DNA from: an uncultured Actinomycetes bacterium
GTDB taxonomy: Bacteria > Actinomycetota > Acidimicrobiia > Acidimicrobiales > RAAP-2
Direction: 5' to 3'
Assembly (NCBI GenBank): GCA_903875425.1
Contig: CAIQWC010000037.1
Span: 1 to 64,000 of the forward strand
DNA length: 64,000 nt
The position numbers were made by a program, and so were the translations under genes. The notes below the pieces were generated by a model. It searched no databases, had not been told where the DNA came from, and saw only the letters and a program-made list of their open reading frames with translations. Shown here piece after piece: positions 1 through 64,000 of the stretch (the stretch's first letter is position 1; each line of letters starts with the position of its first letter).

Positions 1-16
1 AGGCAGGACATCGCTG

Positions 17-1498
17 ATGGTCGTTCTCGCTACGTCGCTGTCTTTGGGGGCGGCGGTCAACGTCGTGGCCAGTGGCGTCGCAGAGGCCAAAGGAGTACCG
101 ACTGCGCTGTATGGGGTGTCATGTCCCACTACATCTCGGTGCATCGCAGTTGGTACGACTGTGACCGCTAATTACTATCGTAAAACGCTCGTACGATCTT
201 GGAACGGTACTTCGTGGTCGACGATTGCGAGTCCGAATCCATCAACTGCCGTTGACAGCTCCCTCTCCGGAGTTTCGTGTGTCTCAACAACGTCGTGTGT
301 CGCTGTTGGATCGTTCTATGACAACACCACTAGCAATACCTTGATTGAATCGTGGAACGGCACCAACTGGTCCATCATTACGAGTCCGCCCATCACCAAT
401 AGCACTGACTCGCTTCTTGCTGGAGTTTCCTGTATCTCAACATCTTCCTGCACCGCTGTTGGACAGTATTGGGACGGCTCGATGTATCGGGCCTTAATCG
501 AATCGTGGAACGGCACAACGTGGTCTACCGTTGCGAGCCCGACTGGTACTGGCATCGGATCTACCTATCTGTCAGGAGTTTCCTGTATCTCGACCACCTT
601 CTGTACCGCAGTGGGAACGTATTTCGACGGGAACAACTATCCGGCCTTAATTGAGTCGTGGAACGGCACCAACTGGTCCATCGCTACGAGTCCACCCGCT
701 AGCACCAGTATCGACTCGGGTCTTTTTGGAGTTTCTTGTATCTCAATATCTTCCTGCACTGCAGTGGGGTGGTATTACGACGGCACCACCCAGAAAGCGT
801 TGATTGAATCGTGGAACGGCACAACGTGGTCCACCGTTACCAGCTTAAACAATGCAAATAGCACTTCTAACATATTGACGGCGGTCTCGTGCGTCGCAGC
901 CACCTGGTGCACAGCAACCGGATTTGTATACCCCAATGGCGCCGACCAGAGCTTGATTGAATCGTGGGACGGCACAACATGGTCGGTCCTCGGCAGCCCG
1001 AATTTTCAGACAGCCTTCGAAGGCGACCTTTTGGGAATTGCTTGTAATTCACCCACGACCTGTGTGGTTACCGGATATACGATTCAACCGCAGAACTATT
1101 TTGCCTCGATAGCTTATTTCGCCCCCCTTGCTCCGAGCACATTAAAGGTTGTTGGGGGAACGGGCAAAGCAACCATTTCATGGTCGAGTCCCGACGGCGT
1201 AGACACGCGGTACACCGCCACCGCCTCACCGGGTGGTGCTCACTGCTCTAGTACCTCGACGTCGTGTGTGTTGACCGGCTTAGCGGCCGGCAAGACGTAC
1301 TCGATCTCAGTAACCGCGACCAACGCAGTGGGCAGCGCAACATCAGCGACGCCTGTTTCGGTAACCCTCAGTGTGCCACTCGCTAGGGCCGAATTAGCAG
1401 CTACCGGATCCAACGTTTGGGTCCTCATCGAAGGAGCCCTATTGCTTCTCGGACTAGGACTGATCACGGTGTGGAAACGGCGTAACGTCAGTATTTGA
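17..1498 (+). CDS. Secreted seven-repeat (beta-propeller-like) surface protein with LAxTG-type sorting signal
   Basis: The protein carries seven repeats of about 51 residues with the pattern LxGVSCxSxxxCxAVG ... LIESWNGTxWS. Each of the first seven units has a C-x5-C pair, which suggests one disulfide per blade of a seven-bladed propeller. A fibronectin type III-like segment follows (about residues 380-455). The C terminus has LAATG, a hydrophobic helix and a KRR tail, which is an LAxTG-like sortase signal, so the protein is probably anchored to the cell wall. The N terminus is a hydrophobic, signal-peptide-like stretch with no basic n-region. The frame stays open to base 2, so the true start probably lies upstream of the window. 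Function unknown; a binding or adhesion role is inference. Confidence 0.75.
   Translation: MVVLATSLSLGAAVNVVASGVAEAKGVPTALYGVSCPTTSRCIAVGTTVTANYYRKTLVRSWNGTSWSTIASPNPSTAVDSSLSGVSCVSTTSCVAVGSFYDNTTSNTLIESWNGTNWSIITSPPITNSTDSLLAGVSCISTSSCTAVGQYWDGSMYRALIESWNGTTWSTVASPTGTGIGSTYLSGVSCISTTFCTAVGTYFDGNNYPALIESWNGTNWSIATSPPASTSIDSGLFGVSCISISSCTAVGWYYDGTTQKALIESWNGTTWSTVTSLNNANSTSNILTAVSCVAATWCTATGFVYPNGADQSLIESWDGTTWSVLGSPNFQTAFEGDLLGIACNSPTTCVVTGYTIQPQNYFASIAYFAPLAPSTLKVVGGTGKATISWSSPDGVDTRYTATASPGGAHCSSTSTSCVLTGLAAGKTYSISVTATNAVGSATSATPVSVTLSVPLARAELAATGSNVWVLIEGALLLLGLGLITVWKRRNVSI
107..1120 (+). repeat. Coding tandem repeat, 153-bp period
   Basis: The core motif encoding L-(I/V)-(E/R)-S-W-(N/D)-G-T recurs at 188, 341, 494, 647, 800 and 953, an exact 153-base spacing (51 codons). 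Nucleotide identity between the middle units is high even at third codon positions, which suggests recent duplication or gene conversion. A seventh, diverged unit follows. Confidence 0.85.
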
Positions 1499-1514
1499 GA
1501 CTCGATACCAGACT

Positions 1515-1629
1515 GCCAGGGGGTTCCGGAACGGAGCGCTGGGGTAAGAAATCGCTGCGCTGGAGCAGTCAATAGCGACCGGTGAGCGCAGCTCGGTGGG
1601 AGGCTCCCCACACCCCGTCAAGAAGGGGT
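1515..1629 (+). other. Structured non-coding interval, possible RNA element upstream of dnaE
   Basis: This interval lies between the surface-protein gene and dnaE. An 8-bp perfect stem pairs 1554-1561 with 1585-1592 (GCTGCGCT/AGCGCAGC). It is followed by a 5-bp hairpin 1596-1600/1607-1611 and another 1612-1616/1625-1629 (ACCCC/GGGGT). There is no run of T after them, so they are not a classical terminator. I could not match the sequence to a known riboswitch, 4.5S, 6S or RNase P RNA. Strand is assumed to be that of dnaE. Confidence 0.4.
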
Positions 1630-1697
1630 ATGGTTCACAGATCACACCGATGTAGTTTGCTAACCCAACCGGGTGGTCTCTTGGAGGAAGACACGTA

Positions 1698-4600
1698 GTG
1701 AGTTCGAAGTCTTTTGTGCACCTTCATACCCATACTGAGTACTCGATGCTCGATGGCGCTGCCCGTATCGGCGACCTCGTCGATGCGGCCGTTACCGATG
1801 GCATGCCAGCCTTAGGAATTACTGATCATGGCAATATGTACGGCGTCTTGGACTTTTATAAAGCCTGTCAAGACGCTGGCATTAATCCCATCATCGGCAC
1901 TGAGGCCTACATGGCCGCAAACTCTCGCTTTGAGCGGCCTGTGCGTCGAGGAAAAATCGACGATGGTGGTGGTGACACCGACGGTGGTAACAAGCTCTAC
2001 TACCACTTAACCTTGCTGGCCGAGTCAACGCGGGGTTACCGGAACTTGATGAAGTTGTCCTCGGCGGCCTACCTCGAGGGCTACTACTACAAGCCCCGTT
2101 TGGACTGGGAGCTCCTTGAGCAATACCACGAGGGCATCATTGCCACGACGGGTTGTTTGGGAGGTGTTGTCTTGCAAGCCCTGCTCGCAGGCAAACCCGA
2201 TGAAGCCACGCGGCTCGCGGCACGACTGCAAGATATTTTCGGGAAGGAGAGCCTTTTCGTCGAGATTCAAGACCACGGTCTCGCTGAACAAAAGTCGACC
2301 AATCCTCAGCTCATCGAGATCGCAAAAAAAATTGGCGCCCCCCTGATCGCGACTAATGACAGTCACTACACGCATCGCGAAGACCACGAAGCTCACGATG
2401 CCTTACTCTGCGTCCAGACAGGATCCTTACTCTCGGATGCGAATCGCTTCAAATTCGAAGGTAATGAGCATTACTTAAAGTCGGCGGAAGAAATGCGCTA
2501 CCTCTTCCGCGAAGTGGAGACGGCATGTGACTCGACACTCATCATCGCCGAGCGAGCCAAGGTCGAGATCGAACTAGGTAAGCCTTCCCTACCTGAGTTT
2601 CCGGTTCCCGATGAGTTCAGGGGCAAGGACTACCAGGAGCGCTCCGCGCAGTACCTTCGCTCCTTGACCATGGAAGGTGCTCGGCGCCGCTATGGCGATG
2701 CGCTCGGGAGAGACGTGCAAGAGCGTATTGACTATGAGCTCTCCGTCATCGCCGACATGGGATTCAGTGCGTACTTCCTTGTGGTGTGGGACCTCATCGC
2801 CTATGCGAGGCGAAACCATATTCGTGTTGGCCCAGGACGTGGATCGGCCGCTGGTTGCTGCGTCGCCTACTGCCTTGAAATTGTGGACCTCGATCCAATC
2901 CGTTATGACTTGCTCTTTGAGCGATTCTTAAATCCTGGTCGGAAACAGATGCCCGACATTGACATGGACTTTGACGACCGCTATCGAGGCGAGATGATCA
3001 AGTATGCGGCAGAGCGATACGGCTCAGACCATGTCGCGCAAATCATTACCTTCTCAACGATTAAGGCCCGGGCGGCAGTGCGAGATGCGGCGAGGGTACT
3101 GGACTTTGCCTATGCCGACGGCGATCGGGTGGCAAAAGCTATGCCCCCGGTAGTCATGGGCCGCGATGTCTCTCTTAGTGCGTGCTTTGAAAAACTGCCG
3201 GGACAAGAAGACGGCTATATGGCTGCAGCTGAAATTCGCCAGATGTATGCATCGGATGAAGTCGCAAAACGCATCCTTGATGTGGCTCGCGGTCTTGAGG
3301 GTCTGCGTCGCGGCGACGGAATTCATGCGGCGGCCGTAGTGATTACCCGAGATCCCTTGATCGAGCACCTTCCCATTCAGCGGAAGCCTGACGCGTCAGG
3401 CAACATCGAAAACGCTCCCATCGTGACTCAGTTTGAAATGCACGGCGTCGAAGAACTAGGTCTTCTCAAGATGGACTTCCTTGGTCTTCGAAACCTATCG
3501 GTCATCGAGCAGTGTTTGGACCTCGTTAAGCGAAGCGGAGAACCACGACCCGATATTGACAAGGTAGATCTCGATGACGACATGGTCTTTTCCATGCTGC
3601 GTCGCGGGGAATCCGTTGGCGTGTTCCAGCTAGAAGGCCGACCCATGCGGGCGTTGATGCGTTCGCTCGCACCAACGAGTTTCGACGACGTTGCAGCCTT
3701 GGTGGCGCTCTATCGGCCTGGACCGATGAAGGCCAACATGCACAATGACTATGCCGATAGAAAAAATGGTCGCCAAGCCATTACCTATCAACATGATGAT
3801 CTTGCGCCCTTGCTCGGAGATACTCAAGGCTTGATGATCTACCAAGAGTCAGTCATGCGTGTGGCGCAGAAGTTTGCCGGATATTCCCTCGAAGAAGCGG
3901 ACAACCTCCGAAAGGCCTGCGGTAAAAAGATTCGAGAACTCATTGCCGCCGAGCGTGAGAAATTCGTGTCGGGTTGCGTGACCCAGGGCTACGGCGAGGA
4001 GCTAGGGACCGAATTATTCGACATCATTGAACCCTTCGCTGACTATGCCTTCAACAAGAGCCATTCCTATGGCTATGGCTTGGTGGCCTACCAAACTGCT
4101 TGGCTCAAAGCTCACTACCCCGTTGAGTACATGGCCGCCCTCTTGACGACGGTAAGCGACGATAAGGACAAGACAGCGGTCTACCTTTCGGAGTGTCGTT
4201 CCATGGGCATCGAAGTCGTGGTGCCTGATGTGAACCGGTCGCTCGGTGACTTTGCTCCTCGGGTGGAGGAAACCACTTCAACGAAGGGGATTAGTTTCGG
4301 TTTGGCCTCGGTCCGTAATGTTGGTGAATCCCTCGTTGAACGTATCGTGGTCGAGCGTGAAGCCAATGGTGCCTTCAGCGACTTTTACGATTTCTGCCGC
4401 AGGGTTGACACCATGGTATTGAATCGCCGGACCATTGAATCCCTGATCAAAGCTGGCGCCTTTGACGCGATGGGCCATCCACGGCAAGGGCTTGCACTCG
4501 TGGCCGACGAGATCATTGAGCGCACGGTGGAGCGCCGTAAGGAGCGGGATCTGGGAATTTCTACCCTCTTCGCTTCAGCGGCCCAGGATGCAGGAGACGA

Positions 4601-5291
4601 CGATGCGGACTGGGAAGGGACGAATATTGCCATTCCTGATCGTGAATTCGATAAGGCAACCAAATTGGCCTTTGAAAAAGAAATGTTGGGTCTCTACATC
4701 TCCGATCATCCCCTCATGGGTCTCGAGCGAGCGCTGGCTCGCCACACCGATGCCACGATCGCTGACCTAAAGGAAATTGCTGAAGGCTCGAGTAACGGCG
4801 CGAGCGCCGAAGCGGTAGTGCGCCAAGTCGGGGGAGTCGTCACTGAGATGAAGACTAACTACACCAAGAAGGGCGAGCTCATGGCTCGTTTCATGCTCGA
4901 AGACTTGCAGGGTTCCATGGAGGTCTTTGTCTTTCCGAAGGCCATGGCCGATTACGGGAGTTTGCTAGATAATGACGCCATCGTGGTGATTCGCGGACGG
5001 GTGGACACCCGAGACGAAGTACCCAAGATCACCGCGATGCAGATTTCACGACCCGCTATTGATCCCAACGCATCGAGTGAACTGCGGCTCAATTTGCCCC
5101 TTGAAGCCCTCTCCGACTCGACGGTCAATGAGTTGAAGGGCATCTTGCAAGAGCACCCAGGAGAGTCGCCAGTATTTATCCATATGGGGGAAAAGGTGCT
5201 GCGCCTACCCCCAGAGTTCAACGTAAATCCTCAAAACGTCGTGGGTGAAATCCGGAGATTATTGGGCGCCAACGCCATCTTGGCCGCCTAA
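1698..5291 (+). CDS. dnaE: DNA polymerase III alpha subunit (DnaE1 type)
   Basis: This is the catalytic subunit of the replicative polymerase. At 1197 residues it has the usual length. The N-terminal PHP domain starts with HLHTHTEYSMLDG and includes GITDHGNMYG. The polymerase core has GPGRGSAAG and the catalytic PDIDMDFDD at about residues 419-427 (Asp420, Asp422). A helix-hairpin-helix segment lies near residue 910 and an OB-fold near residues 1044-1085. The start is GTG with a GGAGG Shine-Dalgarno sequence at 1683-1687. A TAGTTT box at 1653-1658 could be the -10 of its promoter, but I see no good -35. Confidence 0.97.
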   Translation: MSSKSFVHLHTHTEYSMLDGAARIGDLVDAAVTDGMPALGITDHGNMYGVLDFYKACQDAGINPIIGTEAYMAANSRFERPVRRGKIDDGGGDTDGGNKLYYHLTLLAESTRGYRNLMKLSSAAYLEGYYYKPRLDWELLEQYHEGIIATTGCLGGVVLQALLAGKPDEATRLAARLQDIFGKESLFVEIQDHGLAEQKSTNPQLIEIAKKIGAPLIATNDSHYTHREDHEAHDALLCVQTGSLLSDANRFKFEGNEHYLKSAEEMRYLFREVETACDSTLIIAERAKVEIELGKPSLPEFPVPDEFRGKDYQERSAQYLRSLTMEGARRRYGDALGRDVQERIDYELSVIADMGFSAYFLVVWDLIAYARRNHIRVGPGRGSAAGCCVAYCLEIVDLDPIRYDLLFERFLNPGRKQMPDIDMDFDDRYRGEMIKYAAERYGSDHVAQIITFSTIKARAAVRDAARVLDFAYADGDRVAKAMPPVVMGRDVSLSACFEKLPGQEDGYMAAAEIRQMYASDEVAKRILDVARGLEGLRRGDGIHAAAVVITRDPLIEHLPIQRKPDASGNIENAPIVTQFEMHGVEELGLLKMDFLGLRNLSVIEQCLDLVKRSGEPRPDIDKVDLDDDMVFSMLRRGESVGVFQLEGRPMRALMRSLAPTSFDDVAALVALYRPGPMKANMHNDYADRKNGRQAITYQHDDLAPLLGDTQGLMIYQESVMRVAQKFAGYSLEEADNLRKACGKKIRELIAAEREKFVSGCVTQGYGEELGTELFDIIEPFADYAFNKSHSYGYGLVAYQTAWLKAHYPVEYMAALLTTVSDDKDKTAVYLSECRSMGIEVVVPDVNRSLGDFAPRVEETTSTKGISFGLASVRNVGESLVERIVVEREANGAFSDFYDFCRRVDTMVLNRRTIESLIKAGAFDAMGHPRQGLALVADEIIERTVERRKERDLGISTLFASAAQDAGDDDADWEGTNIAIPDREFDKATKLAFEKEMLGLYISDHPLMGLERALARHTDATIADLKEIAEGSSNGASAEAVVRQVGGVVTEMKTNYTKKGELMARFMLEDLQGSMEVFVFPKAMADYGSLLDNDAIVVIRGRVDTRDEVPKITAMQISRPAIDPNASSELRLNLPLEALSDSTVNELKGILQEHPGESPVFIHMGEKVLRLPPEFNVNPQNVVGEIRRLLGANAILAA

Positions 5292-5339
5292 GGCGCTGCT
5301 TGTGATCCGCCCCCTTTTTGGGAGGGTCGTTTGTGGTCG

Positions 5340-5351
5340 TAGAATGCACAG
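5340..5351 (+). promoter_or_regulatory. Leaderless-type promoter of the 5352 gene
   Basis: TAGAAT (5340-5345) ends six bases before ATG 5352. A possible -35, TTGGGA, lies at 5318-5323 with 16-base spacing. There is no Shine-Dalgarno sequence, so transcription probably starts at or next to the ATG. Confidence 0.5.
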
Positions 5352-6026
5352 ATGGCAATGCAGGTAATGACCAAGGACACCACCGCTCTCTCTGACTCAG
5401 AAATCGAGGAGATGGCGAATCTCTGTGTGGATCGCGAACCGCGATTCGATATCGGGTTCATCTCAAAGGTGAAGGAAGAGTGGGTACTCGTCTCGCTCGT
5501 TCGCGAAGGGAATAAGTTACGCGGATACGCATTCGCAACCCTCGAACGCATCGGGGGAACGCCCGCTCTCTTGATCGGCGTGGGCCTCATTGACCGCAAT
5601 GCGAAGTCCGAGCAAACCCTTAAAGCGCTACTGATCGATCAGCTCCGACGCGCCCTCTTGGCCTTTCCCGACGAAGATGTGCTAATCGGAAGTCGACTCA
5701 TGATTATCGACGGCTATCGCTTGTTCCAAGGTTTAGAAGACGTGGTTCCACGTGTTGATCACAAGCCTTCCGGAGAAGAGCGCGCATGGGCTCGCCGTTT
5801 GGCTAAGCGCTTTGGTGACGAGAAGGGTCTCGATGATCGAAGCTTTATCGTGACACCATCGGGTTCAGGGCCCGTCGGCGGCCTCGACATCGTCGCTCCG
5901 AAAGCCAAGATTCCTGAGGGTACGGAAATCTTCTTCAAAACGGTCAAGCACGAGAAGGGTCATCGCCTCGTTGCCTTTGGCTGGGCCATGGCTGAAGACT
6001 TGGCTAGTGGCAAATTGATGCGCTAG
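5352..6026 (+). CDS. Conserved hypothetical protein, 224 aa
   Basis: I do not recognise this protein. It is a soluble alpha/beta sequence with no signal peptide or membrane segment. The first half (about residues 25-105) alternates strands and helices in a way that loosely recalls an acetyltransferase-like fold (EWVLVSLVREGNKLRGYAF, then PALLIGVGLIDRN), but no acetyl-CoA loop is evident. The start ATG 5352 is chosen because of the TAGAAT box six bases before it; ATGs at 5358 and 5367 are alternatives. The gene ends in a 4-base convergent overlap (CTAG) with the minus-strand gene. It stands alone after dnaE. Confidence 0.7.
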   Translation: MAMQVMTKDTTALSDSEIEEMANLCVDREPRFDIGFISKVKEEWVLVSLVREGNKLRGYAFATLERIGGTPALLIGVGLIDRNAKSEQTLKALLIDQLRRALLAFPDEDVLIGSRLMIIDGYRLFQGLEDVVPRVDHKPSGEERAWARRLAKRFGDEKGLDDRSFIVTPSGSGPVGGLDIVAPKAKIPEGTEIFFKTVKHEKGHRLVAFGWAMAEDLASGKLMR

Positions 6027-6754
6027 GAGCGCGGCAATAATCCCACGCAGATTTTGTAGCAGTGCCCGTCGTAGGGCCTACTGAGAGAAGCCAACAGGTA
6101 CGAAGGCTTAAAGCCGAGGGCAGTGGCTAGTTCTTTCCCCGACAACATCTCCCGGCGAGCAGCGTCGAGAGCTCTCGAAGCAGCACTGTCTTCACAGCGA
6201 AGCCAGACGTCATCGCGCTCCCAGCCAAAGCGCACCCAGGTCGAGAGATCCTCATGGCGGCGTAACAGTTGGGGCCCACGGGTTGGTACGACGAGCGCGG
6301 TTGAGGGCCGTGTGCCATCGAACTCCCAGAACGGTGCCGAGGGCCCGCGGAATCCAAGCAGCGGACCATCGAGGGGTGCTTGAACGCGACTGAGGATTTG
6401 CTTGATGGCGCGACCGCGCAACGAACCGATCAGGCGCGGTAAACGGCTGACCGTGGCGGCTTCGGGGTGCGCAAGGTCGTCGGTCTCGGGATCAGCGGCC
6501 AAGCTTGCTTCAACGACATCAAAAGCAGAGAGGTCGGGCGGGTTGGCTTGGCTCCAAGGGACTCGAAGGCGGATCAGCGATCCTGAGGCAAGGTCAATAC
6601 CTACCAGATCGTCCCAAGGAGAGCCCAGGACTAAGACGTAGTGTACGGAGCCACCACGCATGTCTAGGCGATCGGTTCTCGGTAAGTTTTTTAAAACGTC
6701 ACGAACTGCCTCTGCGGGCGGATCAGATCGTCTCATAGTTCGCGTGGGGCTCAT
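6023..6754 (-). CDS. Hypothetical protein, 243 aa, last gene of a minus-strand operon
   Basis: No family recognised. The start ATG at 6754 overlaps the TGA of the upstream thioredoxin-domain gene (ATGA), so translational coupling is likely; a longer reading frame to 6829 would run deep into that gene and is unlikely. The protein is soluble with no signal peptide. It has a small beta-rich part with HYVLVLGSPWDDLVGIDL (about residues 38-55) and a Trp/Arg-rich part in the second half (WVRFGWERDDVWLRCED). Coupling suggests a shared role with YyaL-type or GNAT neighbours, but none can be named. Confidence 0.65.
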   Translation of the reverse strand: MSPTRTMRRSDPPAEAVRDVLKNLPRTDRLDMRGGSVHYVLVLGSPWDDLVGIDLASGSLIRLRVPWSQANPPDLSAFDVVEASLAADPETDDLAHPEAATVSRLPRLIGSLRGRAIKQILSRVQAPLDGPLLGFRGPSAPFWEFDGTRPSTALVVPTRGPQLLRRHEDLSTWVRFGWERDDVWLRCEDSAASRALDAARREMLSGKELATALGFKPSYLLASLSRPYDGHCYKICVGLLPRS

Positions 6755-8781
6755 GGGCGTGTGGAGGATCCTCGGATTTCGAATAGCTGCGTCTCCAACG
6801 TAGTGGCATCGCTCGCCGGCATACGGCACGCTCGCTGCTGACAGACATAGGCGAAGCCCGGAGCGCGATCGCGGCAGAGTGCGAGGTCGTGGTGACCCAC
6901 CACGCTGAGGCGATAGGGCACAAAGGTTGCGGCATTGGTTGCCACAAGCTCAGGTTCAGATCCTGGAATTACCACTTCAACGCCAGCTTCGAGATACCCA
7001 AGGGCTTCGATCAAATCAGGCACGGAACTAGCTTGGCGCTCGAAGAGGGGATCGGCGCGATGGATGGTATCGCCCACAAAGGTCAAGAGATCGCCGTCAT
7101 CAGTGATAGCGCCAAGGCGAGCCAAAGCTCGAGACGTTACCGCGGTGGCTGAAGGTAGGGCACCATCAAGGATGTCTTTGGCTCGCATCAAGATGCCTTG
7201 GGTTTGTACCGAGGTGGTGAAGAGACCACCCTCTGGGTCTGAGAATGATTCAAGAATTTCTCGTTGCAGTGATCGCGCAGCATCCAAGAAGCGATCTTCG
7301 CCGGTGAGTTCAAAGAGTTGCAGTTTGGCTTCGAGGAGCCAGCCAAGGTCGCCGAGCATAGCCATGGGGCCAGGAGCGGATCCGAGTCGTGACCGCAACC
7401 ACTGACCATGTGGAGCCATGCTCGCGTCCAAGATGGCATCGAGCGAAACCGCTTGGCGGACGAGTTCATCGTTGCCTAGGATGCCCGCGGTTTCGGCGAG
7501 CGCGGCCAAGAACATGGCGTTCCACTCCAAGATCACCTTGTCATCTCGACCCGGTTGTACCCGTTCGAGTCGCTGCGCCAAGAGAGCCTTTCGGGTGGCT
7601 TCTTCTTCGTTGCTGCGGAGCAGCGATTCACCGAGTGGCCGGCGTAACACACTGGTGCCGTGTTCGAAATTCCCCGATGCGCTGACGCCGTAGTACGAAC
7701 ACGCTTGATCGCGGTCTAAGACACCATCTCGGCCCGCGAGCGCCGTAGCAATGGTTGCGGGCGTGAAGGTTGCGTGCGAACCTTCGACCCCGTCGGCATC
7801 GGCGTCAAGAGATGCGCCTAGTGCTCCGTCATCGAGGCGGAGATCGCGCAACACCCAGGCAATGGTCTCTGTCGCCACCTGGGCGTAGGTCTCGTTCTTG
7901 GTTACGGCATACGCACGGGCAAAACTACGAACCAGCAAGGCTTGATCACTCAGCATCTTCTCGAAGTGGGGAACGGTCCATGACGCGTCAACGCTGTAGC
8001 GGGCAAAACCTCCGGCGAGGTGGTCATAGATACCGCCCGCGGCCATGGCCTCAAGGGTGGTCGTTGCCATGGTCAAGCTTCGTTCATCGCCGACTCGTAC
8101 GTGGTGCGCCAAACAGGCATCGATGAAACTTGGTCTCGGGAATTTAGGTGCACCACCAAAACCACCGTGAACTGCGTCGAAGCGTTCACCAAGTTCGTGA
8201 ATCAAGGTGTCGAGGGCCTGGTCCAGGGTGACGGCTGACGCTCCCGGTTCCCGGGCAAGTAGGTCGACAAAGCGCGCTTCGCGACCAACGGCGTGGGCCA
8301 GTTCGTCTGCCTGTGCCTCCACCTCAGCGTGGCGGTTGCTATAGGCCTCGGCCAAGGTCACCACGACGCGGCTAAAACTTGGCTGGCCGCCCCGATCGAT
8401 GGGGGGGAAGTACGTCGCGGCGTAGAAGGGCCGTCCGTCCGGCGCGGCAAAGACGGTGAGGGGCCAACCGCCGTGGCCGTTCATCGTCTGACAGGCTGCC
8501 ATGTAGATCGCGTCGAGATCAGGCCGCTCTTCTCTGTCGATCTTGATGGGAATGAAGGAGCGGTTGACGAGGTCGGCGGCAGCCTCGTCTTCAAAGGACT
8601 CGTGCGCCATGACGTGGCACCAGTGACAGGCCGCATAGCCGATTGAGATTAAGAGAGGTCGCTTCAGTGCTTCGGCTTTGGCCAAGGTCTCAGGTGACCA
8701 GTCGTGCCAATCAACGGGATTGTCGATATGTTGCAAGAGATACGGCGAGGTAATGGCTTCGGGGTGGTCACGCAACATCAT
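6751..8781 (-). CDS. Thioredoxin-domain protein of the YyaL/SPATA20 (DUF255) family
   Basis: At 676 residues this has the full length of the YyaL family. The N-terminal thioredoxin-like domain begins with the family signature (SPYLLQHIDNPVDW), carries the CHWC motif at Cys52/Cys55 and the conserved ERPDLDAIYM and GGWPLTVF segments. The remainder is an (alpha/alpha)6-barrel-like region resembling N-acylglucosamine epimerase/glycosidase folds (for example HFEKMLSDQALL, EWNAMFLAALAE). The biochemical role of the family is unclear; a redox or disulfide function is inference. The start overlaps the end of the GNAT gene (ATGATGA), so the genes form one operon with the two below. Confidence 0.92.
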   Translation of the reverse strand: MMLRDHPEAITSPYLLQHIDNPVDWHDWSPETLAKAEALKRPLLISIGYAACHWCHVMAHESFEDEAAADLVNRSFIPIKIDREERPDLDAIYMAACQTMNGHGGWPLTVFAAPDGRPFYAATYFPPIDRGGQPSFSRVVVTLAEAYSNRHAEVEAQADELAHAVGREARFVDLLAREPGASAVTLDQALDTLIHELGERFDAVHGGFGGAPKFPRPSFIDACLAHHVRVGDERSLTMATTTLEAMAAGGIYDHLAGGFARYSVDASWTVPHFEKMLSDQALLVRSFARAYAVTKNETYAQVATETIAWVLRDLRLDDGALGASLDADADGVEGSHATFTPATIATALAGRDGVLDRDQACSYYGVSASGNFEHGTSVLRRPLGESLLRSNEEEATRKALLAQRLERVQPGRDDKVILEWNAMFLAALAETAGILGNDELVRQAVSLDAILDASMAPHGQWLRSRLGSAPGPMAMLGDLGWLLEAKLQLFELTGEDRFLDAARSLQREILESFSDPEGGLFTTSVQTQGILMRAKDILDGALPSATAVTSRALARLGAITDDGDLLTFVGDTIHRADPLFERQASSVPDLIEALGYLEAGVEVVIPGSEPELVATNAATFVPYRLSVVGHHDLALCRDRAPGFAYVCQQRACRMPASDATTLETQLFEIRGSSTRP

Positions 8782-9335
8782 GGCGAAAGACTTTCATGGT
8801 TTGGGGTGGTGAGACGAGTTTCAAAAATGAGTTCGAGGCCATCGATATCGTCGATCTGGCTACCAACTTCTATCATGCCGAGTTTCCGCGCAACTGCGAG
8901 GGAGGCAAGGTTCGAGGGACTAATGCTCGCTCGCGCTAACGATACTTCACCGCTGCTGGCCATGGCATCAAGGAAGCCGCGCGCAGCGGCCGTTGCAATG
9001 CCCTGACCGCGCGCGCCTTCGCCCACCGTGTAGCCGATTTCTACACACCGTCGCTCATCAGGGCCTTGGTGGCCGCCAAGGTGCCCAACCAACGTATTGG
9101 TGTCGCGATGCACGATGGCGCGCACTAACCAGGTGTCGTTCCGAGGGTCTTCAATGAGGCGACGGCCAAAGAGCCGGCTCATCCACGCTTCTTCGTCGAT
9201 GAAGAGTCGGTGGGGGTTGTCCCATCCAAGGAGCGTTGCGCCCGTAATGGCGTCGCCCGATTGAATGGCTCTGAGCGCGCCGAGATCAAGCCAGACGAGA
9301 TCAAGGGTTTCCAGCGAGATGGTGGCGGGGAGCAC
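8778..9335 (-). CDS. GNAT-family N-acetyltransferase
   Basis: The product of 185 residues has the GNAT acetyl-CoA loop (VGEGARGQGIATAAARGF, about residues 108-125) followed by NLASLAVARKLGM, the typical alpha4-beta7 segment in which a residue contacts the acetyl donor. It resembles the RimJ/RimL-like group (GNAT type 3), but its substrate cannot be told from sequence. The start chosen is GTG 9335, which follows the TGA of the upstream small gene by one base and has a GGGGGG Shine-Dalgarno-like run. A longer frame to 9482 would overlap that gene and lacks family similarity. Translationally coupled to the YyaL-type gene. Confidence 0.85.
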   Translation of the reverse strand: MLPATISLETLDLVWLDLGALRAIQSGDAITGATLLGWDNPHRLFIDEEAWMSRLFGRRLIEDPRNDTWLVRAIVHRDTNTLVGHLGGHQGPDERRCVEIGYTVGEGARGQGIATAAARGFLDAMASSGEVSLARASISPSNLASLAVARKLGMIEVGSQIDDIDGLELIFETRLTTPNHESLSP

Positions 9336-9336
9336 C

Positions 9337-9522
9337 TCACGCCCCCCGGTAGGTGCCCGCAATCCAGAGGTTTCCCTCGGGGTCTCGAAGCTCCATTGGT
9401 AGCGAACCCTCATTGCTAGGGGTAATGAGGCTTGCCTCAAATCCCACCACCTCGTTGAGGAAGCGCGGCAACGCAGGCGCATCTTTGGCTCGTAAGGTCG
9501 GCCCCACGCCGGGATGAGTCAC
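9337..9522 (-). pseudogene. Shortened vicinal-oxygen-chelate (glyoxalase-like) gene
   Basis: This 61-residue product reads as the two ends of a VOC protein joined together. The front part (TLRAKDAPALPRFLNEVVGF) matches the family N terminus, and the tail (ELRDPEGNLWIAGTYRG) matches the C-terminal strand. The family is normally about 120-150 residues, so the middle, with most metal ligands, is missing. The frame is intact, starts with GTG and has a TAAGTT box six bases upstream, so it may still be transcribed and translated as the first gene of the minus-strand operon. It could be a decayed gene or a dimerising half-domain; it cannot be a normal enzyme. Confidence 0.55.
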
Positions 9523-9528
9523 CGCTTG

Positions 9529-9534
9529 AACTTA
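9529..9534 (-). promoter_or_regulatory. Leaderless-type -10 box of the VOC/GNAT/YyaL operon
   Basis: Read on the minus strand, TAAGTT ends six bases before GTG 9522. No clear -35 is seen. Confidence 0.45.
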
Positions 9535-9559
9535 GCAAAGCACTCCACCGACATCGCTG

Positions 9560-10681
9560 GTGTGCTTGGCTGTTGCGGTGGACTCCCAAGATTGGCACGA
9601 AAGGGTTTCAGGGACGCTGCTCGGCGGGGCGCTCGGTGACGCGCTCGGTGGCCCGGTTGAGTTTTACGAGATCGAGGAGATTCTCGAAATCACGGGGGGA
9701 TCCTTGGTGACGCGCTTTTATGGCGAGCCCACTATTACGGATGACACACAAATGACTTTATTTACCTGTGAAGGTCTCTTAGGGGCGAACGTGCAGTTCG
9801 CCGCAAGTGGTGTGTGTCATCCACCAAGTGCACTATTTCGCAGTTACCTCCACTGGCTTGTCACCCAAGGAGATAGCTGGGAGGACGTGGGCATTGAGGG
9901 TGAAGCGTGGTCGTCCTGGCTGGCTGACCATCGCGTGCTCCATCGTGTGGAAGCGCCAGGCGTTACCTGTCTGAGTGCACTTCGTCATGGCGAAATTGGT
10001 CGGATCGATCGACCAATCAATGACTCGAAGGGCTGTGGGGGGATTATGCGAGCCGCGCCGGCGGGCTTTCTCGATATCGGCAAAGCCCCGGGCGCCAATC
10101 TGATCGGTGCTCACGAGTTGGGTTGCGAAGTTGCTGCCGTCACCCACGGCCACCATGACGGGATCGAACCAGCAGGCTTTTTCGCCATGGTCATTGCCGG
10201 CCTCTTTGCGGATAACTCACTTGAGCGTTCGGTGGAGGTAGCTCTCGGCACCGCGAGCGAGCATCTGCGTGATCTTATGGAGCGCGCTATTGCACTTGGG
10301 GAACGTCACCCGCCAGAACCCGAACAGATTGAACGAGAACTCGGGGGTGGCTGGGTAGCAGATGAAGCACTAGCCATTGCGGTGAGCTGTGCTTGGAATC
10401 CGACCAGCGTGCTCAACGGGATTGCCTCGGCCGTGACACACACCGGCGACTCTGATTCGACGGGTGCGATATGCGGCAACATTCTTGGGGCTCTCCATGG
10501 ATCTGATGGGCTTCCCTCAGAACTCGTCGATCAGATTGTTGGTATCGACGTTGTTGAAGAAGTGATTCACGATGTCAACACGTGGCTCGACATCGCCTTT
10601 GGTGGACCTGATGAAGATCCTGGTGAAGGGGCGGCGAGATCGCTCATGCAACGGTATTTTCCGGGGGGATGGCGCAGCTAG
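9560..10681 (+). CDS. ADP-ribosylglycohydrolase family protein
   Basis: The product is 373 residues, within the range for this family (DraG/ARH). It begins with the family signature RVSGTLLGGALGDALGGPVEF, has the metal-binding TDDTQMTL (about residues 54-61), a central GCGGIMRAAP segment, and the second acidic motif HTGDSDSTGAICGNILGA near the C terminus, all binding the two Mg ions. It would remove ADP-ribose from a protein or nucleic-acid target in the cytoplasm; the target is not evident, and no ADP-ribosyltransferase lies nearby. The start is GTG 9560; GTG 9578 is an alternative. Divergent from the VOC/GNAT operon and convergent with menE two bases away. Confidence 0.92.
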   Translation: MCLAVAVDSQDWHERVSGTLLGGALGDALGGPVEFYEIEEILEITGGSLVTRFYGEPTITDDTQMTLFTCEGLLGANVQFAASGVCHPPSALFRSYLHWLVTQGDSWEDVGIEGEAWSSWLADHRVLHRVEAPGVTCLSALRHGEIGRIDRPINDSKGCGGIMRAAPAGFLDIGKAPGANLIGAHELGCEVAAVTHGHHDGIEPAGFFAMVIAGLFADNSLERSVEVALGTASEHLRDLMERAIALGERHPPEPEQIERELGGGWVADEALAIAVSCAWNPTSVLNGIASAVTHTGDSDSTGAICGNILGALHGSDGLPSELVDQIVGIDVVEEVIHDVNTWLDIAFGGPDEDPGEGAARSLMQRYFPGGWRS

Positions 10682-10683
10682 GA

Positions 10684-11817
10684 CTATGAAAGTGATCGCC
10701 GAGAAACTTTTCCCAGATCAGTCCGGGGGAGGGATGCAACAATCACGAGTTCCTTCGGAGCCGCATAATCGGCCAAGGTGCTACGCACCGCATGCTTGAG
10801 GTCTTCGAGGCTCGGACCTTGGCCATTGGGAACTACCCAGGCAACTACTCGCTCGCCCCATTGGGGATCTGGTCGCTTCCACACAGCCACGTGCGCAACT
10901 GAATCGAGACCTTCGATAATTCTCTCTACGTCCAAGGGGTAGACCTTCTCGCCACCGGTCATGATCACGTCGGCGATGCGGCCACGAACAGCAAGGGAAC
11001 CGTCGTCACTAATGCGTCCAAGGTCCCCGGTGGCGATCCAAGGCAGCTCGCTAGGGGGTCCTGTCACGAAGGGGTCGCTACCATCTCGATAGGCCCGAAG
11101 CGAGGTGGGTGACGCGATGAGAATTTCGCCAAAGCCCTGTTCATCTTCATCGCGAATCGCGATTGCCACCTCTTCAAGGGGCCACCCGTCATAGACAACG
11201 CCAGATCCCGTTTCGGTCATGCCGTAGGTGTTCACCACATTGGGGGCCACCTCCTCGGGAGCTGCAGCACCACCGAGCAGCACCCGCTCGTAATCACGCG
11301 TTGTGCATCGGCGAAGCACGGTCGCTACTAAGGACACATGGGTGATGCCTCGACTCGGGCCTGCGTTAATGAAGGCGGTGTCGGGTCGATCAATGACGCT
11401 GAGAGCGCTGCCCACGATCAGCGCTCGGGCGATCACGCTGAGGCCGCCGATGTGAGTGGTGGGTAAACAGCACAACCAGTGGCTCGATGGGCCCGCGTTG
11501 AGGGCCTGAGAGGTGAGAAGCGCCGACGCCTTGACGGCATCATGCGTGAGAATGGCTGCCTTAGGATCAGCGGTTGATCCTGAGGTGAGGGCGACGATGG
11601 CATCGCCAGCGTCGGTGCCTGTTCCTCCCGGTAAGCGCCGCTCGCCGTCTTTGGTGATGATGCGAGTGGGGGAGAGCGCTCGCAGCGCTCGCTCGGAAAG
11701 ATCGGTGCCCCAACGAGGATCGAGGACGCAGATTGCGTCGCCACGAGACCAGATGGATTCAATGATTTTCGGGAGTTGCTGGTCTTGTTCGAGGTCTAAG
11801 GCGACGAGTTCGGGCAC
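10684..11817 (-). CDS. menE: o-Succinylbenzoate-CoA ligase (MenE-like AMP-binding enzyme)
   Basis: An acyl-adenylating enzyme with the phosphate loop [18 protein letters not shown], the NTYGMTETG motif, the ATGDLG hinge segment and the [16 protein letters not shown]-terminal domain with the late lysine in DLGKVSRR. At 377 residues it is short, as actinobacterial MenE proteins are. Its place beside menB, menA, menH and menD supports activation of o-succinylbenzoate in menaquinone synthesis; another acyl-CoA ligase role is less likely. The start is GTG 11817, with a CATAAT box eight bases upstream. Divergent from menB with a 40-base gap. Confidence 0.88.
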
Positions 11818-11825
11818 AGGAACAG

Positions 11826-11831
11826 ATTATG
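11826..11831 (-). promoter_or_regulatory. Leaderless-type -10 box of menE
   Basis: On the minus strand CATAAT ends eight bases before GTG 11817. It lies within 15 bases of the opposing menB box, so the two divergent promoters share the 40-base gap. Confidence 0.5.
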
Positions 11832-11844
11832 GGGGTCCAGCCGT

Positions 11845-11850
11845 TAGCGT
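11845..11850 (+). promoter_or_regulatory. Leaderless-type -10 box of menB-menA
   Basis: TAGCGT ends seven bases before GTG 11858. The GGAGG at 11851-11855 is too close to that GTG to act as a normal Shine-Dalgarno sequence. Confidence 0.45.
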
Positions 11851-11857
11851 GGAGGCC

Positions 11858-12763
11858 GTGACTGACTACCCCACCAACACCGTCATTACCGGCCAGCCGG
11901 TCGATCCCGTCGATGCCTTTCGGGCCCTCGGCGATGCTGCTTGGACGCAAAGCGGCGACTGGACCGACATTCGATACGAGACCGCCGAGGGCATTGCCAA
12001 GATCACGATTTGTCGACCCGAACGGCGCAACGCCTTCCGGCCACAAACCTTGTTTGAACTTGAGCGCGCATTTTCTATGGCGCGCGATGATCTCAGCGTC
12101 GGCGTGATTGTGCTCTGTGGGGAGGGTCCCGATGCGTTTTGCTCGGGCGGCGACCAAAAGATTCGTGGCAATGATGGCTACATCGGCGATGATGAGGTTG
12201 CCAGCCACGGGGTAGGCCGCCTCAATGTGCTGGATCTTCAAATTTTGATTCGCCGTATCCCCAAGCCCGTCATTGCGATGATTGCTGGATACGCAATCGG
12301 GGGCGGACATATCTTGCACTTGGTATGTGACCTATCCATCGCTGCCGACAACGCTCGCTTCGGCCAAACCGGACCCAAGGTGGGAAGTTTTGACGGTGGA
12401 TATGGATCGTCACTCCTCGCTCGGACCATAGGTTTGAAGCGCGCGAAAGAAGTGTGGTTCCTGTGTCGCCAATACGATGCCGAGACGGCACTTGCGTGGG
12501 GCCTCGTGAACGCGGTGGTGCCGCTGAAAGATCTCGAGCGCGAGACTGTTGCGTGGTGTCGGCAAATCTTGACGCTGTCACCTTTGGCCTTGCGGATGTT
12601 GAAGGCGGGCTTTAACGCCGCCGATGATGGACTCGCCGGTGTACAGCAACTCGCCGGGGACGCCACCATGCTCTTCTATATGTCCGAAGAGGGACAAGAG
12701 GGGCGTAATGCGTTTAATGAGCATCGTGCCCCGGACTTCTCTCGTTTCCCCCGCCGCCCGTGA
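11858..12763 (+). CDS. menB: 1,4-Dihydroxy-2-naphthoyl-CoA synthase
   Basis: MenB cyclises o-succinylbenzoyl-CoA in menaquinone synthesis. The product of 301 residues is a crotonase-fold protein with the MenB-specific signature [15 protein letters not shown] (about residues 169-183), the oxyanion-hole segments CSGGDQ and GYAIGGGH, and the C-terminal [10 protein letters not shown]. The start GTG 11858 is chosen from the family N terminus and the TAGCGT box; GTG 11849 is in frame three codons upstream. A much longer frame back to 11513 runs through menE in antisense and is not real. The stop overlaps the menA start (GTGA). Confidence 0.95.
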
Positions 12764-13641
12764 CCGAGAGCGAGCCTGGGCGCTTTACGCGCTGGATTGA
12801 TGGTGCTCGTCCGCGAACCTGGCCCGCCTCCCTGGTCCCCGTGCTCGTCGGGACTTTAGCGATTCGTCCCGAGTCGCTGCGTTGGAATCGTATGGTGGCC
12901 GCAGCAGTCGTGGCGCTCGCGATGCAAATTGGCACGAACTATGCGAACGATTATTCGGATGGAATTCGAGGCACCGATGCGACGCGCGTGGGACCCGTGC
13001 GGCTCGTCGGCCAAGGTCTCGCGGCACCTGCGAGCGTGCGGCGGGCGGCCGTGGCATGCTTCGCGATTGCCGGCTTGGTGGGTCTATGGCTGTGCTCACT
13101 GACGAGTTGGTGGCTTGTCCTGCCGGGCATTGCCGCGGTGGTGGCCGGGTGGCTCTACACAGGAGGGCCAAAACCTTACGGCTACCTCGGCCTCGGGGAG
13201 CTTTTCGTCTTTGTGTTTTTTGGAGTGTTTGCGACCATTGGATCGGGTTACGTCCAAGACCAACACATTCCCGCGCTCTTGTGGCTAGCTTCGATTCCGG
13301 TGGGACTCCTAGCCACGGCACTCTTGGAAGCGAACAATCTCCGAGATATCACTGGCGACCGGTTCTCGAAGAAGCGGACCTTGGCGGTGCGTTTGGGTCG
13401 CCAGCGAGCGGGTTGGCTCTACGGAATCTCGCTACTCGTCGCGGCCTTAGCCATTGTGGTGATGGCGGTGATCCATCCGTGGTGTGCGATCGCCCTCGTG
13501 GGTTTTGTGGCTACGACGAAACCATTACAACTCGCTCTCAGCGAGGCAGAAGGTCGGGATCTGTTGCCCATGCTCAAAGCAACGGGTCAAGCACAGCTGT
13601 GTATTGGGGTTCTGCTCGCTCTTGGTTTAGCGATCAGGTAG
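12760..13641 (+). CDS. menA: 1,4-Dihydroxy-2-naphthoate polyprenyltransferase
   Basis: MenA is a membrane-bound UbiA-family prenyltransferase that attaches the isoprenoid tail to dihydroxynaphthoate. At 293 residues it has the usual length, with about eight or nine hydrophobic helices. The first Asp-rich motif is [14 protein letters not shown] (about residues 60-73), and the second part shows [20 protein letters not shown] (near residues 189-208), the typical MenA version. The start is GTG 12760 in a 4-base GTGA overlap with menB. The gene ends just inside the convergent menH. Confidence 0.95.
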
Positions 13642-14389
13642 CGAGTAACGCGGAGATGAGCGTCCGGGTGTAATCGGGTTGCTCAAGGTGAACGGCGTGT
13701 CCTGCGCCCGGAACGATATGGAAACTACCGCGAGCAAGGTGACGGACCATGTGGGTATTCGTGGTAACGAAACGAGGGTCATACGCACCGCTAATGAGGT
13801 GTACCGGAGTCTCGATCTTCGATAGTCGATCCCAACTTGGCTCCTGAGTGCCCGTACCACTGAGTCGCAGCGATGACGCGAGTCCTCTCGCGGTGTTCTC
13901 ATAGCGCTCAGCGCTGCCTGCCTGATCGGGACTCAGCGTTGCAAACATTGGTTGGTTCAGCCATTGCTCTAAGAAAGCGGGGACATCGTTCTGTTTTTCG
14001 ATAGCATCAGCGAGCGCATTGTCGCGTTCACGACGTTCGGTCCTGAGCGCATCGTCAGCGATGCCCGCAGTTCCGCTGATCAGAATGCTTCGCTCGAGGC
14101 CACGGGTACCGGCTAAGGCGGTGGTGAGGGCAACGCGGGCTCCGAGCGAATAACCAAGCAGGCAAAAGGTATTACCGCGGGTGATTTCGGCTATCAGGGA
14201 AGCAGTTTCGTCCAAATTTGCCTCCACGGAACTCGAGCCGCCGTGGCCGGGGAGATCGAGCGCCACAATGGTGTGGGAATCTTGAAGGCCGGCCGTTAGG
14301 GTTCGCCAAGAAGAAGCAGTCTGAGTAAAGCCATGGCACGCGACCAACAGCGGGCCGGAACCATAACTAGTGACGTGAAGAGAGGACAT
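13634..14389 (-). CDS. menH: Alpha/beta hydrolase, probable SHCHC synthase
   Basis: The product is 251 residues with the alpha/beta-hydrolase order: CHGFTQTASSW (oxyanion region), DLPGHGGSS, the nucleophile elbow LLGYSLGARVAL (Ser near 91), an acidic residue in GAYDPRF, and the catalytic His in GAGHAVHLEQP. Sequence and its position between menA and menD suggest 2-succinyl-6-hydroxy-2,4-cyclohexadiene-1-carboxylate synthase of the menaquinone pathway; a generic hydrolase cannot be excluded. The start ATG 14389 matches the family N terminus. Its 3' end overlaps menA by 8 bases in convergent orientation, and its start lies only six bases from the menD start. Confidence 0.8.
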   Translation of the reverse strand: MSSLHVTSYGSGPLLVACHGFTQTASSWRTLTAGLQDSHTIVALDLPGHGGSSSVEANLDETASLIAEITRGNTFCLLGYSLGARVALTTALAGTRGLERSILISGTAGIADDALRTERRERDNALADAIEKQNDVPAFLEQWLNQPMFATLSPDQAGSAERYENTARGLASSLRLSGTGTQEPSWDRLSKIETPVHLISGAYDPRFVTTNTHMVRHLARGSFHIVPGAGHAVHLEQPDYTRTLISALLAT

Positions 14390-14395
14390 CGCGGT

Positions 14396-16090
14396 ATGAG
14401 CGTAGCGAGCGCAGAGATCCAAGCGACGTTCTGTGCCACGCTCTTCGATGAATTTGCTCGAAGTGGCCTTCGCCACGTGGTGGTCTGTCCGGGTTCGCGT
14501 TCGACGCCGCTGGCTTTGGCGGCGGCGTCGAGCGACCTCGCGTTACACGTTCGCCTCGACGAGCGCTCAGCTGGGTTTTTTGCCCTAGGGCTTGCCAGAG
14601 CCACTGGCCAGGCTGTCCCTATCGTGGTGACGTCGGGTACCGCGGTCGCAGAACTTTCGGCAGCAGTGATCGAAGCCTCGCTCGATCGAGTACCGCTGAT
14701 TGTGCTGAGTGCTGATCGCCCTATTGAACTTCACCAACGGGGATCGGCGCAGACCATTACCCAAGCTGGATGCTTCGATCGCCATGCGGTGTTCAGTATT
14801 GATGTTCAGGCGCCAGCGGCCATGGACGCAACGCAATGGCGCCCGCTAGCGTCGAGGCTCGTTCTTGAGTCGTCAGGAGTCAGCGGAACGAGGGGTGTCG
14901 CCCACGTGAACCTCGGACTCGTCGAACCGCTCGCGACACCCGCGGGAATCATGCCTGAGGGTCGACGTGATGGCGGAGCGTGGCTGCGTGCCACGCCACT
15001 TGGTCCAGAGCGCAGAACGCTCCAAGACCTCGCCGCCCGTCGGATTTTGATTTTGGGCGGGGGAGCATTCGACGATGCAGCGATCGCATCGTTAGTGTCA
15101 TCAACGACCATGCCCATCCTTGCGGACCCGCGCTCGGGGGCGCGGCGTTTTGGCGCTGCTTCGGTGATTTGTGCCGCGGATGCGATCGTGCGATCTCCTC
15201 GATCGCGACGAGAACTGCAACCTGATCAGATACTCATCGTTGGTGGACCGCCAGCGTCCAAGGAACTAAGCCTCTGGATCGAAGCCTGCGCTCAGGACGG
15301 CACGTCGCTGATCACGGTGGGCCCCGACGGGCCGAGTCGCTTTCCTTGGGCGGTGAGCGTGGAACATCGCAAGGTGGCAACGCTGAATCATGCAGTGGCT
15401 CTCATTAGCGGAGATCCGACGCCCGTTGATGAAGCGTTCTCGCATCTATGGCAAGAAGCTGAGCGAATTGTTCAGGGAGCATTGCACGATATTTGTCAAG
15501 AAGACTCGTGGAGTGAGCCCGCCGTGGTGCGTGCGTTGAGCCAGCATCTCGGCGACGATGAGGTGCTCGTTGCGTCGTCGTCGATGCCTATTCGCGACCT
15601 GGAGTGGTTTGGTGGACCATGTCAGGCTCTCGTGGCCTCGAATCGCGGCGCGAACGGTATCGATGGTGTCGTCTCAACTGCCTTCGGCATGGCTGCCGCT
15701 GGCAAGTCAGTTACTTGTCTCGTTGGTGACCTCGCCTTTCTCTACGATGTTTCAGCCCTCATCGATGGGATTACGCATGAACAGCGAGCTCGTATCGTGG
15801 TCCTCGATAACCGAGGGGGCGGCATCTTCTCGTTTTTGCCCCAACGCCGAAGCGTTGGCCACGAAACCTTTGAACAGCTCTTTGGCACGCCGCCCCAGGT
15901 AGATATCGCGCGGGTGGCTCAAGGTTTTGGTCTCAGCGTTACTGAGGTGACGAGCGGTGATTCGTTTGCACATGCCCTAGCGAAGCCCATCGAGGGACTA
16001 GAAGTTCTCGTGTGTCGCCTTCCCGATCGGGATCACAATGTGATCGTCCATGATGAGATCCATCGACGCATCATCGAGCGTTTGGGCTAA
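14396..16090 (+). CDS. menD: 2-Succinyl-5-enolpyruvyl-6-hydroxy-3-cyclohexene-1-carboxylate synthase
   Basis: MenD is a thiamine-diphosphate enzyme that joins isochorismate and 2-oxoglutarate. The 564-residue product starts with the family pattern CATLFDEFARSGLRHVVVC then PGSRSTPLALAA, has the LSADRPIEL segment, and the diphosphate/Mg site GDLAFLYDVSALIDG with LDNRGGGIFSFLP near residues 445-485. The start ATG 14396 has an AGAGAGG Shine-Dalgarno-like run about ten bases upstream; an in-frame ATG 14333 is upstream but adds non-conserved residues. A start here places its ribosome binding site inside the first codons of the divergent menH. menC, menF and menG are not in the window. Confidence 0.95.
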   Translation: MSVASAEIQATFCATLFDEFARSGLRHVVVCPGSRSTPLALAAASSDLALHVRLDERSAGFFALGLARATGQAVPIVVTSGTAVAELSAAVIEASLDRVPLIVLSADRPIELHQRGSAQTITQAGCFDRHAVFSIDVQAPAAMDATQWRPLASRLVLESSGVSGTRGVAHVNLGLVEPLATPAGIMPEGRRDGGAWLRATPLGPERRTLQDLAARRILILGGGAFDDAAIASLVSSTTMPILADPRSGARRFGAASVICAADAIVRSPRSRRELQPDQILIVGGPPASKELSLWIEACAQDGTSLITVGPDGPSRFPWAVSVEHRKVATLNHAVALISGDPTPVDEAFSHLWQEAERIVQGALHDICQEDSWSEPAVVRALSQHLGDDEVLVASSSMPIRDLEWFGGPCQALVASNRGANGIDGVVSTAFGMAAAGKSVTCLVGDLAFLYDVSALIDGITHEQRARIVVLDNRGGGIFSFLPQRRSVGHETFEQLFGTPPQVDIARVAQGFGLSVTEVTSGDSFAHALAKPIEGLEVLVCRLPDRDHNVIVHDEIHRRIIERLG

Positions 16091-17338
16091 CTAGCGAAGT
16101 TGCAGATTCGAAAGAAATACGCCTTGTCCATTGAGGGGAAGGTGCCGGGGGACTTGAAGGGTGGCGATTTCTGGTCCACCAATATGTTCCGCATCCAAGA
16201 GTAAGAGTTCTTGCCTTGAGCCATCGAGATGATTGGTGGGGACGATCACGTAGCGCTTTTGGGAGCGGGCCCCCATCACACAGAGGGGTTTTCCCGCTCT
16301 CGTGTCGCGTGGTAGGTGCCGCTGCTCTTGAGCGTGACGCTCAAGATCCACCGACGTCACGGTGGTGATGTCGCTGGCGTCACGTTCGATACCCACGATG
16401 CTTCGAGGCTGGGTGCTTGGCGGGCAGACACTCGGCGTGAGAGACGCGAAGGGGGTGTTGACCACTTTGGTAACCCCAAGGGCAGATTCGCCGATGGTGA
16501 CGCGAGCGATTTTCAGACCGCTACGGCGTCGGCGAGCAAGCGTTACTTCCAGGCCGTCGCCACCCTCGGTCGCTCCAAGAACAGCCGCGATGGCCAGCTC
16601 ACCGGCGGGTAGTACGTCGTCGCCTGCTTGGCCGAGATCTCGATCGAACACTTGAAGGTGCGTGGCGCCAAAGACCACGAGACGGTCTTCGCTCAGGGCG
16701 AGGTGAAAGGGTCGACGAAGCCGTTGGTCGAGTCGTTGGGCACAGAGTTGACCCGTGGTGGCGCTGTAGGTAAGGACTTCAAAGTTCCCGTTGGGATCGT
16801 GGGCGACGAGGTAGACCGATTCAGTATCAGGGGTTGAGAGCCACGACTCAGCGCTTGGTCGATTAAGGACGGCATCGAAGGTGGCGACCCCCACGGTCTC
16901 GAGGGTCGGCCGAATCACGTAGGGAAGCCCGTCGGCTCCGCCGACGAGGAGGCGCTGCGCCCCGACCAAGAGTTGATCGGTCCCCGCCCGAGTAGCGAGG
17001 TCCAGCCGGTCGCGCAAGGGCGCTACGCCCAAGATTTCACTGAGTGCCTTCGTGACGACAAAAGCACCTCGCTGCCGTAGTACCCGGCCACGGTTGATTT
17101 CCACCGCGCAGACGAAGGCGCTGTCGGCGCTCAGATCGGCATCGGGGACACTGGCGTGGAGCGGGGTGGCGCAAAGCCAAAAGAGTACGCCATGGAGTTC
17201 CTTGGGCCACGCCCCTAGGGCGCCGACCGCCTCGGCGGTGTCGAACGCTTCTCGATGGGGAGCGTAGGCGCCGCTCAAAGAATCAGGAATCTTGCCGGCG
17301 AGGGGAGGTAGGGCGAACATTTGCCGATGAGTGGCCAC
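16091..17338 (-). CDS. Carotenoid cleavage oxygenase-like protein lacking some iron ligands
   Basis: This 415-residue protein follows the carotenoid oxygenase (RPE65/CCD) layout: LSGAYAPHREAF, PKELHGVLF, FVCAVEINRGRVL, then RLLVGGADGLPYVIRPTLET, which is close to the family lALwEgGlPyelDp.TLeT segment. Two of the four iron-binding histidines seem kept: His180 in VAHDPNGNFEVLTY and His212 in FHLALSEDRLVV. The third is not found, and the fourth, normally in PxGFHG, is replaced in PLNGQGVF (Gln405). It is therefore probably not a normal dioxygenase. The start GTG 17338 is chosen because TATCCT lies six bases upstream; ATG 17320 is an alternative. It ends next to menD, convergently. Confidence 0.65.
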   Translation of the reverse strand: MATHRQMFALPPLAGKIPDSLSGAYAPHREAFDTAEAVGALGAWPKELHGVLFWLCATPLHASVPDADLSADSAFVCAVEINRGRVLRQRGAFVVTKALSEILGVAPLRDRLDLATRAGTDQLLVGAQRLLVGGADGLPYVIRPTLETVGVATFDAVLNRPSAESWLSTPDTESVYLVAHDPNGNFEVLTYSATTGQLCAQRLDQRLRRPFHLALSEDRLVVFGATHLQVFDRDLGQAGDDVLPAGELAIAAVLGATEGGDGLEVTLARRRRSGLKIARVTIGESALGVTKVVNTPFASLTPSVCPPSTQPRSIVGIERDASDITTVTSVDLERHAQEQRHLPRDTRAGKPLCVMGARSQKRYVIVPTNHLDGSRQELLLLDAEHIGGPEIATLQVPRHLPLNGQGVFLSNLQLR

Positions 17339-17344
17339 GTCGGC

Positions 17345-17350
17345 AGGATA
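17345..17350 (-). promoter_or_regulatory. Leaderless-type -10 box of the carotenoid-oxygenase-like gene
   Basis: On the minus strand TATCCT ends six bases before GTG 17338. No convincing -35 is seen. Confidence 0.4.
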
Positions 17351-17397
17351 GCCGTGTGACACAGGGGTGCGCGATCGCTTGTGGGAGACTTGAGCCC

Positions 17398-18693
17398 ATG
17401 CCTGCAATTTCCGAGGATCTCACTGCACGGGGTTTGGTCAACCAGGTAACCGACGATGCGCTCTTAGCCCAGCTTGATCAAGGTGGCGTCACCCTGTATG
17501 CCGGCTTTGACCCAACGGCTGACTCGCTTCATGCGGGAAACCTTCTTCAACTCTGCACCTTGCGACGTATGCAGCTCGCAGGTAACCGACCCATTGTTGT
17601 GGCTGGGGGAGCAACGGGAATGATCGGAGATCCCGGCGGGCGCAGCGACGAGCGCACCTTGCTCGACGCCGATACCCTGCACGCGAATGTGACCGCTATC
17701 GAAGGGCAGTTAAAAAAATTTCTTGATTTTGACGGACAAGCGAGCAACAGTGCGGCGCTGCTCGTGAACAACGCCGACTGGCTCAGTGCCGTGACGCTCA
17801 TTGATTTTCTTCGAGATACGGGAAAGTACTTCACGGTAAACCAGATGGTGGCCAAAGAGTCAGTAAAGTCGCGACTTGAGCGCCCTGATCAAGGAATCTC
17901 CTACACGGAGTTTTCCTACATGTTGCTCCAGGCCTATGACTTTGCCCAGCTCTACGAGCGCTACGGTTGCACCGCTCAAATCGGAGGCTCTGACCAGTGG
18001 GGAAACATCACCATGGGCGCCGAACTCGTCCGGAAACGCCATGGCGTGCAAGCCTTCGGGCTCACGACACCATTGGTGACCAATGCCGACGGCACAAAGT
18101 TTGGAAAATCAGCGGGTAACGCCGGACGCATTTGGCTCGATCGAGCCAAGACCAGCCCCTTTGGCTTCTACCAATTCTTTATCAATACTGACGATGCCAT
18201 GGTCGGTACGTACCTACGTTTCTTTAGTTTTCTTTCCCTCGATGCCATTGCCGATCTCGAAGCAGAGACTGCCGAGCAACCCCAATTGCGTTCTGCGCAA
18301 CGTGCGTTAGCGGCGGCAATGGTCGAGCTCGTTCACGGCAGTGATGATCTGCGTCGTGTGGAGCTAGCTACGGCTGCTCTCTTTGGCGGCTCACTCGCTG
18401 GGCTCGATGAAGCCACCTTGGCGGAGCTCGTCAGTGACGTGCCGTCCTCAACGAAGCCCACCTCGTGGCTTACTTCGCAACCAAGTCTGATCGATGTGTT
18501 GGTCGAGACTGAGCTCGTAGCTTCTAAGTCTGAAGCTCGGCGCACCCTTGAGCAACGTGGTGCCTTTGTTAATGACTCGATTCGAGACGGGCTCGAAGCG
18601 ACGCTGAGCAGCGAGGATCTGCTCTTTGGTCGATTCGTCGTGCTTCGAAGGGGTAAGCGTGCCTACCACGTGATCGAATGCATCGCGGCCTAG
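17398..18693 (+). CDS. tyrS: Tyrosyl-tRNA synthetase
   Basis: A class I aminoacyl-tRNA synthetase of 431 residues. It has the HIGH-type motif as LHAGN (His45), the YTEFSYMLLQAYDF and GGSDQWGN tyrosine/tRNA site segments, the KMSKS-type loop KFGKSAGN (about 234-241), and a C-terminal S4 RNA-binding domain (SKSEARRTLEQRGAFVND). The start ATG 17398 is preceded by GGGAG ten bases upstream. It is divergent from the carotenoid-oxygenase-like gene and overlaps the downstream lipoprotein gene by 16 bases, which suggests a two-gene unit. Confidence 0.97.
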   Translation: MPAISEDLTARGLVNQVTDDALLAQLDQGGVTLYAGFDPTADSLHAGNLLQLCTLRRMQLAGNRPIVVAGGATGMIGDPGGRSDERTLLDADTLHANVTAIEGQLKKFLDFDGQASNSAALLVNNADWLSAVTLIDFLRDTGKYFTVNQMVAKESVKSRLERPDQGISYTEFSYMLLQAYDFAQLYERYGCTAQIGGSDQWGNITMGAELVRKRHGVQAFGLTTPLVTNADGTKFGKSAGNAGRIWLDRAKTSPFGFYQFFINTDDAMVGTYLRFFSFLSLDAIADLEAETAEQPQLRSAQRALAAAMVELVHGSDDLRRVELATAALFGGSLAGLDEATLAELVSDVPSSTKPTSWLTSQPSLIDVLVETELVASKSEARRTLEQRGAFVNDSIRDGLEATLSSEDLLFGRFVVLRRGKRAYHVIECIAA

Positions 18694-19148
18694 TCGGCCT
18701 CATGGCTATCTCGGCCGCGCTCTTGAGTGCGTGCTCGGGGGCGGAGAATATTGGCTCGCCAGCTCAGCAATTGAGTACCTGGGTTTCTTCTACGGCCTTG
18801 GTTTCTTCGACAGCAGGGATCTTGAAGGATTTCAAGCAGGTGAATGCTGCGCTTGGCTCTAAGAAGGTCAACGCTGTTCAGACCACCTGCTCAGTGATGG
18901 CCAATGATGCTGACGCTGCCAATTCCAACTTGCCGGGCCCTAACGCTGGCGTTGCTACCTTGCTCTCTGAGGCCTACAGCCAGGTCGGCCTTGCTGCGAA
19001 CGCGTGTTTTGTAGCGCTGAGCATGCCGCCACAAGCAGCTGCTTGGCGGAGCCACCAACACCAAGCGCGGGCGCTCTTTGTCGAAGCGAGCGCCATTATT
19101 GAATCGGTAACGGGCCACAGCATCATGCCGCTGCGCCCCAAGGCTTAA
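18678..19148 (+). CDS. Small lipoprotein of unknown function
   Basis: The 156-residue product starts with a short signal peptide ending in the lipobox LLSAC (Cys19), so it should be lipidated and held on the outer face of the membrane. The rest is a small Ala/Ser-rich, probably helical domain with two further cysteines (TTCSV and NACFV) that may form a disulfide. No family recognised. It overlaps the end of tyrS by 16 bases, so it is probably translated from the tyrS mRNA. It converges with the small minus-strand gene by a 4-base overlap. Confidence 0.75.
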   Translation: MHRGLVGLMAISAALLSACSGAENIGSPAQQLSTWVSSTALVSSTAGILKDFKQVNAALGSKKVNAVQTTCSVMANDADAANSNLPGPNAGVATLLSEAYSQVGLAANACFVALSMPPQAAAWRSHQHQARALFVEASAIIESVTGHSIMPLRPKA

Positions 19149-19369
19149 GTACCCTGGGGTCGCAAATTCACCCGCAAGGTTAAGACTCCATCGTCAAGGG
19201 ATATTTCGGCGTCTCCAAGCATGGCGTAATCTTGAAAATCCAACTGGGCCTGACGGATAAATTCCTTACGGTCTGGGCCTTCGATGGGGGGCATCCCTCG
19301 GCGTTGCACGGCCTCGGCTCGCTCCCTAAATCGCTGGATCATGGCTGACGGATCAAAGTCTTCTGGCAT
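19145..19369 (-). CDS. Small conserved hypothetical protein, 74 aa
   Basis: The start ATG 19369 has a clear GGGAGG Shine-Dalgarno sequence about six bases upstream; a longer frame to 19414 lacks one. The protein begins MPEDFDPSAMIQRFRERAEAV (a helix rich in Arg and Glu), has a central REF-type helix and ends with two predicted strands (DAEISLDDGVLTLRVNL). No motif recognised and no membrane segment. Size, good ribosome binding site and codon use support a real gene. It lies between the tyrS unit and a small zinc-motif gene. Confidence 0.65.
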   Translation of the reverse strand: MPEDFDPSAMIQRFRERAEAVQRRGMPPIEGPDRKEFIRQAQLDFQDYAMLGDAEISLDDGVLTLRVNLRPQGT

Positions 19370-19530
19370 TGGTGACCTCCCTCTTTGAGATCCTAGGTTC
19401 GCAGCGCTAGTCATCGGCCCTCGTGGGCAGATAGACTGTCACTTCTCAAAGCGCCTTCGAACAAAACGGTGGCGTGGAGCGAAATGTCTGGCGCTAGTGA
19501 CGCTAGCGAGTGGGCAGTGAGGAGCTTTAG

Positions 19531-19746
19531 GTGAAAAAGGGTCGCCACCGCAGGTTTGAAGAGGCCCGGAGTTTGAAGCGCTCGTTTGGGGCAGAGCCGA
19601 AGGCCTGCGCCGAGTGTGGTGCCGAACCCGAGGATTCGCATGCATCGTGGTGCATGGCAGAAGAAGATGCGTTTGATGAAATTCTTGGCACCGTCTCGCC
19701 GGGTCGGAGCGACGAACACGACCCCCTTGACGATGAGGTTGGCTAG
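19531..19746 (+). CDS. Small protein with possible zinc-binding CxxC...C motif, 71 aa
   Basis: The product starts at GTG 19531 with GAGGAG seven bases upstream. It is basic at the N terminus (KKGRHRRFEEARSLKR) and acidic at the C terminus, with CAECGAEPEDSHASWC in the middle (Cys26, Cys29, His36 or so, Cys41), which could hold a zinc ion. No family recognised; the basic part could touch nucleic acid, but this is inference. It is convergent with the Cys-rich minus-strand gene, four bases away. Confidence 0.6.
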   Translation: MKKGRHRRFEEARSLKRSFGAEPKACAECGAEPEDSHASWCMAEEDAFDEILGTVSPGRSDEHDPLDDEVG

Positions 19747-19750
19747 GTCG

Positions 19751-20500
19751 CTACTTCGGAGCTTTGGTACGAACCACGGGGTGGGGGAGCAGTTGACCCT
19801 TTACCGTGCGTGCGGCCCGCTCGTCCATGTAGGCCAGTAGTCGTTTGTAGTTACGCTTACCAACCATTTCGATGAGTTCGTCTTTCATCGAGTCCACGAC
19901 ACGAGTCGATCCGCGGTATGCACTCGGGTCTTCTGAACACCACCAGTGGAATTCAAAACCACCGTCGCCCCAGTGCCGACGCTCCCACTGACCGATGGAT
20001 GTCGTGAGATGCTCGTCGGCTCCCTCTTCTTCATCTCGTCGAAGCGGTAACTGCCAGCAAACTTCTGGCTTCCACTTCACGAAACTCTCATCGTGATTGG
20101 CCGCCGCCACGTGGAACGCGCAACCTGACCCAAGAGCAAAGTCGGGTCGGTTTAAGAACACACAGGCATCGTCATACTGAGCGGTAACGCGATCCCCTGC
20201 CTCGTTGGTAATCACGAGGTCCTTGGGGGCGACGTCCTTAAACTGCCATTCCTCTGCCGTTAATTGCTTCGCTCGCATGAGGGTGTGCTGCTCGTCTTGC
20301 TCGTCGAGCAAGTGGGCGCCATAGGAACAGCACCCTTGAGCAAGTTCTGGGGTGGCCTCGGTCAAGACGCCTTGGCAGCCATCATTGAAGATGCAAACCC
20401 AGTTACTTTCTAGGTACGTCAGGTCAAATCGCCAGGTTCTTGCTTCCTCTTCGTCTTCGAAACTTACCCATTCATGCGCGTCGCTTGGTGCCTTAGTCAC
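19751..20500 (-). CDS. Cys-rich metal-binding-type protein (DUF3109/YkgJ-like pattern)
   Basis: This 249-residue protein has a spaced cysteine pattern: WVCIFNDGCQGV, GCCSYGAHL, DACVFLNRPDF, SGCAFHVAA, KPEVCWQLPL and WWCSEDP. The order C..C..CC..C..C..H..KPxxC..PL resembles the DUF3109/YkgJ-type zinc or iron-sulfur binding proteins. No enzyme function can be assigned. The start GTG 20500 is chosen because TATCGT lies seven bases upstream; a longer frame to 20632 would overlap the divergent NfuA-like gene. The shared 55-base divergent promoter region with the NfuA-like gene hints at, but does not prove, an iron-sulfur link. Confidence 0.65.
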   Translation of the reverse strand: MTKAPSDAHEWVSFEDEEEARTWRFDLTYLESNWVCIFNDGCQGVLTEATPELAQGCCSYGAHLLDEQDEQHTLMRAKQLTAEEWQFKDVAPKDLVITNEAGDRVTAQYDDACVFLNRPDFALGSGCAFHVAAANHDESFVKWKPEVCWQLPLRRDEEEGADEHLTTSIGQWERRHWGDGGFEFHWWCSEDPSAYRGSTRVVDSMKDELIEMVGKRNYKRLLAYMDERAARTVKGQLLPHPVVRTKAPK

Positions 20501-20507
20501 GCGGGCA

Positions 20508-20513
20508 ACGATA
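20508..20513 (-). promoter_or_regulatory. Leaderless-type -10 box of the Cys-rich gene
   Basis: On the minus strand TATCGT ends seven bases before GTG 20500. Confidence 0.45.
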
Positions 20514-20520
20514 GTGCTGC

Positions 20521-20548
20521 TTGACGGGCCAGCGGTGCACTTTAGTAT
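20521..20548 (+). promoter_or_regulatory. Promoter of the NfuA-like gene (-35 TTGACG, -10 TAGTAT)
   Basis: TTGACG at 20521-20526 and TAGTAT at 20543-20548 are 16 bases apart. The -10 ends seven bases before ATG 20556, so the transcript should be leaderless. This is the best-looking promoter of the set because both boxes are good. Confidence 0.6.
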
Positions 20549-20555
20549 GGAGGCT

Positions 20556-21209
20556 ATGACGCAGACCGTAGAACAAAGCACCCAGGTCGTTGAGGTAACT
20601 CCCGAGGCCGCCACCATCGTTATTGATGCCATTGCCGCTGAGCCAGCTTCTGAAACGCTCGCGTTGTGGCTCGAGGTTCGTGGCGTGGAGCAAACTCGCT
20701 ACCTCTACGATCTCTACTTCGCCGCATTCGCCGACGCCTCCGACACGGACGCTCGGTATGAGAGCAACGGTGTCCGCGTGGTAGTTCCCGAAGCCTCGAT
20801 TGCAAAACTCACGAATGCGCGTCTTGAATACTCAGAGGACAACGGTGGTGGCCTCGTGATGGTTAACCCCAATGCTCCGAGCGCTGCCGAAATTGCTCCC
20901 GGCGTGCCCGAGAACGTTCTGGCGCTCGGCCTTGAAACCGATTTGGCGGTTCGAGCTATTGCCATTTTGGAAGAACAAGTCAATCCGTCGATCGCGAGTC
21001 ATGGCGGCCGCGCAGATCTCGTCGCCTTCGACGTCGACGGTGGCATTGCGTATCTCGCCCTCTCGGGTGGCTGTCAGGGTTGTGCCATGTCTCGCGCCAC
21101 CCTTAGTCAAGGTATTGAAGTAGCCCTCAAAGAGGGCATGCCTGAGATCGTGGAGGTCGTAGACGTGACCGATCACGCCACGGGAGCAAATCCCTACTAC
21201 GAAGGCTGA
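20556..21209 (+). CDS. nfuA: NfuA-like iron-sulfur cluster carrier protein
   Basis: The product of 217 residues has two parts. The first (residues 1-105) looks like an A-type (HesB/IscA-like) domain without its cysteines, as in NfuA. The second is a NifU C-terminal domain with SHGGRADLVAFD and the cluster-binding GCQGCAMS (CxxC). It would carry Fe-S clusters to client enzymes in the cytoplasm. The start ATG 20556 fits the promoter seven bases upstream; ATG 20547 is in frame but lies inside the -10 box. A weak hairpin and the aroC promoter follow the stop. Confidence 0.88.
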   Translation: MTQTVEQSTQVVEVTPEAATIVIDAIAAEPASETLALWLEVRGVEQTRYLYDLYFAAFADASDTDARYESNGVRVVVPEASIAKLTNARLEYSEDNGGGLVMVNPNAPSAAEIAPGVPENVLALGLETDLAVRAIAILEEQVNPSIASHGGRADLVAFDVDGGIAYLALSGGCQGCAMSRATLSQGIEVALKEGMPEIVEVVDVTDHATGANPYYEG

Positions 21210-21218
21210 CCGAGACCG

Positions 21219-21232
21219 GGGCCTTCGGGCCC
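21219..21232 (+). terminator. Short GC hairpin with UUCG loop between nfuA-like gene and aroC
   Basis: GGGCC (21219-21223), loop TTCG, GGCCC (21228-21232). There is no following T-run. The hairpin abuts the aroC -10 box, so it may be a weak terminator or only part of the spacer. Confidence 0.3.
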
Positions 21233-21238
21233 TAACAT
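21233..21238 (+). promoter_or_regulatory. Leaderless-type -10 box of the aroC operon
   Basis: TAACAT ends six bases before GTG 21245. No good -35 at the usual distance. Confidence 0.45.
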
Positions 21239-21244
21239 GGGAAG

Positions 21245-22435
21245 GTGCTTCGCTTCTTAACCGCAGGAGAATCCCACGGACAAGCCCTTGTCGTGACTAT
21301 CGAAGGTCTGCCTGCTGGCTTGGCCATTACCCACGATGACCTCCAGCGCGATCTCGCGAGACGACGCCTCGGTTTCGGCCGCGGACCGCGCATGCGTTTT
21401 GAGGCTGACGAGCTTGTCTTGCTCACCGGCATTCGTCATGGCCGAACCCTTGGATCACCGGTGGCGATCGAAATTAAGAACTCCGAGTGGCCAAAGTGGA
21501 CCGAAGAGATGGACCCCGCCCCGGGAGCTCCCTCGAAGCTACTGTCGACGCCGCGACCGGGTCACGCTGATCTGACGGGGATGCAGAAGTACGGATTCGA
21601 TGATGCCCGAGATGTTCTTGAGCGTGCGTCAGCTCGCGAAACTGCTGCTCGTGTCGTGGCCGGAGTACTCGCGAAGGCATTGCTCGCTGAACTGGGCACT
21701 TCGATCCTGAGCCATACGGTCGCTCTTGGAGGGGTCGAGACCCCGGAACTGCATCGACCTAAACCTCATGACCTCGATGCCGTCGACGAGAATGAAGTTC
21801 GTTGTTTCGATGCGGAGACGTCGGTGAAGATGATCGCCGCGATCAAGGCAGCCGCCAAGGAGGGTGATTCCTTGGGTGGTATTGCTGAGGTGCTGGCCTA
21901 TGGCGTACCGCTGGGTCTTGGTAGTCATGTTCACTGGGACCGCAAGATCGACGGCCTCATTGCGCAAGCCATCATGAGCATTCAAGCCGTCAAAGGCGTC
22001 GAATTCGGTTCGGCGTTTCGCCAAGCTGGCCAACGCGGTTCGGAAGCGCATGACGCTGTTCACTATGACGCCAGCCCTGATGCCGAATCCGGTGGTTTCG
22101 TAAGAGAGACCGCTCGAGCGGGGGGAATCGAAGGCGGCATGACGACGGGTGGTTTGGTGGTCGCCAGAGCGGCCATGAAGCCCTTAGCCACGTTGAATCG
22201 CCCCACCTTAGAAACGGTTGATGTAGTCACGAAAGAGTCGACGGTCTCGTTCAAAGAACGAACGGACGTCACGGCGGTACCCGCCATGGGCGTCGTGGTC
22301 GAAGCAATGCTGGCCATCGTGTTGGCCACCGAAGCGCAACGCAAGTTTGGTGGAGACTCCGTCGCTGAGTTCAAGCGAAATCACGCGTCATTCATGGCGC
22401 ACCTGGGGGAGACACCCTCGGCCGCACGGCCGTGA
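21245..22435 (+). CDS. aroC: Chorismate synthase
   Basis: This enzyme makes chorismate from 5-enolpyruvylshikimate-3-phosphate using reduced FMN. The 396-residue product has the family signatures GESHGQALVVTIEGLPAG at the N terminus, RPGHADLTGMQKYG, ASARETAARVV and the C-terminal DVTAVPAMGVVVEAM. The start is GTG 21245, six bases after a TAACAT box and without a Shine-Dalgarno sequence. It is the first gene of aroC-aroK-aroB-aroQ-pepQ-efp-nusB, with a 4-base GTGA overlap to aroK. The chorismate made here is also the entry point to the menaquinone genes upstream. Confidence 0.97.
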   Translation: MLRFLTAGESHGQALVVTIEGLPAGLAITHDDLQRDLARRRLGFGRGPRMRFEADELVLLTGIRHGRTLGSPVAIEIKNSEWPKWTEEMDPAPGAPSKLLSTPRPGHADLTGMQKYGFDDARDVLERASARETAARVVAGVLAKALLAELGTSILSHTVALGGVETPELHRPKPHDLDAVDENEVRCFDAETSVKMIAAIKAAAKEGDSLGGIAEVLAYGVPLGLGSHVHWDRKIDGLIAQAIMSIQAVKGVEFGSAFRQAGQRGSEAHDAVHYDASPDAESGGFVRETARAGGIEGGMTTGGLVVARAAMKPLATLNRPTLETVDVVTKESTVSFKERTDVTAVPAMGVVVEAMLAIVLATEAQRKFGGDSVAEFKRNHASFMAHLGETPSAARP

Positions 22436-22971
22436 GCAACACTACCCACGTCGTGCTCGTAGGCCTCATGGGCGCCGGGAAGAGCACCGTAGGGTCAGCA
22501 GTTGCTCGAACACTGGGCTGGCACTTTGCCGACACCGATCAGGTGGTGGCGTCTCTGGCTGGCAAGAGCGTGGCAGAAATCTTTGACCACGATGGTGAAG
22601 CTGCCTTTCGTTTAGCTGAGTTGGCCGCTCTCGATGCCCTCCTTGATGAACCATCGCCTCGCGTGATTGCGACCGGCGGAGGAGCTGTCACCACCGAAGA
22701 GGCTCGAAAGCGCCTTATCGAGAGTGGCGAGCACGTACTCACGATCTGGCTCGATGTCAGCCCCAGCACCGCGGTATCGCGAATCAGTGACCCGTCGACC
22801 AGGCCCTTGCTCGAGGGAAATCCCGTAGGTCGACTTCAGGTCATCGCGTCCGAGCGGCATCAGTGGTACGAATTAGTTTCTGACGTTCACATTGATGTGA
22901 ATCAAAAATCTGTTTCGCAAGCCATCGAAGCAGTGCTCGAAGCAGTAGGAGGTGCCGCGTCGTGGACGTAA
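22432..22971 (+). CDS. aroK: Shikimate kinase
   Basis: This enzyme phosphorylates shikimate with ATP. The product is 179 residues, typical for AroK. It has the Walker A motif GLMGAGKST (residues 11-19), the shikimate-binding DTD in FADTDQVV, the FRLAEL segment, GGGAVT, and the lid RPLLEGN. The start GTG overlaps the aroC stop (GTGA). The stop overlaps an ATG inside aroB (TAATG), so translation of the operon is coupled. Confidence 0.96.
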   Translation: MSNTTHVVLVGLMGAGKSTVGSAVARTLGWHFADTDQVVASLAGKSVAEIFDHDGEAAFRLAELAALDALLDEPSPRVIATGGGAVTTEEARKRLIESGEHVLTIWLDVSPSTAVSRISDPSTRPLLEGNPVGRLQVIASERHQWYELVSDVHIDVNQKSVSQAIEAVLEAVGGAASWT

Positions 22972-24038
22972 TGGTGAATGTGACACCGACGCCCTATGAC
23001 GTGGTTATTGGGCCTGGGACCAGACGCGAACTTGATGAACGAGTTACGAACCTGCTGCCTGACGCTCGCCGAGCCGTAGTGGTCACGCAAGCCGCCGTTG
23101 CAAAGCAAGCCTGGTTCGCAGCACTGACCCTTTCGATTCCCTACGAGATAGTGCTCATCGGTGATGGCGAAGACGCAAAGAATTTCTCCACGATAGAAAC
23201 GCTCTGTCGTGCATTTGTCGAGATGGGACTGTCCCGCGGTGACGTCGTGGTCGCTGTCGGCGGAGGACTCGTGAGTGATGTCGTTGGTTTTGCTGCGGCG
23301 ATTTACCATCGAGGCGTTGCGTCGGTAACGCTTTCGACGACGCTGCTGGGCCAGATTGACGCAGCCATTGGAGGCAAGACGGGAATCAACCTGCCTGAGG
23401 GCAAGAATCTCGTGGGCACCTTCACACAACCCTTGCTGGTGATCTGTGACACCGAGACGCTAAGCACGCTTGATGAAGCGGCATGGCGATGCGGTAGAGG
23501 TGAGATGGCTAAGTACGCGTTCCTTGGCGATGCCAAACCTTCTACCGACATTTTGGGCGAGGCGCTCGAGGAGCAGGTATTTCGTTGTGTGGCGATTAAG
23601 GCTGAGGTTGTGGCGAGCGATGAGCGCGAGTCAGGCCACCGAATGGTGCTCAACTACGGCCATACCCTCGGCCATGCCATCGAGGCGGTCGGTTTAGACC
23701 TCAGGGCACAGGGTTCACTTGCGCCGGTTACCACCATGCAGCACGGGGAAGCGGTTGCGGTGGGGCTGGCCTTTGCCGCACGGCTTGCGCGGCGCATGGG
23801 TCGCATTGACGACGCTCGCGTCGTCCTCCACGAGGAGATTTTGGAGGGTTTTGGTCTCAGCGGTGCACTCCCGGGTGATCTTTCTGCCGCAGCGCTCCTT
23901 GACGCAATGAGTAGAGACAAGAAGGCTCACCATGACCTCACCTTTGTTCTCGATGGGCCCAACGGGGTTGAACCCGTCCGCGGCGTCGACCCGGCGATCG
24001 TTCTCGCTACGCTGATGGATATGGGAGCCAAGCCGTGA
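22962..24038 (+). CDS. aroB: 3-Dehydroquinate synthase
   Basis: AroB converts DAHP to 3-dehydroquinate in an NAD- and zinc-dependent reaction. The product is 358 residues with GGGLVSDVVGFAAAIYHRG (NAD site), the TTLLGQIDAAIGGKTGINLP signature in two adjacent parts, and the metal ligands in GHTLGHAIEA and MQHGEAVAVG. The start GTG 22962 sits ten bases after GGAGG (22947-22951); ATG 22971, which overlaps the aroK stop, is an alternative. It overlaps aroK by ten bases and aroQ by four. Confidence 0.96.
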   Translation: MDVMVNVTPTPYDVVIGPGTRRELDERVTNLLPDARRAVVVTQAAVAKQAWFAALTLSIPYEIVLIGDGEDAKNFSTIETLCRAFVEMGLSRGDVVVAVGGGLVSDVVGFAAAIYHRGVASVTLSTTLLGQIDAAIGGKTGINLPEGKNLVGTFTQPLLVICDTETLSTLDEAAWRCGRGEMAKYAFLGDAKPSTDILGEALEEQVFRCVAIKAEVVASDERESGHRMVLNYGHTLGHAIEAVGLDLRAQGSLAPVTTMQHGEAVAVGLAFAARLARRMGRIDDARVVLHEEILEGFGLSGALPGDLSAAALLDAMSRDKKAHHDLTFVLDGPNGVEPVRGVDPAIVLATLMDMGAKP

Positions 24039-24484
24039 GCGCAACAATTCTTCTCCTCTCAGGGCCCAATCTCAATTTGCTTGGTGAGCGCGAACCCGAT
24101 ATCTACGGCACCGAGAGCCTTGCGGACCATGTTGCAACCGCTTTGGCGGAGGCGGGCCGCCACGGCTTAGGCCTCGAAGCGTTCCAGTCCAACTATGAAG
24201 GTGAACTTATCGAGGCAATTCACGCGGCGCGCGGTAACCACGATGCCATCATCATTAACGCGGGGGCATTTAGCCATACCTCGTGGGCAATCCACGATGC
24301 CTTGGCAGCGTTCGAGGGGAAGGTGGTGGAGCTGCACCTTTCGAATCCCGCAGCTCGTGAACCCTTCCGACATACCTCGGTGATCGCTCCCGTAGCCGAC
24401 GGCGCCATTGTTGGCTTTGGCGGGCTGGGCTACGCCCTCGCCGTCGATGCCGCTGCTCGGCTCCTGACGTCATCGAAGCACTAA
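24035..24484 (+). CDS. aroQ: 3-Dehydroquinate dehydratase, type II
   Basis: The product of 149 residues has type II features: LLSGPNLNLLGEREPDIYG at the N terminus (catalytic Tyr), the FQSNYEGELIE helix, NAGAFSHTSWAIHDAL, and VVELHLSNPAAREPFRHTS with the catalytic His region. It forms a dodecamer in other bacteria. The start is GTG overlapping the aroB stop (GTGA). aroE and aroA are not in this window. Confidence 0.96.
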   Translation: MSATILLLSGPNLNLLGEREPDIYGTESLADHVATALAEAGRHGLGLEAFQSNYEGELIEAIHAARGNHDAIIINAGAFSHTSWAIHDALAAFEGKVVELHLSNPAAREPFRHTSVIAPVADGAIVGFGGLGYALAVDAAARLLTSSKH

Positions 24485-24508
24485 AGACTCAAAAGGTAGG
24501 AAGCAGCT

Positions 24509-25624
24509 ATGACTCAACTACGCCCCCTAGCCATCGCACCGCGCCTTGAGCGCCTTCGAAGTCGATTCGAGGAGGCGGGCATTGATGCGCTCTTGGTCAC
24601 CAATCTTGTGAACGTTCGCTATCTGACTGGATTTACTGGTTCGGCGGGAACATTGTTGGTAACCCTCGATGCGGCCATACTCGCTACCGATGGGCGCTAC
24701 CGCACGCAATCGGCGGAGCAAGTTGCTCAAGCAGGCTTGGCCGATGTGGTCACGATTGTGATTGGTGGCCAAGGCGAACAGCGAGACGCGCTCGTCGAAG
24801 GCGCACGCCTCGCGGCTCGGGTGGGTCTAGAAGCCACGGCCCTGAGCTGGGCGGAGGCCACTCGCTGGGAAGAACTCCTAGCGCGCACGCCTATCGCCTG
24901 TGTTGATCTGGTTGAAGTACTTCGAGAAATCAAAGACGCGGGCGAAATTGATCGTATGCGCAAAGCTGCGAGCATCGCGGACGCCGCCCTCGAAGCCGTG
25001 GTGCCGATGTTGGCTGCTACGGGTACGACACCGGTTACCGAAGCGGCCTTTGCGCTGGCCTTGGATACGGCGATGCGCCGGCTCGGTGCCGAAGCCTTGG
25101 CCTTTGAGACCATTGTGGCGGCGGGGGAGAATTCAGCCAAGCCTCACCACCACCCCACCGATCGGATTATCAGCCCAGGGGAACCCGTCATCATTGACTT
25201 TGGCGCCATGTATGAGGGCTACCGCTCGGACATGACCCGGACCTTGGTGGCCGGAACAGAGCCCAATGAAGCGGTTCAAGCCATGCTGGATCTGATCAAA
25301 GCAAGCCAGGCCGCTGGCGTTGCGGCCGTAAGACCAGGGGTTAGCGCGGGCAGCATCGACGACGTGTGCCGAAGCATTATCGCCGACGCGGGCATGGCGG
25401 AGCGCTTTGAGCACTCTACGGGCCATGGCGTAGGCCTCGACATTCACGAGGCCCCGTGGGTGGCTGCCAAGGCGGAGACTATCTTAGAAGCTGGAACCAT
25501 CATCACGGTAGAACCGGGTGTCTACGTCGCCGGGGTCGGTGGCGTACGCATCGAAGACACCTTGGTGGTCACCAAAGACGGAGCCGAAGCGCTGACACAA
25601 TTTACGAAGGACGTTGCTGCCTGA
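24509..25624 (+). CDS. pepQ: Xaa-Pro aminopeptidase (creatinase-fold M24 peptidase)
   Basis: This 371-residue peptidase removes residues next to proline in the cytoplasm. The N-terminal creatinase domain holds NVRYLTGFTGSAGTLLV. The catalytic pita-bread domain has all five metal ligands: the Asp pair in IDFGAMYEGYRSDMTRT, His in STGHGVGLDIHEAP, Glu in VEPGVYV and Glu in VRIEDTL. The start ATG 24509 has a GGTAGGAAG ribosome binding site. The stop overlaps the efp start (TGATG). This peptidase commonly lies between aroQ and efp in actinobacteria. Confidence 0.93.
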   Translation: MTQLRPLAIAPRLERLRSRFEEAGIDALLVTNLVNVRYLTGFTGSAGTLLVTLDAAILATDGRYRTQSAEQVAQAGLADVVTIVIGGQGEQRDALVEGARLAARVGLEATALSWAEATRWEELLARTPIACVDLVEVLREIKDAGEIDRMRKAASIADAALEAVVPMLAATGTTPVTEAAFALALDTAMRRLGAEALAFETIVAAGENSAKPHHHPTDRIISPGEPVIIDFGAMYEGYRSDMTRTLVAGTEPNEAVQAMLDLIKASQAAGVAAVRPGVSAGSIDDVCRSIIADAGMAERFEHSTGHGVGLDIHEAPWVAAKAETILEAGTIITVEPGVYVAGVGGVRIEDTLVVTKDGAEALTQFTKDVAA

Positions 25625-26184
25625 TGGCTGTATCAACCAATGATCTGAAGAACGGTATGACCTTGGACATCGACAAGGTCCTATTTCAGGTAGTCGAGTT
25701 TCAACATGTCAAGCCTGGCAAGGGTGGTGCGTTCGTGCGCACCAAGCTGCGTAATGTTCGTAACGGTGCTGTGATCGAACGCACGTTCCGAGCAGACGAA
25801 AAACTCGATCAAGCCATTATCGATAAGCGCGATACACAGTTTTTGTTTCGCGATGGAGACGACTATGTCTTCATGGATCTCAGCACCTATGACCAAACGA
25901 CGGTTGCGCCCGTGACGCTGGGGGATGCAGCGAACTTCCTCAAAGTCGGCGGTACAGCAAACCTTCACTCCTACGGTGATGAGATCGTGGCCGTGGAGCT
26001 TCCCGCGTCGGTGGAGTTGATTGTTACTGAGACCGAACCTGGAGTTCAAGGTGACCGTGTCTCAGGTGCTCGCAAACCCGCAACCCTCGAGACTGGTTTC
26101 GTCGTTCAAGTCCCGCTGTTTGTCAACATCGAAGACGTCATCAAGGTTGATACTCGCTCCGGCGATTACATCACGCGCGCGTAA
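25624..26184 (+). CDS. efp: Translation elongation factor P
   Basis: EF-P helps the ribosome through proline runs. The 186-residue product has the KOW-like N domain with the loop HVKPGKGGAFVR; the lysine at position 33 is the tip residue that many bacteria modify. The C-terminal OB domain ends with the EF-P signature VPLFVNIEDVIKVDTRSGDYITRA. No EpmA or EarP gene is near, and the PGKGG-type loop is common in lineages that use unmodified lysine (knowledge of the family, not shown here). The start ATG overlaps the pepQ stop; an upstream extension to 25456 lies inside pepQ. Confidence 0.97.
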   Translation: MAVSTNDLKNGMTLDIDKVLFQVVEFQHVKPGKGGAFVRTKLRNVRNGAVIERTFRADEKLDQAIIDKRDTQFLFRDGDDYVFMDLSTYDQTTVAPVTLGDAANFLKVGGTANLHSYGDEIVAVELPASVELIVTETEPGVQGDRVSGARKPATLETGFVVQVPLFVNIEDVIKVDTRSGDYITRA

Positions 26185-26188
26185 TCGA

Positions 26189-26596
26189 GTGACGACGCCC
26201 ATTGGTGAAGTTCGACATGAAGCTCGGGAGCGAGCCCTTGCCATCCTCTACGAAGCATCCATGAAAGGTGTCTCCGCAGGTGACGTACTAGCGACGCTTG
26301 AAGTGAGCCCTGATCCCTATGCGCGCACCTTGGTGGAGAGCGCTTCTGTGAATCACGACCGGGCATTGACGTTGATTGATGAAGCGAGCGTCAACTGGGA
26401 TCTCGAGCGCATCTCACTTCTTGATCGTCTTGTGATGGAGTTGGCGATTGGTGAACTCTTGTTAGAAAACAAGCCCCCGAGGGCAGTCATTCTCGACGAA
26501 GCGGTCGAACTTGCCAAGGTCTATTCCACGGAAGGTTCAGGATCATTTGTCAACGGGATCCTGAGCGCTATTGCAACCAAGCTTTCGGTCGCCTAG
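26189..26596 (+). CDS. nusB: Transcription antitermination protein NusB
   Basis: NusB is the all-helical partner of NusE in the antitermination complex for ribosomal RNA transcription. The product is 135 residues with RHEARERALAILYEA at the N terminus, LDRLVMELAIGELL, and the conserved end VILDEAVELAKVYS with GSGSFVNGILSAI. The start GTG 26189 lies four bases after the efp stop; longer frames run into efp. It closes the aro-efp-nusB unit. In many actinobacteria the pyr operon follows soon after; here a respiratory block intervenes. Confidence 0.95.
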   Translation: MTTPIGEVRHEARERALAILYEASMKGVSAGDVLATLEVSPDPYARTLVESASVNHDRALTLIDEASVNWDLERISLLDRLVMELAIGELLLENKPPRAVILDEAVELAKVYSTEGSGSFVNGILSAIATKLSVA

Positions 26597-26656
26597 GCGA
26601 GCCCACCGCGCTGTGATCATGATTTAGGCTTAAGGCCTTCGGTTGGAGGTTGTTTC

Positions 26657-28414
26657 GTGACAGGAATGGGTGGCTCGCTCAGTAGCCAGAACACTGCGGT
26701 GACGCAGCACTTCGAACGACTCCTCCTTGAGGAGTTCATGATTGCGCTTATTTTGGTGGCCCTCGCCGGCGCGATCAGCGCACTGTGGTTTCAGCGAGCC
26801 GGTCGCGGCGCAATAGAGGAAGTAGCGGAACCAACGGCTCGGCGGATCCTGCGCATTGGTTTTGCGCTGACTTGGATTATCGACGGCCTACTGCAGCTCC
26901 AAGTGCAGATGCCCATTGGCATGCCCACACAAGTCGTTGCTCCCACCGCCGCGTCGGCTCCGGCGTGGCTTGCGTCACTGGTCAACAGCGGGGTCAATGC
27001 CTGGCTTCGTCATCCCGTGACTGCGGCGGCTGCCACAGTGTGGATCCAAGTCGGTCTTGGCTGCTGGCTCCTGGTGGCGCGCAGGGGTCGTTGGTCACAA
27101 GCTGCGGGCATCGCGAGCGCGGCGTGGGCTCTGGGTATTTGGATCTTTGGAAACAGTCTCGGAACACTATTCGTGTCACCAATCAGTTGGATGACCGGTG
27201 CACCGGGAGCAGTGGCCTTCTACGTGGTGGCCGGCGGCTTGATCGCTCTTCCTGATCGGCTCCTCCTCGACAAGCGAACCGCCTCGTGGGCATCTCGCGC
27301 CATGGGTGTGCTGTTGCTCTACTTTGCCGCGCTGCAAGCCTGGCCGGGTCGAGGGTTCTGGTCAGGAGGCAGGCCCTCGAGCCCGGGAGAAATTCCGGGT
27401 ATGGCTCAAGCCATGGCGTCGGTGTCGCAACCCGGTCCCACAGCCTCCCTTCAACACTGGTTCGCGAACTTCACCCTTAGCTACTCATGGCTCTACAACC
27501 TCGCCGTGGTGCTCGTGCTGCTCGGCGTCGGCGCGGCCCTGTTGTCGACGAAGCCCCGATTGGTGATGCCCGTGGCCTGGGTCTATCTCGGAGCATGCTT
27601 GGTGAACTGGGTACTGGTTCAAGATTTTGGCGTCTTTGGTGGTATGGGTACTGATCTCAACTCGATGGTGCCATGGGCGCTGTGCACGATGGGCATCGCA
27701 TATCTCGTGAAGGCTTCGGCCACGCAGGAGATCCCAGTCACCGTCACCCTCGAGCGATCGGCGTCCGAGCGCGCACGGCTGCGTCAGGTTGGCTCACTCT
27801 CGGCATTCTTGGTCTTTGCCTTTGGGGCTGTACCCATGCTGCTGCTTCCGATTCTGCCCGGAGCGAGTGCCGATGCGGCCGTAGCCTCAGGAGCCCAGGT
27901 GGCCCCTCTTCAAGCCATGGCGCCCAATTTCACCTTGGTCAATCAGAACAACCAGAGGGTCAGTCTCTCGTCGTTGCAAGGTCATCGCGTGGTGCTTGGT
28001 TTTCTTGACCCGGTGTGTACGAATGATTGCCCTGTGGAAGCCCACGAGTTCGAAGCTGCCGCTCAACGAGTAGCGCCCGATACGGTCTTCGTCGCGGTCA
28101 ATACCAATCCGCTCTACCTTGAACCAGCCTCCTTGAAGGCGTTTATCACTAACGAAGGCCTGAGCGGCTTTCGAAACTTTGAATTCCTCACCGGGACCAA
28201 GGCCCAACTCCATTCGGTGTGGCAGAACTACGGCGTGGACGTTCAGATTGGACCCAATGGTTCCATGATTATCCATAATGAACCCATCTACGTGATCGCG
28301 TCGAATGGCCAGATGACTGCAACCTGGGCGAGCCAAGCGGGCGCGTCGGCGTCGAATCCCATTGGCCAATCCAACACCGGCATCATCGTGACTAAGGTCA
28401 ACGCTGCGTCATGA
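26657..28414 (+). CDS. Multi-spanning membrane protein fused to an SCO1/SenC-like copper-chaperone domain
   Basis: The 585-residue product has about nine to ten hydrophobic segments (about residues 28-405) followed by a thioredoxin-fold domain (about 425-585). That domain carries FLDPVCTNDCPVEA, a CxxxC pair at Cys454 and Cys458, and a late His540 in IIHNEPIYV, the copper-ligand set of SCO proteins. SCO proteins deliver copper to the CuA site of cytochrome oxidase, which fits the coxBAC genes downstream. The membrane part is not recognised. The start is GTG with GGAGG seven bases upstream (26645-26649). The stop overlaps the lipoprotein start (ATGA). Confidence 0.8.
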   Translation: MTGMGGSLSSQNTAVTQHFERLLLEEFMIALILVALAGAISALWFQRAGRGAIEEVAEPTARRILRIGFALTWIIDGLLQLQVQMPIGMPTQVVAPTAASAPAWLASLVNSGVNAWLRHPVTAAAATVWIQVGLGCWLLVARRGRWSQAAGIASAAWALGIWIFGNSLGTLFVSPISWMTGAPGAVAFYVVAGGLIALPDRLLLDKRTASWASRAMGVLLLYFAALQAWPGRGFWSGGRPSSPGEIPGMAQAMASVSQPGPTASLQHWFANFTLSYSWLYNLAVVLVLLGVGAALLSTKPRLVMPVAWVYLGACLVNWVLVQDFGVFGGMGTDLNSMVPWALCTMGIAYLVKASATQEIPVTVTLERSASERARLRQVGSLSAFLVFAFGAVPMLLLPILPGASADAAVASGAQVAPLQAMAPNFTLVNQNNQRVSLSSLQGHRVVLGFLDPVCTNDCPVEAHEFEAAAQRVAPDTVFVAVNTNPLYLEPASLKAFITNEGLSGFRNFEFLTGTKAQLHSVWQNYGVDVQIGPNGSMIIHNEPIYVIASNGQMTATWASQAGASASNPIGQSNTGIIVTKVNAAS

Positions 28415-29559
28415 ACAAGGCCTTTGTTCTGAGCGCGATATCGCTCGCCGCGATGCTCGGGCTCTCAGCTTGTGCGCAGTCGAATTCCATGAACACCATG
28501 CCCTCGATGGATTTGAACCTCGGTCCTTCCCTTAATGCCGGTGTCGTAGACGGCGGCGTCTCCGAAGTAGTAGTTCCGATGGGTCACTTAAGCGATCCAC
28601 GGAATACCTTCTACCAAAGTTTTACGTCGCTCCATGGGGGAGCGTGGCGTTTGAGTACACCGCATGGCTCCGGCACGAACGGGGGCATTGTGGTGGCTTC
28701 ACCGTCCGATGGTGCCGTCGTGATTCGCCAGTTTGATCAGTCCCACGTCGCCGCCCTGAGCCCGCTGCTCCATGGCCAGCAAGTACCGCTTGGCGGCCGC
28801 ATCGTAGGGTCACTAGCTCAGTCTCCGAGTGCCGTGGCAATGCACGGCTCAACGGTGTACCTCGTCGACGTACAGGGCTCGCTCGAGAAACTCTCGATGA
28901 ACGCGCAAACGGCGACCGTCGTTACGACGCAGCGCCAGCTCGCCAGCTCGCCAGCAGGGAAGCGTTGCGGCGTAGCAGCGATCACCGCAGTGGCAGTAAA
29001 CCGCTCCGGCCAGATCGCTCTGGGGGCGCGTTGTGACAAGGGCGGAACGAACGCCGTGTTCGTAAAGAACCGGTCATCGTGGTGGCTCGGAGGCGCGCCG
29101 ACTACGACGGCTAACACCGTTATGCGCCTCGACGCCGCGGGAGATGGCTTCTCGGCACTGGTCCGCACGGCGGGTGCAGCGCCTTCGGTTCGCAGCATCG
29201 CGGTAAGCGGTTCCGGAGCTGAGGTGTCTGCGACGACGGTCTGGAGCCCACCAGTTGGTTTGATGTACAGCGTTGTTCGATCAAGTGTCCCCGATGGCCA
29301 TGGCGGCTATGACATACTGCTTGCAAACAGCACCGATGCCTCAGCAACTGATCTAGCGCCCGGTTCTTTGGCCGTGCCAATTGGCAAGCGTCTTCCCCTG
29401 AGTGCTCAGGGCATTGTCATCGCTACCGTGGGTGGATCTCAGGCGACAGAAGTGGTCGAAGTCATCGGTGGAACGGCATCATTTGTCGTGCCGGGTAGGC
29501 AGTCAATGTGGCGAGTGATTCAACGCGTCAAGGTGGCGATTCCTTACGGCGCTGCGTGA
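28411..29559 (+). CDS. Lipoprotein of unknown function in the oxidase block
   Basis: The 382-residue product begins with a signal peptide and lipobox GLSAC (Cys21), so it should be anchored on the outer face of the membrane. The mature part is rich in Gly, Ser, Val and short predicted strands with recurring patterns such as GSLAQSPSAVAMHGSTVYLVD and AVAVNRSGQIALGA, which suggest a beta-propeller, although no repeat is clear enough to count blades. The Met-rich start of the mature protein (SNSMNTMPSMD) might bind copper; this is inference. ATGA overlap with the SCO-fusion gene implies a joint role. Confidence 0.7.
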   Translation: MNKAFVLSAISLAAMLGLSACAQSNSMNTMPSMDLNLGPSLNAGVVDGGVSEVVVPMGHLSDPRNTFYQSFTSLHGGAWRLSTPHGSGTNGGIVVASPSDGAVVIRQFDQSHVAALSPLLHGQQVPLGGRIVGSLAQSPSAVAMHGSTVYLVDVQGSLEKLSMNAQTATVVTTQRQLASSPAGKRCGVAAITAVAVNRSGQIALGARCDKGGTNAVFVKNRSSWWLGGAPTTTANTVMRLDAAGDGFSALVRTAGAAPSVRSIAVSGSGAEVSATTVWSPPVGLMYSVVRSSVPDGHGGYDILLANSTDASATDLAPGSLAVPIGKRLPLSAQGIVIATVGGSQATEVVEVIGGTASFVVPGRQSMWRVIQRVKVAIPYGAA

Positions 29560-29601
29560 CGAGTTTGCCAAACGTGGGTAATTCGTGGTGAGGTGGGTGC
29601 C

Positions 29602-30471
29602 ATGGGGTGGATGAGCCAAACGTGGAGCCTTAGTCCACTATGGGTGCCAGTGCTGATCTTGATCGGCATTGAAGAGTTGGGTCTGTCGCGCCTACGCACG
29701 CGGATGAATCCTCAGCGCTTCCGGCGCTGGCGGATCAAGGGATATGTATACGCCTTGGCCCTGAGCATCGTCGCGTTCATTGATTCAAGCCCCGCCATGG
29801 GCTTCTCGATGGATCACCTCACTGCTCACATGATCATTCACATCGTGGAGATGTTTTACATACCCTGCGTACTCGTGGTGTGTGCTCCTGGGCTACCGGC
29901 ACTATTTGCGTTACCCCTCGGAGCGCGTCGAAGGTACCTCACGTGGTGGCATCGCGGCGGGGGACGATTCTTGAAGCGAAGCGTCGGGAGACTCATGGTC
30001 GCGCCACTCTTTGCGATCGCCGCTTTTAATGGCGCCATGGTGCTGTGGCACATCCCCCGGATATTCAATTTTGCGATGTGGCATCCCGCCATTCACACGT
30101 GGGTAATGACGCCCAGTTTTATCATCGCTGGGTATTTGTTCTGGAGAGTGATTTTGCGATCTGGACCATGGGCCCCTCGGGGATCAACGAGGGTGCAGCT
30201 GTTGGAGGTGGGTGTCACTGCTGCCGAAATGCTGGTGCTCGCTATGGCCATGTCGATCTTTAGCCACAGCGCTTGGTACTCCATGAACATCGCAATGATC
30301 GGCTCCAAGGCGGCGTGGCACGATCAACAGTTCGCCGCCGGCGTGCTGTGGATCTGCGGAGACCTATGGGTGATTCCGACGATTTACGTCATTCTTCGGC
30401 GGTTGATGGTCACGTCGGGAAGCGTTAGCGACGCTTTTGAGCGATTTTTGGGCCGAGAAGTCGACGCCTAA
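29602..30471 (+). CDS. ctaG: Cytochrome c oxidase assembly protein, CtaG (caa3-type) family
   Basis: This membrane protein has about seven transmembrane helices and the features of the caa3_CtaG family: MDHLTAHMIIHIVEMFYIP, FNGAMVLWHIPRIFNFAM and HDQQFAAGVLWICGDLW. The family is needed for correct assembly of copper-heme oxidases. The start ATG 29602 lies just after a GAGGTGGG ribosome binding site; GTG 29593 is in frame three codons upstream. It follows the lipoprotein gene by about 40 bases. Its stop overlaps that of the convergent small membrane protein by four bases. Confidence 0.88.
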   Translation: MGWMSQTWSLSPLWVPVLILIGIEELGLSRLRTRMNPQRFRRWRIKGYVYALALSIVAFIDSSPAMGFSMDHLTAHMIIHIVEMFYIPCVLVVCAPGLPALFALPLGARRRYLTWWHRGGGRFLKRSVGRLMVAPLFAIAAFNGAMVLWHIPRIFNFAMWHPAIHTWVMTPSFIIAGYLFWRVILRSGPWAPRGSTRVQLLEVGVTAAEMLVLAMAMSIFSHSAWYSMNIAMIGSKAAWHDQQFAAGVLWICGDLWVIPTIYVILRRLMVTSGSVSDAFERFLGREVDA

Positions 30472-30818
30472 TCTTCGGTATGGGCTTCGGCTTCTGCCAA
30501 CTCTTTGAGGTAAGCGTTCCAGGCGTCGAGTTTTACTTGGTCAGCTGCATTGGCCACGTCGGCGCGAGCCGTCACCTTCTTCGGCTTCGTCGCCACCTCG
30601 TCCTCATGGAGTAATTTCCACCACATATAGACGGCAAAGCCTTCAAAAATAGGCCATTCAAAGACATAGGCCCATGAAAGCGTGTTTCCTCCCAGGGCTC
30701 TGCTTAACTCGAATGCGAAGGCAGGAGCGCAAAGGATGGTTGCCAACGCCAGGCCAACATGGACCTTCCCCCTGCCACCACCTGCGTTCTTGGGAGGTGG
30801 GGCTGGCGTCATGGGCAA
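30468..30818 (-). CDS. Small membrane protein, 116 aa
   Basis: The product begins with a Pro/Gly-rich tail, then has two hydrophobic helices (about residues 19-38 and 46-66: GLALATILCAPAFAFEL and WAYVFEWPIFEGFAVYMWW) and a charged cytoplasmic C-terminal half rich in Lys, Glu and Ala. No family recognised. It is the only minus-strand gene in the oxidase block; its place suggests a link to the oxidase. Starts at GTG/ATG codons near 30818; ATG 30812 is an alternative. Confidence 0.65.
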   Translation of the reverse strand: MPMTPAPPPKNAGGGRGKVHVGLALATILCAPAFAFELSRALGGNTLSWAYVFEWPIFEGFAVYMWWKLLHEDEVATKPKKVTARADVANAADQVKLDAWNAYLKELAEAEAHTED

Positions 30819-30850
30819 TATGGTATCGGGAGCCGCCCGCCTTTGGATTC

Positions 30851-30897
30851 TTGACAGGGGGAACGCTTTAAGCCATGCTCAAGAGGGAGATAATTTT
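30851..30897 (+). promoter_or_regulatory. Possible promoter and AT-rich leader of the cupredoxin-coxBAC unit
   Basis: A perfect TTGACA lies at 30851-30856. At 17 bases spacing stands CATGCT (30874-30879), a weak -10. From 30890 to about 30925 the sequence becomes strikingly A/T-rich compared with the rest of the window. This is the only sizeable gap before the cupredoxin-coxB-coxA-coxC genes. Confidence 0.35.
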
Positions 30898-30939
30898 ATG
30901 ATAAAAATCAAATACTTTAAAAAGGGAGGGAACGGATGA
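30898..30939 (+). CDS. 13-codon leader ORF coupled to the cupredoxin gene
   Basis: An ATG at 30898 is preceded by GAGGGAG about eight bases upstream and encodes MIKIKYFKKGGNG. Its TGA overlaps the ATG of the cupredoxin gene (ATGA). The tiny product is very basic and encoded by AT-rich codons unlike the neighbours. The ribosome binding site and coupling suggest it may be translated to regulate or enhance translation of the next gene; it could also be chance. Confidence 0.35.
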   Translation: MIKIKYFKKGGNG

Positions 30940-31655
30940 AGCGACTTATCTGGGGAGTCATCTCCCTTGTCATCGCGGTAGTTGCCGTTGGCCTAGTGGT
31001 TTTTGGATTTTCCAAACAGCAGTATCACGCCCCCGATGGAACCGTGGCAGCAAAATCAGTTGGCATGATCCAATATCAGGGCAAGACTCGTGATCATGTA
31101 GTGCTGACCTTTGGTACGTATGCGAGTGCACAGGGCAAGTACGGAACCATGCTCTCGGTTGATGGAGCACCCAACGTTCCTAGTGGCGAGGTTCACCCAG
31201 GAGGTAATCCGCAGTGGCCTGCCTACTCGCCGAGTAACCAGTTCTCGGTGCCCGCCGGTGCCTATGTCACCGTGGTGTGGCATCAGTACGACTCTGGCGG
31301 TGCGGTCAACAATCCTTACTTCGCACGCGCGCACGGCACGGTCGGGGGAACCGAGACCGTCAATGGCAAGACGGTGACTGGTGTCGATGGCAACAACATG
31401 GCCCACACCTTCACCGTTCGTCCCGCGCCGGGAACCGCTTCTGGTTTCTTTCTGAGCGTCCCTTCTCCGGTGTCCAAGCTTGGCGATAATGCGACCAATA
31501 CTGCCGGAGGGCAGGTCGTCACCTTTAGTTTCATCGCTGGAGCCAAGGGTCTCTACGCGTGGAACTGTGAATTCCCCTGTGGTCTAGGAATTGGAGGGTT
31601 TGGAGCAGTGATGAGCAGCTACGGATACATGTCGGGGTACCTCCATGTCGTCTAA
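30936..31655 (+). CDS. Membrane-anchored cupredoxin-like protein with divergent CuA-type motif
   Basis: The 239-residue product has one N-terminal membrane helix (about residues 5-27) and an exported domain. Near the C terminus is AHTFTV (His157), then NCEFPCGLGIGGFGAVM with Cys211 and Cys215 spaced as in the CuA motif C-x3-C, and MSSYGYMSGYLHVV with Met226 and Met232. The second His of CuA (C-x3-C-x3-H) is Ile here, and a stretch is inserted before the Met. It may bind one copper and pass electrons to the oxidase, as sulfocyanin-like proteins do; this is inference. AGGGAGGG is its ribosome binding site. It overlaps coxB by 11 bases. Confidence 0.7.
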   Translation: MKRLIWGVISLVIAVVAVGLVVFGFSKQQYHAPDGTVAAKSVGMIQYQGKTRDHVVLTFGTYASAQGKYGTMLSVDGAPNVPSGEVHPGGNPQWPAYSPSNQFSVPAGAYVTVVWHQYDSGGAVNNPYFARAHGTVGGTETVNGKTVTGVDGNNMAHTFTVRPAPGTASGFFLSVPSPVSKLGDNATNTAGGQVVTFSFIAGAKGLYAWNCEFPCGLGIGGFGAVMSSYGYMSGYLHVV

Positions 31656-32475
31656 TCACGAAGATATCAAGCGCGAGCAGATTGCCGAGACCGTCGACGG
31701 TTGGACGCACAACGGACCGTTCCATCGCCGGCCAAGTTTCAGAATTTTGATTCTGGTCATTCTTTTTACGGCCTTCGGTGTTTGGGCTGCTGTGTTCTTC
31801 ACCGACAAGATCATGCCGTCGATCCTTTCGTCGCAGATGAAGTCGGTCCACGACACGATCATCTTCTTCACGATTCTGGCGGCGCCGGTCGCGGCTTTGG
31901 TCTACGCGATCGCCGCTTACAGCATTTATAAGTGGGGTCATGGCCATGGGGAGCAAGCTCCACCGGACGGTCCACCGATGCGTGAAAACAGCTTGACGAC
32001 CAGTATCTGGCTGGGAGCGTCGACGATTCTCGTGGTCGTAGTTCTCGTGTGGGGTATGACGGCGCTGAGCTCGGAGAACCAGGGTCAGTTGCGGCCGGTG
32101 ACGATTGATGTCTATGGCCAGCAGTGGTTGTGGACCTTTAAGTATCCAGGGACCGGCGTTGAGTCCAATCAGTTGGTAGTGCCCGTGGGTCGGCAAATTC
32201 GCTTTGTGGTCACGAGTTACGACGTCACGCATGGATTCTGGCCCAACTCGTTGGGCGTACAGATCGATGCCAACCCGGGGTTCAAGACCTACATTACTGC
32301 TGACCCCAACGCGACCGGTCAGTTCGCGGTTCGTTGTTCACAGTTGTGTGGTTTGTATCACGCCTACATGGATGCCAACGGCAAGGTAGTCACACCAACG
32401 CAATTCTCATCGTGGCTGGTTAGCCACGGTGCATCAACAACATCCGCCAACGCATACGCGTTGGGTGGAAAGTAA
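31645..32475 (+). CDS. coxB: Cytochrome c oxidase subunit II
   Basis: The product of 276 residues has two N-terminal membrane helices (about 33-55 and 75-95) and a C-terminal CuA domain. The CuA ligands are His196 (DVTHGF), then CSQLCGLYHAYM with Cys231, Cys235, His239 and Met242, all present. The conserved aromatic path is seen in YGQQWLWTFKYPG. There is no fused cytochrome c domain. It overlaps the cupredoxin gene by 11 bases and precedes coxA by 11 bases. Confidence 0.96.
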   Translation: MSSNHEDIKREQIAETVDGWTHNGPFHRRPSFRILILVILFTAFGVWAAVFFTDKIMPSILSSQMKSVHDTIIFFTILAAPVAALVYAIAAYSIYKWGHGHGEQAPPDGPPMRENSLTTSIWLGASTILVVVVLVWGMTALSSENQGQLRPVTIDVYGQQWLWTFKYPGTGVESNQLVVPVGRQIRFVVTSYDVTHGFWPNSLGVQIDANPGFKTYITADPNATGQFAVRCSQLCGLYHAYMDANGKVVTPTQFSSWLVSHGASTTSANAYALGGK

Positions 32476-32486
32476 AGGGGATCCGG

Positions 32487-34406
32487 GTGAGTACAACAGC
32501 ACTCCTTGAAGACACCAAGTTAGGACCCAAGGCGGGTGGCCTATACCGTCACCAAAACTTCCTGACCGGAATTTTGACCGGTGGGGTAGCCATGTTCCTA
32601 GGTTGGCTCGTCGCGCACTACACCGTCCAAAACAATGCCAACTGGGGTTCGGACATGGTGGTTACCGTGACCATGGCCGCCTGGGTTGTCGGCTTCATGG
32701 CTGGCATCGGTGCGTTTAATGCGGTCTTCCGTTGGATGGTTGGTCACGACCAAGATCACGACGATGAGCTCTATGCGGCCGGCGTAAGCCAAGGTTGGAG
32801 GCGTTACTTTAAGTTCTGCACTGACCACAAGGTCGTCGGCACTCAGTACCTGGTCTTGGTCATGTCGCTCTTTGCGGTCGGCGGAACCTTGGCCATGATT
32901 ATCAGAACGCAACTGATCTCGCCCAACAACCATCTGATTTCACCGCAGACCTATAACGCAGTGATTTCGATCCACGGCATGATCATGATCATCGCGACCA
33001 TCATCATGGTGTCGGGTCCATGGGCAAACTTCATCTTGCCGATTCAACTTGGCGCCAAGGACATGGCCTTCCCAAGACTGAACGCCTTGAGTCTGTGGTT
33101 GGTAGTTGCAGCCGTACCGCCGATCTTGATCAGCCTCTTCATCGGAGGCGTGGATTCGGGATGGACGACGTACGCGCCACTCTCGGTACAGTCGCCCCCT
33201 GGCCAGGACGCGTTCGCAATCACGATCATCACCTTCGTGGTTTCGGTAACCGTTGCTGGCATCAACACCATCACGACGACAATGACGATGCGAGCGAAGG
33301 GTATGACCATGGGTCGCCTTCCCATCTTCGTATGGGGCTCCCTTGTGGCCGCTGGCCTTGGCCTGTACGCGATGCCCGCCTTCTTGGCCGCACAGTCGAT
33401 GCTGCTCACCGACCGAGTAGTCGGAACGAGCTTCTTCGCGCCGGCGCAAGGTGGCGCAGGCTGGCTCTATGAAAACATCTTCTGGATCATGGGCCACCCC
33501 GAGGTCTACGTAATTTTGATTCCGGGCGTTGCCGCCGCGATGGACGTTGCGTCGACCTTCTCGAGAAAGCCACTCTTTGGCTACAAGATTGCCGTCGGGG
33601 CATTCTTCGGTCTTGGGGCCCTCGCGTTGATGGTGTGGGCTCACCACATGTTCACCACCGGTTGGGCACCCAACTTGGCTGACCCGTGGATGCTCACCAC
33701 CGAGCTCATTTCGATTCCTACCGGCGTGTTCTTCTTAGTAATTATCGGAACACTTTGGCGAGGGTCAATTTGGACTCGATTGCCGATGTATTGGGTCTAC
33801 TTGTTCTTGTGGAACTTCATCATCGGTGGTGTGACTGGTATCTACCTTTCGGACGTACCTGCAGACCAGTACTTCCACGGCAACATGTTCGTCACCGCTC
33901 ACTTCCATTACACCTTGCTGGGTGGAGGCATGATTGGAGCTACTGCGGCGCTGTGTTACTGGTTCCCCAAGATGAGCGGCAAGATGCTCAATGAGCGCAT
34001 CGGAAAGCTCGCCTTCTGGGTCATCGCTATTTTCTTCCAGGTGACGTACTTCGGTATGTTCTGGGAAGGCTTCCAGGGTATGCCTCGCCGAATCGCGGCC
34101 TACGCGCCTTACTTCCACAGCGCAAACTTGATCGCAACGATCGGCGCCTATGGCCTGTTCCTCGGCTGGGTGATTTTGCTCTACGCCATCATCCACTCAT
34201 GGATGAACGGCAAGGTAGCGCCTTCCAACCCATGGCAGGCAAAGTCGCTCGAGTGGCACATTTCTTCACCACCACCACTCGAGAACTTCCTCGTTGACCC
34301 CATCGTGACCTCCGACCCTTACACCTTCGGTGAGGGTGAGCCGATGGCACCGGCGAAGCAACCAAGCCCGGCTACGGTCGGCTCCACTGAAGGGGGGGCA
34401 CACTGA
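32487..34406 (+). CDS. coxA: Cytochrome c oxidase subunit I
   Basis: The 639-residue catalytic subunit has twelve or more membrane helices. It carries the low-spin heme ligand region SIHGMIMIIATI, the CuB motif with His-Tyr cross-link GHPEVYVILIPG, the CuB pair WAHHMFTTG, and the heme ligands in VTAHFHYTLLGG. These mark an A-type heme-copper oxidase. A preceding hydrophobic part (residues 25-80) may be one or two extra helices. The start is GTG 32487 with a GGGGATCC-type weak ribosome binding site. The stop overlaps the coxC start (TGATG). Confidence 0.97.
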   Translation: MSTTALLEDTKLGPKAGGLYRHQNFLTGILTGGVAMFLGWLVAHYTVQNNANWGSDMVVTVTMAAWVVGFMAGIGAFNAVFRWMVGHDQDHDDELYAAGVSQGWRRYFKFCTDHKVVGTQYLVLVMSLFAVGGTLAMIIRTQLISPNNHLISPQTYNAVISIHGMIMIIATIIMVSGPWANFILPIQLGAKDMAFPRLNALSLWLVVAAVPPILISLFIGGVDSGWTTYAPLSVQSPPGQDAFAITIITFVVSVTVAGINTITTTMTMRAKGMTMGRLPIFVWGSLVAAGLGLYAMPAFLAAQSMLLTDRVVGTSFFAPAQGGAGWLYENIFWIMGHPEVYVILIPGVAAAMDVASTFSRKPLFGYKIAVGAFFGLGALALMVWAHHMFTTGWAPNLADPWMLTTELISIPTGVFFLVIIGTLWRGSIWTRLPMYWVYLFLWNFIIGGVTGIYLSDVPADQYFHGNMFVTAHFHYTLLGGGMIGATAALCYWFPKMSGKMLNERIGKLAFWVIAIFFQVTYFGMFWEGFQGMPRRIAAYAPYFHSANLIATIGAYGLFLGWVILLYAIIHSWMNGKVAPSNPWQAKSLEWHISSPPPLENFLVDPIVTSDPYTFGEGEPMAPAKQPSPATVGSTEGGAH

Positions 34407-35113
34407 TGAGCGTCGTCGACGAACACAGTAGCCACGAGCACCACGGTCACTACGCCGAGGGCGGAAATCATCACGATACGCCACAAGCTAAGCACCGCAA
34501 AGAGCACATGCTCCTGTGGATGCTTATCGGTGGAGACATGGTCTTTACTGCCCTGATCATCTTTGCGTGGTTCTACCTCAAGGCATTGAACGTAGAAGGC
34601 ATGTGGCGTGGAGCGGCTTGTAAGCCAAACTTCAATGCCGGGCTTAACCAGTCGTGCACCGATGGGATTGGTAATGCCATTAATCACATCGTTCCTACGG
34701 CGGCCCCACTCCACACCTTCGCGATCGCCATTTTGGCGATTGTTGGCGCTGGGTTCATGTGGTTTGCCGAGGTGCAGGCCCGCCAGGGTGCTAGCGGAAA
34801 AGCGACGACCCCGCTGCTTGGCCTTGGTGCTCTAGCAATCCTTGGGGCCCTGGTTTGGCAGATCTATCAGTTCCAGGTTCTGCCTTTCACCACGGTTCAA
34901 GGTGCGTACGCTTCGAGTTTCGAGTACATCATGGGCTCGAACGTCGGACACTTGGCTTTGGTCTCGATTGTGGCGGTCGGTCTGTTTATCCGTGGGTCAA
35001 AAGGACTGCACGACAATGGGCGCTGGTACCAGATCCACCTCTCCCGGCTGTTTGCGGTTTGGGTAGCCTTCAGCGTCACCTTGCTAGCGTTTATGGTTAC
35101 CTTCTTCAATTAA
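34406..35113 (+). CDS. coxC: Cytochrome c oxidase subunit III
   Basis: The 235-residue membrane protein starts with a His-rich cytoplasmic segment (SSHEHHGHYAEGGNHHD), then about five helices. Family features include LWMLIGGDMVFTALIIFAWFYL, the VPTAAPLHTFAIAIL region and GSNVGHLALVSIVAVGLFI. A 25-residue loop with two cysteines (ACKPN, QSCTDG) lies between the first two helices on the outside and may form a disulfide. TGATG overlap with coxA. It is the last gene of the block. No cytochrome bc1 genes are in the window. Confidence 0.9.
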   Translation: MSVVDEHSSHEHHGHYAEGGNHHDTPQAKHRKEHMLLWMLIGGDMVFTALIIFAWFYLKALNVEGMWRGAACKPNFNAGLNQSCTDGIGNAINHIVPTAAPLHTFAIAILAIVGAGFMWFAEVQARQGASGKATTPLLGLGALAILGALVWQIYQFQVLPFTTVQGAYASSFEYIMGSNVGHLALVSIVAVGLFIRGSKGLHDNGRWYQIHLSRLFAVWVAFSVTLLAFMVTFFN

Positions 35114-35155
35114 AAAGTTTTAGTAAGCGTTGAATCGGCTAGACGCCGGTTCTGG

Positions 35156-35161
35156 TATATT
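35156..35161 (+). promoter_or_regulatory. Possible -10 of the pyr operon
   Basis: TATATT (35156-35161) with TTGAAT at 35130-35135, spacing 20, longer than ideal. Transcription would start near 35168, giving a leader of about 45 bases that contains the PyrR-binding motif. Confidence 0.4.
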
Positions 35162-35171
35162 CATGATCACA

Positions 35172-35206
35172 CCGTGAAACAGGTCCTGTGAGGCTTGTAC
35201 GGAGGG
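35172..35206 (+). promoter_or_regulatory. PyrR-binding stem-loop overlapping the pyrR ribosome binding site
   Basis: The leader contains AGGTCCTGTGAGGCT (35181-35195), which fits the PyrR-binding loop consensus (ARGTCCxGxGAGGCT type). It is held by ACA 35179-35181 with TGT 35196-35198 and, below a purine bulge (GAA), CCGT 35172-35175 with ACGG 35199-35202. The lower stem includes the first two G of the Shine-Dalgarno sequence GGAGGG (35201-35206). PyrR with UMP binding should therefore block translation of pyrR and the operon. Confidence 0.7.
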
Positions 35207-35213
35207 AGCAAGA

Positions 35214-35783
35214 GTGGCTAATAGAGAACGCAGGCATACGCGGCACCCCGGTGCCGCGTTTGTCGTACACGCCGAGGTTATGACCGCTGATGATGTGGCG
35301 CGGGCCATGACCCGAATGGCCCACGAGATCATTGAGCGTAACCATGGCATCGACGATCTGGTCCTGGTGGGACTCCAAACCGGTGGTATCGAACTAGCGG
35401 AAGCACTAGGGAACCGTCTGGCCGAGATCACCGGTTTGGCGCCCCCCGTCGGGAGTTTGGACGTCGCCTTCTACCGAGACGATCTTGGTCTCCGGCCTGT
35501 GTTGCCGGAGGCTGTAACAACCATTCCAGGAGATCTCACGGGGAAGCGGGTGGTCCTGGTCGATGATGTGCTCTTTACGGGTCGCACGATTCGAGCTGCG
35601 CTTAACGCGCTAGGAGACTTTGGACGCGCGGCTTCTATCCAACTTTGTGTCGCGGTTGATCGCGGCCATCGCGAGCTTCCCCTTCGGCCTGATTACGTAG
35701 GCAAGAACTTGCCAACGGCTCGCGACGAGATGGTTGACGTGTCACTTGACGGTGTGCAGTTGGGCCGGATGGTTCCTCGATGA
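35214..35783 (+). CDS. pyrR: Bifunctional pyrimidine regulatory protein / uracil phosphoribosyltransferase PyrR
   Basis: The 189-residue product has the PRPP-binding motif VVLVDDVLFTGRTIRAALNAL (about residues 113-133) and GLQTGGIELA. PyrR binds pyr mRNA when UMP is high and also has weak uracil phosphoribosyltransferase activity. It starts with GTG 35214 after GGAGGG, which is part of its own binding stem-loop. First gene of pyrR-pyrB-pyrC-carA-carB-pyrD-pyrF. The stop overlaps pyrB (ATGA). Confidence 0.95.
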   Translation: MANRERRHTRHPGAAFVVHAEVMTADDVARAMTRMAHEIIERNHGIDDLVLVGLQTGGIELAEALGNRLAEITGLAPPVGSLDVAFYRDDLGLRPVLPEAVTTIPGDLTGKRVVLVDDVLFTGRTIRAALNALGDFGRAASIQLCVAVDRGHRELPLRPDYVGKNLPTARDEMVDVSLDGVQLGRMVPR

Positions 35784-36769
35784 GCGCTGACAGCCTGATT
35801 GGGGGCAATCTGCTGTCCATCGAGGACCTTAGCGCTGATGGCTTGGCCGAAGTCCTTGAGGTAGCGGAATCCTTTGTGGAGGTCAACGGCCGAAGCGTGA
35901 AGAAGATCCCAGTGCTCAAAGGTCGTGTGATTGCTTCTTTGTTCTTCGAAGAGTCAACACGAACCCGATTGAGCTTTGAAACCGCTGCCAAGCGGCTCAG
36001 CGCTGACGTGCTTTCCCTCGCGGTGGCTTCGAGCTCGGTCAAGAAGGGTGAGAGCCTCAAGGACACGATCGAGACGATCGAGGCGCTGGGCATCGACGCC
36101 GTTGTGCTTCGCCACCGCAGTTCAGGTGCTGCTCACCAGGTATCGCGATGGGTCAAAGAAGCCAAGGTGATAAACGCCGGGGATGGAACACACGAGCATC
36201 CCAGTCAAGCCCTGATTGACCTGTTCACGGTTCGCCGTGCGGTGGCCGAGCGCAGGGGAGTAGACAGCCGTGGTTCCGGGTTAGCGCTGCTCGCGGGTGC
36301 GCGCGTCCTGATCATTGGAGATATCGTCCACTCACGCGTGGCACGATCTGAAATGTTGGCCTATGCCAAAGCAGGAGCACAAGTTCGCGTCATCGGACCG
36401 GGTACCTTGGTACCGGGAAACGTCGAGATCTATGGCGCAGAGCGCGCCGAGAACTTGGATGTTGAGTTGGCTGAAGCCGACGTGGTGTCGTTACTTCGCA
36501 TGCAAGAAGAACGTGGATCCGGACGTTTTGTTCCGAGTCTTCATGAGTTCTCCACGCTCTACGGGATAGACGAACGTCGCGCTCGCCTCATCCGAGATGA
36601 TGCGGTCATTACGCATCCGGGCCCTATGGTCCGAGGCGTCGAAGTGTCTTCGCTGGTGGCTGATGATCCGCGCATGGTGGTGCGCGAGCAAGTGACCAAC
36701 GGTGTCCCCATTCGGATGGCAATTTTGTTCCTCGCGCTGTCTACTCGAGGGGAGATGGTTAATGTCTGA
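35780..36769 (+). CDS. pyrB: Aspartate carbamoyltransferase catalytic subunit
   Basis: This 329-residue enzyme joins carbamoyl phosphate and aspartate. It has the carbamoyl-phosphate loop ESTRTRLSFETAAKRL (about residues 55-70), SVKKGESLKDT (the 80s loop), and the HPSQALIDLFT motif. No pyrI regulatory gene is present, as expected in actinobacteria; control should come from PyrR. ATGA overlap with pyrR and an 8-base overlap with pyrC. Confidence 0.97.
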   Translation: MSADSLIGGNLLSIEDLSADGLAEVLEVAESFVEVNGRSVKKIPVLKGRVIASLFFEESTRTRLSFETAAKRLSADVLSLAVASSSVKKGESLKDTIETIEALGIDAVVLRHRSSGAAHQVSRWVKEAKVINAGDGTHEHPSQALIDLFTVRRAVAERRGVDSRGSGLALLAGARVLIIGDIVHSRVARSEMLAYAKAGAQVRVIGPGTLVPGNVEIYGAERAENLDVELAEADVVSLLRMQEERGSGRFVPSLHEFSTLYGIDERRARLIRDDAVITHPGPMVRGVEVSSLVADDPRMVVREQVTNGVPIRMAILFLALSTRGEMVNV

Positions 36770-38084
36770 GACCACCATCATTCAAGGCGGGACGCTCGTG
36801 CTCCCCGATACGACCATGAAGGCGGATATCATCATCCGCGACCATGTGATCGCAGAGTTAGGCGATGGGCTCGATGTACCCGCTGGCGCTACCGTCCTTA
36901 ATGCAGAGGGTGCCTACGTTGGACCAGCGTTTGTCGATCTCCACGCACACCTTCGCGAGCCCGGTGGCGAAGCGGCTGAGACAGTAGCGACGGGCGCGGC
37001 CGCTGGGGTCAAAGGTGGCTATAGCGCTCTCGTGGCCATGCCCAATACGGTGCCAGCGATCGATTCTGTCCCGGTCGCCGCGCACGTCCTTGAACTCGGT
37101 CGTAGATCCATGCTCGAGGTCGTCCCAGCGGGTGCCATAACACTGGGTCGACGTGGCGAGCACCTTGCCCCCATGGGTGAACTCGCGGCCTTGGGGCTCA
37201 CCTTTTTTACCGATGACGGAACGGGCGTCCAGAACGCCGGATTGATGCGCCGGGCCCTGCTCTACGCCAAGGGCCTCGGTCTGACCTTGGCTCAGCACTG
37301 TGAGGATGAATCCCTCGCTGGGGCTGGCTGTATGAACGCCTCTGCGTTGAGCAGCCGATTAGGACTTGCTGGGCGACCAGCTATCGCCGAGGAAGCCATG
37401 GTGGCTCGTGACTTGCTTCTCGCACAGGACACGGGTGCGCGGCTGCACGTACTCCATCTCTCCACGGCACGGTCGCTCGCGATGGTCCGAGAAGCACAGG
37501 CCAGGGGCGTTGCAGTCACAGCCGAAGTCACACCCCACCACTTCACGCTCACCGAGGAGTCCTGCGCTGGCTACGACCCGACCTTCAAGGTGCACCCACC
37601 ACTGCGGGGAAGCACTGACGTCGAAGCGTTGAGAATAGGACTGCACGCGGGCTACATAGACGCGGTGGCAACAGACCATGCGCCGCACGCCCCTGAAATG
37701 AAGGAGCGTCCCTTCGATGAAGCCGCCCCGGGCATGCTTGGGCTCGAAACGGCATTTAGCCTCACGCTGGAAGCACTCGGTGGCGGCGAGGCGGACCCCG
37801 TCTTGCTTTTCAAAGTATTGAGTCGCACGCCGGCTCATATCGCGAACTTGACCCGCCATGATCAGCGTCGACACGGTTTGAGTGCTCATGGCGGCGATCT
37901 CTCGATCGGTACTGATGCCAATCTTGTCATTGTTGACACCTCAACACGCTCTGTTGTGAATCGCCATGATCTAGCGAGCCTGGCTCGCAACACCCCCTAC
38001 GAGGGTCGATCGCTTATCGGCGCAGTCCGCCATACGGTGGTCGCCGGCACCGTAGCGCTACGAGATGGAGAGTTCACCCGATGA
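36762..38084 (+). CDS. pyrC: Dihydroorotase
   Basis: This class I dihydroorotase is 440 residues long. It has the metal motif VDLHAHLREPGGE (about residues 55-67), the EVTPHHFTLTEE segment, and VATDHAPHAPEMK with the catalytic Asp. The start ATG 36762 has GGGGAG seven to ten bases upstream and overlaps the end of pyrB by eight bases; a longer frame to 36702 lies inside pyrB. It overlaps carA by four bases. Confidence 0.96.
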   Translation: MSETTIIQGGTLVLPDTTMKADIIIRDHVIAELGDGLDVPAGATVLNAEGAYVGPAFVDLHAHLREPGGEAAETVATGAAAGVKGGYSALVAMPNTVPAIDSVPVAAHVLELGRRSMLEVVPAGAITLGRRGEHLAPMGELAALGLTFFTDDGTGVQNAGLMRRALLYAKGLGLTLAQHCEDESLAGAGCMNASALSSRLGLAGRPAIAEEAMVARDLLLAQDTGARLHVLHLSTARSLAMVREAQARGVAVTAEVTPHHFTLTEESCAGYDPTFKVHPPLRGSTDVEALRIGLHAGYIDAVATDHAPHAPEMKERPFDEAAPGMLGLETAFSLTLEALGGGEADPVLLFKVLSRTPAHIANLTRHDQRRHGLSAHGGDLSIGTDANLVIVDTSTRSVVNRHDLASLARNTPYEGRSLIGAVRHTVVAGTVALRDGEFTR

Positions 38085-39172
38085 AACGAGCACGCGCCTA
38101 CCTCGCCTTGAGTGACGGAACGATCTTTGAGGGTGAAGCTGCAGCGGCACTCGCTACCGGCGACATCGCAACGGGCGAAGCGGTCTTTAATACCGCCATG
38201 AGCGGCTACCAAGAAGTGATCACGGATCCCAGCTATGCCGGTCAAGTGGTTGCCTTTACCTACCCCCATATTGGCAACTATGGCGTTACCCAGCGCGACG
38301 AAGAGTCACATCGAGCCTTCTTGTCTGGTGTCATCGTGAGGGATCTACCAGTTCGCCACTCGAATTGGCGCTCAGAGGGTGACCTTGAGAGCTACCTAGA
38401 AACAGAGAACGTACCGGCGATCACGGGTATCGACACGCGGCGCCTGACGCGGCATCTGAGGAGTGCGGGAGCCATACCCTGTGCCTTCGGAGCCACGGAT
38501 CCCGAGGCTGTCATTGAGGCTGCCAAGCGTGCCAAGGGTACCGACCTTCAAGACCTCGCTTCGGTGGTTTCGACGACGATGCCCTATCGCGTTGGCTCAG
38601 GAAAACTTCGCGTCGTGGCCTTAGACCTCGGCATTAAGGCCACCATCTTGAAGCATCTCGCCGAATTCGCGACCGTCGAAGTTGTGCCATCGTCCACAAC
38701 GGCAGACGAAATCTTGAGTATGGATCCCGATGGCATCTTCCTCTCGAACGGACCGGGAGACCCCGCAGCGCTGGGCAGCGTGGTTGACAACGTCGCGAAC
38801 CTCTTAGGTAAGCGTCCCGTCCTGGGCATTTGCTTGGGCCACCAGGTACTAGCCCAAGCACTCGGAGGTCGTACCTACAAGTTGCCCTTTGGACACCACG
38901 GCTCCAATCACCCCGTAAAGCGCCTCAGCAACGGCCACGTGGAGATCACGGCACAGAACCATAACTACGCGGTAGAGGAAGGATCGGTGCCCGGAGCGGT
39001 CATCACGCACGTGAACTTGAACGACGGCGTGATTGAGGGAATAGCAATCCCAACGATGGACGCGGTCAGCGTGCAGCACCACCCTGAGGCCGGCCCTGGA
39101 CCGCATGATGCCAGCTATCTATTCGATGAATTCAAAGTTCGCATTATTGCGGCAACGGGAGGTTTGCTTTAA
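38081..39172 (+). CDS. carA: Carbamoyl-phosphate synthase small (glutamine amidotransferase) subunit
   Basis: The 363-residue subunit releases ammonia from glutamine for CarB. The N-terminal domain has [20 protein letters not shown] and the [14 protein letters not shown] signature. The C-terminal class I amidotransferase has [11 protein letters not shown], the nucleophile in [12 protein letters not shown], and the His-Glu pair in [17 protein letters not shown] overlap with pyrC and a 1-base overlap with carB (TAATG). The gene serves both pyrimidine and arginine synthesis. Confidence 0.97.
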
Positions 39173-42100
39173 TGCCAAGGCGCGACGATCTGCAATCCAT
39201 TCTCGTGATTGGCTCAGGTCCGATCGTAATCGGCCAAGCCTGTGAGTTTGACTACTCAGGCACCCAAGCGTGTCGTGTGTTGCGAGAAGAGGGCTATCGA
39301 GTAATCCTGGCTAATTCGAACCCGGCAACCATCATGACGGATCCGGCTACCGCTGACGTGACCTACGTCGAACCCTTAGATCCTGACATTCTTGAGGCCA
39401 TCATCGAAAAAGAACGCCCCGACGCTGTCTTACCCACGCTCGGTGGCCAAACTGCTTTGAACTTAACCATGGCGTTGCAGCGTCGCGGAAGTTTTGAGCG
39501 CCTCGGCGTGGAGGTAATTGGTGCACGACCCGAAGCCATCGAAACCGCGGAGGATAGAGACAAGTTCAAGGCTGCGATGATGGAAATCGGGCTCAAAGTT
39601 CCAGAATCGGGATTTGCCCATTCGCTCGAAGAGGCCATTGAGATTGCCGCGGAAATCGGCTATCCGATCATGGTCCGCCCCTCGTATATTCTCGGCGGCC
39701 AAGGTACGGGAATCGCTCCTCATGAAGAGTCGTTCCGAGTGCTTGCCGCCGAAGGGCTAGCCGCTTCGCCAGTAGGAGAAATTCTCGTGGAGCGATCCAT
39801 GGCTGGTTGGAAAGAGTATGAGCTCGAGGTCATGCGTGATAAGGCAGATAACTGCGTGATTGTCTGTTCCATTGAAAACCTCGACCCCATGGGAGTGCAT
39901 ACCGGTGACTCCATTACCGTGGCCCCAGCGCAGACGCTCTCTGATGTTGAGTACCAAGCAATGCGAGACGATGCCTTCGCATGCCTACGCCGCGTTGGCG
40001 TCGAAACGGGTGGTTCGAACGTTCAGTTTGCGGTAAGCCCCGTGACCGGCGAGCGCCTCGTGATTGAAATGAATCCGCGAGTCTCACGATCGTCGGCGTT
40101 GGCCTCGAAGGCAACAGGATTCCCGATTGCCAAAATCGCAGCTCGCCTCGCGGTCGGTTATACCTTGGACGAGATCACGAACGACATCACGACCGTAACG
40201 CCGGTGAGTTTCGAGCCCACCATTGACTACGTCGTCACCAAGATTCCCCGTTGGGCCTTCGAGAAGTTCCCGGGCACCGAACCGGTGCTCGGGACTCGCA
40301 TGCAGAGTGTTGGCGAAGCCATGGCCATTGGTCGTACCTTTCCCGAATCACTACAGAAGGCCTTCCGGTCACTCGAAATTGGGCGTGCTGGCCTCGTCGG
40401 TGCCAGCCCGGAGCCCGATGCCCTCAAGCTCAGCGACGCTGCCTTGCTGGCGGCGTGCGACCGTCCTACGCCCGAGCGACTCTTCGTGGTTGCCGAGGCT
40501 CTCGGCAGAGGTCTGGGCGTCGATGCCGTGTATGCAGCCTGTGCCATTGATCCATGGTTCTTGGCGCAGATCGAGTTGATCACCGATCAAGCGGCGGAGC
40601 TTGGTGAATCGACGCTCGAAGAGTTGGATCGGTATCGCCTTCGTCACGCGAAACGGCTTGGATTCTCGGACGTTCAAATTGCTGAATTCACGGGGACGAC
40701 CGAATCTGCAGTCGCGCAGCGCCGCGCCGAGCTCGATATACAGCCAACGTTTAAAACCGTTGATACCTGTGCCGCTGAGTTCGAGGCCTACACGCCCTAT
40801 CACTTCGCAACGTGGGAAGAAGAAGACGAGATCGGTGATTCGGACGCCGAACGCATCATCATTTTAGGGTCAGGGCCGAATCGAATCGGTCAGGGTATCG
40901 AGTTTGACTACTGCTGTGTTCACGCTTCGCAAGCGCTTCGCGCTGCCGGTTACGAAACCATCATGATCAACTGCAATCCAGAAACGGTATCGACTGACTA
41001 CGATACCTCGGACCGTCTCTACTTTGAACCGCTGACGCGCGAAGATGTTCGAGCAATTATCGAGACGGAGATCGCTCACTCGAAGGATAAGGGCAAGCTC
41101 ATCGGCGTCATTGTGAGCCTCGGTGGCCAGACCCCGCTCAAACTTGCCCACGATATTGATCCAGCTCTGGTCCTTGGGACTTCGCCAACATCTATTGACT
41201 TGGCCGAAGACCGTCGACAATTCAATGATCTGCTGGCACGCCATGAAATGGCGCAACCGCCGGGTGGTACCGCCACTACCTTCGAAGAGGCTCGCGTTAT
41301 TGCTCATGAAGTGGGCTACCCCGTACTGGCTCGTCCCAGCTATGTACTCGGTGGTCGCGCCATGGAGATTGTCTACGACGACGCTGGCTTAGCGCGGGCC
41401 ATGGCCACGCTCTTGGGGGGTAGCGCTGATCGAGGAGCGCTTGCTCGCGAGGGTGGCGTCACCCAAGACCGACCTATCCTCATAGACCGGTTTTTGGAAG
41501 ATGCCATTGAAGTTGACGTGGATGCTGTTCGCGACAGCACGGGTGACATCATGATCGGTGGTGTCATGGAACACGTTGAAGAAGCTGGTATCCACTCGGG
41601 TGACTCGGCCTGTGCGCTGCCGCCGCAATCACTAAGCGACGCTGTGGTTGCGACCCTCGAAGACTGGACGCGGCGCCTCGCGACGGCGCTCGAGGTGGTG
41701 GGCTTGCTTAACGTTCAGTTCGCGGTCAAAGACGGTGACGTCTACGTAATCGAGGCGAACCCGCGAGCATCTCGAACAGTTCCCTTTGTCGCCAAGGCCA
41801 CGGGTGTGCCCCTCGCTGCGATCGCCGCACGAGTTATGGCCGGCGCTAGCCTCGAGACGCTTCGGGGCGAGGGCTTGGCCCCCCAGGGACCCGTGCGTAA
41901 CGATTACGTCAGTGTGAAAGAAGCGGTGCTGCCGTTTAATCGCTTCCCGCGTTTCGATACCTTGCTGGGGCCTGAGATGCGCTCAACGGGAGAAGTTATG
42001 GGCGTCGATCGCACCTTCGGCTTGGCATTCGTGAAGGCGCAAATGGCGGCGGGAACGCGCTTACCGCTTTCGGGTCGGGTGTTCTTCTCCCTTGCCGATC

Positions 42101-42492
42101 GAGATAAGCCAGCGGGCGCTGAAGTGGCGAAAGCCTTTTCCGATCTTGGTTTTCTTATCTCGGCCACCGTGGGTACCGCTGGTTACCTCCGTGACCAAGG
42201 GATAGCAGTTGATCAACTCGTGGCAAAGATCGGTGATGCAGGACTTGCTCCCGATGCCGTGGAATTCTTAGCATCAGGCCAGGTACAACTCGTGATCAAC
42301 ACGCCGAGCGGCCGAGGCTCCCGAGCCGACGGCGCACATATTCGCTCGGCCTGCATCGGGCATGGGGTGCCGTGTTTAACGACGCTGTCAGCCTCTAGGG
42401 CCGCCGCTGAGGGAATAGGCGACTGGCTTAGCCATCCCCTCGAGGTGCTCTCTTTGCAAGAGCTGCACGCAAGGACGCACCTGCGGCCATGA
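39172..42492 (+). CDS. carB: Carbamoyl-phosphate synthase large subunit
   Basis: The 1106-residue subunit has two ATP-grasp halves. The first starts [22 protein letters not shown] and has the [12 protein letters not shown] loop. The second starts with [19 protein letters not shown] (about residue 563) and [17 protein letters not shown]. The helical oligomerisation domain lies near 400-550, and the C-terminal MGS-like allosteric domain near 960-1106 ([14 protein letters not shown]). It makes carbamoyl phosphate for pyrB and for arginine synthesis. Four-base overlap with pyrD. Confidence 0.98.
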
Positions 42493-43403
42493 TGGCATCT
42501 TTGGCGACGAAGGTTGCGAGCTTGGCACTGCCATCGTGCGTGATGACCGCGTCGGGAACCTCGGGCCACGGTGACGAACTCAGTGCCTATGGCGACTTGT
42601 CGGAGCTCGGTGCCGTTGTCGTCAAATCACTGAGCCCGTTTGCCCATCCTGGCAATCGTGCTCCGCGAGTGGCCACCTTGCCCGTCGGGATGCTCAATTC
42701 CGTCGGGCTTCAAGGCGAGGGACTTGATCATTGGATCGCCGAAGAGTTACCTCGCTTACGCAAGCGAGGAGCTCGCGTCGTGGTGAGCGTTTGGGGCAGA
42801 TCCATCGAGGACTACGAGGCGTGCGGCGAAGCCCTTGCGGGTGTTGATGTCGATGCGATTGAGGTAAACGTCAGTTGTCCAAACGTTGAAGACCGGTCGC
42901 GCATGTTTGCGCACTCGGCTCAGGCAACCCACGACGCGGTCTCAGCCGTAGGCCGAGCGGGAGCGATACCGAGATGGGCGAAGCTGAGCCCGAACACCTT
43001 TGAGCTTCCAGAGATTGCAGCGGCGGCGGCTCAGGCGGGCGCGGAAGCGATCACGGCGATCAATACCGTGCTCGGTATGAGTATTGACATAGAACAGCGA
43101 AGACTACGGCTGGGGGCAGGGGGAGGCGGTCTCTCAGGTCCGGCCATCCATAACGTTGCGGTCCGTGCGGTCTTTGAGTGTGCCAAAGCGAACCCTGGTC
43201 TCGCCATTGTTGGTGTCGGAGGCATTCACCGCGGTATCGATGCTATCGAGTTACTCATGGCCGGAGCCTCTGCGGTGCAAGTTGGCACGGCAAGCTTTGT
43301 CGATCCTCGAGCGCCGTGGCGTATTGCGAGAGAGATCACAACATGGATGGAGTCACATGCCGTGGGCTCGATCAGTGAACTCATTGGAACGGCCCATGGC
43401 TGA
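42489..43403 (+). CDS. pyrD: Dihydroorotate dehydrogenase, class 1 (PyrD-B type)
   Basis: This 304-residue FMN enzyme oxidises dihydroorotate. It has [13 protein letters not shown] near the start, [13 protein letters not shown], the NVSCPN motif with the catalytic Cys (about residue 131), [11 protein letters not shown] and [22 protein letters not shown] in two pieces. The pattern is class 1B, cytoplasmic, without a membrane helix. Class 1B enzymes usually pair with PyrK (an FAD/2Fe-2S subunit), but no pyrK is in this operon. Overlaps carB by four bases and pyrF by eight. Confidence 0.93.
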
Positions 43404-44247
43404 GCTCGGCTTCGGCACCCGACTGCAGCGGGCTATTGCTGACACGTCACCGCTGTGCGTCGGCCTTGATCCCTCAGCGGCCCTCCTCGAACAATGGGGT
43501 CTTCCCGATACACCCGGAAGCCTGGTGATCATGGGAGAGTCCGTCATCGAGGCGGCTCTTGGACAGGTTGCGGCGATCAAACCCCAAGTCGCCTACTTCG
43601 AACGCCACGGCTCGCAAGGTTTGGCAGCCCTAGAGCATGTCTTGGCCCGGTGCCGAGAAGCGGGCCTCTTGAGCATTGCTGATGCCAAACGAGGAGATAT
43701 TGACGCCACGATGACGGCCTATGGACAAGCCTGGGTGGGACAAGGATCGGCCTTGCGCGCAGACGCCGTTACGGTAGTGCCCTATCTGGGCCTTGGCGCC
43801 ATGGAATCGCTGTTTATTCGTGCCGAGGAGCAGGGTGCAGGGATTTTTTGTGTCGTGGCCAGTTCCAATGTCGAGGGTAGGGCTATTCAAACTGCGATGA
43901 CGGGTAACGGTTCAGTTGAAGCAACCCTGCTCGCCGATCTCGGAGCTCGCAACCAGCGCTACGTCGAGCGAAGCGGTGAATCCCTCGGTCCCTACGGGGC
44001 GGTGATTGGCGCTACCCGCGAAGCGGGGACCCTTGCGCTGTCCACCTTCGGTGGCTGCTTTTTGGTACCGGGGTTTGGAGCACAAGGGGCTAGCGCCAGC
44101 GACGTCGGTAGCCTGTTTGCTGGTACCGCGACAGGTTCAGTATTGGTCAATAGCGCAAGACAGATACTCAACCGAGGCCCTGCGGTGGCGGAGCTAGCGG
44201 CCGAGATTTTCCGGCAAGCACAGGTACTGCGAGACGCCCTGAACTAG
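43396..44247 (+). CDS. pyrF: Orotidine 5'-phosphate decarboxylase, type 2
   Basis: The 283-residue enzyme converts OMP to UMP, the product that PyrR senses. It has LCVGLDPS at the N terminus, IKPQVAYFERHG, the catalytic ADAKRGDIDATM, and VPGFGAQGAS near the C terminus. The long type 2 form is usual in actinobacteria. The start ATG 43396 overlaps the end of pyrD by eight bases; a longer frame to 43156 is within pyrD. It is the last gene of the pyr operon. Confidence 0.96.
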   Translation: MAELGFGTRLQRAIADTSPLCVGLDPSAALLEQWGLPDTPGSLVIMGESVIEAALGQVAAIKPQVAYFERHGSQGLAALEHVLARCREAGLLSIADAKRGDIDATMTAYGQAWVGQGSALRADAVTVVPYLGLGAMESLFIRAEEQGAGIFCVVASSNVEGRAIQTAMTGNGSVEATLLADLGARNQRYVERSGESLGPYGAVIGATREAGTLALSTFGGCFLVPGFGAQGASASDVGSLFAGTATGSVLVNSARQILNRGPAVAELAAEIFRQAQVLRDALN

Positions 44248-44260
44248 GCCAAGGCCTGCA

Positions 44261-44290
44261 TTGGGGTAATTCTTCCTACGCTGCTATGGT
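44261..44290 (+). promoter_or_regulatory. Leaderless-type promoter of mihF (-35 TTGGGG, -10 TATGGT)
   Basis: TTGGGG at 44261-44266 and TATGGT at 44285-44290 are 18 bases apart; the -10 ends eight bases before ATG 44299. No Shine-Dalgarno sequence is present. Confidence 0.5.
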
Positions 44291-44298
44291 CTTTCGAC

Positions 44299-44616
44299 AT
44301 GGCAGCCCGTCACGAGTTGACGCCGCAAGAGCGTTCAGCAGCAGTCGCGAAGGCGGTGGCATCTCGACGTATCCGTGCCGAGGTTAAGCGCAAGATAAAA
44401 ACTCGACAGATGACCCTGCCCGAAGTATTCGTGATGGCTGAAACAGAAGCGGCGGTGGCCTCAATGCGAGTGATCACCTTGCTCGAATCACTTCCTGCCT
44501 TAGGCAAGATCAAGGCGAAGCGTCTCCTCGATCAGATCGGTATCGCTGAATCGCGACGGGTGAAGGGTCTTGGGCCTAAGCAACGCGCAGAGCTACTCCG
44601 TGTCAGTATCCGCTGA
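44299..44616 (+). CDS. mihF: Actinobacterial integration host factor (mIHF)
   Basis: This 105-residue basic protein belongs to the mIHF family, unrelated to the IHF of proteobacteria. It shows the N-terminal helix with RSAAVAKAVASRRIRAEVK, the EVFVMAETE segment, and the helix-two-turn-helix DNA-binding part LPALGKIKAKRLLDQIGI followed by RRVKGLGPKQRAELL. It bends DNA and is a nucleoid protein. Its place between pyrF and gmk is the standard actinobacterial order. It overlaps gmk by 17 bases. Confidence 0.94.
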   Translation: MAARHELTPQERSAAVAKAVASRRIRAEVKRKIKTRQMTLPEVFVMAETEAAVASMRVITLLESLPALGKIKAKRLLDQIGIAESRRVKGLGPKQRAELLRVSIR

Positions 44617-45187
44617 TCCTTTGATCTTGGTCTTACTTGGCCCGGGAGGTACGGGAAAGGGGACGGTGGCCCAGCGACTCATTGAGGTCGACAACGCGCT
44701 GTGGTTATCGAGGAGTTGGACGACGAGGGCACCTCGAGAGGGCGAACCCGCTGACGCTTATGTCTTCGTGAATCATGAAGATTTTCAAGCCCATATCGAG
44801 CGTGATGGCTTCTTGGAGTGGGCTGAATTCTTGGGAAATTTATACGGAACCCCGGTTCCTGAAGCCCCCTCAGGGCACGATGTTTTGCTTGAAATAGAGC
44901 TAGAGGGGGCCTTGCAGGTCCTCGCGAAGCGACCTGACGCCGTGGTCGTTTTATTGACCCCACCCTCCGAAGCGGCCCAAGTAGCAAGGCTAAGAGGTCG
45001 GGGGGATAGTGAAGAGCACCTGGCTATGAGGGTGGCTAAAGGCCGAGAAGAACTAGACCGGGGCCGAGCGATTGCCCACCATGAAGTGGTCAATCATGAG
45101 GTAGAGCAAGCGGTGGGCGAAGTGCTCGGTATACTGAATGCCCGTCGCCAAGCGCGTTTACGCTTGGCATCGCAACCAGAGGAGTAG
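44600..45187 (+). CDS. gmk: Guanylate kinase
   Basis: The enzyme converts GMP to GDP. The 195-residue product has a P-loop GPGGTGKGT (residues 14-22), slightly different from the usual GPSGVGKGT, then SRSWTTRAPREGEPADAY (GMP-binding) and VLLEIELEGALQVL. The start GTG 44600 is taken because upstream codons read mIHF in another frame and lack family similarity; it overlaps mihF by 17 bases. The next gene is rpoZ after seven bases. Confidence 0.92.
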   Translation: MSVSADPLILVLLGPGGTGKGTVAQRLIEVDNALWLSRSWTTRAPREGEPADAYVFVNHEDFQAHIERDGFLEWAEFLGNLYGTPVPEAPSGHDVLLEIELEGALQVLAKRPDAVVVLLTPPSEAAQVARLRGRGDSEEHLAMRVAKGREELDRGRAIAHHEVVNHEVEQAVGEVLGILNARRQARLRLASQPEE

Positions 45188-45194
45188 TTCACCG

Positions 45195-45578
45195 ATGCCC
45201 ACCAAGCGTATGACCCTCATGGACCCGCCCATCGAGGAACTCTTTGACAAGGTTGACTCCAAATTCACACTCGTAACGCTTGGTGCCAAGCGCGCCCGCG
45301 AGATCAACGCTTACTACCAAGGACTCGGCGACGTCCTTGGCCGCGTGGTGCCGCCCCAGGTGTCGAGCAGTTCGTCGAAGCCACTCACCATTGCCTTCGA
45401 AGAAATTGCTGCATCGAAGGTTGAATACCACCGCCCAGATCCCGACGAGCTTGCCGCTGAAGCAGCTGCTGTTGCCGACGCCGAAGACTTCGGTTTCTTG
45501 AACCCCTTCGACGTCGTCGAAACCACGATCACGGTGGCTGGCGACGCGCCAGTCGTACCAAGTGACGACGCTAGCTGA
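45195..45578 (+). CDS. rpoZ: RNA polymerase omega subunit
   Basis: The 127-residue protein starts at ATG 45195 with GAGGAG about ten bases upstream. The omega core is MDPPIEELFDKVDSKFTLV followed by AKRAREINAYYQGL, the segment that clasps the beta-prime C terminus. A later KPLTIAFEEIAASKVEY matches the actinobacterial form, and an acidic Ala-rich tail follows. It lies between gmk and coaBC as in other actinobacteria. Confidence 0.92.
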   Translation: MPTKRMTLMDPPIEELFDKVDSKFTLVTLGAKRAREINAYYQGLGDVLGRVVPPQVSSSSSKPLTIAFEEIAASKVEYHRPDPDELAAEAAAVADAEDFGFLNPFDVVETTITVAGDAPVVPSDDAS

Positions 45579-45601
45579 TCAAGGCAAAGCGCTCCGAGGC
45601 A

Positions 45602-46801
45602 ATGAACGAGTCCTCGCGGTTCGTCGTCCTTGGTGTTTCAGGTGGTATCGCCGCTTACAAAGCGGTTGACATTTGCCGACGACTCGTCGACGAGGGTTGC
45701 CATGTGGCACCGATCCTTACTTCGGAAGCCACACGCTTTGTCGGCGCGATTACCTTCTCGGCACTAGCTTCTGAGCCGGCGCAAACGGAGCTGTACGACG
45801 TCAAGAGTCGCATCCCCCATACGCGGCTTGGTCAAGAGGCGGACGTCATTGTGATTGCCCCCACGACGGCTAACGTGCTGGCCAAAATTGCCAACGGCAT
45901 CGCTGATGACCTCTTGACCAATACTGTGCTGGCCTCTCGAGCACCTTTGATTCTCGCCCCCGCTATGCACACCGAGATGTGGGAGAACCCAGCGGTGAAA
46001 GCCAATATTGCGACCCTACGAAGTCGCGGCGTGATCATTGTCGATCCCGAGTATGGCCGTCTCGCTGGCGGTGACAGGGGAGCGGGTCGACTCGCCACGA
46101 CCGAGCGCATCGTAGAAGCCGTACTGTCACAGGTGTCGGGAAGGGCGAACGATCTTGAAGGTCGCCGTATCGTGGTGACCGCGGGAGGCACCAAAGAGGC
46201 CATCGATCCGGTGCGCTTCCTTTCGAATCGATCCTCGGGCAAGCAAGGCCATGCCATCGCCAACGCGGCTGCGCGGCGCGGGGCGTTGGTGACCCTGGTG
46301 ACCGCCGCATCAAGCGTGGACGCCGATGAGGGTGTCACGGTGGTGTCGGTAGAGACAGCCGCTGAGATGCTCGATGGGGTTCACCGAGTCGCAGCAGAAG
46401 CCGATGTCGTCATCATGGCAGCGGCGGTAGCTGATTTTCGTCCCGCCAACCCCCAGGGCCACAAAATCAAACGTAGCGAGGGTGTGCCCTCCATTATGTT
46501 GGAGCCCACCGTCGACATTTTGGCTTCGCTCGTGGAGCATCGACGAGATGGCCAGGTAATTGTTGGCTTCGCCGCCGAGACCGATGACGCGCTCGAGCAT
46601 GGTCGCGCCAAGCTGGCCAGCAAGGGCTGTGATTTGCTGGTGGTCAATGACGTGAGCGAACCGGGAGTTGGGTTCAACCACGAAACCAACTCGGTGGTTA
46701 TCCTCGAAGCAGGACAAGACGATGTAAGCACTGGTTTGGCCTCGAAATATAGCGTTGCGAACGTTTTGCTAGATAGAGTTATGCGCCGCTTGGCACAATA
46801 G
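45602..46801 (+). CDS. coaBC: Bifunctional phosphopantothenoylcysteine decarboxylase / synthase
   Basis: The 399-residue flavoprotein carries out two steps of coenzyme A synthesis. The CoaC part (1-180) has VSGGIAAYKAVDICRRL, the FMN-site SPHTRLGQEAD-like region RIPHTRLGQEADVIV, and PAMHTEMWENP. The CoaB part starts near 185 with RIVVTAGGTKEAIDPVRFL and SSGKQGHAIA, and has AAAVADFRP and GFAAETDD. The ATG start lies 24 bases after rpoZ. Confidence 0.96.
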   Translation: MNESSRFVVLGVSGGIAAYKAVDICRRLVDEGCHVAPILTSEATRFVGAITFSALASEPAQTELYDVKSRIPHTRLGQEADVIVIAPTTANVLAKIANGIADDLLTNTVLASRAPLILAPAMHTEMWENPAVKANIATLRSRGVIIVDPEYGRLAGGDRGAGRLATTERIVEAVLSQVSGRANDLEGRRIVVTAGGTKEAIDPVRFLSNRSSGKQGHAIANAAARRGALVTLVTAASSVDADEGVTVVSVETAAEMLDGVHRVAAEADVVIMAAAVADFRPANPQGHKIKRSEGVPSIMLEPTVDILASLVEHRRDGQVIVGFAAETDDALEHGRAKLASKGCDLLVVNDVSEPGVGFNHETNSVVILEAGQDDVSTGLASKYSVANVLLDRVMRRLAQ

Positions 46802-46819
46802 GGAAGGAGATCCCACGAC

Positions 46820-48016
46820 ATGAGTGTTCGCCATACCTTTACTTCTGAATCGGTGACCGAAGGTCATCCCGACAAAATGGCAGATCAGATTTCTGATGGG
46901 GTACTCGACGCCATCTTGGAGCAAGACCCCAACAGCCGAGTGGCCTGCGAGACCTTGCTGACGACGGGTTTCGCAGTCGTCGCTGGTGAACTTCGAACCA
47001 CCGCGCAAATTAATGTGACGGATATTGTTCGCGAGACCGTCAAGGCCATTGGCTACGACGACGATACCAAGGGCTTTAACGGCGATACCTGCGGTGTGTT
47101 GGTAGCGCTCGGTAAGCAGTCTCCGGACATCGCAGCTGGTGTGGACCTCGCGCTAGAGCAGCGTTCGGGCAGCGGTGGGGAAGATCAACTCAACCTTCAA
47201 GGCGCGGGGGACCAAGGCATGATGTTCGGTTTCGCCTGCGACGAGACGCCCGATCTCATGCCGCTTCCTATATGGCTGAGTCACCGACTCGCTCAGCGAC
47301 TCGCCCAGGTTCGTCGTAGCGGTCAACTTGGCTACCTGCGCCCCGACGGGAAAGTGCAAGTTAGTGTCATTTATGAAGATGGCGTACCGAAGGCTATCGA
47401 TACCGTATTAATCAGTTCTCAGCATGCACCAGGCGTTAGCTTGGAAGAGACGCTCAAGCCGGACTTGATCGCCGAAGTCATTATGCCGTTGCTGCCCACC
47501 AACCTCGATACCTCATCGGTTCGTTTCTTGGTAAATCCGACGGGAATTTTCGAAATTGGCGGACCCCAAGGCGATGCTGGTCTCACGGGACGAAAGATTA
47601 TTGTTGACACCTATGGAGGGTTCGCCCGCCACGGAGGCGGTGCTTTCTCCGGCAAGGACCCGTCCAAGGTTGACCGCTCGGCAGCATATGCCGCTCGGTG
47701 GGTCGCCAAGAACGTGGTCGCTTCGGGTGCTGCGGCCACGTGCGAAGTCCAAGTGGCCTACGCCATCGGCGTTGCTCATCCGGTGTCGCTCCTCGTCGAA
47801 ACCTTTGGGACTTCGGTCGTTGATGACGCCAAGATCCTGGCGGCGGTGAAGGAGCATTTCGATCTTCGTCCAGCTGCCATCGAGCGCGATCTTGACTTGC
47901 GTCGTCCTATTTACAAGAAGACGGCCACCTATGGCCACTTCGGTCGAAGCGAGCCTGAATTTACCTGGGAGCAAACGTCGCGGGCTCAGGACCTGCGAAA
48001 CAGCCTGGGTCTCTGA
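46820..48016 (+). CDS. metK: S-Adenosylmethionine synthetase
   Basis: MetK makes S-adenosylmethionine from methionine and ATP. The 398-residue product has [20 protein letters not shown] at the N terminus, the [12 protein letters not shown] motif (about residues 131-142), [18 protein letters not shown] (the phosphate loop) and the C-terminal [18 protein letters not shown]. The start ATG has GGAAGGAGAT upstream. No SAM riboswitch is visible in the 18-base gap, so it is probably co-transcribed with coaBC. Confidence 0.98.
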
Positions 48017-48027
48017 TCAAGGCGATC

Positions 48028-49800
48028 GTGGACCAAAAGGGCGACGCTGTTGTCTCGGTAGTGACGTCAGTTGCTCCCTTAGCCAAGGCCTTGAGTTATC
48101 GGGTGCCGGCGGACTTCGTGGGCCCCACCGACGTCGGCGCCCGTGTCAGCATCCCGCTTCACGGCCGAACCGTTACGGGCTGGATAGTTCCTGACCATGG
48201 CGCGCTTGAGCGTGATAGGGCCAGTCTTAAATTCATCACGCGAAGCCAAGGATATGGACCACCACCTTCAGTGGTGGAACTATGTCGTTGGGCATCGTGG
48301 CGATGGGCCGGATCGCTGGCACACTTCCTCGCCGCGGCGTCGCCGAGCACGATTGTTCGCGAGCTACCAACAGCGCCAGCGCAGCCCGCCATCGAGGGGC
48401 CCGATTCGGAATTAGGCACGCTCTTTTCGCTAACGGATCCGGGGATCCCGGTCTTGGTCGAACTGGGCCCCGCTCATGATCCCTTCGATCTCATCCTTGG
48501 CGCCGTAGCGTCCTGCGCCCAGACAGAAGGATCGCTTCTCATCGTGGTGCCTTCTAAGGCTTACGCCAAGCGCCTAACAGGGCGACTGGCGCGTCGTCGC
48601 GTCCGCTGCGTCGACCTAAGCGATGCTTGGGATGCGGCGCGCGCTGGTTGGCCCGTTGTTGTTGGTACAAGAAATGCTGCGTTCGCTCCCGTGCCCATGC
48701 TCGCTGGTGTGATTGTCCTTGACGCTGAAGATCCGGCACTAGTTTCATCTGCCGCCCCAACCTTCTCAGCCGTCGACGTACTCGCTGAGCGCACCGCGCG
48801 CTCAATGGTTCCCATGCTGGCGGTTTCTGCGGTTCCCCATGCTCAGGTACTTGGTGGCGCCCCACCGCTGGTGATTGGCTCGCCCCAAGAGCGTGAAGGT
48901 TGGGCAGCCCCCATCGTGGTGAACCGTAAAGGTGATGACCCACGCTTGGGTTGGATCTCGCAAGAACTCGTTGCGGCCGCTCGAGAGGCGTTAGAAGCCC
49001 AAGATACTGGCGTCGCGGGCTGCTGCGTTATCAACCGAAAAGGTCGCGCAAAACTTTTAGTCTGTAAACGCTGTGATTCGGTGGCACGATGCGGATCTTG
49101 TGATGCAGCGGTGTCCCTGGGCGAGGAACTGCGCTGCCCTCGATGTGCGACGACGAGACCATCAATCTGCTTGGGCTGTGGATCCATGTCCTTTAAACAA
49201 CTTCGCCCTGGTACGCAACGCCTCGCGGAGGAACTCGGAGCCTTACTTGGCGTTGTCTGTGTGGAGGTGACGGCCGACAGCAAGGAAGTTGATGCCAACG
49301 CTCGGTTCTACGTGGGCACCGAAGCGGTGCTCTATCGGATTCGCGAAACTTCCTTGGTAGCGTTTGTCGATATCGACCACCACCTCTTAGCTGCGCGGGC
49401 AGGTGCTGAGATTGATGCACTGCGCCTTCTTGCGAGAGCGAGTCGTCTTGTGGGGGGTCGTGGACCTCGTCGCCGAGGACAGGTACTCATTCAAACCAGG
49501 CTCGAACAGCACCGAGTCCTTGATGCGGTGCGTCATGGGGATCCCTCCTTGGTATTGGTCGCTGATCGTGAACTACGAGAGCAACTTGGCCTACCGCCCT
49601 TTAGGGCCATGGCGGCGATTAGTGGAGCGGGCGAAGCTGAACTCACCGAATCCTTGGAATCTCATGGGGCCACGGTGATTGCTCTTGAGTCACACAGCGT
49701 GGTGGTAGCGGAGAATCACCAAATACTTTGCGATCTTTTCGAAACCGTGGGTCGTCCGAAATCTCGAGTTCGCATAGCCATAGACCCCGAGGGACTTTGA
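48028..49800 (+). CDS. priA: PriA-like primosome protein N', helicase motifs degenerate
   Basis: The 590-residue product keeps the PriA N-terminal DNA-binding domain (VPADFVGPTDVGARVSIPLHG, RTVTGWIV) and the zinc cluster LVCKRCDSVARCGSC then LRCPRCATTRPSICLGCG. The helicase part lacks a Walker A GKT loop (DLILGAVASCAQTEGSLLIV), and the Walker B position reads VLDAEDP. It should not hydrolyse ATP, as is usual for actinobacterial PriA. It would still load the replication restart machinery. The start GTG 48028 lies 11 bases after metK. Confidence 0.88.
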   Translation: MDQKGDAVVSVVTSVAPLAKALSYRVPADFVGPTDVGARVSIPLHGRTVTGWIVPDHGALERDRASLKFITRSQGYGPPPSVVELCRWASWRWAGSLAHFLAAASPSTIVRELPTAPAQPAIEGPDSELGTLFSLTDPGIPVLVELGPAHDPFDLILGAVASCAQTEGSLLIVVPSKAYAKRLTGRLARRRVRCVDLSDAWDAARAGWPVVVGTRNAAFAPVPMLAGVIVLDAEDPALVSSAAPTFSAVDVLAERTARSMVPMLAVSAVPHAQVLGGAPPLVIGSPQEREGWAAPIVVNRKGDDPRLGWISQELVAAAREALEAQDTGVAGCCVINRKGRAKLLVCKRCDSVARCGSCDAAVSLGEELRCPRCATTRPSICLGCGSMSFKQLRPGTQRLAEELGALLGVVCVEVTADSKEVDANARFYVGTEAVLYRIRETSLVAFVDIDHHLLAARAGAEIDALRLLARASRLVGGRGPRRRGQVLIQTRLEQHRVLDAVRHGDPSLVLVADRELREQLGLPPFRAMAAISGAGEAELTESLESHGATVIALESHSVVVAENHQILCDLFETVGRPKSRVRIAIDPEGL

Positions 49801-49810
49801 GTAGCCCCGC

Positions 49811-49816
49811 TACGAT
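49811..49816 (+). promoter_or_regulatory. Leaderless-type -10 box of def-fmt
   Basis: TACGAT ends six bases before GTG 49823. No clear -35. Confidence 0.45.
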
Positions 49817-49822
49817 GGGGGC

Positions 49823-50353
49823 GTGACAGCCTTCCCTGTGCGGCTCTATGGAGACCCCGTCCTTAAAGTTGCGACGCAAGAAGTAACCGAGATTGACGGC
49901 AAGATTGCCAGTCTCGTTGACTCAATGATCGACACGATGTACGAAGCCCATGGTGTTGGTCTCGCCGCGAACCAGATTGGGGTCTCAAAGGCGGTATTTG
50001 TTTACGACATAGGCGATGGCCCTATCACGATCGTGAATCCCAAGATCATCGAATCCGATGGTGAGTGGATGTTTGAAGAGGGCTGCCTATCGGTTCCGGG
50101 TCTCTCATGGGAGATAACCCGCCCAAACGCAATTCATCTCGTCGGCCTTGATCTCGATGGTAATGAAGTATCTATTGAAACTGACGAGTACGAAGGTCGT
50201 GTCTTTCAACACGAGATGGATCACCTCAACGGTGTAGTTTTGTTGGAGCGGCTCAATGACGACCAGCGAAGAGAAGCGAAAAAAATTCTCCGTAAACGTT
50301 CAGAGTTGCTCGCCGAGCGTGACCCCGATGGCCTACGCGGTCTCTTCTCCTAG
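49823..50353 (+). CDS. def: Peptide deformylase
   Basis: The enzyme removes the formyl group from new proteins. The 176-residue product has all three motifs: GVGLAANQIG (residues 45-54), EGCLSVPG with the metal Cys, and HEMDHLNGV with the two metal His and catalytic Glu. GTG start behind a TACGAT box. It precedes fmt by eight bases, so addition and removal of formyl groups are encoded together. Confidence 0.97.
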   Translation: MTAFPVRLYGDPVLKVATQEVTEIDGKIASLVDSMIDTMYEAHGVGLAANQIGVSKAVFVYDIGDGPITIVNPKIIESDGEWMFEEGCLSVPGLSWEITRPNAIHLVGLDLDGNEVSIETDEYEGRVFQHEMDHLNGVVLLERLNDDQRREAKKILRKRSELLAERDPDGLRGLFS

Positions 50354-50361
50354 ATCGTCTT

Positions 50362-51246
50362 GTGGCACGCATAGCTTTTCTTGGCACGCCATTGCTAGCG
50401 GTAAGGCCGCTCCTTGGACTGCTCGACGACGGACATGACATCGTCATTGTCATCAGCCGACCCGATGCCAAGCGAGGTCGGGGTGCGGCGCTAAGTCCCT
50501 CGCCCGTGAAACAAGCCGCCCTTGAGCATGGCTTACGCGTTAGCGATGAGGTGAGCGCCCTAGACGACGTCGACGTAGATCTCGCGGTCGTCGTCGCCTA
50601 CGGCGCAATCTTGCCAGGATCTCTCGTGGACTCCATGGTCATGCTGAATCTGCACTTTTCTGATCTTCCTCGCTGGCGCGGTGCCGCTCCGGTAGAGCGA
50701 GCCGTACTCGCTGGAGATGAGGAGGTCTCCGTGTGCGTGATGCGAATCGTCGAGGAACTCGATGCTGGGCCCGTCTATTGTCGTGCCTGGATTGCTGTTG
50801 GTGACGCAAGTGTTGAAACGCTCTGGGACCAACTCAGTGAATTGGGAACAAGATTGTTACGAGAGATTCTTGCTAGTGGAGTAGAGAGCCTTCCTGTGGC
50901 TCGCGAGCAAGAAGGTGACGCCACCTACGCCAAAAAGTTGACGCCCCGTGACGTCATGCTTGACTTCGACGCAAGCGCTTCCGATCTACTGCGTCGGGTC
51001 CGCGTGGGTCGGGCGTGGACCATGCTCGGTGGCGAGCGCTTCGTCATTCTCCGCGCCGAGCTCGGTGATAGGAACGACCTTGCCCCGGGGGAAATTGACG
51101 GAGCCCATGTGGGAACCTCCGAAGGTTCGCTGCTCTTACTTGAGGTTAAGCCCGCCGGACGTCGAGCTATGAGCGCCGAAGATTGGAAGCGGGGCAGCGG
51201 GGCAGCAGTCAGGGCCTTTGACCGACCAATGCCAGACGGGTCCTAG
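50362..51246 (+). CDS. fmt: Methionyl-tRNA formyltransferase
   Basis: Fmt formylates the initiator tRNA. The 294-residue product has the N-terminal formyltransferase domain with IAFLGTPLLAVRPL, the loop ISRPDAKRGRGAALSPSPVK, the active-site NLHFSDLPRWRGAAPVERAV (Asn, His) and a C-terminal OB-like domain. The start GTG 50362 follows def by eight bases. In many actinobacteria rsmB (16S rRNA methyltransferase) follows fmt; here rpe follows directly. Confidence 0.95.
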   Translation: MARIAFLGTPLLAVRPLLGLLDDGHDIVIVISRPDAKRGRGAALSPSPVKQAALEHGLRVSDEVSALDDVDVDLAVVVAYGAILPGSLVDSMVMLNLHFSDLPRWRGAAPVERAVLAGDEEVSVCVMRIVEELDAGPVYCRAWIAVGDASVETLWDQLSELGTRLLREILASGVESLPVAREQEGDATYAKKLTPRDVMLDFDASASDLLRRVRVGRAWTMLGGERFVILRAELGDRNDLAPGEIDGAHVGTSEGSLLLLEVKPAGRRAMSAEDWKRGSGAAVRAFDRPMPDGS

Positions 51247-51249
51247 GCT
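51244..51249 (+). promoter_or_regulatory. Leaderless-type -10 box of rpe-rib genes
   Basis: TAGGCT ends seven bases before ATG 51257 and contains the fmt stop codon. TTGACC at 51218-51223 could be a -35, but the spacing of 20 is long. Confidence 0.35.
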
Positions 51250-51256
51250 GAGTGCC

Positions 51257-51943
51257 ATGAGTACGACGAGCCAGCACGACGCAGGACCTCTGGGGGCAAT
51301 CAAGATTGCACCATCTATCTTGGCCTGTGATTTCGCTCGCCTGAACGATCACATCGATGAGGTTGGCGAGGAGTCAGACTGGCTTCATGTTGATGTGATG
51401 GACGGGCACTTCGTCCCCAATATCTCCATTGGCCCCCCTGTCGTGGCGTCGCTGCGCAAGCACACCAACGCCTTCCTCGACTGTCACTTAATGATCACTG
51501 ATCCGGCTGACTATCTCGAGGCCTTTGCGAACGCTGGGGCCTCAAGTGTCACCTTGCACGTGGAGATCGGTGATCTGACTGACACCATTGCCTTAGCTCG
51601 GCGCTTAGGGATGCGGGTGGGAGTGGCGGCTAACCCTGATACGGGCTTCGAGATGATTGCGCCTTACCTTCCTCTGGTTGACCTCGTACTCTGTATGACG
51701 GTCTTTCCTGGTTTCGGTGGCCAGTCATTCATGCCCGAAGTTCTACCCAAGATCGCTCAAGTTCGAGCTGCGATTGATGCGCGAAGTTATGCCTGCGAGC
51801 TAGAAGTCGATGGTGGAATCGATCTTGCGACCACTGCTGCGGTGGTAGAAGCGGGCGCGACGGTCCTCGTGGCGGGTAGCGCCATCTTCGGAGCTGTCGA
51901 CCCCAAAGGGGCAGCCGCTGCGTTACGTGCGAAAGCGCTGTAG
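51257..51943 (+). CDS. rpe: Ribulose-phosphate 3-epimerase
   Basis: Rpe interconverts ribulose 5-phosphate and xylulose 5-phosphate; ribulose 5-phosphate is also a riboflavin precursor, used by ribBA downstream. The 228-residue TIM-barrel protein has IAPSILACDFARL, the metal and catalytic WLHVDVMDGHFVPNISIG, CHLMITDP, MTVFPGFGGQ and LEVDGGID. The ATG start is just after fmt. Its TAG overlaps the ribD GTG (TAGTG). Confidence 0.96.
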   Translation: MSTTSQHDAGPLGAIKIAPSILACDFARLNDHIDEVGEESDWLHVDVMDGHFVPNISIGPPVVASLRKHTNAFLDCHLMITDPADYLEAFANAGASSVTLHVEIGDLTDTIALARRLGMRVGVAANPDTGFEMIAPYLPLVDLVLCMTVFPGFGGQSFMPEVLPKIAQVRAAIDARSYACELEVDGGIDLATTAAVVEAGATVLVAGSAIFGAVDPKGAAAALRAKAL

Positions 51944-52935
51944 TGGCGGTGCTGAGCACTAAAGAGGCCATGGCGCGCGCCATGAGCGTGGCCGAAGGAG
52001 TCAGAGGCGCAACAGGAACGAATCCCTGGGTTGGCTGCGTGATCCTCGATGACCGTGGCGTACTTATCGCGCAAGGCGCAACGCAACCTCCGGGTTCGGC
52101 ACACGCAGAAGTTGTAGCGCTGAGTCAGGCGGGAGATCGAGCCCGAGGGGCGACGGTGGTCGTTACCTTGGAGCCCTGCGCCCATGAAGGTAAGACGCCA
52201 CCGTGCGTGGCCGCGCTCATTGATGCAGGCGTGGGAAAGGTCATCGTAGGTGTCGAAGATCCCGATACGCGCGTAGCGGGGCGTGGGGTGGAGGCACTTC
52301 GCGAAGCCGGCATGACGGTGGAGCAAGGGGTACTCAGCGACGAGATCAGTGAACAGTTAGCGGCCTACCTCCATCACCGACGAACTGGTCTACCCCTTGT
52401 CGTACTCAAGTTGGCCGCGACCCTCGACGGTCGAACGGCAGCGCCCGATGGTAGTTCTCAGTGGATCACGGGCGAGGCAGCCCGCGCTGACGTTGCCATC
52501 CTTCGTTCGCACAGTGATGTGATCATCGTCGGCGCGGCTACGGTTCGGGCCGATGATCCTGAACTCACTGCTCGCACGACGCCAGCGCCGTATCGTCAGC
52601 CGGAACGTATTGTGCTTGGATCGATCCCCGAAGGCGCCCGAGTGCTACCCGCTAGGGAGTTCCGTGGTGAGCTCCGAGATCTCATAGGAGAATTGGGAGA
52701 AACGGGTGTGCTGCAAGTGCTGATTGAGGGTGGAGCCAGTGTTGCTCAGCAGGCTATTTCGGCCAATTTGGTGGACCGTGTCGTGCTCTACCTCGCACCT
52801 GCCATCATGGGAGGTGACGATGGAGCGCCCCTGCTGAGAGGTGAGGGTGCCCCATCGATAGACGCTCTTAAGCGTGGCCGGTTGATTTCGGTTGTACAGG
52901 TCGGGGACGACCTTCGAGTGGAGGTAGCACTGTAA
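51943..52935 (+). CDS. ribD: Bifunctional riboflavin deaminase/reductase
   Basis: The 330-residue product has an N-terminal deaminase domain with zinc ligands in SAHAEVVAL and LEPCAHEGKTPPCVAALI (about residues 51-85), and a C-terminal reductase domain beginning LPLVVLKLAATLDGRTAA with SQWITGEAAR and LIEGGASVAQQ. It carries out the second and third steps after GTP opening in riboflavin synthesis. The start GTG overlaps rpe; the stop overlaps ribBA (TAATG). Confidence 0.96.
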   Translation: MAVLSTKEAMARAMSVAEGVRGATGTNPWVGCVILDDRGVLIAQGATQPPGSAHAEVVALSQAGDRARGATVVVTLEPCAHEGKTPPCVAALIDAGVGKVIVGVEDPDTRVAGRGVEALREAGMTVEQGVLSDEISEQLAAYLHHRRTGLPLVVLKLAATLDGRTAAPDGSSQWITGEAARADVAILRSHSDVIIVGAATVRADDPELTARTTPAPYRQPERIVLGSIPEGARVLPAREFRGELRDLIGELGETGVLQVLIEGGASVAQQAISANLVDRVVLYLAPAIMGGDDGAPLLRGEGAPSIDALKRGRLISVVQVGDDLRVEVAL

Positions 52936-54155
52936 TGCCGATGTCTTCTATTGAAGAAGCGATTCAGGCGATTGCCGATAGGCGCATCGTCATTGTCGTT
53001 GACGATGAGGACCGCGAGAATGAGGGTGACCTCATTATGGCTGCCGAAGCTGCAACGCCGGAGAACATCGCTTTCTTTCTCGCCCATACTTCGGGCGTTA
53101 TTTGTACACCGATTCTTGACACGCGTGCTGATGAACTTGATCTCCCCTTGATGGTCGTAGCCAATACCGAGTCGCAGCGCACCGCGTTTACCGTCAGCGT
53201 TGACTTCCGACATGGAACTACGACAGGCATCTCGGCGGCGGATCGCGCTGCGACGATTCGGTCATTGATTGATCCAGCGACGAAACCCACAGATTTAAAC
53301 CGACCCGGCCATATTTTTCCTCTTCGCTATCGTGAGGGTGGCGTTTTGAAGCGTGCTGGTCACACAGAAGCCACGGTTGACCTTGCACGCCTCGCTGGGT
53401 TAACACCATCGGGGGTGCTCTGTGAAGTGGTCACGAAGGACAAATCGGGGATGGCTCGTCTGCCAGAACTTGAAATCTTCGCCAAAGAACACGGCTTGCC
53501 CCTTATTTCGATTGCCGACTTAATTCGCTATCGTCGCCGACACGAGAAGCTCGTTGAACGAATCTCAGAAGCCACGATTCCCACCGAATATGGAGACTTT
53601 CGCGCGGTGGTCTTTGAGTCACTCCTCGATGGGGTTGAGCACATGGCCCTTGTCAGAGGAGATATCAACGGCGTAGAGGACCTGTTGGTTCGAGTGCACT
53701 CTGAATGCCTAACCGGCGATGCCTTAGGTTCATTACGGTGCGATTGTGGACCGCAGTTAAATGCGGCGATGGCTCGCCTTGCGCAAGAAGGAAAAGGCGT
53801 CATTGTCTACTTACGTGGTCACGAGGGAAGAGGTATTGGTCTCGGTCATAAGATCCGTGCGTACCAACTCCAAGAGCAAGGACGAGACACCGTGGACGCT
53901 AATACTGACCAAGGTTTGCCAGTGGATAGTCGTGAATACGGAGTCGGTGCCCAGATACTCAACGAACTTGGCGTGACTACCATGCGTCTGATGACGAATA
54001 ACCCGGCGAAGTATGGTGGTCTCGAAGGTTTTGGCCTAGATATTACGAGTCGGATTCCGCTCGAGTCGAGTCCGACGCCACAGAACATCGCCTACCTGCG
54101 TACCAAGAAAGATCGCATGGGGCACCTTCTGGAGGGTCTCGATGACGTCAAGTGA
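52935..54155 (+). CDS. ribBA: 3,4-Dihydroxy-2-butanone-4-phosphate synthase / GTP cyclohydrolase II
   Basis: This 406-residue fusion supplies both precursors of riboflavin. The first half has VVDDEDRENEGDLIMAAE, THTSGVIC-like AHTSGVICTPI and GHTEATVDLARLAG. The second half has the zinc site HSECLTGDALGSLRCDCG (Cys258, Cys269, Cys271), YLRGHEGRGIGL and the catalytic Tyr/Arg region DSREYGVGAQIL. It overlaps ribH by 14 bases. Confidence 0.97.
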   Translation: MPMSSIEEAIQAIADRRIVIVVDDEDRENEGDLIMAAEAATPENIAFFLAHTSGVICTPILDTRADELDLPLMVVANTESQRTAFTVSVDFRHGTTTGISAADRAATIRSLIDPATKPTDLNRPGHIFPLRYREGGVLKRAGHTEATVDLARLAGLTPSGVLCEVVTKDKSGMARLPELEIFAKEHGLPLISIADLIRYRRRHEKLVERISEATIPTEYGDFRAVVFESLLDGVEHMALVRGDINGVEDLLVRVHSECLTGDALGSLRCDCGPQLNAAMARLAQEGKGVIVYLRGHEGRGIGLGHKIRAYQLQEQGRDTVDANTDQGLPVDSREYGVGAQILNELGVTTMRLMTNNPAKYGGLEGFGLDITSRIPLESSPTPQNIAYLRTKKDRMGHLLEGLDDVK

Positions 54156-54669
54156 GCAAACCCACATTGATGCAGAGCAGTTCGAACTGCTTCGTCGAAG
54201 CAACATGAAAGTCGTAGAAGGTGGCCATGACGGAGCAGGGCTACGCATCGCTATCGTGGCGTGCCGCTTTAATGGCGGTATTACCCAACAACTTCTTAGC
54301 GGGGTACTCAGGCGAGCGACTGCCCTAGGCGTCGATACCACTGATCTCAGCGTCACCTGGGTGCCTGGTGCCTTTGAGGCGCCCGTGGTCGCTAAAAAAA
54401 TATCTGACTCAGGCTCCGTAGACGCAGTGATCTGTCTGGGTGCGGTCATTCGCGGGGACACGCCTCACTTTGAATACGTCGCTGGTGAGGCGGCCCGAGG
54501 GATCCAGAATGTTGCGCTAACCACAGGCGTTCCTGTGATTTTTGGGATTCTCACCGTCGATACCGCTGAGCAGGCCCTCGATCGTTGTCGCGACGATGAC
54601 TCCAATAAGGGTGCCGAAGCCCTAGCCACTGCGGTTGAGACCATCCGAGTCCTTCGTCGCTGGTCCTAA
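54142..54669 (+). CDS. ribH: 6,7-Dimethyl-8-ribityllumazine synthase
   Basis: RibH condenses the two riboflavin precursors. The 175-residue product has an extended N terminus, then IAIVACRFNGGITQQLLSG, the VTWVPGAFEAP loop, GAVIRGDTPHFEYV (catalytic His) and FGILTVDTAEQAL. The start ATG 54142 lies inside the end of ribBA. Riboflavin synthase (ribE), which usually sits in this cluster, is not in the window. Confidence 0.95.
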   Translation: MTSSEQTHIDAEQFELLRRSNMKVVEGGHDGAGLRIAIVACRFNGGITQQLLSGVLRRATALGVDTTDLSVTWVPGAFEAPVVAKKISDSGSVDAVICLGAVIRGDTPHFEYVAGEAARGIQNVALTTGVPVIFGILTVDTAEQALDRCRDDDSNKGAEALATAVETIRVLRRWS

Positions 54670-54702
54670 GGCCCCCGTTACCGTAGTCCTGCGAATCTGG
54701 GC

Positions 54703-54708
54703 AACAAT
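54703..54708 (+). promoter_or_regulatory. Weak leaderless-type -10 box of hisG
   Basis: AACAAT ends six bases before GTG 54715; TTACCG at 54678-54683 is a possible -35 at a spacing of 19. Confidence 0.3.
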
Positions 54709-54714
54709 AGAGCC

Positions 54715-55599
54715 GTGCTTACTCTCGTCTTGCCCAAAGGATCACTCGAACGTGCGACCCTAGAGCTCTTTGAGCATGCCGATCTAGCGGTTAAGCGCTC
54801 CAGCGACGTTGACTATCGAGCCAGCATTGATGACCCTCGGGTCGACGAGGTACGAATTTTGCGTCCCCAAGAGATTCCGGTCTACATCGCCGAAGGTCGA
54901 TTCGACTTTGGTATTACGGGTCGTGATTGGATTGAAGAACGTGGAGCCGATGTAGTCACGCTGGGGGAGTTGAACTACTCGAAAAACACCAGTAACCCGA
55001 TACGCGTGGTGTTGGCCGTGGCTGATGACTCGCCCTATCAATCACTCGATGACCTCGCGGGGCACCCTGGTGTGCTTCGGGTATCGACGGAATATCCAGG
55101 TTTGACGGCTCGTGCTCTGAAAAAAGCTGGCATCAACGCTGAGGTTTCGCTTTCCTACGGGGCTACGGAAGCCAAGGTCCCCGATATCGCAGACTGTGTT
55201 GTCGAAATTACCGAGACTGGCCGAGCGCTCAAAGCTGCTGGTTTGCGCATCATTGACACGCTCTTAATCTCTCGCACCGAAGTGATCGCGAGCCCGCAGG
55301 CGGCCGCGGATCCTAAGAAGTTGCACGCTATGCGTCAACTCTTAACCTTGTTGGAAGGCACCCTAGAGGCCCGGGAAAAAGTTTTAGTGAAGCTCAACGT
55401 TGCTACCGAACAACTCGATGCCGTCTTGAGCGTCTTGCCGGCATTGCGATCACCCACCATTTCAGAACTCTCTGGTGGCGCGGGCTACGCGCTAGAAACT
55501 GTCGTGGCCAAAGCGGTGATCAATACGTTGATTCCGGCTCTCAAAGATCACGGGGCAAGCGACATTCTCGAGATCCCGCTCTCTAAGATCGTTCACTAG
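54715..55599 (+). CDS. hisG: ATP phosphoribosyltransferase, long form
   Basis: HisG makes the first intermediate of histidine synthesis. The 294-residue product is the long form. It has LTLVLPKGSLERATLELFE, GRFDFGITGRDWIEE, the PRPP-binding region VEITETGRALKAAGLRIID (residues 163-181), and a C-terminal PII-like domain (about 215-294) that binds histidine for feedback. No hisE lies upstream, although hisE-hisG pairs are common in actinobacteria. The start is GTG after a weak -10. Confidence 0.94.
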   Translation: MLTLVLPKGSLERATLELFEHADLAVKRSSDVDYRASIDDPRVDEVRILRPQEIPVYIAEGRFDFGITGRDWIEERGADVVTLGELNYSKNTSNPIRVVLAVADDSPYQSLDDLAGHPGVLRVSTEYPGLTARALKKAGINAEVSLSYGATEAKVPDIADCVVEITETGRALKAAGLRIIDTLLISRTEVIASPQAAADPKKLHAMRQLLTLLEGTLEAREKVLVKLNVATEQLDAVLSVLPALRSPTISELSGGAGYALETVVAKAVINTLIPALKDHGASDILEIPLSKIVH

Positions 55600-55614
55600 C
55601 GCCGAGGGACCGAC

Positions 55615-55938
55615 CTATGCCTCATCGGTGTGGGCGGCACTGATTTGGACCCAAGCCAGCCGCAACTGGGCCAAACCTTCGCTAATGGGTGCCCCTGCGT
55701 CCCCCATGCGCCCAGCGGTGGCTTCGAGAAGCCCGGCCAGGGCGTCGATGGCAAATTGCGCCTCCCCAAGGCGCGGGGGCTGCTCCCCAAGGTAGACCGC
55801 TGCTAGCTCAAAGAGGCCGTAGCAGTGGTTGGCTATGACCACGGCGGGATCACTCGAAGCCAGAGAGGCCCTGAGTTGCTCGAGGCTCTCGGCTTCCGCG
55901 GAGTTGTTTTGAGGGTCCTGGTGGGAATGTGTGGTCAT
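55615..55938 (-). CDS. DUF1844 family protein
   Basis: The product is 107 residues. Its C-terminal two-thirds matches the DUF1844 pattern: AAVYLGE..PRLGEAQFAIDALAGLLEATAGRM followed by a helix with LAQLRLAWVQ. The family is helical and has no known function; it often lies next to infC in actinobacteria, as here. The N terminus is polar and disordered-looking. The start ATG 55938 has TACGCT seven bases upstream. Convergent with hisG, divergent from infC. Confidence 0.8.
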   Translation of the reverse strand: MTTHSHQDPQNNSAEAESLEQLRASLASSDPAVVIANHCYGLFELAAVYLGEQPPRLGEAQFAIDALAGLLEATAGRMGDAGAPISEGLAQLRLAWVQISAAHTDEA

Positions 55939-55945
55939 GGGTGCT

Positions 55946-55951
55946 AGCGTA
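55946..55951 (-). promoter_or_regulatory. Leaderless-type -10 box of the DUF1844 gene
   Basis: On the minus strand TACGCT ends seven bases before ATG 55938. Confidence 0.45.
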
Positions 55952-55975
55952 GATCTCCGTTACCAGACAAGCGGG

Positions 55976-56071
55976 GAAGTGGCTCAAACAAGAGCACTGC
56001 TTCCTCCACCACTTCACGAGAGAACCTTCGGGCCTGTGCAGGTGGTCGAGAAGGCGTCGCACTTCGTGCGA
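55976..56071 (+). ncRNA. Structured leader upstream of infC
   Basis: The 200-base gap before infC contains two perfect stems: GAAGTGG 55976-55982 with CCACTTC 56009-56015, and TCGCAC 56057-56062 with GTGCGA 56066-56071 around a TTC loop. No T-run follows. It may be a leader that controls the infC-rpmI-rplT operon, as ribosomal protein leaders do in other bacteria, but I could not match it to a named L20 leader. Confidence 0.4.
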
Positions 56072-56145
56072 GCCCGTGTCCTCGCTTGCCTGCTAGGAGT
56101 TCCGATGACCAAACGGTTGTCGGGCAAGAGCAAGGGAGTATCCCG

Positions 56146-56754
56146 ATAGCAGTTACCGCAGCACCAGAACACCGGATCAACGAACGGATCCGAGTCCGAG
56201 AGGTTCGACTTGTGGACCCCGATGGTAATCAGCTTGGCATCAAGCCGGTTCCTGAAGCCCTGTCGATCGCTCGCAGTCTCGATCTTGACCTCGTTGAGGT
56301 TGCACCTATGGCTAACCCCCCGGTTTGTCGAATCATGGATTACGGAAAGTTCAAGTTCGATGAAGCCCAGAAGGCCAAGGAGTCAAGACGCAAGTCGACC
56401 AACGTCGGTGTGAAGGAGATGAAGTACCGTCCCAAGATCGGACAGGGTGACTTTGACACGAAGACTCGTCAGGTTGCCAAGTTCCTTGAAGGCGGCCACA
56501 AGGTCAAGTTGACCATCATGTTTCGGGGCCGTGAGGTCTTTCACCCTGAACTCGGGAAGCAAATTTTGGACCGAGTTGCTGAGACGATCGGCGAGGGTGG
56601 CAAGGTTGAAGTAAACCCGAAGCTCGATGGGAGAAACATGACCATGGTGCTAGCGCCACAGAAAAAAGGATCGAAGCCCAAGGTCAAGGCAGCAGCTCCC
56701 GTCGCTGAGCAATCGAGCGATGGACCTCAAGCAGTTGTAGAAGGAGAGGAATGA
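56146..56754 (+). CDS. infC: Translation initiation factor IF-3 (probable ATA start)
   Basis: IF-3 binds the 30S subunit and checks the start codon. The 202-residue product has the N domain with HRINERIRVREVRLVDPDG and GIKPVPEALSIA, the linker DEAQKAKESRRKS, and the C domain with KTRQVAKFLEGGHKVKLTI and MFRGREVFHPELG. The frame has no ATG or GTG near the family start; the only usual codon upstream is TTG 56086, without a ribosome binding site. ATA 56146 lies seven bases after AGGGAG (56133-56138), so a rare start codon, as known for infC in other bacteria, is likely. A C-terminal acidic tail follows. rpmI begins two bases after the stop. Confidence 0.9.
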   Translation: MAVTAAPEHRINERIRVREVRLVDPDGNQLGIKPVPEALSIARSLDLDLVEVAPMANPPVCRIMDYGKFKFDEAQKAKESRRKSTNVGVKEMKYRPKIGQGDFDTKTRQVAKFLEGGHKVKLTIMFRGREVFHPELGKQILDRVAETIGEGGKVEVNPKLDGRNMTMVLAPQKKGSKPKVKAAAPVAEQSSDGPQAVVEGEE

Positions 56755-56755
56755 C

Positions 56756-56950
56756 ATGCCCAAGATGAAGACCCACCGTGGGGCAGCAGCACGAGTAAAG
56801 GTGACCGGAAGCGGCCGCCTTCGTCGTCGTCAGCAAAACCGCGGCCACATCATGGAAAAAAAGAGTTCTGTGCGGACGCGCCGCTTGGCCCGTGAGGTTG
56901 AAATTGCCCCTGGGGACGCCAACCGCATAAAGCGGATGCTTGGAATGTAG
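56756..56950 (+). CDS. rpmI: Ribosomal protein bL35
   Basis: The 64-residue basic protein matches L35: MPKMKTHRGAAARVKVTGSG, RRRQQNRGHIMEKKSS, and the end RIKRMLGM. AGGAGAGG just upstream, inside the infC end, is its ribosome binding site. It is in the standard infC-rpmI-rplT order. Confidence 0.97.
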   Translation: MPKMKTHRGAAARVKVTGSGRLRRRQQNRGHIMEKKSSVRTRRLAREVEIAPGDANRIKRMLGM

Positions 56951-56955
56951 TGAAT

Positions 56956-56975
56956 CGCACCGGAGAACCGGTGCG
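56956..56975 (+). other. Perfect 8-bp hairpin between rpmI and rplT
   Basis: CGCACCGG (56956-56963), loop AGAA, CCGGTGCG (56968-56975). No T-run follows, and rplT has its own ribosome binding site downstream, so it is more likely an mRNA processing or stability element, or a partial terminator, than a full stop. Confidence 0.5.
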
Positions 56976-57020
56976 TTAGAGAAGTGTTACGAGACCATCA
57001 ATAGAAAGAGGAGTTGACGT

Positions 57021-57380
57021 ATGGCACGGGTAAAGCGCGCAGTCAACGCAAAAAAACACCACAAGGCGATTCTTGAAGACGCTAAGGGCTACTACGGAAG
57101 CCACAGCCGTTCATACCGGTCTGCCAATGAAGCCGTCCTGCACGCTAAGCAGTATGCCTTCCGCGACCGTCGAGCACGCAAGGGTGAATTCCGCAAGCTC
57201 TGGATTCAGCGTATTAACGCTGCGGTTCGAGAGCACAACATGAGCTACAGCCGCTTCATCGCCGGACTCCACAGCGCCGGCGTTGAAGTCGATCGTCGTC
57301 AGTTGGCCGATCTCGCGGTGAATGACCCGGCCGCCTTTGGCGCCTTGGTCAAGGTAGCGCAGGGAGCCCTGGCCTCCTGA
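57021..57380 (+). CDS. rplT: Ribosomal protein bL20
   Basis: The 119-residue protein has [20 protein letters not shown] at the start, [39 protein letters not shown] and the C-terminal globular part ([19 protein letters not shown]). L20 binds 23S rRNA early in assembly and, in several bacteria, represses its own operon. The ribosome binding site AGAGGAG lies upstream. The downstream methyltransferase starts eight bases later. Confidence 0.98.
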
Positions 57381-57388
57381 GCGAGCCG

Positions 57389-58231
57389 ATGAGCCCTCGC
57401 CACGGTGAGGTCCAACGACTTCGACGACTCTTCTCCTCTCGGCGCTTTCGTCGAGAGGAGAAGAGTTTTGTTATCGAGGGACCTGAACTCGTCGTTGCGG
57501 CCCTCGACGCGGGCTGGGTGATAGAACGCGCCTTTACGAGCCCCGAAATCCATCACTCCGAAGCCTCACAGCGTGCCGCGCAACGGGTGATCGCCGAAGG
57601 TTTTGAGGTCACGGAATTAGGTGCTGGCGTTCTCGAGCGCGTCGCCGATGCGACCACCCCTCAGCCCATCGCGGCGGTGGTGACGATGAAGGAGCCCGCT
57701 GCATCGTCAATTCTCGACGGAGGGGTGGTAGTCGTGCTCGATAATGTTCGCGACCCAGGAAATCTGGGAGCTGTGGCGCGTGTTGCCGAAGCATCGGGTT
57801 GCTCGGGCCTCGTGCTGAGCGGTAACGTCACCGATCCCTTAGGACCTAAGGCGCTTCGTGCCTCGACGGGATCTCTGTTGCGCATCGGAGTACTCGAATA
57901 CTCCACCTTCGCCGAGGCGGGCCAGGCGCTCGCTGATGCGGAGATTTCCCTAATTGGCACGTCAAGCCATGCCGGGATTGATTTTGGTTCTCTTGCTTGG
58001 CCCCAACGCCGCGGCATCGTGCTCGGCAACGAAGCACAGGGTCTCAGCGAGGAAGCGATTGCGGCTTGTGAATCCTTAGTGAGCATTCCCTTGGCGGCCC
58101 CGGTGGAGTCTCTCAACGTGGCGGTTGCGGCCGGCATCTTGTGTTTTGCCGCCCAACGCCGTCTGCGTTCCTCGTCGGATCAGTCTGTGGGATCTACGAT
58201 GCATAGCGTGAGTGGCGGAGACCAAGCGTGA
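57389..58231 (+). CDS. TrmH/SpoU-family RNA 2'-O-methyltransferase
   Basis: The 280-residue product has an N-terminal substrate-binding domain (RRLFSSRRFRREEKSFVIEG) and a SPOUT domain with the three SpoU motifs: DNVRDPGNLGAVARVAEASG, GIVLGNEAQGLSEEAI and IPLAAPVESLNVAVAAGI. It should methylate ribosomal or transfer RNA; the target is not clear, and it is the class often found between rplT and pheS in actinobacteria (TsnR/RlmB-like). Its stop overlaps the pheS start (GTGA). Confidence 0.92.
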   Translation: MSPRHGEVQRLRRLFSSRRFRREEKSFVIEGPELVVAALDAGWVIERAFTSPEIHHSEASQRAAQRVIAEGFEVTELGAGVLERVADATTPQPIAAVVTMKEPAASSILDGGVVVVLDNVRDPGNLGAVARVAEASGCSGLVLSGNVTDPLGPKALRASTGSLLRIGVLEYSTFAEAGQALADAEISLIGTSSHAGIDFGSLAWPQRRGIVLGNEAQGLSEEAIAACESLVSIPLAAPVESLNVAVAAGILCFAAQRRLRSSSDQSVGSTMHSVSGGDQA

Positions 58232-59292
58232 GCGAAATTGACCTCCAAGATCATGTCGACCTGGTCATCGCCGAGGTAGCTCGCGCGGAGCATTCTCGCG
58301 ATCTCGACGCCATCGAATCCGCTCATAAGGCCAAAAATTCTCCCGTACTGGCAGCTCGCCGAGCCCTGGGCGCTGTCACCGACGAAGAGCAACGCCGGGA
58401 GCTCGGTCGGCGAATCCAAGGGTGTAGTGATGCCATTACTGCGGCCATTGCTGCTCGTCGCGAGGAACTATCGGCTATCGAGCGCGAAGCGTCGCTCGCG
58501 AGTGATGCCCTTGATCTCACCGAGGTACTTTCCTCGGCCGGATCGTTCCCCTCAAGGCGTGGCCACGCCCACGTCGTGTCCAAGACTCGAGCAAGTTTGG
58601 AAGACGTGTTCGTCGCGATGGGATTTACCATCAAGGAAGGACCCGAAGTCGAGACCGACTGGTACAACTTTGAGGCGCTCAATTTGCCTCCAGGACATCC
58701 AGCCCGTGATATGTACGACACCATGTACCTCGACCTTGGCGAGGCCGAAACTGTGTTGATGCGCACGCATACTTCTCCGATGCAGATTCATCTCCTCGAA
58801 GAAGCAGTAGCTGATCAGTCCCTACCCTTGCACGTGGCGATACCCGGCCGCTGCTATCGACTCGATACCCCTGATGCGCGCCACCTGCCCGTCTTCCACC
58901 AAGTAGAGGGCCTCGTGGTTGATAAGGGCATCACCTTTGGCGACCTCGCCGGCGTCATCGAAACCTTTACGGCTGCGTACTTCGGTCCCGATATTCACTC
59001 GCGACTCCGACCCGCCTACTTCCCCTTTACGGAACCTTCCGCAGAGTTTGAAATCACCTGCACTATCTGTCGAGGTGAGGGATGTCGAACATGTTCTAAG
59101 ACCGGCTGGATTGAACTTGGTGGGTGCGGCATGATCGACCCAGCCGTGTTCGACGCCGTCGGTATTGATGCGACCGAGTGGTCGGGTTTCGCGTTCGGCT
59201 TTGGTATCGACCGATGTGCCCAGATGCGTCACTCCATTGCGGACATGCGAGCACTTATCGAGAACGACCTTCGTTTCTCGAGGCAGTTCTAG
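58228..59292 (+). CDS. pheS: Phenylalanyl-tRNA synthetase alpha subunit
   Basis: The 354-residue subunit has an N-terminal coiled-coil (about 20-90) and the class II catalytic core: KEGPEVETDWYNFEALNLPP, PGHPARDMYDTMYL, TSPMQIHLL and motif 3 GFGIDRCAQMRH. Cysteines in TCTICRGEGCRTCSKTGWIE form an apparent zinc-ribbon insertion. It starts with GTG in overlap with the methyltransferase and is followed by pheT after 11 bases. Confidence 0.97.
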   Translation: MSEIDLQDHVDLVIAEVARAEHSRDLDAIESAHKAKNSPVLAARRALGAVTDEEQRRELGRRIQGCSDAITAAIAARREELSAIEREASLASDALDLTEVLSSAGSFPSRRGHAHVVSKTRASLEDVFVAMGFTIKEGPEVETDWYNFEALNLPPGHPARDMYDTMYLDLGEAETVLMRTHTSPMQIHLLEEAVADQSLPLHVAIPGRCYRLDTPDARHLPVFHQVEGLVVDKGITFGDLAGVIETFTAAYFGPDIHSRLRPAYFPFTEPSAEFEITCTICRGEGCRTCSKTGWIELGGCGMIDPAVFDAVGIDATEWSGFAFGFGIDRCAQMRHSIADMRALIENDLRFSRQF

Positions 59293-59303
59293 GAGCCGTT
59301 CTT

Positions 59304-61784
59304 GTGCTAACTCCTCTCTCGTGGCTTAAGGATTTTGCGGATTTCCCCGATGATGCCGACCTTCTTCGCGCCACACTCGATGACCTGGGCTTGGTGGTAG
59401 AGGGCGTCGACGTTGTTGGTGATGGTTTACGCGATGTGGTGGTCGCCCGAATTGATGAAATCCATCCCATCGAAGGTGCTGACCGTGTTCGTCGAGTTGT
59501 GATTGAAGCAGGCGATGGTCCCCTTGACATTGTGTGCGGGGCAACAAACTTTGCTGTGGGCGACTTCGTCCCCTTAGCCCCCGTTGGATCCACGCTTCCT
59601 GGTGGATTCGATATCGCTCGTCGAAAGATGCTTGGGGTCACCTCCAACGGCATGTTGTGCTCGGGCCGCGAACTTGGTCTCGGTGATGACCACGAAGGTC
59701 TCATGATTCTTTCTGACCCCAAGGCTGAACCGGGTGTCGGCATTGTTGACGTTCTCGGTATTGAACGCGACGTGATCTTCGACCTCGCGATTGAAGGCAA
59801 CCGACCGGACGCATGGTGCGTACGTGGTGTCGCCCGTGACTTGGCCGCTCGACTGGGCCTGCAATTTAGAGATGAAGCGCCGAGTACGGTCGCGTCCTCG
59901 CCAATACCAACGCAGCAACTCCTTTCAGCGGAAGTTCGAGATACGACCTTGTGTCCGCGCTTAGGACTGAGTGTGCTGAGTGGCGTTCGGGTGACGTCGT
60001 CGCCACGTTTCATCATCGATCGCTTAGAGAAAGCCGGAATGCGGGCGATTAACAACGTGGTGGACGCTTCAAACTACGTGATGTTAGAACTCGGTCAGCC
60101 CACACATCCTTACGATTTAGAGCGCATCGAGGGTAGCGGCCTGATTGTGCGGGCAGCGAGCAGGGGTGAGACCCTTGTGACGCTTGATGAACACGAGCGC
60201 GAACTTGGTGTAGCTGGAAAGTCTCTCGGCGACCAAGGAATCGACATCGTCATCTGTGACGCTACGGACACCGTCATTGGCCTCGCTGGCCTTATGGGAG
60301 GGGTTTCTTCAGAAATCAGTGAGGCCACGACAAGCGTGCTACTCGAAGCTGCATCGTTCGATCCCATCACGGTGATGCGCACGTCACGACGTTTGGCGCT
60401 TCGTAGTGAGGCATCGGCTCGCTTCTCTAAGGGAACTGATCCGGCCATTCTCGAAATCGCTATGGCTCGATTTGCTGAGCTCCTGGCCCTGAGCTGCCCT
60501 GATCTCTCGATGGCCGAACCCTGGGTGCAACCCAACGACACTCCAGCGAGAACAGTCATTGAAGTTCCCGCCGAGCGCATTGCCTCGTTGCTAGGGCTGA
60601 ATCTCGATCAGGTCGAGATTGCATCACTCCTAGAGCCTCGTGGGTTTTCGCTAAGCGAATCCGACGGCGTCTATAGCGTCACCGTACCGACGAATCGTGG
60701 CGATGTTCGAGGGGGAGCGAGAGGAATCGCCGATGTAATCGAAGAGATCGCTCGTAGCTACTCGTACTCGAAGATTCCGCGACACCAGCTTGCTTGGCCT
60801 GAGCCTGGCGCTGTCAGCGCGCGTCAGCGTATGCGCGCAACACTGCGCGACGTGGTCTTGGGACTCGGAGGCAGTGAAGCCTGGACATCATCACTCGTTG
60901 ACTCCGGCGAACTAGCACTCCTCGGTATCGATGAACCTGAGATCGTGGTCACCAATCCTTTGACGGAAGGCGAGTCTCGGCTGAGGCGATCGTTATTACC
61001 GGGACTGCTGCGCAGCGTCGGTATGAACCTGGAACGTCAACAAGATGATGTCATCTTGTTTGAAATCGGTGCTGTCTTCGTCCATCCTGCAGTGAGTTCT
61101 GGGCGTTGGGCACGAGCGGGTTCCCAGGGCGGCAGCGAAGTAGCGATGCCCGATGAGGTTGACACGATCACCGTCGTGTTCGCCCATGATGGTGCTGATG
61201 CCACAACGGCGGTAGCGGCACTACGCATGCTGAGCGATTCACTAGGCCTCGAAGGCGTTGAGATCGATCAAAAAACTCGCCGCACTGCTGAATTGGTGGG
61301 TCTTCACCCGACACGTTCAGGCCTCGTTCGTGATCGCCGTACGGGTGTTGCTCTCGGCGTCGTTGGTGAAATTGATCCACAGACGGCTAGCAGGATTACT
61401 CCGGCCTTAAGCGGTCGTCGTGTCGGTATTTTGAGTTTGGATATTGGTCGACTCGGTGATACAGCAAAGGCGACGCGTCGATCGGAACTTGCCCAGGTGG
61501 TGAGTCGATTCCCCTCGAGTATCTTCGATATGGCTTTCGTGCTCGCCGATGATGTCGTGGCTGGCGATCTCGCGAAGGCGTTAACGGCAGCGGCTGGCGA
61601 GCTTATTGAATCTCTTTCGCTCTTTGATGTGTACCGTGGTCCGGGAGTCGAAGCGGGAAGTAGAAGTCTTGCATTCCGTCTCAAACTAAGCGCGGAAGAT
61701 CGTACTCTCGACGATACGGATATCACCGCAGTGCGTGATGCATGTATCGCTGCTGCTCGTGAACTTGGTGCGACGCTCCGTTAA
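59304..61784 (+). CDS. pheT: Phenylalanyl-tRNA synthetase beta subunit
   Basis: The 826-residue subunit forms the alpha2-beta2 synthetase with pheS. Domains: B1 and tRNA-binding OB domain (residues 5-155, with ADRVRRVVIEAG and VCGATNFAVGDFVPLA), B3/B4 editing domain (about 210-400), B5 (about 410-480), the catalytic-like core (ITVPTNRGDVR-type PTNRGDVRGGA) and a C-terminal FDX-ACB anticodon-binding domain (about 735-826, RFPSSIFDMAFVL). The start GTG 59304 has AGGAG nine bases upstream; a longer frame to 59178 lies in pheS. Confidence 0.97.
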   Translation: MLTPLSWLKDFADFPDDADLLRATLDDLGLVVEGVDVVGDGLRDVVVARIDEIHPIEGADRVRRVVIEAGDGPLDIVCGATNFAVGDFVPLAPVGSTLPGGFDIARRKMLGVTSNGMLCSGRELGLGDDHEGLMILSDPKAEPGVGIVDVLGIERDVIFDLAIEGNRPDAWCVRGVARDLAARLGLQFRDEAPSTVASSPIPTQQLLSAEVRDTTLCPRLGLSVLSGVRVTSSPRFIIDRLEKAGMRAINNVVDASNYVMLELGQPTHPYDLERIEGSGLIVRAASRGETLVTLDEHERELGVAGKSLGDQGIDIVICDATDTVIGLAGLMGGVSSEISEATTSVLLEAASFDPITVMRTSRRLALRSEASARFSKGTDPAILEIAMARFAELLALSCPDLSMAEPWVQPNDTPARTVIEVPAERIASLLGLNLDQVEIASLLEPRGFSLSESDGVYSVTVPTNRGDVRGGARGIADVIEEIARSYSYSKIPRHQLAWPEPGAVSARQRMRATLRDVVLGLGGSEAWTSSLVDSGELALLGIDEPEIVVTNPLTEGESRLRRSLLPGLLRSVGMNLERQQDDVILFEIGAVFVHPAVSSGRWARAGSQGGSEVAMPDEVDTITVVFAHDGADATTAVAALRMLSDSLGLEGVEIDQKTRRTAELVGLHPTRSGLVRDRRTGVALGVVGEIDPQTASRITPALSGRRVGILSLDIGRLGDTAKATRRSELAQVVSRFPSSIFDMAFVLADDVVAGDLAKALTAAAGELIESLSLFDVYRGPGVEAGSRSLAFRLKLSAEDRTLDDTDITAVRDACIAAARELGATLR

Positions 61785-62683
61785 GGAGCTTCCGCATCTC
61801 CAGGGAGCGAGTTCTGTATCCGTCGCTCGTCGGGGGATGCGCCCGAGGTAGCAAATATCGATCCTGCGATGATGAGCGGGAATCCCAGTAAGAGACCAAT
61901 CGTGATGGGTTCGGAGAGAATGAGAATTCCCAGGATGATTGCGACGGCTGGATTGACGTAGGTGACAACCGTCGCGCGAGCGGGTCCGGCGTCGACAATG
62001 AGACCGAAGAAGAGCAAAAAGCCACTCAGGGTTGGCAGGAGGATCAACAGTACCACCGACCAAATCGTCTCCACCTGCCAGGTTGTGGGTAGATGGCTAA
62101 ACCCCCAAGGGCTATAGGCGAGTCCCACAAAGAGAAGCGACGCGGCAATGACGGCGATACCGGGGAGTTCGCGCAATTTGGTGGCGATGATGAGCGGCCC
62201 CAGGGTGTAGCCAAGAACCGCCACCGACATTTCGAGGAGACTGACCCAGCTTGATCCGGCCGTATTGAGGCCCACGGCGAGCGCAACGCCTCCGGCGCCA
62301 ACCACGAGTCCGAGACTTCGTTTTCGACTGAGTCGCTCAGCGGCATGGGTAAAACGGTAGAGAAGGGCGCCAAGAAGAGGAACGGCGGCGACCAAGAGGG
62401 CAGTGAGAGAACTCGAGAGATGCTTCTCGGCTCTTCCCATAAATACCCAAGGGATGCCGAATTCACAGAAACCATAGGCCGCAACCCAGGCCAGGTGGCC
62501 CCGTAAGGCATGAAATTTACCGGATCGTGCGGCCCAGGGGATCAAAATGATGCCGGCCGGGAGGGTACGAAGGAAGACCAAGGTAACGGGGTCTAGTTGG
62601 CGAACGGCCACACGAATGAGCAGGTAGGGCAGACCCCAGATGATGCTCAGGGCCAAAAAGGAGAGCCAGGAGCGACGGCTCAC
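61781..62683 (-). CDS. DMT-superfamily (EamA) transporter
   Basis: The 300-residue product has ten hydrophobic helices in two EamA repeats (about residues 5-135 and 148-285). It begins SWLSFLALSIIWGLPYLLIR, the typical start of this family, and has TYVNPAVAIILGILILSEPI in the second repeat. The substrate, probably a metabolite or amino acid for export, cannot be told. It overlaps the pheT end by four bases and is divergent from argC; it separates pheT from the arg genes. Confidence 0.9.
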   Translation of the reverse strand: MSRRSWLSFLALSIIWGLPYLLIRVAVRQLDPVTLVFLRTLPAGIILIPWAARSGKFHALRGHLAWVAAYGFCEFGIPWVFMGRAEKHLSSSLTALLVAAVPLLGALLYRFTHAAERLSRKRSLGLVVGAGGVALAVGLNTAGSSWVSLLEMSVAVLGYTLGPLIIATKLRELPGIAVIAASLLFVGLAYSPWGFSHLPTTWQVETIWSVVLLILLPTLSGFLLFFGLIVDAGPARATVVTYVNPAVAIILGILILSEPITIGLLLGFPLIIAGSIFATSGASPDERRIQNSLPGDAEAP

Positions 62684-62712
62684 GGGGAATATTTCGGCTT
62701 TTTTGGGAAATG

Positions 62713-62741
62713 TTGCAAGTTTATGTATCCGTATGTATAAA
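62713..62741 (+). promoter_or_regulatory. argC promoter with ArgR-box-like palindrome
   Basis: TTGCAA (62713-62718) and TATAAA (62736-62741) are 17 bases apart, nine bases before ATG 62751, so the message is nearly leaderless. Between and over the -10 lies the 22-base imperfect palindrome 62720-62741 with the core pattern TTTAT..AT.CG.AT..ATAAA. It also contains TATGTAT twice at 10-base spacing. It resembles an ARG box, so ArgR repression is likely. Confidence 0.55.
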
Positions 62742-62750
62742 ATTACGGTT

Positions 62751-63761
62751 ATGAACGTAGGAGTAGCAGGAGCATCAGGCTATGCGGGTGCGGAGCTTTT
62801 AAGGCTGCTCTCGCAGCATCCCACCCTTGAGGTGACGGTGGCAACTGGTCACCGTAATGAAGGGAAAGCCATTGGTGACTTCACGCCTTCGCTCCTTGGG
62901 GGCTATGGCCACGTGAACTTCGTCGAAACCTCGGTGGAGAAACTCCGCGGACTCGATGTGGTGTTTTTGGCGTTACCCCACGGAGCCTCACAGAACATCG
63001 TCCCCGAGCTTATGGACCGTGTTGGGCTCATCGTTGACCTCGGTGCCGACTTTCGGCTGCCCCCAGAGGTCTATGAACAGTGGTACGGAGAAGTCCACCG
63101 AGCGCCAGACCTCTGTCATCATGCTGTCAATGGTCTTGTCGAGCGTAATCGCGATGCCATTAAAGCAGCGAAGCTCATCGCGGCGCCGGGCTGCTATCCA
63201 ACGGCCGCAACCTTGGCACTGAGCCCCTTTCGCGATGCTGGAGTAATCGCGACTGACAACGTCATTGTTGACGCTGCCTCGGGAGTCTCAGGAGCGGGGC
63301 GTCCTGCTAAGGATCACCTGACCTTCAACCACGTCGATGAGAACTTCAGCGCCTATGGTCTCCTCGATCATCGCCACACCGCCGAGATGGAACGCAATCT
63401 TGGTGCCACGGTACTCTTCACCCCTCACCTCGCACCCATGGTTCGCGGGATGTTGGTGACGGCCTATGCCAAGGTAACTACTGATCTCGATACGGCAGGT
63501 GCCATGGCACTTCTCCATGACGCCTACGACCATGAAGCCTTCGTCCACGTGGTCGATGAAGCACCGGCGACCAAGTGGGCCTCGGGCTCGAACGCAGCGT
63601 TTGTGAGCGCCCGCGTTGATCTGCGGACAGGGAATTTGGTGGCCTTAGGGGCGATTGACAATCTAGGCAAAGGTGCGGCGGGTCAAGCGATTCAGGCCGC
63701 CAATCTTGCTCTTGGACTCGATGAATCTTCTGGACTCTCATCGATTGGGGTATACCCGTGA
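62751..63761 (+). CDS. argC: N-acetyl-gamma-glutamyl-phosphate reductase
   Basis: ArgC reduces N-acetylglutamyl phosphate in arginine synthesis. The 336-residue product has the NADP-binding VGVAGASGYAGAELLRLL at the start, LPHGASQNIVPEL, the catalytic Cys in AAPGCYPTAATLAL and SGVSGAGRPAK. The start ATG 62751 follows the family N terminus; ATG 62733 is in frame but lies in the promoter. The stop overlaps argJ (GTGA). Confidence 0.97.
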   Translation: MNVGVAGASGYAGAELLRLLSQHPTLEVTVATGHRNEGKAIGDFTPSLLGGYGHVNFVETSVEKLRGLDVVFLALPHGASQNIVPELMDRVGLIVDLGADFRLPPEVYEQWYGEVHRAPDLCHHAVNGLVERNRDAIKAAKLIAAPGCYPTAATLALSPFRDAGVIATDNVIVDAASGVSGAGRPAKDHLTFNHVDENFSAYGLLDHRHTAEMERNLGATVLFTPHLAPMVRGMLVTAYAKVTTDLDTAGAMALLHDAYDHEAFVHVVDEAPATKWASGSNAAFVSARVDLRTGNLVALGAIDNLGKGAAGQAIQAANLALGLDESSGLSSIGVYP

Positions 63762-64000
63762 GCATCACCGACGTCGACGGCGTGAAGGCAACGGGTGCAT
63801 CGGTTGGTATCAAAAGTACGGGCAATCCTGATGCTGCGCTGGTGGCCTTTGATCAGCCGGTCACCTGCGTGGGCGTCTTTACTCAAAATAAAGCCTGCGC
63901 TGCTCCCGTTCAGATTAGCCGGGATCACCTGGCACGTTCGCAGGGCCAAATTCGCGGCATCCTCGTAACCTCGGGTAATGCCAATGCCGCTACGGGGGCT
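63758..64000 (+). CDS. argJ: Glutamate N-acetyltransferase / amino-acid acetyltransferase (partial)
   Basis: Only the first 81 codons are in the window. They read GVFTQNKACAAPVQISRDHL and SGNANAATGA, the ArgJ N-terminal signatures (the oxyanion and early alpha-subunit part). ArgJ recycles the acetyl group in arginine synthesis. GTG start overlapping argC; the gene continues past the window end, toward a likely argB-argD string. Confidence 0.93.
   Translation, partial: MSITDVDGVKATGASVGIKSTGNPDAALVAFDQPVTCVGVFTQNKACAAPVQISRDHLARSQGQIRGILVTSGNANAATGA

Follow-up and report, generated by a model that had tools for sequence, protein, structure and literature searches.

A putative CuA-derived cupredoxin with a replaced histidine, encoded beside a haem-copper oxidase in Acidimicrobiia

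The gene at 30936..31655 on the forward strand of the window (the whole 64,000-nt stretch of DNA analysed here) encodes, as judged from its reading frame and translation, its homologues and its predicted fold, a 239-aa membrane-anchored and putatively CuA-derived cupredoxin, here denoted CUP. In our main reading, to which we give a probability of roughly 0.6, CUP is a CuA-derived carrier with a Cys2-His-Met2 site that works in place of cytochrome c for the oxidase of the same operon. The family to which it belongs is previously unnamed. Full-text searches of the open literature on NrfD together with cupredoxins, and on Acidimicrobi* together with cupredoxins, sulfocyanin or blue copper, gave no account of it. 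Coordinates below are on the forward strand unless stated otherwise.

The CUP gene and its putative copper site

CUP is present in one copy in the window genome (1.6 Mb). A ribosome-binding-like GGGAGGGAACGG lies upstream of its ATG, and at its other end the gene, whose stop ends at 31655, overlaps by 11 nt with coxB, whose ATG is at 31645. Residues 2-26 (30939..31013) form an N-terminal transmembrane helix according to the AlphaFold2 model and a hydropathy maximum of 2.9, and the remaining domain presumably lies outside the membrane on the extracytoplasmic side.

The site was read from the translation as H157, C211-EFP-C215-GLG-I219, then GGFGAV-M226-SSYGY-M232-SGYLHVV. The initial annotation had compared His157 (31404..31406) and Cys211-x3-Cys215 (31566..31568 and 31578..31580) to the CuA layout; these residues are correct in the translation and, as putative ligands, align by hhalign with H196, C231 and C235 of the CoxB encoded downstream. 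Its further claims, that the second CuA His is replaced by Ile and that a Gly-rich loop is inserted before the Met residues, also agree with the translation: Ile219 (31590..31592) is found at C215+4, the place of CoxB H239, and the loop occupies residues 216-231 (31581..31628). No His is present anywhere from C211 to M232, as CuA or type-1 copper sites would need, and the remaining family members likewise carry a loop with a Met at this place. In the loop, Met226 (31611..31613) is the residue that putatively takes over as ligand from the lost His, and Met232 (31629..31631) is aligned with CoxB M242 as the putative counterpart of the CuA Met. Both methionines had been given rightly; the ending had been written as M..GxLxV, for which the correct form is M232-x-G-x-L-x-V.

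Absent from the initial annotation was an insertion of 37 residues (120-156, 31293..31403) between Asp119 and His157. Asp119 itself (31290..31292) was found in 39/39 sequences of the first alignment and aligns with CoxB D193 in the TSxDVTH motif. The CuA pattern is Hx34Cx3Cx3Hx2M (PMC6189053), and the insertion stretches its H-x34-C spacing to H157-x53-C211.

In order to follow these residues through the family, we used an alignment of 77 members with a mean pairwise identity of 36% (minimum 16%). Seven of its 123 well-filled columns are invariant, namely H157, C211, P214, C215, M226, M232 and G234, and these include all five positions whose invariance had been set beforehand as a check (His157, Cys211, Cys215, Met226 and Met232; 77/77 homologues). 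Invariance in 77 members at this mean identity argues that the motif of C211-C215, H157, M226 and M232 is not due to chance. The spacing from C215 to the Met ranges from 3 to 12 residues (3, 4, 10, 11 or 12), and the Met-x5-Met spacing is kept in 74 of 76 members.

We divided the family into four branches, with labels that are our own. The A type is window-like, carries WNCEFPCG and is membrane-anchored, as is the B type, which carries WQCFVPCG...GNGGPM. C-type members are lipoproteins or helix-anchored. The D type has a short loop, PCGxWxMxxxGYMxG, and 6 of its 10 members keep the CuA spacing H-x34-C. The insertion before His157 is present in the A, B and C types and absent from the D type and from CoxB.

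Kinship to CuA domains and predicted fold

Window CUP alone gave nothing significant in Pfam, NCBIfam, PDB sequences or plasmid records, and no match to PF00116 (COX2). DUF7489 was dropped as an assignment, its Pfam match (E 0.004) being below the family cut-off. A profile of close CUP relatives had no significant match to any PDB cupredoxin and matched CoxB weakly. The kinship of CUP to CuA depends on a bridge via the short D-type members. The D-type profile aligned by hhalign with the window family along the full length of the domain (99.6%, E 7.6e-24), where H, C, C, M and M stay in register, and with a CoxB profile led by window CoxB (95.9%, E 5.6e-9). In the latter alignment H196, C231, C235 and M242 are in register, and H239 has no counterpart but a lengthened loop with Met226 instead. 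The same profile matched the N2O-reductase CuA domain (E 4.3e-11), nitrosocyanin (E 2.3e-9) and solved subunit II chains (E 2e-5). Similarity to the cupredoxin superfamily was found through this bridge and through one D-type member that passes the Pfam cut-offs for Cupredoxin_1 (E 5e-11) and, narrowly, for COX2 (E 9e-5).

In bovine CuA the two Cys are ligands of both coppers; the first His and the Met complete one copper site, and the second His with a backbone carbonyl completes the other. Taken together with the alignments, this scheme indicates that in the CUP family one copper's ligand set is retained and the other's is altered. The best explanation of the sequence comparisons is that CUP descended from, or is sister to, the subunit II CuA domain, and this agrees with the earlier suggestion that it evolved from, or alongside, subunit II, since the family joins CuA domains by profile via its short-loop members. 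CUP shares with the CuA domains of subunit II and N2O reductase a cupredoxin fold as predicted, the first His, Cys-x3-Cys and the Met in register; unlike them, it has Ile219 for the second His, the lengthened loop with invariant Met226 and the 37-residue insertion. It also differs from the subunit II domain in being a protein of its own, with a single helix, that occurs alongside a normal CoxB. A precedent for a cupredoxin CuA with other ligands is PmoD (PMC6189053), although the site of PmoD lies between two monomers and in another part of the fold, and its Cx7MxHxnC motif is not in CUP.

Structure prediction, which the initial annotation had named as a check, pointed to a cupredoxin fold. 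The AlphaFold2 models of window CUP (pLDDT 67, pTM 0.65) and of a homologue, L037 (pLDDT 68, pTM 0.67), are both beta-sandwiches. For both, the top Foldseek match was rusticyanin (E 2.4e-5 for window CUP, on its pLDDT-67 model, and 1.9e-3 for L037); ba3 subunit II and N2O reductase, the latter by its CuA domain, are among the next, and auracyanin is also among the nearest folds. VIA gave Z 7.3 on the same window model of pLDDT 67, within middling, tied values (7-8.6) against many beta-sandwich copper proteins from which no subfamily was chosen. In the model His157 starts a strand, Cys211 ends one and Met232 starts the last strand, as in cupredoxin sites, and the loop 214-231, which includes Met226, has pLDDT below 50. 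That the ligand residues would meet in space is suggested by homology.

These comparisons bear on how many copper ions the site may hold. The initial annotation had proposed a mononuclear copper electron donor; the role of donor stands as the best inference from context, and the mononuclear part is not established. A one-copper donor of red, green or blue type, with a Cys2-His-Met site or with Cys-His-Met and a bystander Cys, and with Met226 as a structural residue or second axial ligand, is possible and to us clearly the less probable reading. It would fit the facts that the lost His is a ligand of the second CuA copper alone and the other copper's set is complete, that the nearest folds include the one-copper proteins rusticyanin and auracyanin, and that nitrosocyanin matches the D-type profile. 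However, Met226 is invariant and its spacing to Met232 is near-fixed though the preceding loop varies, which suggests a ligand role, and Cys215 is invariant too. Going by the invariance of Met226 we lean towards a binuclear Cys2-His-Met2 centre, in which the second copper may persist.

Oxidase locus and distribution of the family

The gene order in the window is a SCO-like fusion, a hypothetical gene, ctaG, a small divergent gene, CUP, coxB, coxA and a coxC-like gene. The coxB gene (31645..32475; PF00116, E 3e-16) encodes subunit II with a complete CuA motif, CSQLCGLYHAYM, in which C231-SQL-C235-GLY-H239-AY-M242 follows a first His in SYDVTHGFW; that CUP directly precedes a normal coxB was correctly noted at the outset. 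coxA (32487..34406; PF00115, E 6e-120) encodes haem-copper oxidase subunit I, and the gene in the coxC position (34406..35113) encodes a conserved membrane protein with no Pfam match, placed by synteny in homologous loci. Upstream of CUP are the genes for the CtaG (Caa3_CtaG) oxidase assembly factor (29593..30471; PF09678, E 5e-31) and for a membrane protein with a C-terminal SCO1/SenC copper-chaperone-like domain (26657..28414; PF02630, E 1.6e-9, and PF00578, E 6.5e-10). Many A-type loci conserve the latter protein, a multi-helix membrane domain fused to a C-terminal SCO1/AhpC-type domain, 5' of CUP and the cox genes. The divergent gene between ctaG and CUP (30468..30818, reverse strand), which encodes a small conserved protein of 116 aa with no Pfam match, is found there in most A-type loci and near CUP in some other loci too. 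Positions 28411-29559 encode a 382-aa lipoprotein-like protein without a family match that is conserved in the few nearest relatives (L031, L032 and L041).

A coxB gene lies directly downstream of CUP in 49/49 distinct A/B loci examined, including three genomes outside the class; for L067, where stop-to-stop frames overlap in the same order, adjacency was established by inspection. The CuA motif is complete in every complete CUP-linked coxB, the coxB of L071 being cut by the contig end. Distances among CUP proteins and among their CoxB partners correlate over 48 loci (r 0.90, a value reached by 0 of 5000 permutations), a correlation to which shared descent contributes. In the CoxB tree the CUP-linked proteins, L083 among them, form a clade of their own, separate from the second CoxB that these genomes encode. 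Electron donation to the neighbouring oxidase is the best inference from this context, and CUP probably feeds electrons to that oxidase in place of cytochrome c.

The same position could be read as that of a copper chaperone or metallation factor loading the CuA site of CoxB, with the Cys/Met/His cluster holding Cu(I) for transfer. A gene adjoining coxB can be an assembly factor, coxB is the constant neighbour of CUP, many of the clusters also contain SCO-like and CtaG genes, and Cys-x3-Cys with Met suits Cu(I). We nevertheless consider this role improbable, because the window operon already has SCO-like and CtaG assembly factors and because the C- and D-type members, whose ligands are identical, lie next to Fe-S/NrfD genes of a different complex with no CuA protein beside them. 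The ligands would also occupy the electron-transfer site of the cupredoxin fold. CUP did not match the SCO1/SenC domain, which has a thioredoxin fold with CxxxC and His, though the neighbouring SCO-like protein was recognised, and it joins the cupredoxins by profile.

Statements on the whole window genome rest on family searches. Two COX2 loci were found; the second, phylogenetically separate from the CUP-linked one (G000:C17:39365-39583, L082), presumably belongs to a bc1-linked oxidase. Searches for cytochrome c families returned only a diheme protein (G000:C30), which we take to be QcrC of the bc1 complex on the basis of its two haem domains and the actinobacterial norm. These family searches gave no other Cupredoxin_1 protein and no NrfD.

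CUP homologues were found in 32 of 296 sampled genomes of the class and, phylum-wide, in 13 of 396 genomes, three of the 13 lying outside the class. Ten loci come from named Acidimicrobiaceae or actinobacterial MAGs. The Acidimicrobium family is rich in them (36/42 genomes), and a member is present in a genome of that family matching Acidimicrobium ferrooxidans DSM 10331 (G014). The close relatives of window CUP are from lake and bog metagenomes.

This distribution leads to another reading, that in acidophiles CUP is an Fe(II) oxidase or the first acceptor of electrons from Fe(II), as an analogue of rusticyanin. One Acidithrix genome is without known Fe(II)-oxidation genes (cyc2, cyt572, cyt579, sulfocyanin and foxCD; PMC8223813), and a-type cytochromes dominate the Fe(II)-reduced spectra of A. 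ferrooxidans (PMC5143472), both of which would be consistent with such a role. However, those spectra single out no copper-protein absorbance (PMC5143472), the close relatives of window CUP come from metagenomes without sign of iron oxidation, and the link is one of distribution only. We regard an Fe(II)-facing role as unlikely, marginally more so than that of a chaperone.

Proposed electron path and related systems

Copper binding, the nuclearity of the centre, contact with CoxB and the upstream donor are what we infer in the following scheme. CUP would keep the full ligand set of one CuA copper (first His, Cys pair and Met), and a Met on the lengthened loop would replace the His of the second copper, most likely giving a Cys2-His-Met2 CuA-like centre. 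Placed next to the oxidase of its operon, on the external side of the membrane, it would collect electrons there and pass them one by one to the CuA site of CoxB, the job done elsewhere by cytochrome c or rusticyanin. The upstream donor may be the bc1 complex, with Fe(II) as a further possibility in acidophiles; in the window organism the bc1 complex is the only donor candidate seen. A redox-silent structural subunit with a Cys211-Cys215 disulfide, which two neighbouring extracytoplasmic Cys and the disulfide between conserved Cys in PmoD crystals (PMC6189053) might suggest, is very improbable given the homology to CuA domains and the co-invariance of the His and two Met with the Cys pair.

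Two known proteins are close to the proposed carrier. Rusticyanin is likewise an electron carrier tied to an aa3 oxidase, but it is soluble and holds one copper with Cys-x4-His-x4-Met and no second Cys. AcoP, the green cupredoxin of the Acidithiobacillus ferrooxidans aa3 oxidase (PMC4059628), resembles CUP in its N-terminal helix, long extra-core region, lengthened Cys-Met loop and oxidase cluster. Its ligands, in contrast, are H85, C159, H166 and M171 (C-x6-H-x4-M; PMC4059628), that is, one Cys and two His against the two Cys, one His and two Met of CUP. CUP is a candidate for the electron carrier to the aa3 oxidase in iron-oxidising Acidimicrobiaceae, a role for which we found no assigned protein. 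This link to a respiratory chain that is still poorly understood is open to test. The family also resembles a natural ligand-swap experiment on CuA, and with one small domain the influence of the second His on nuclearity and potential could be measured.

The C and D types were found in 8 loci flanking genes for an Fe-S protein and an NrfD-type membrane protein. The cluster consists of a C-type cupredoxin, a Fer4 dicluster protein, the NrfD membrane protein, in some cases a small secreted or membrane protein, and a D-type cupredoxin (L134:5463-10626, L063:156-4142, L133:5264-10325, L053, L057, L052, L054 and L066). No multihaem cytochromes were seen alongside in these clusters. They may encode a quinol:cupredoxin oxidoreductase that looks like a pared-down alternative complex III. 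For the alternative complex III of Chloroflexus, a proposed partner is the cupredoxin auracyanin (PMC3150298), which, like the C and D types, would serve an Fe-S/NrfD-type quinol complex; unlike them, auracyanin is a two-His type-1 protein and its complex also has multihaem cytochromes.

With branches at a quinol-linked complex and at an oxidase, some members may have a chain that is independent of cytochrome c. Tentatively, and with well under even confidence, we extend this to a wider reading, in which CUP would be a natural CuA with one His changed to Met (Cys2-His-Met2) acting as a stand-alone wire for a haem-copper oxidase, its sisters would serve the quinol-oxidising Fe-S/NrfD complex, and together they would make up a respiratory branch of Acidimicrobiia, iron oxidisers included, that uses CuA-derived proteins instead of cytochrome c. 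C-type cupredoxins also occur in tandem, with up to three adjacent genes (L066:5624-8373, L134:9178-10626 and L133:5264-6654).
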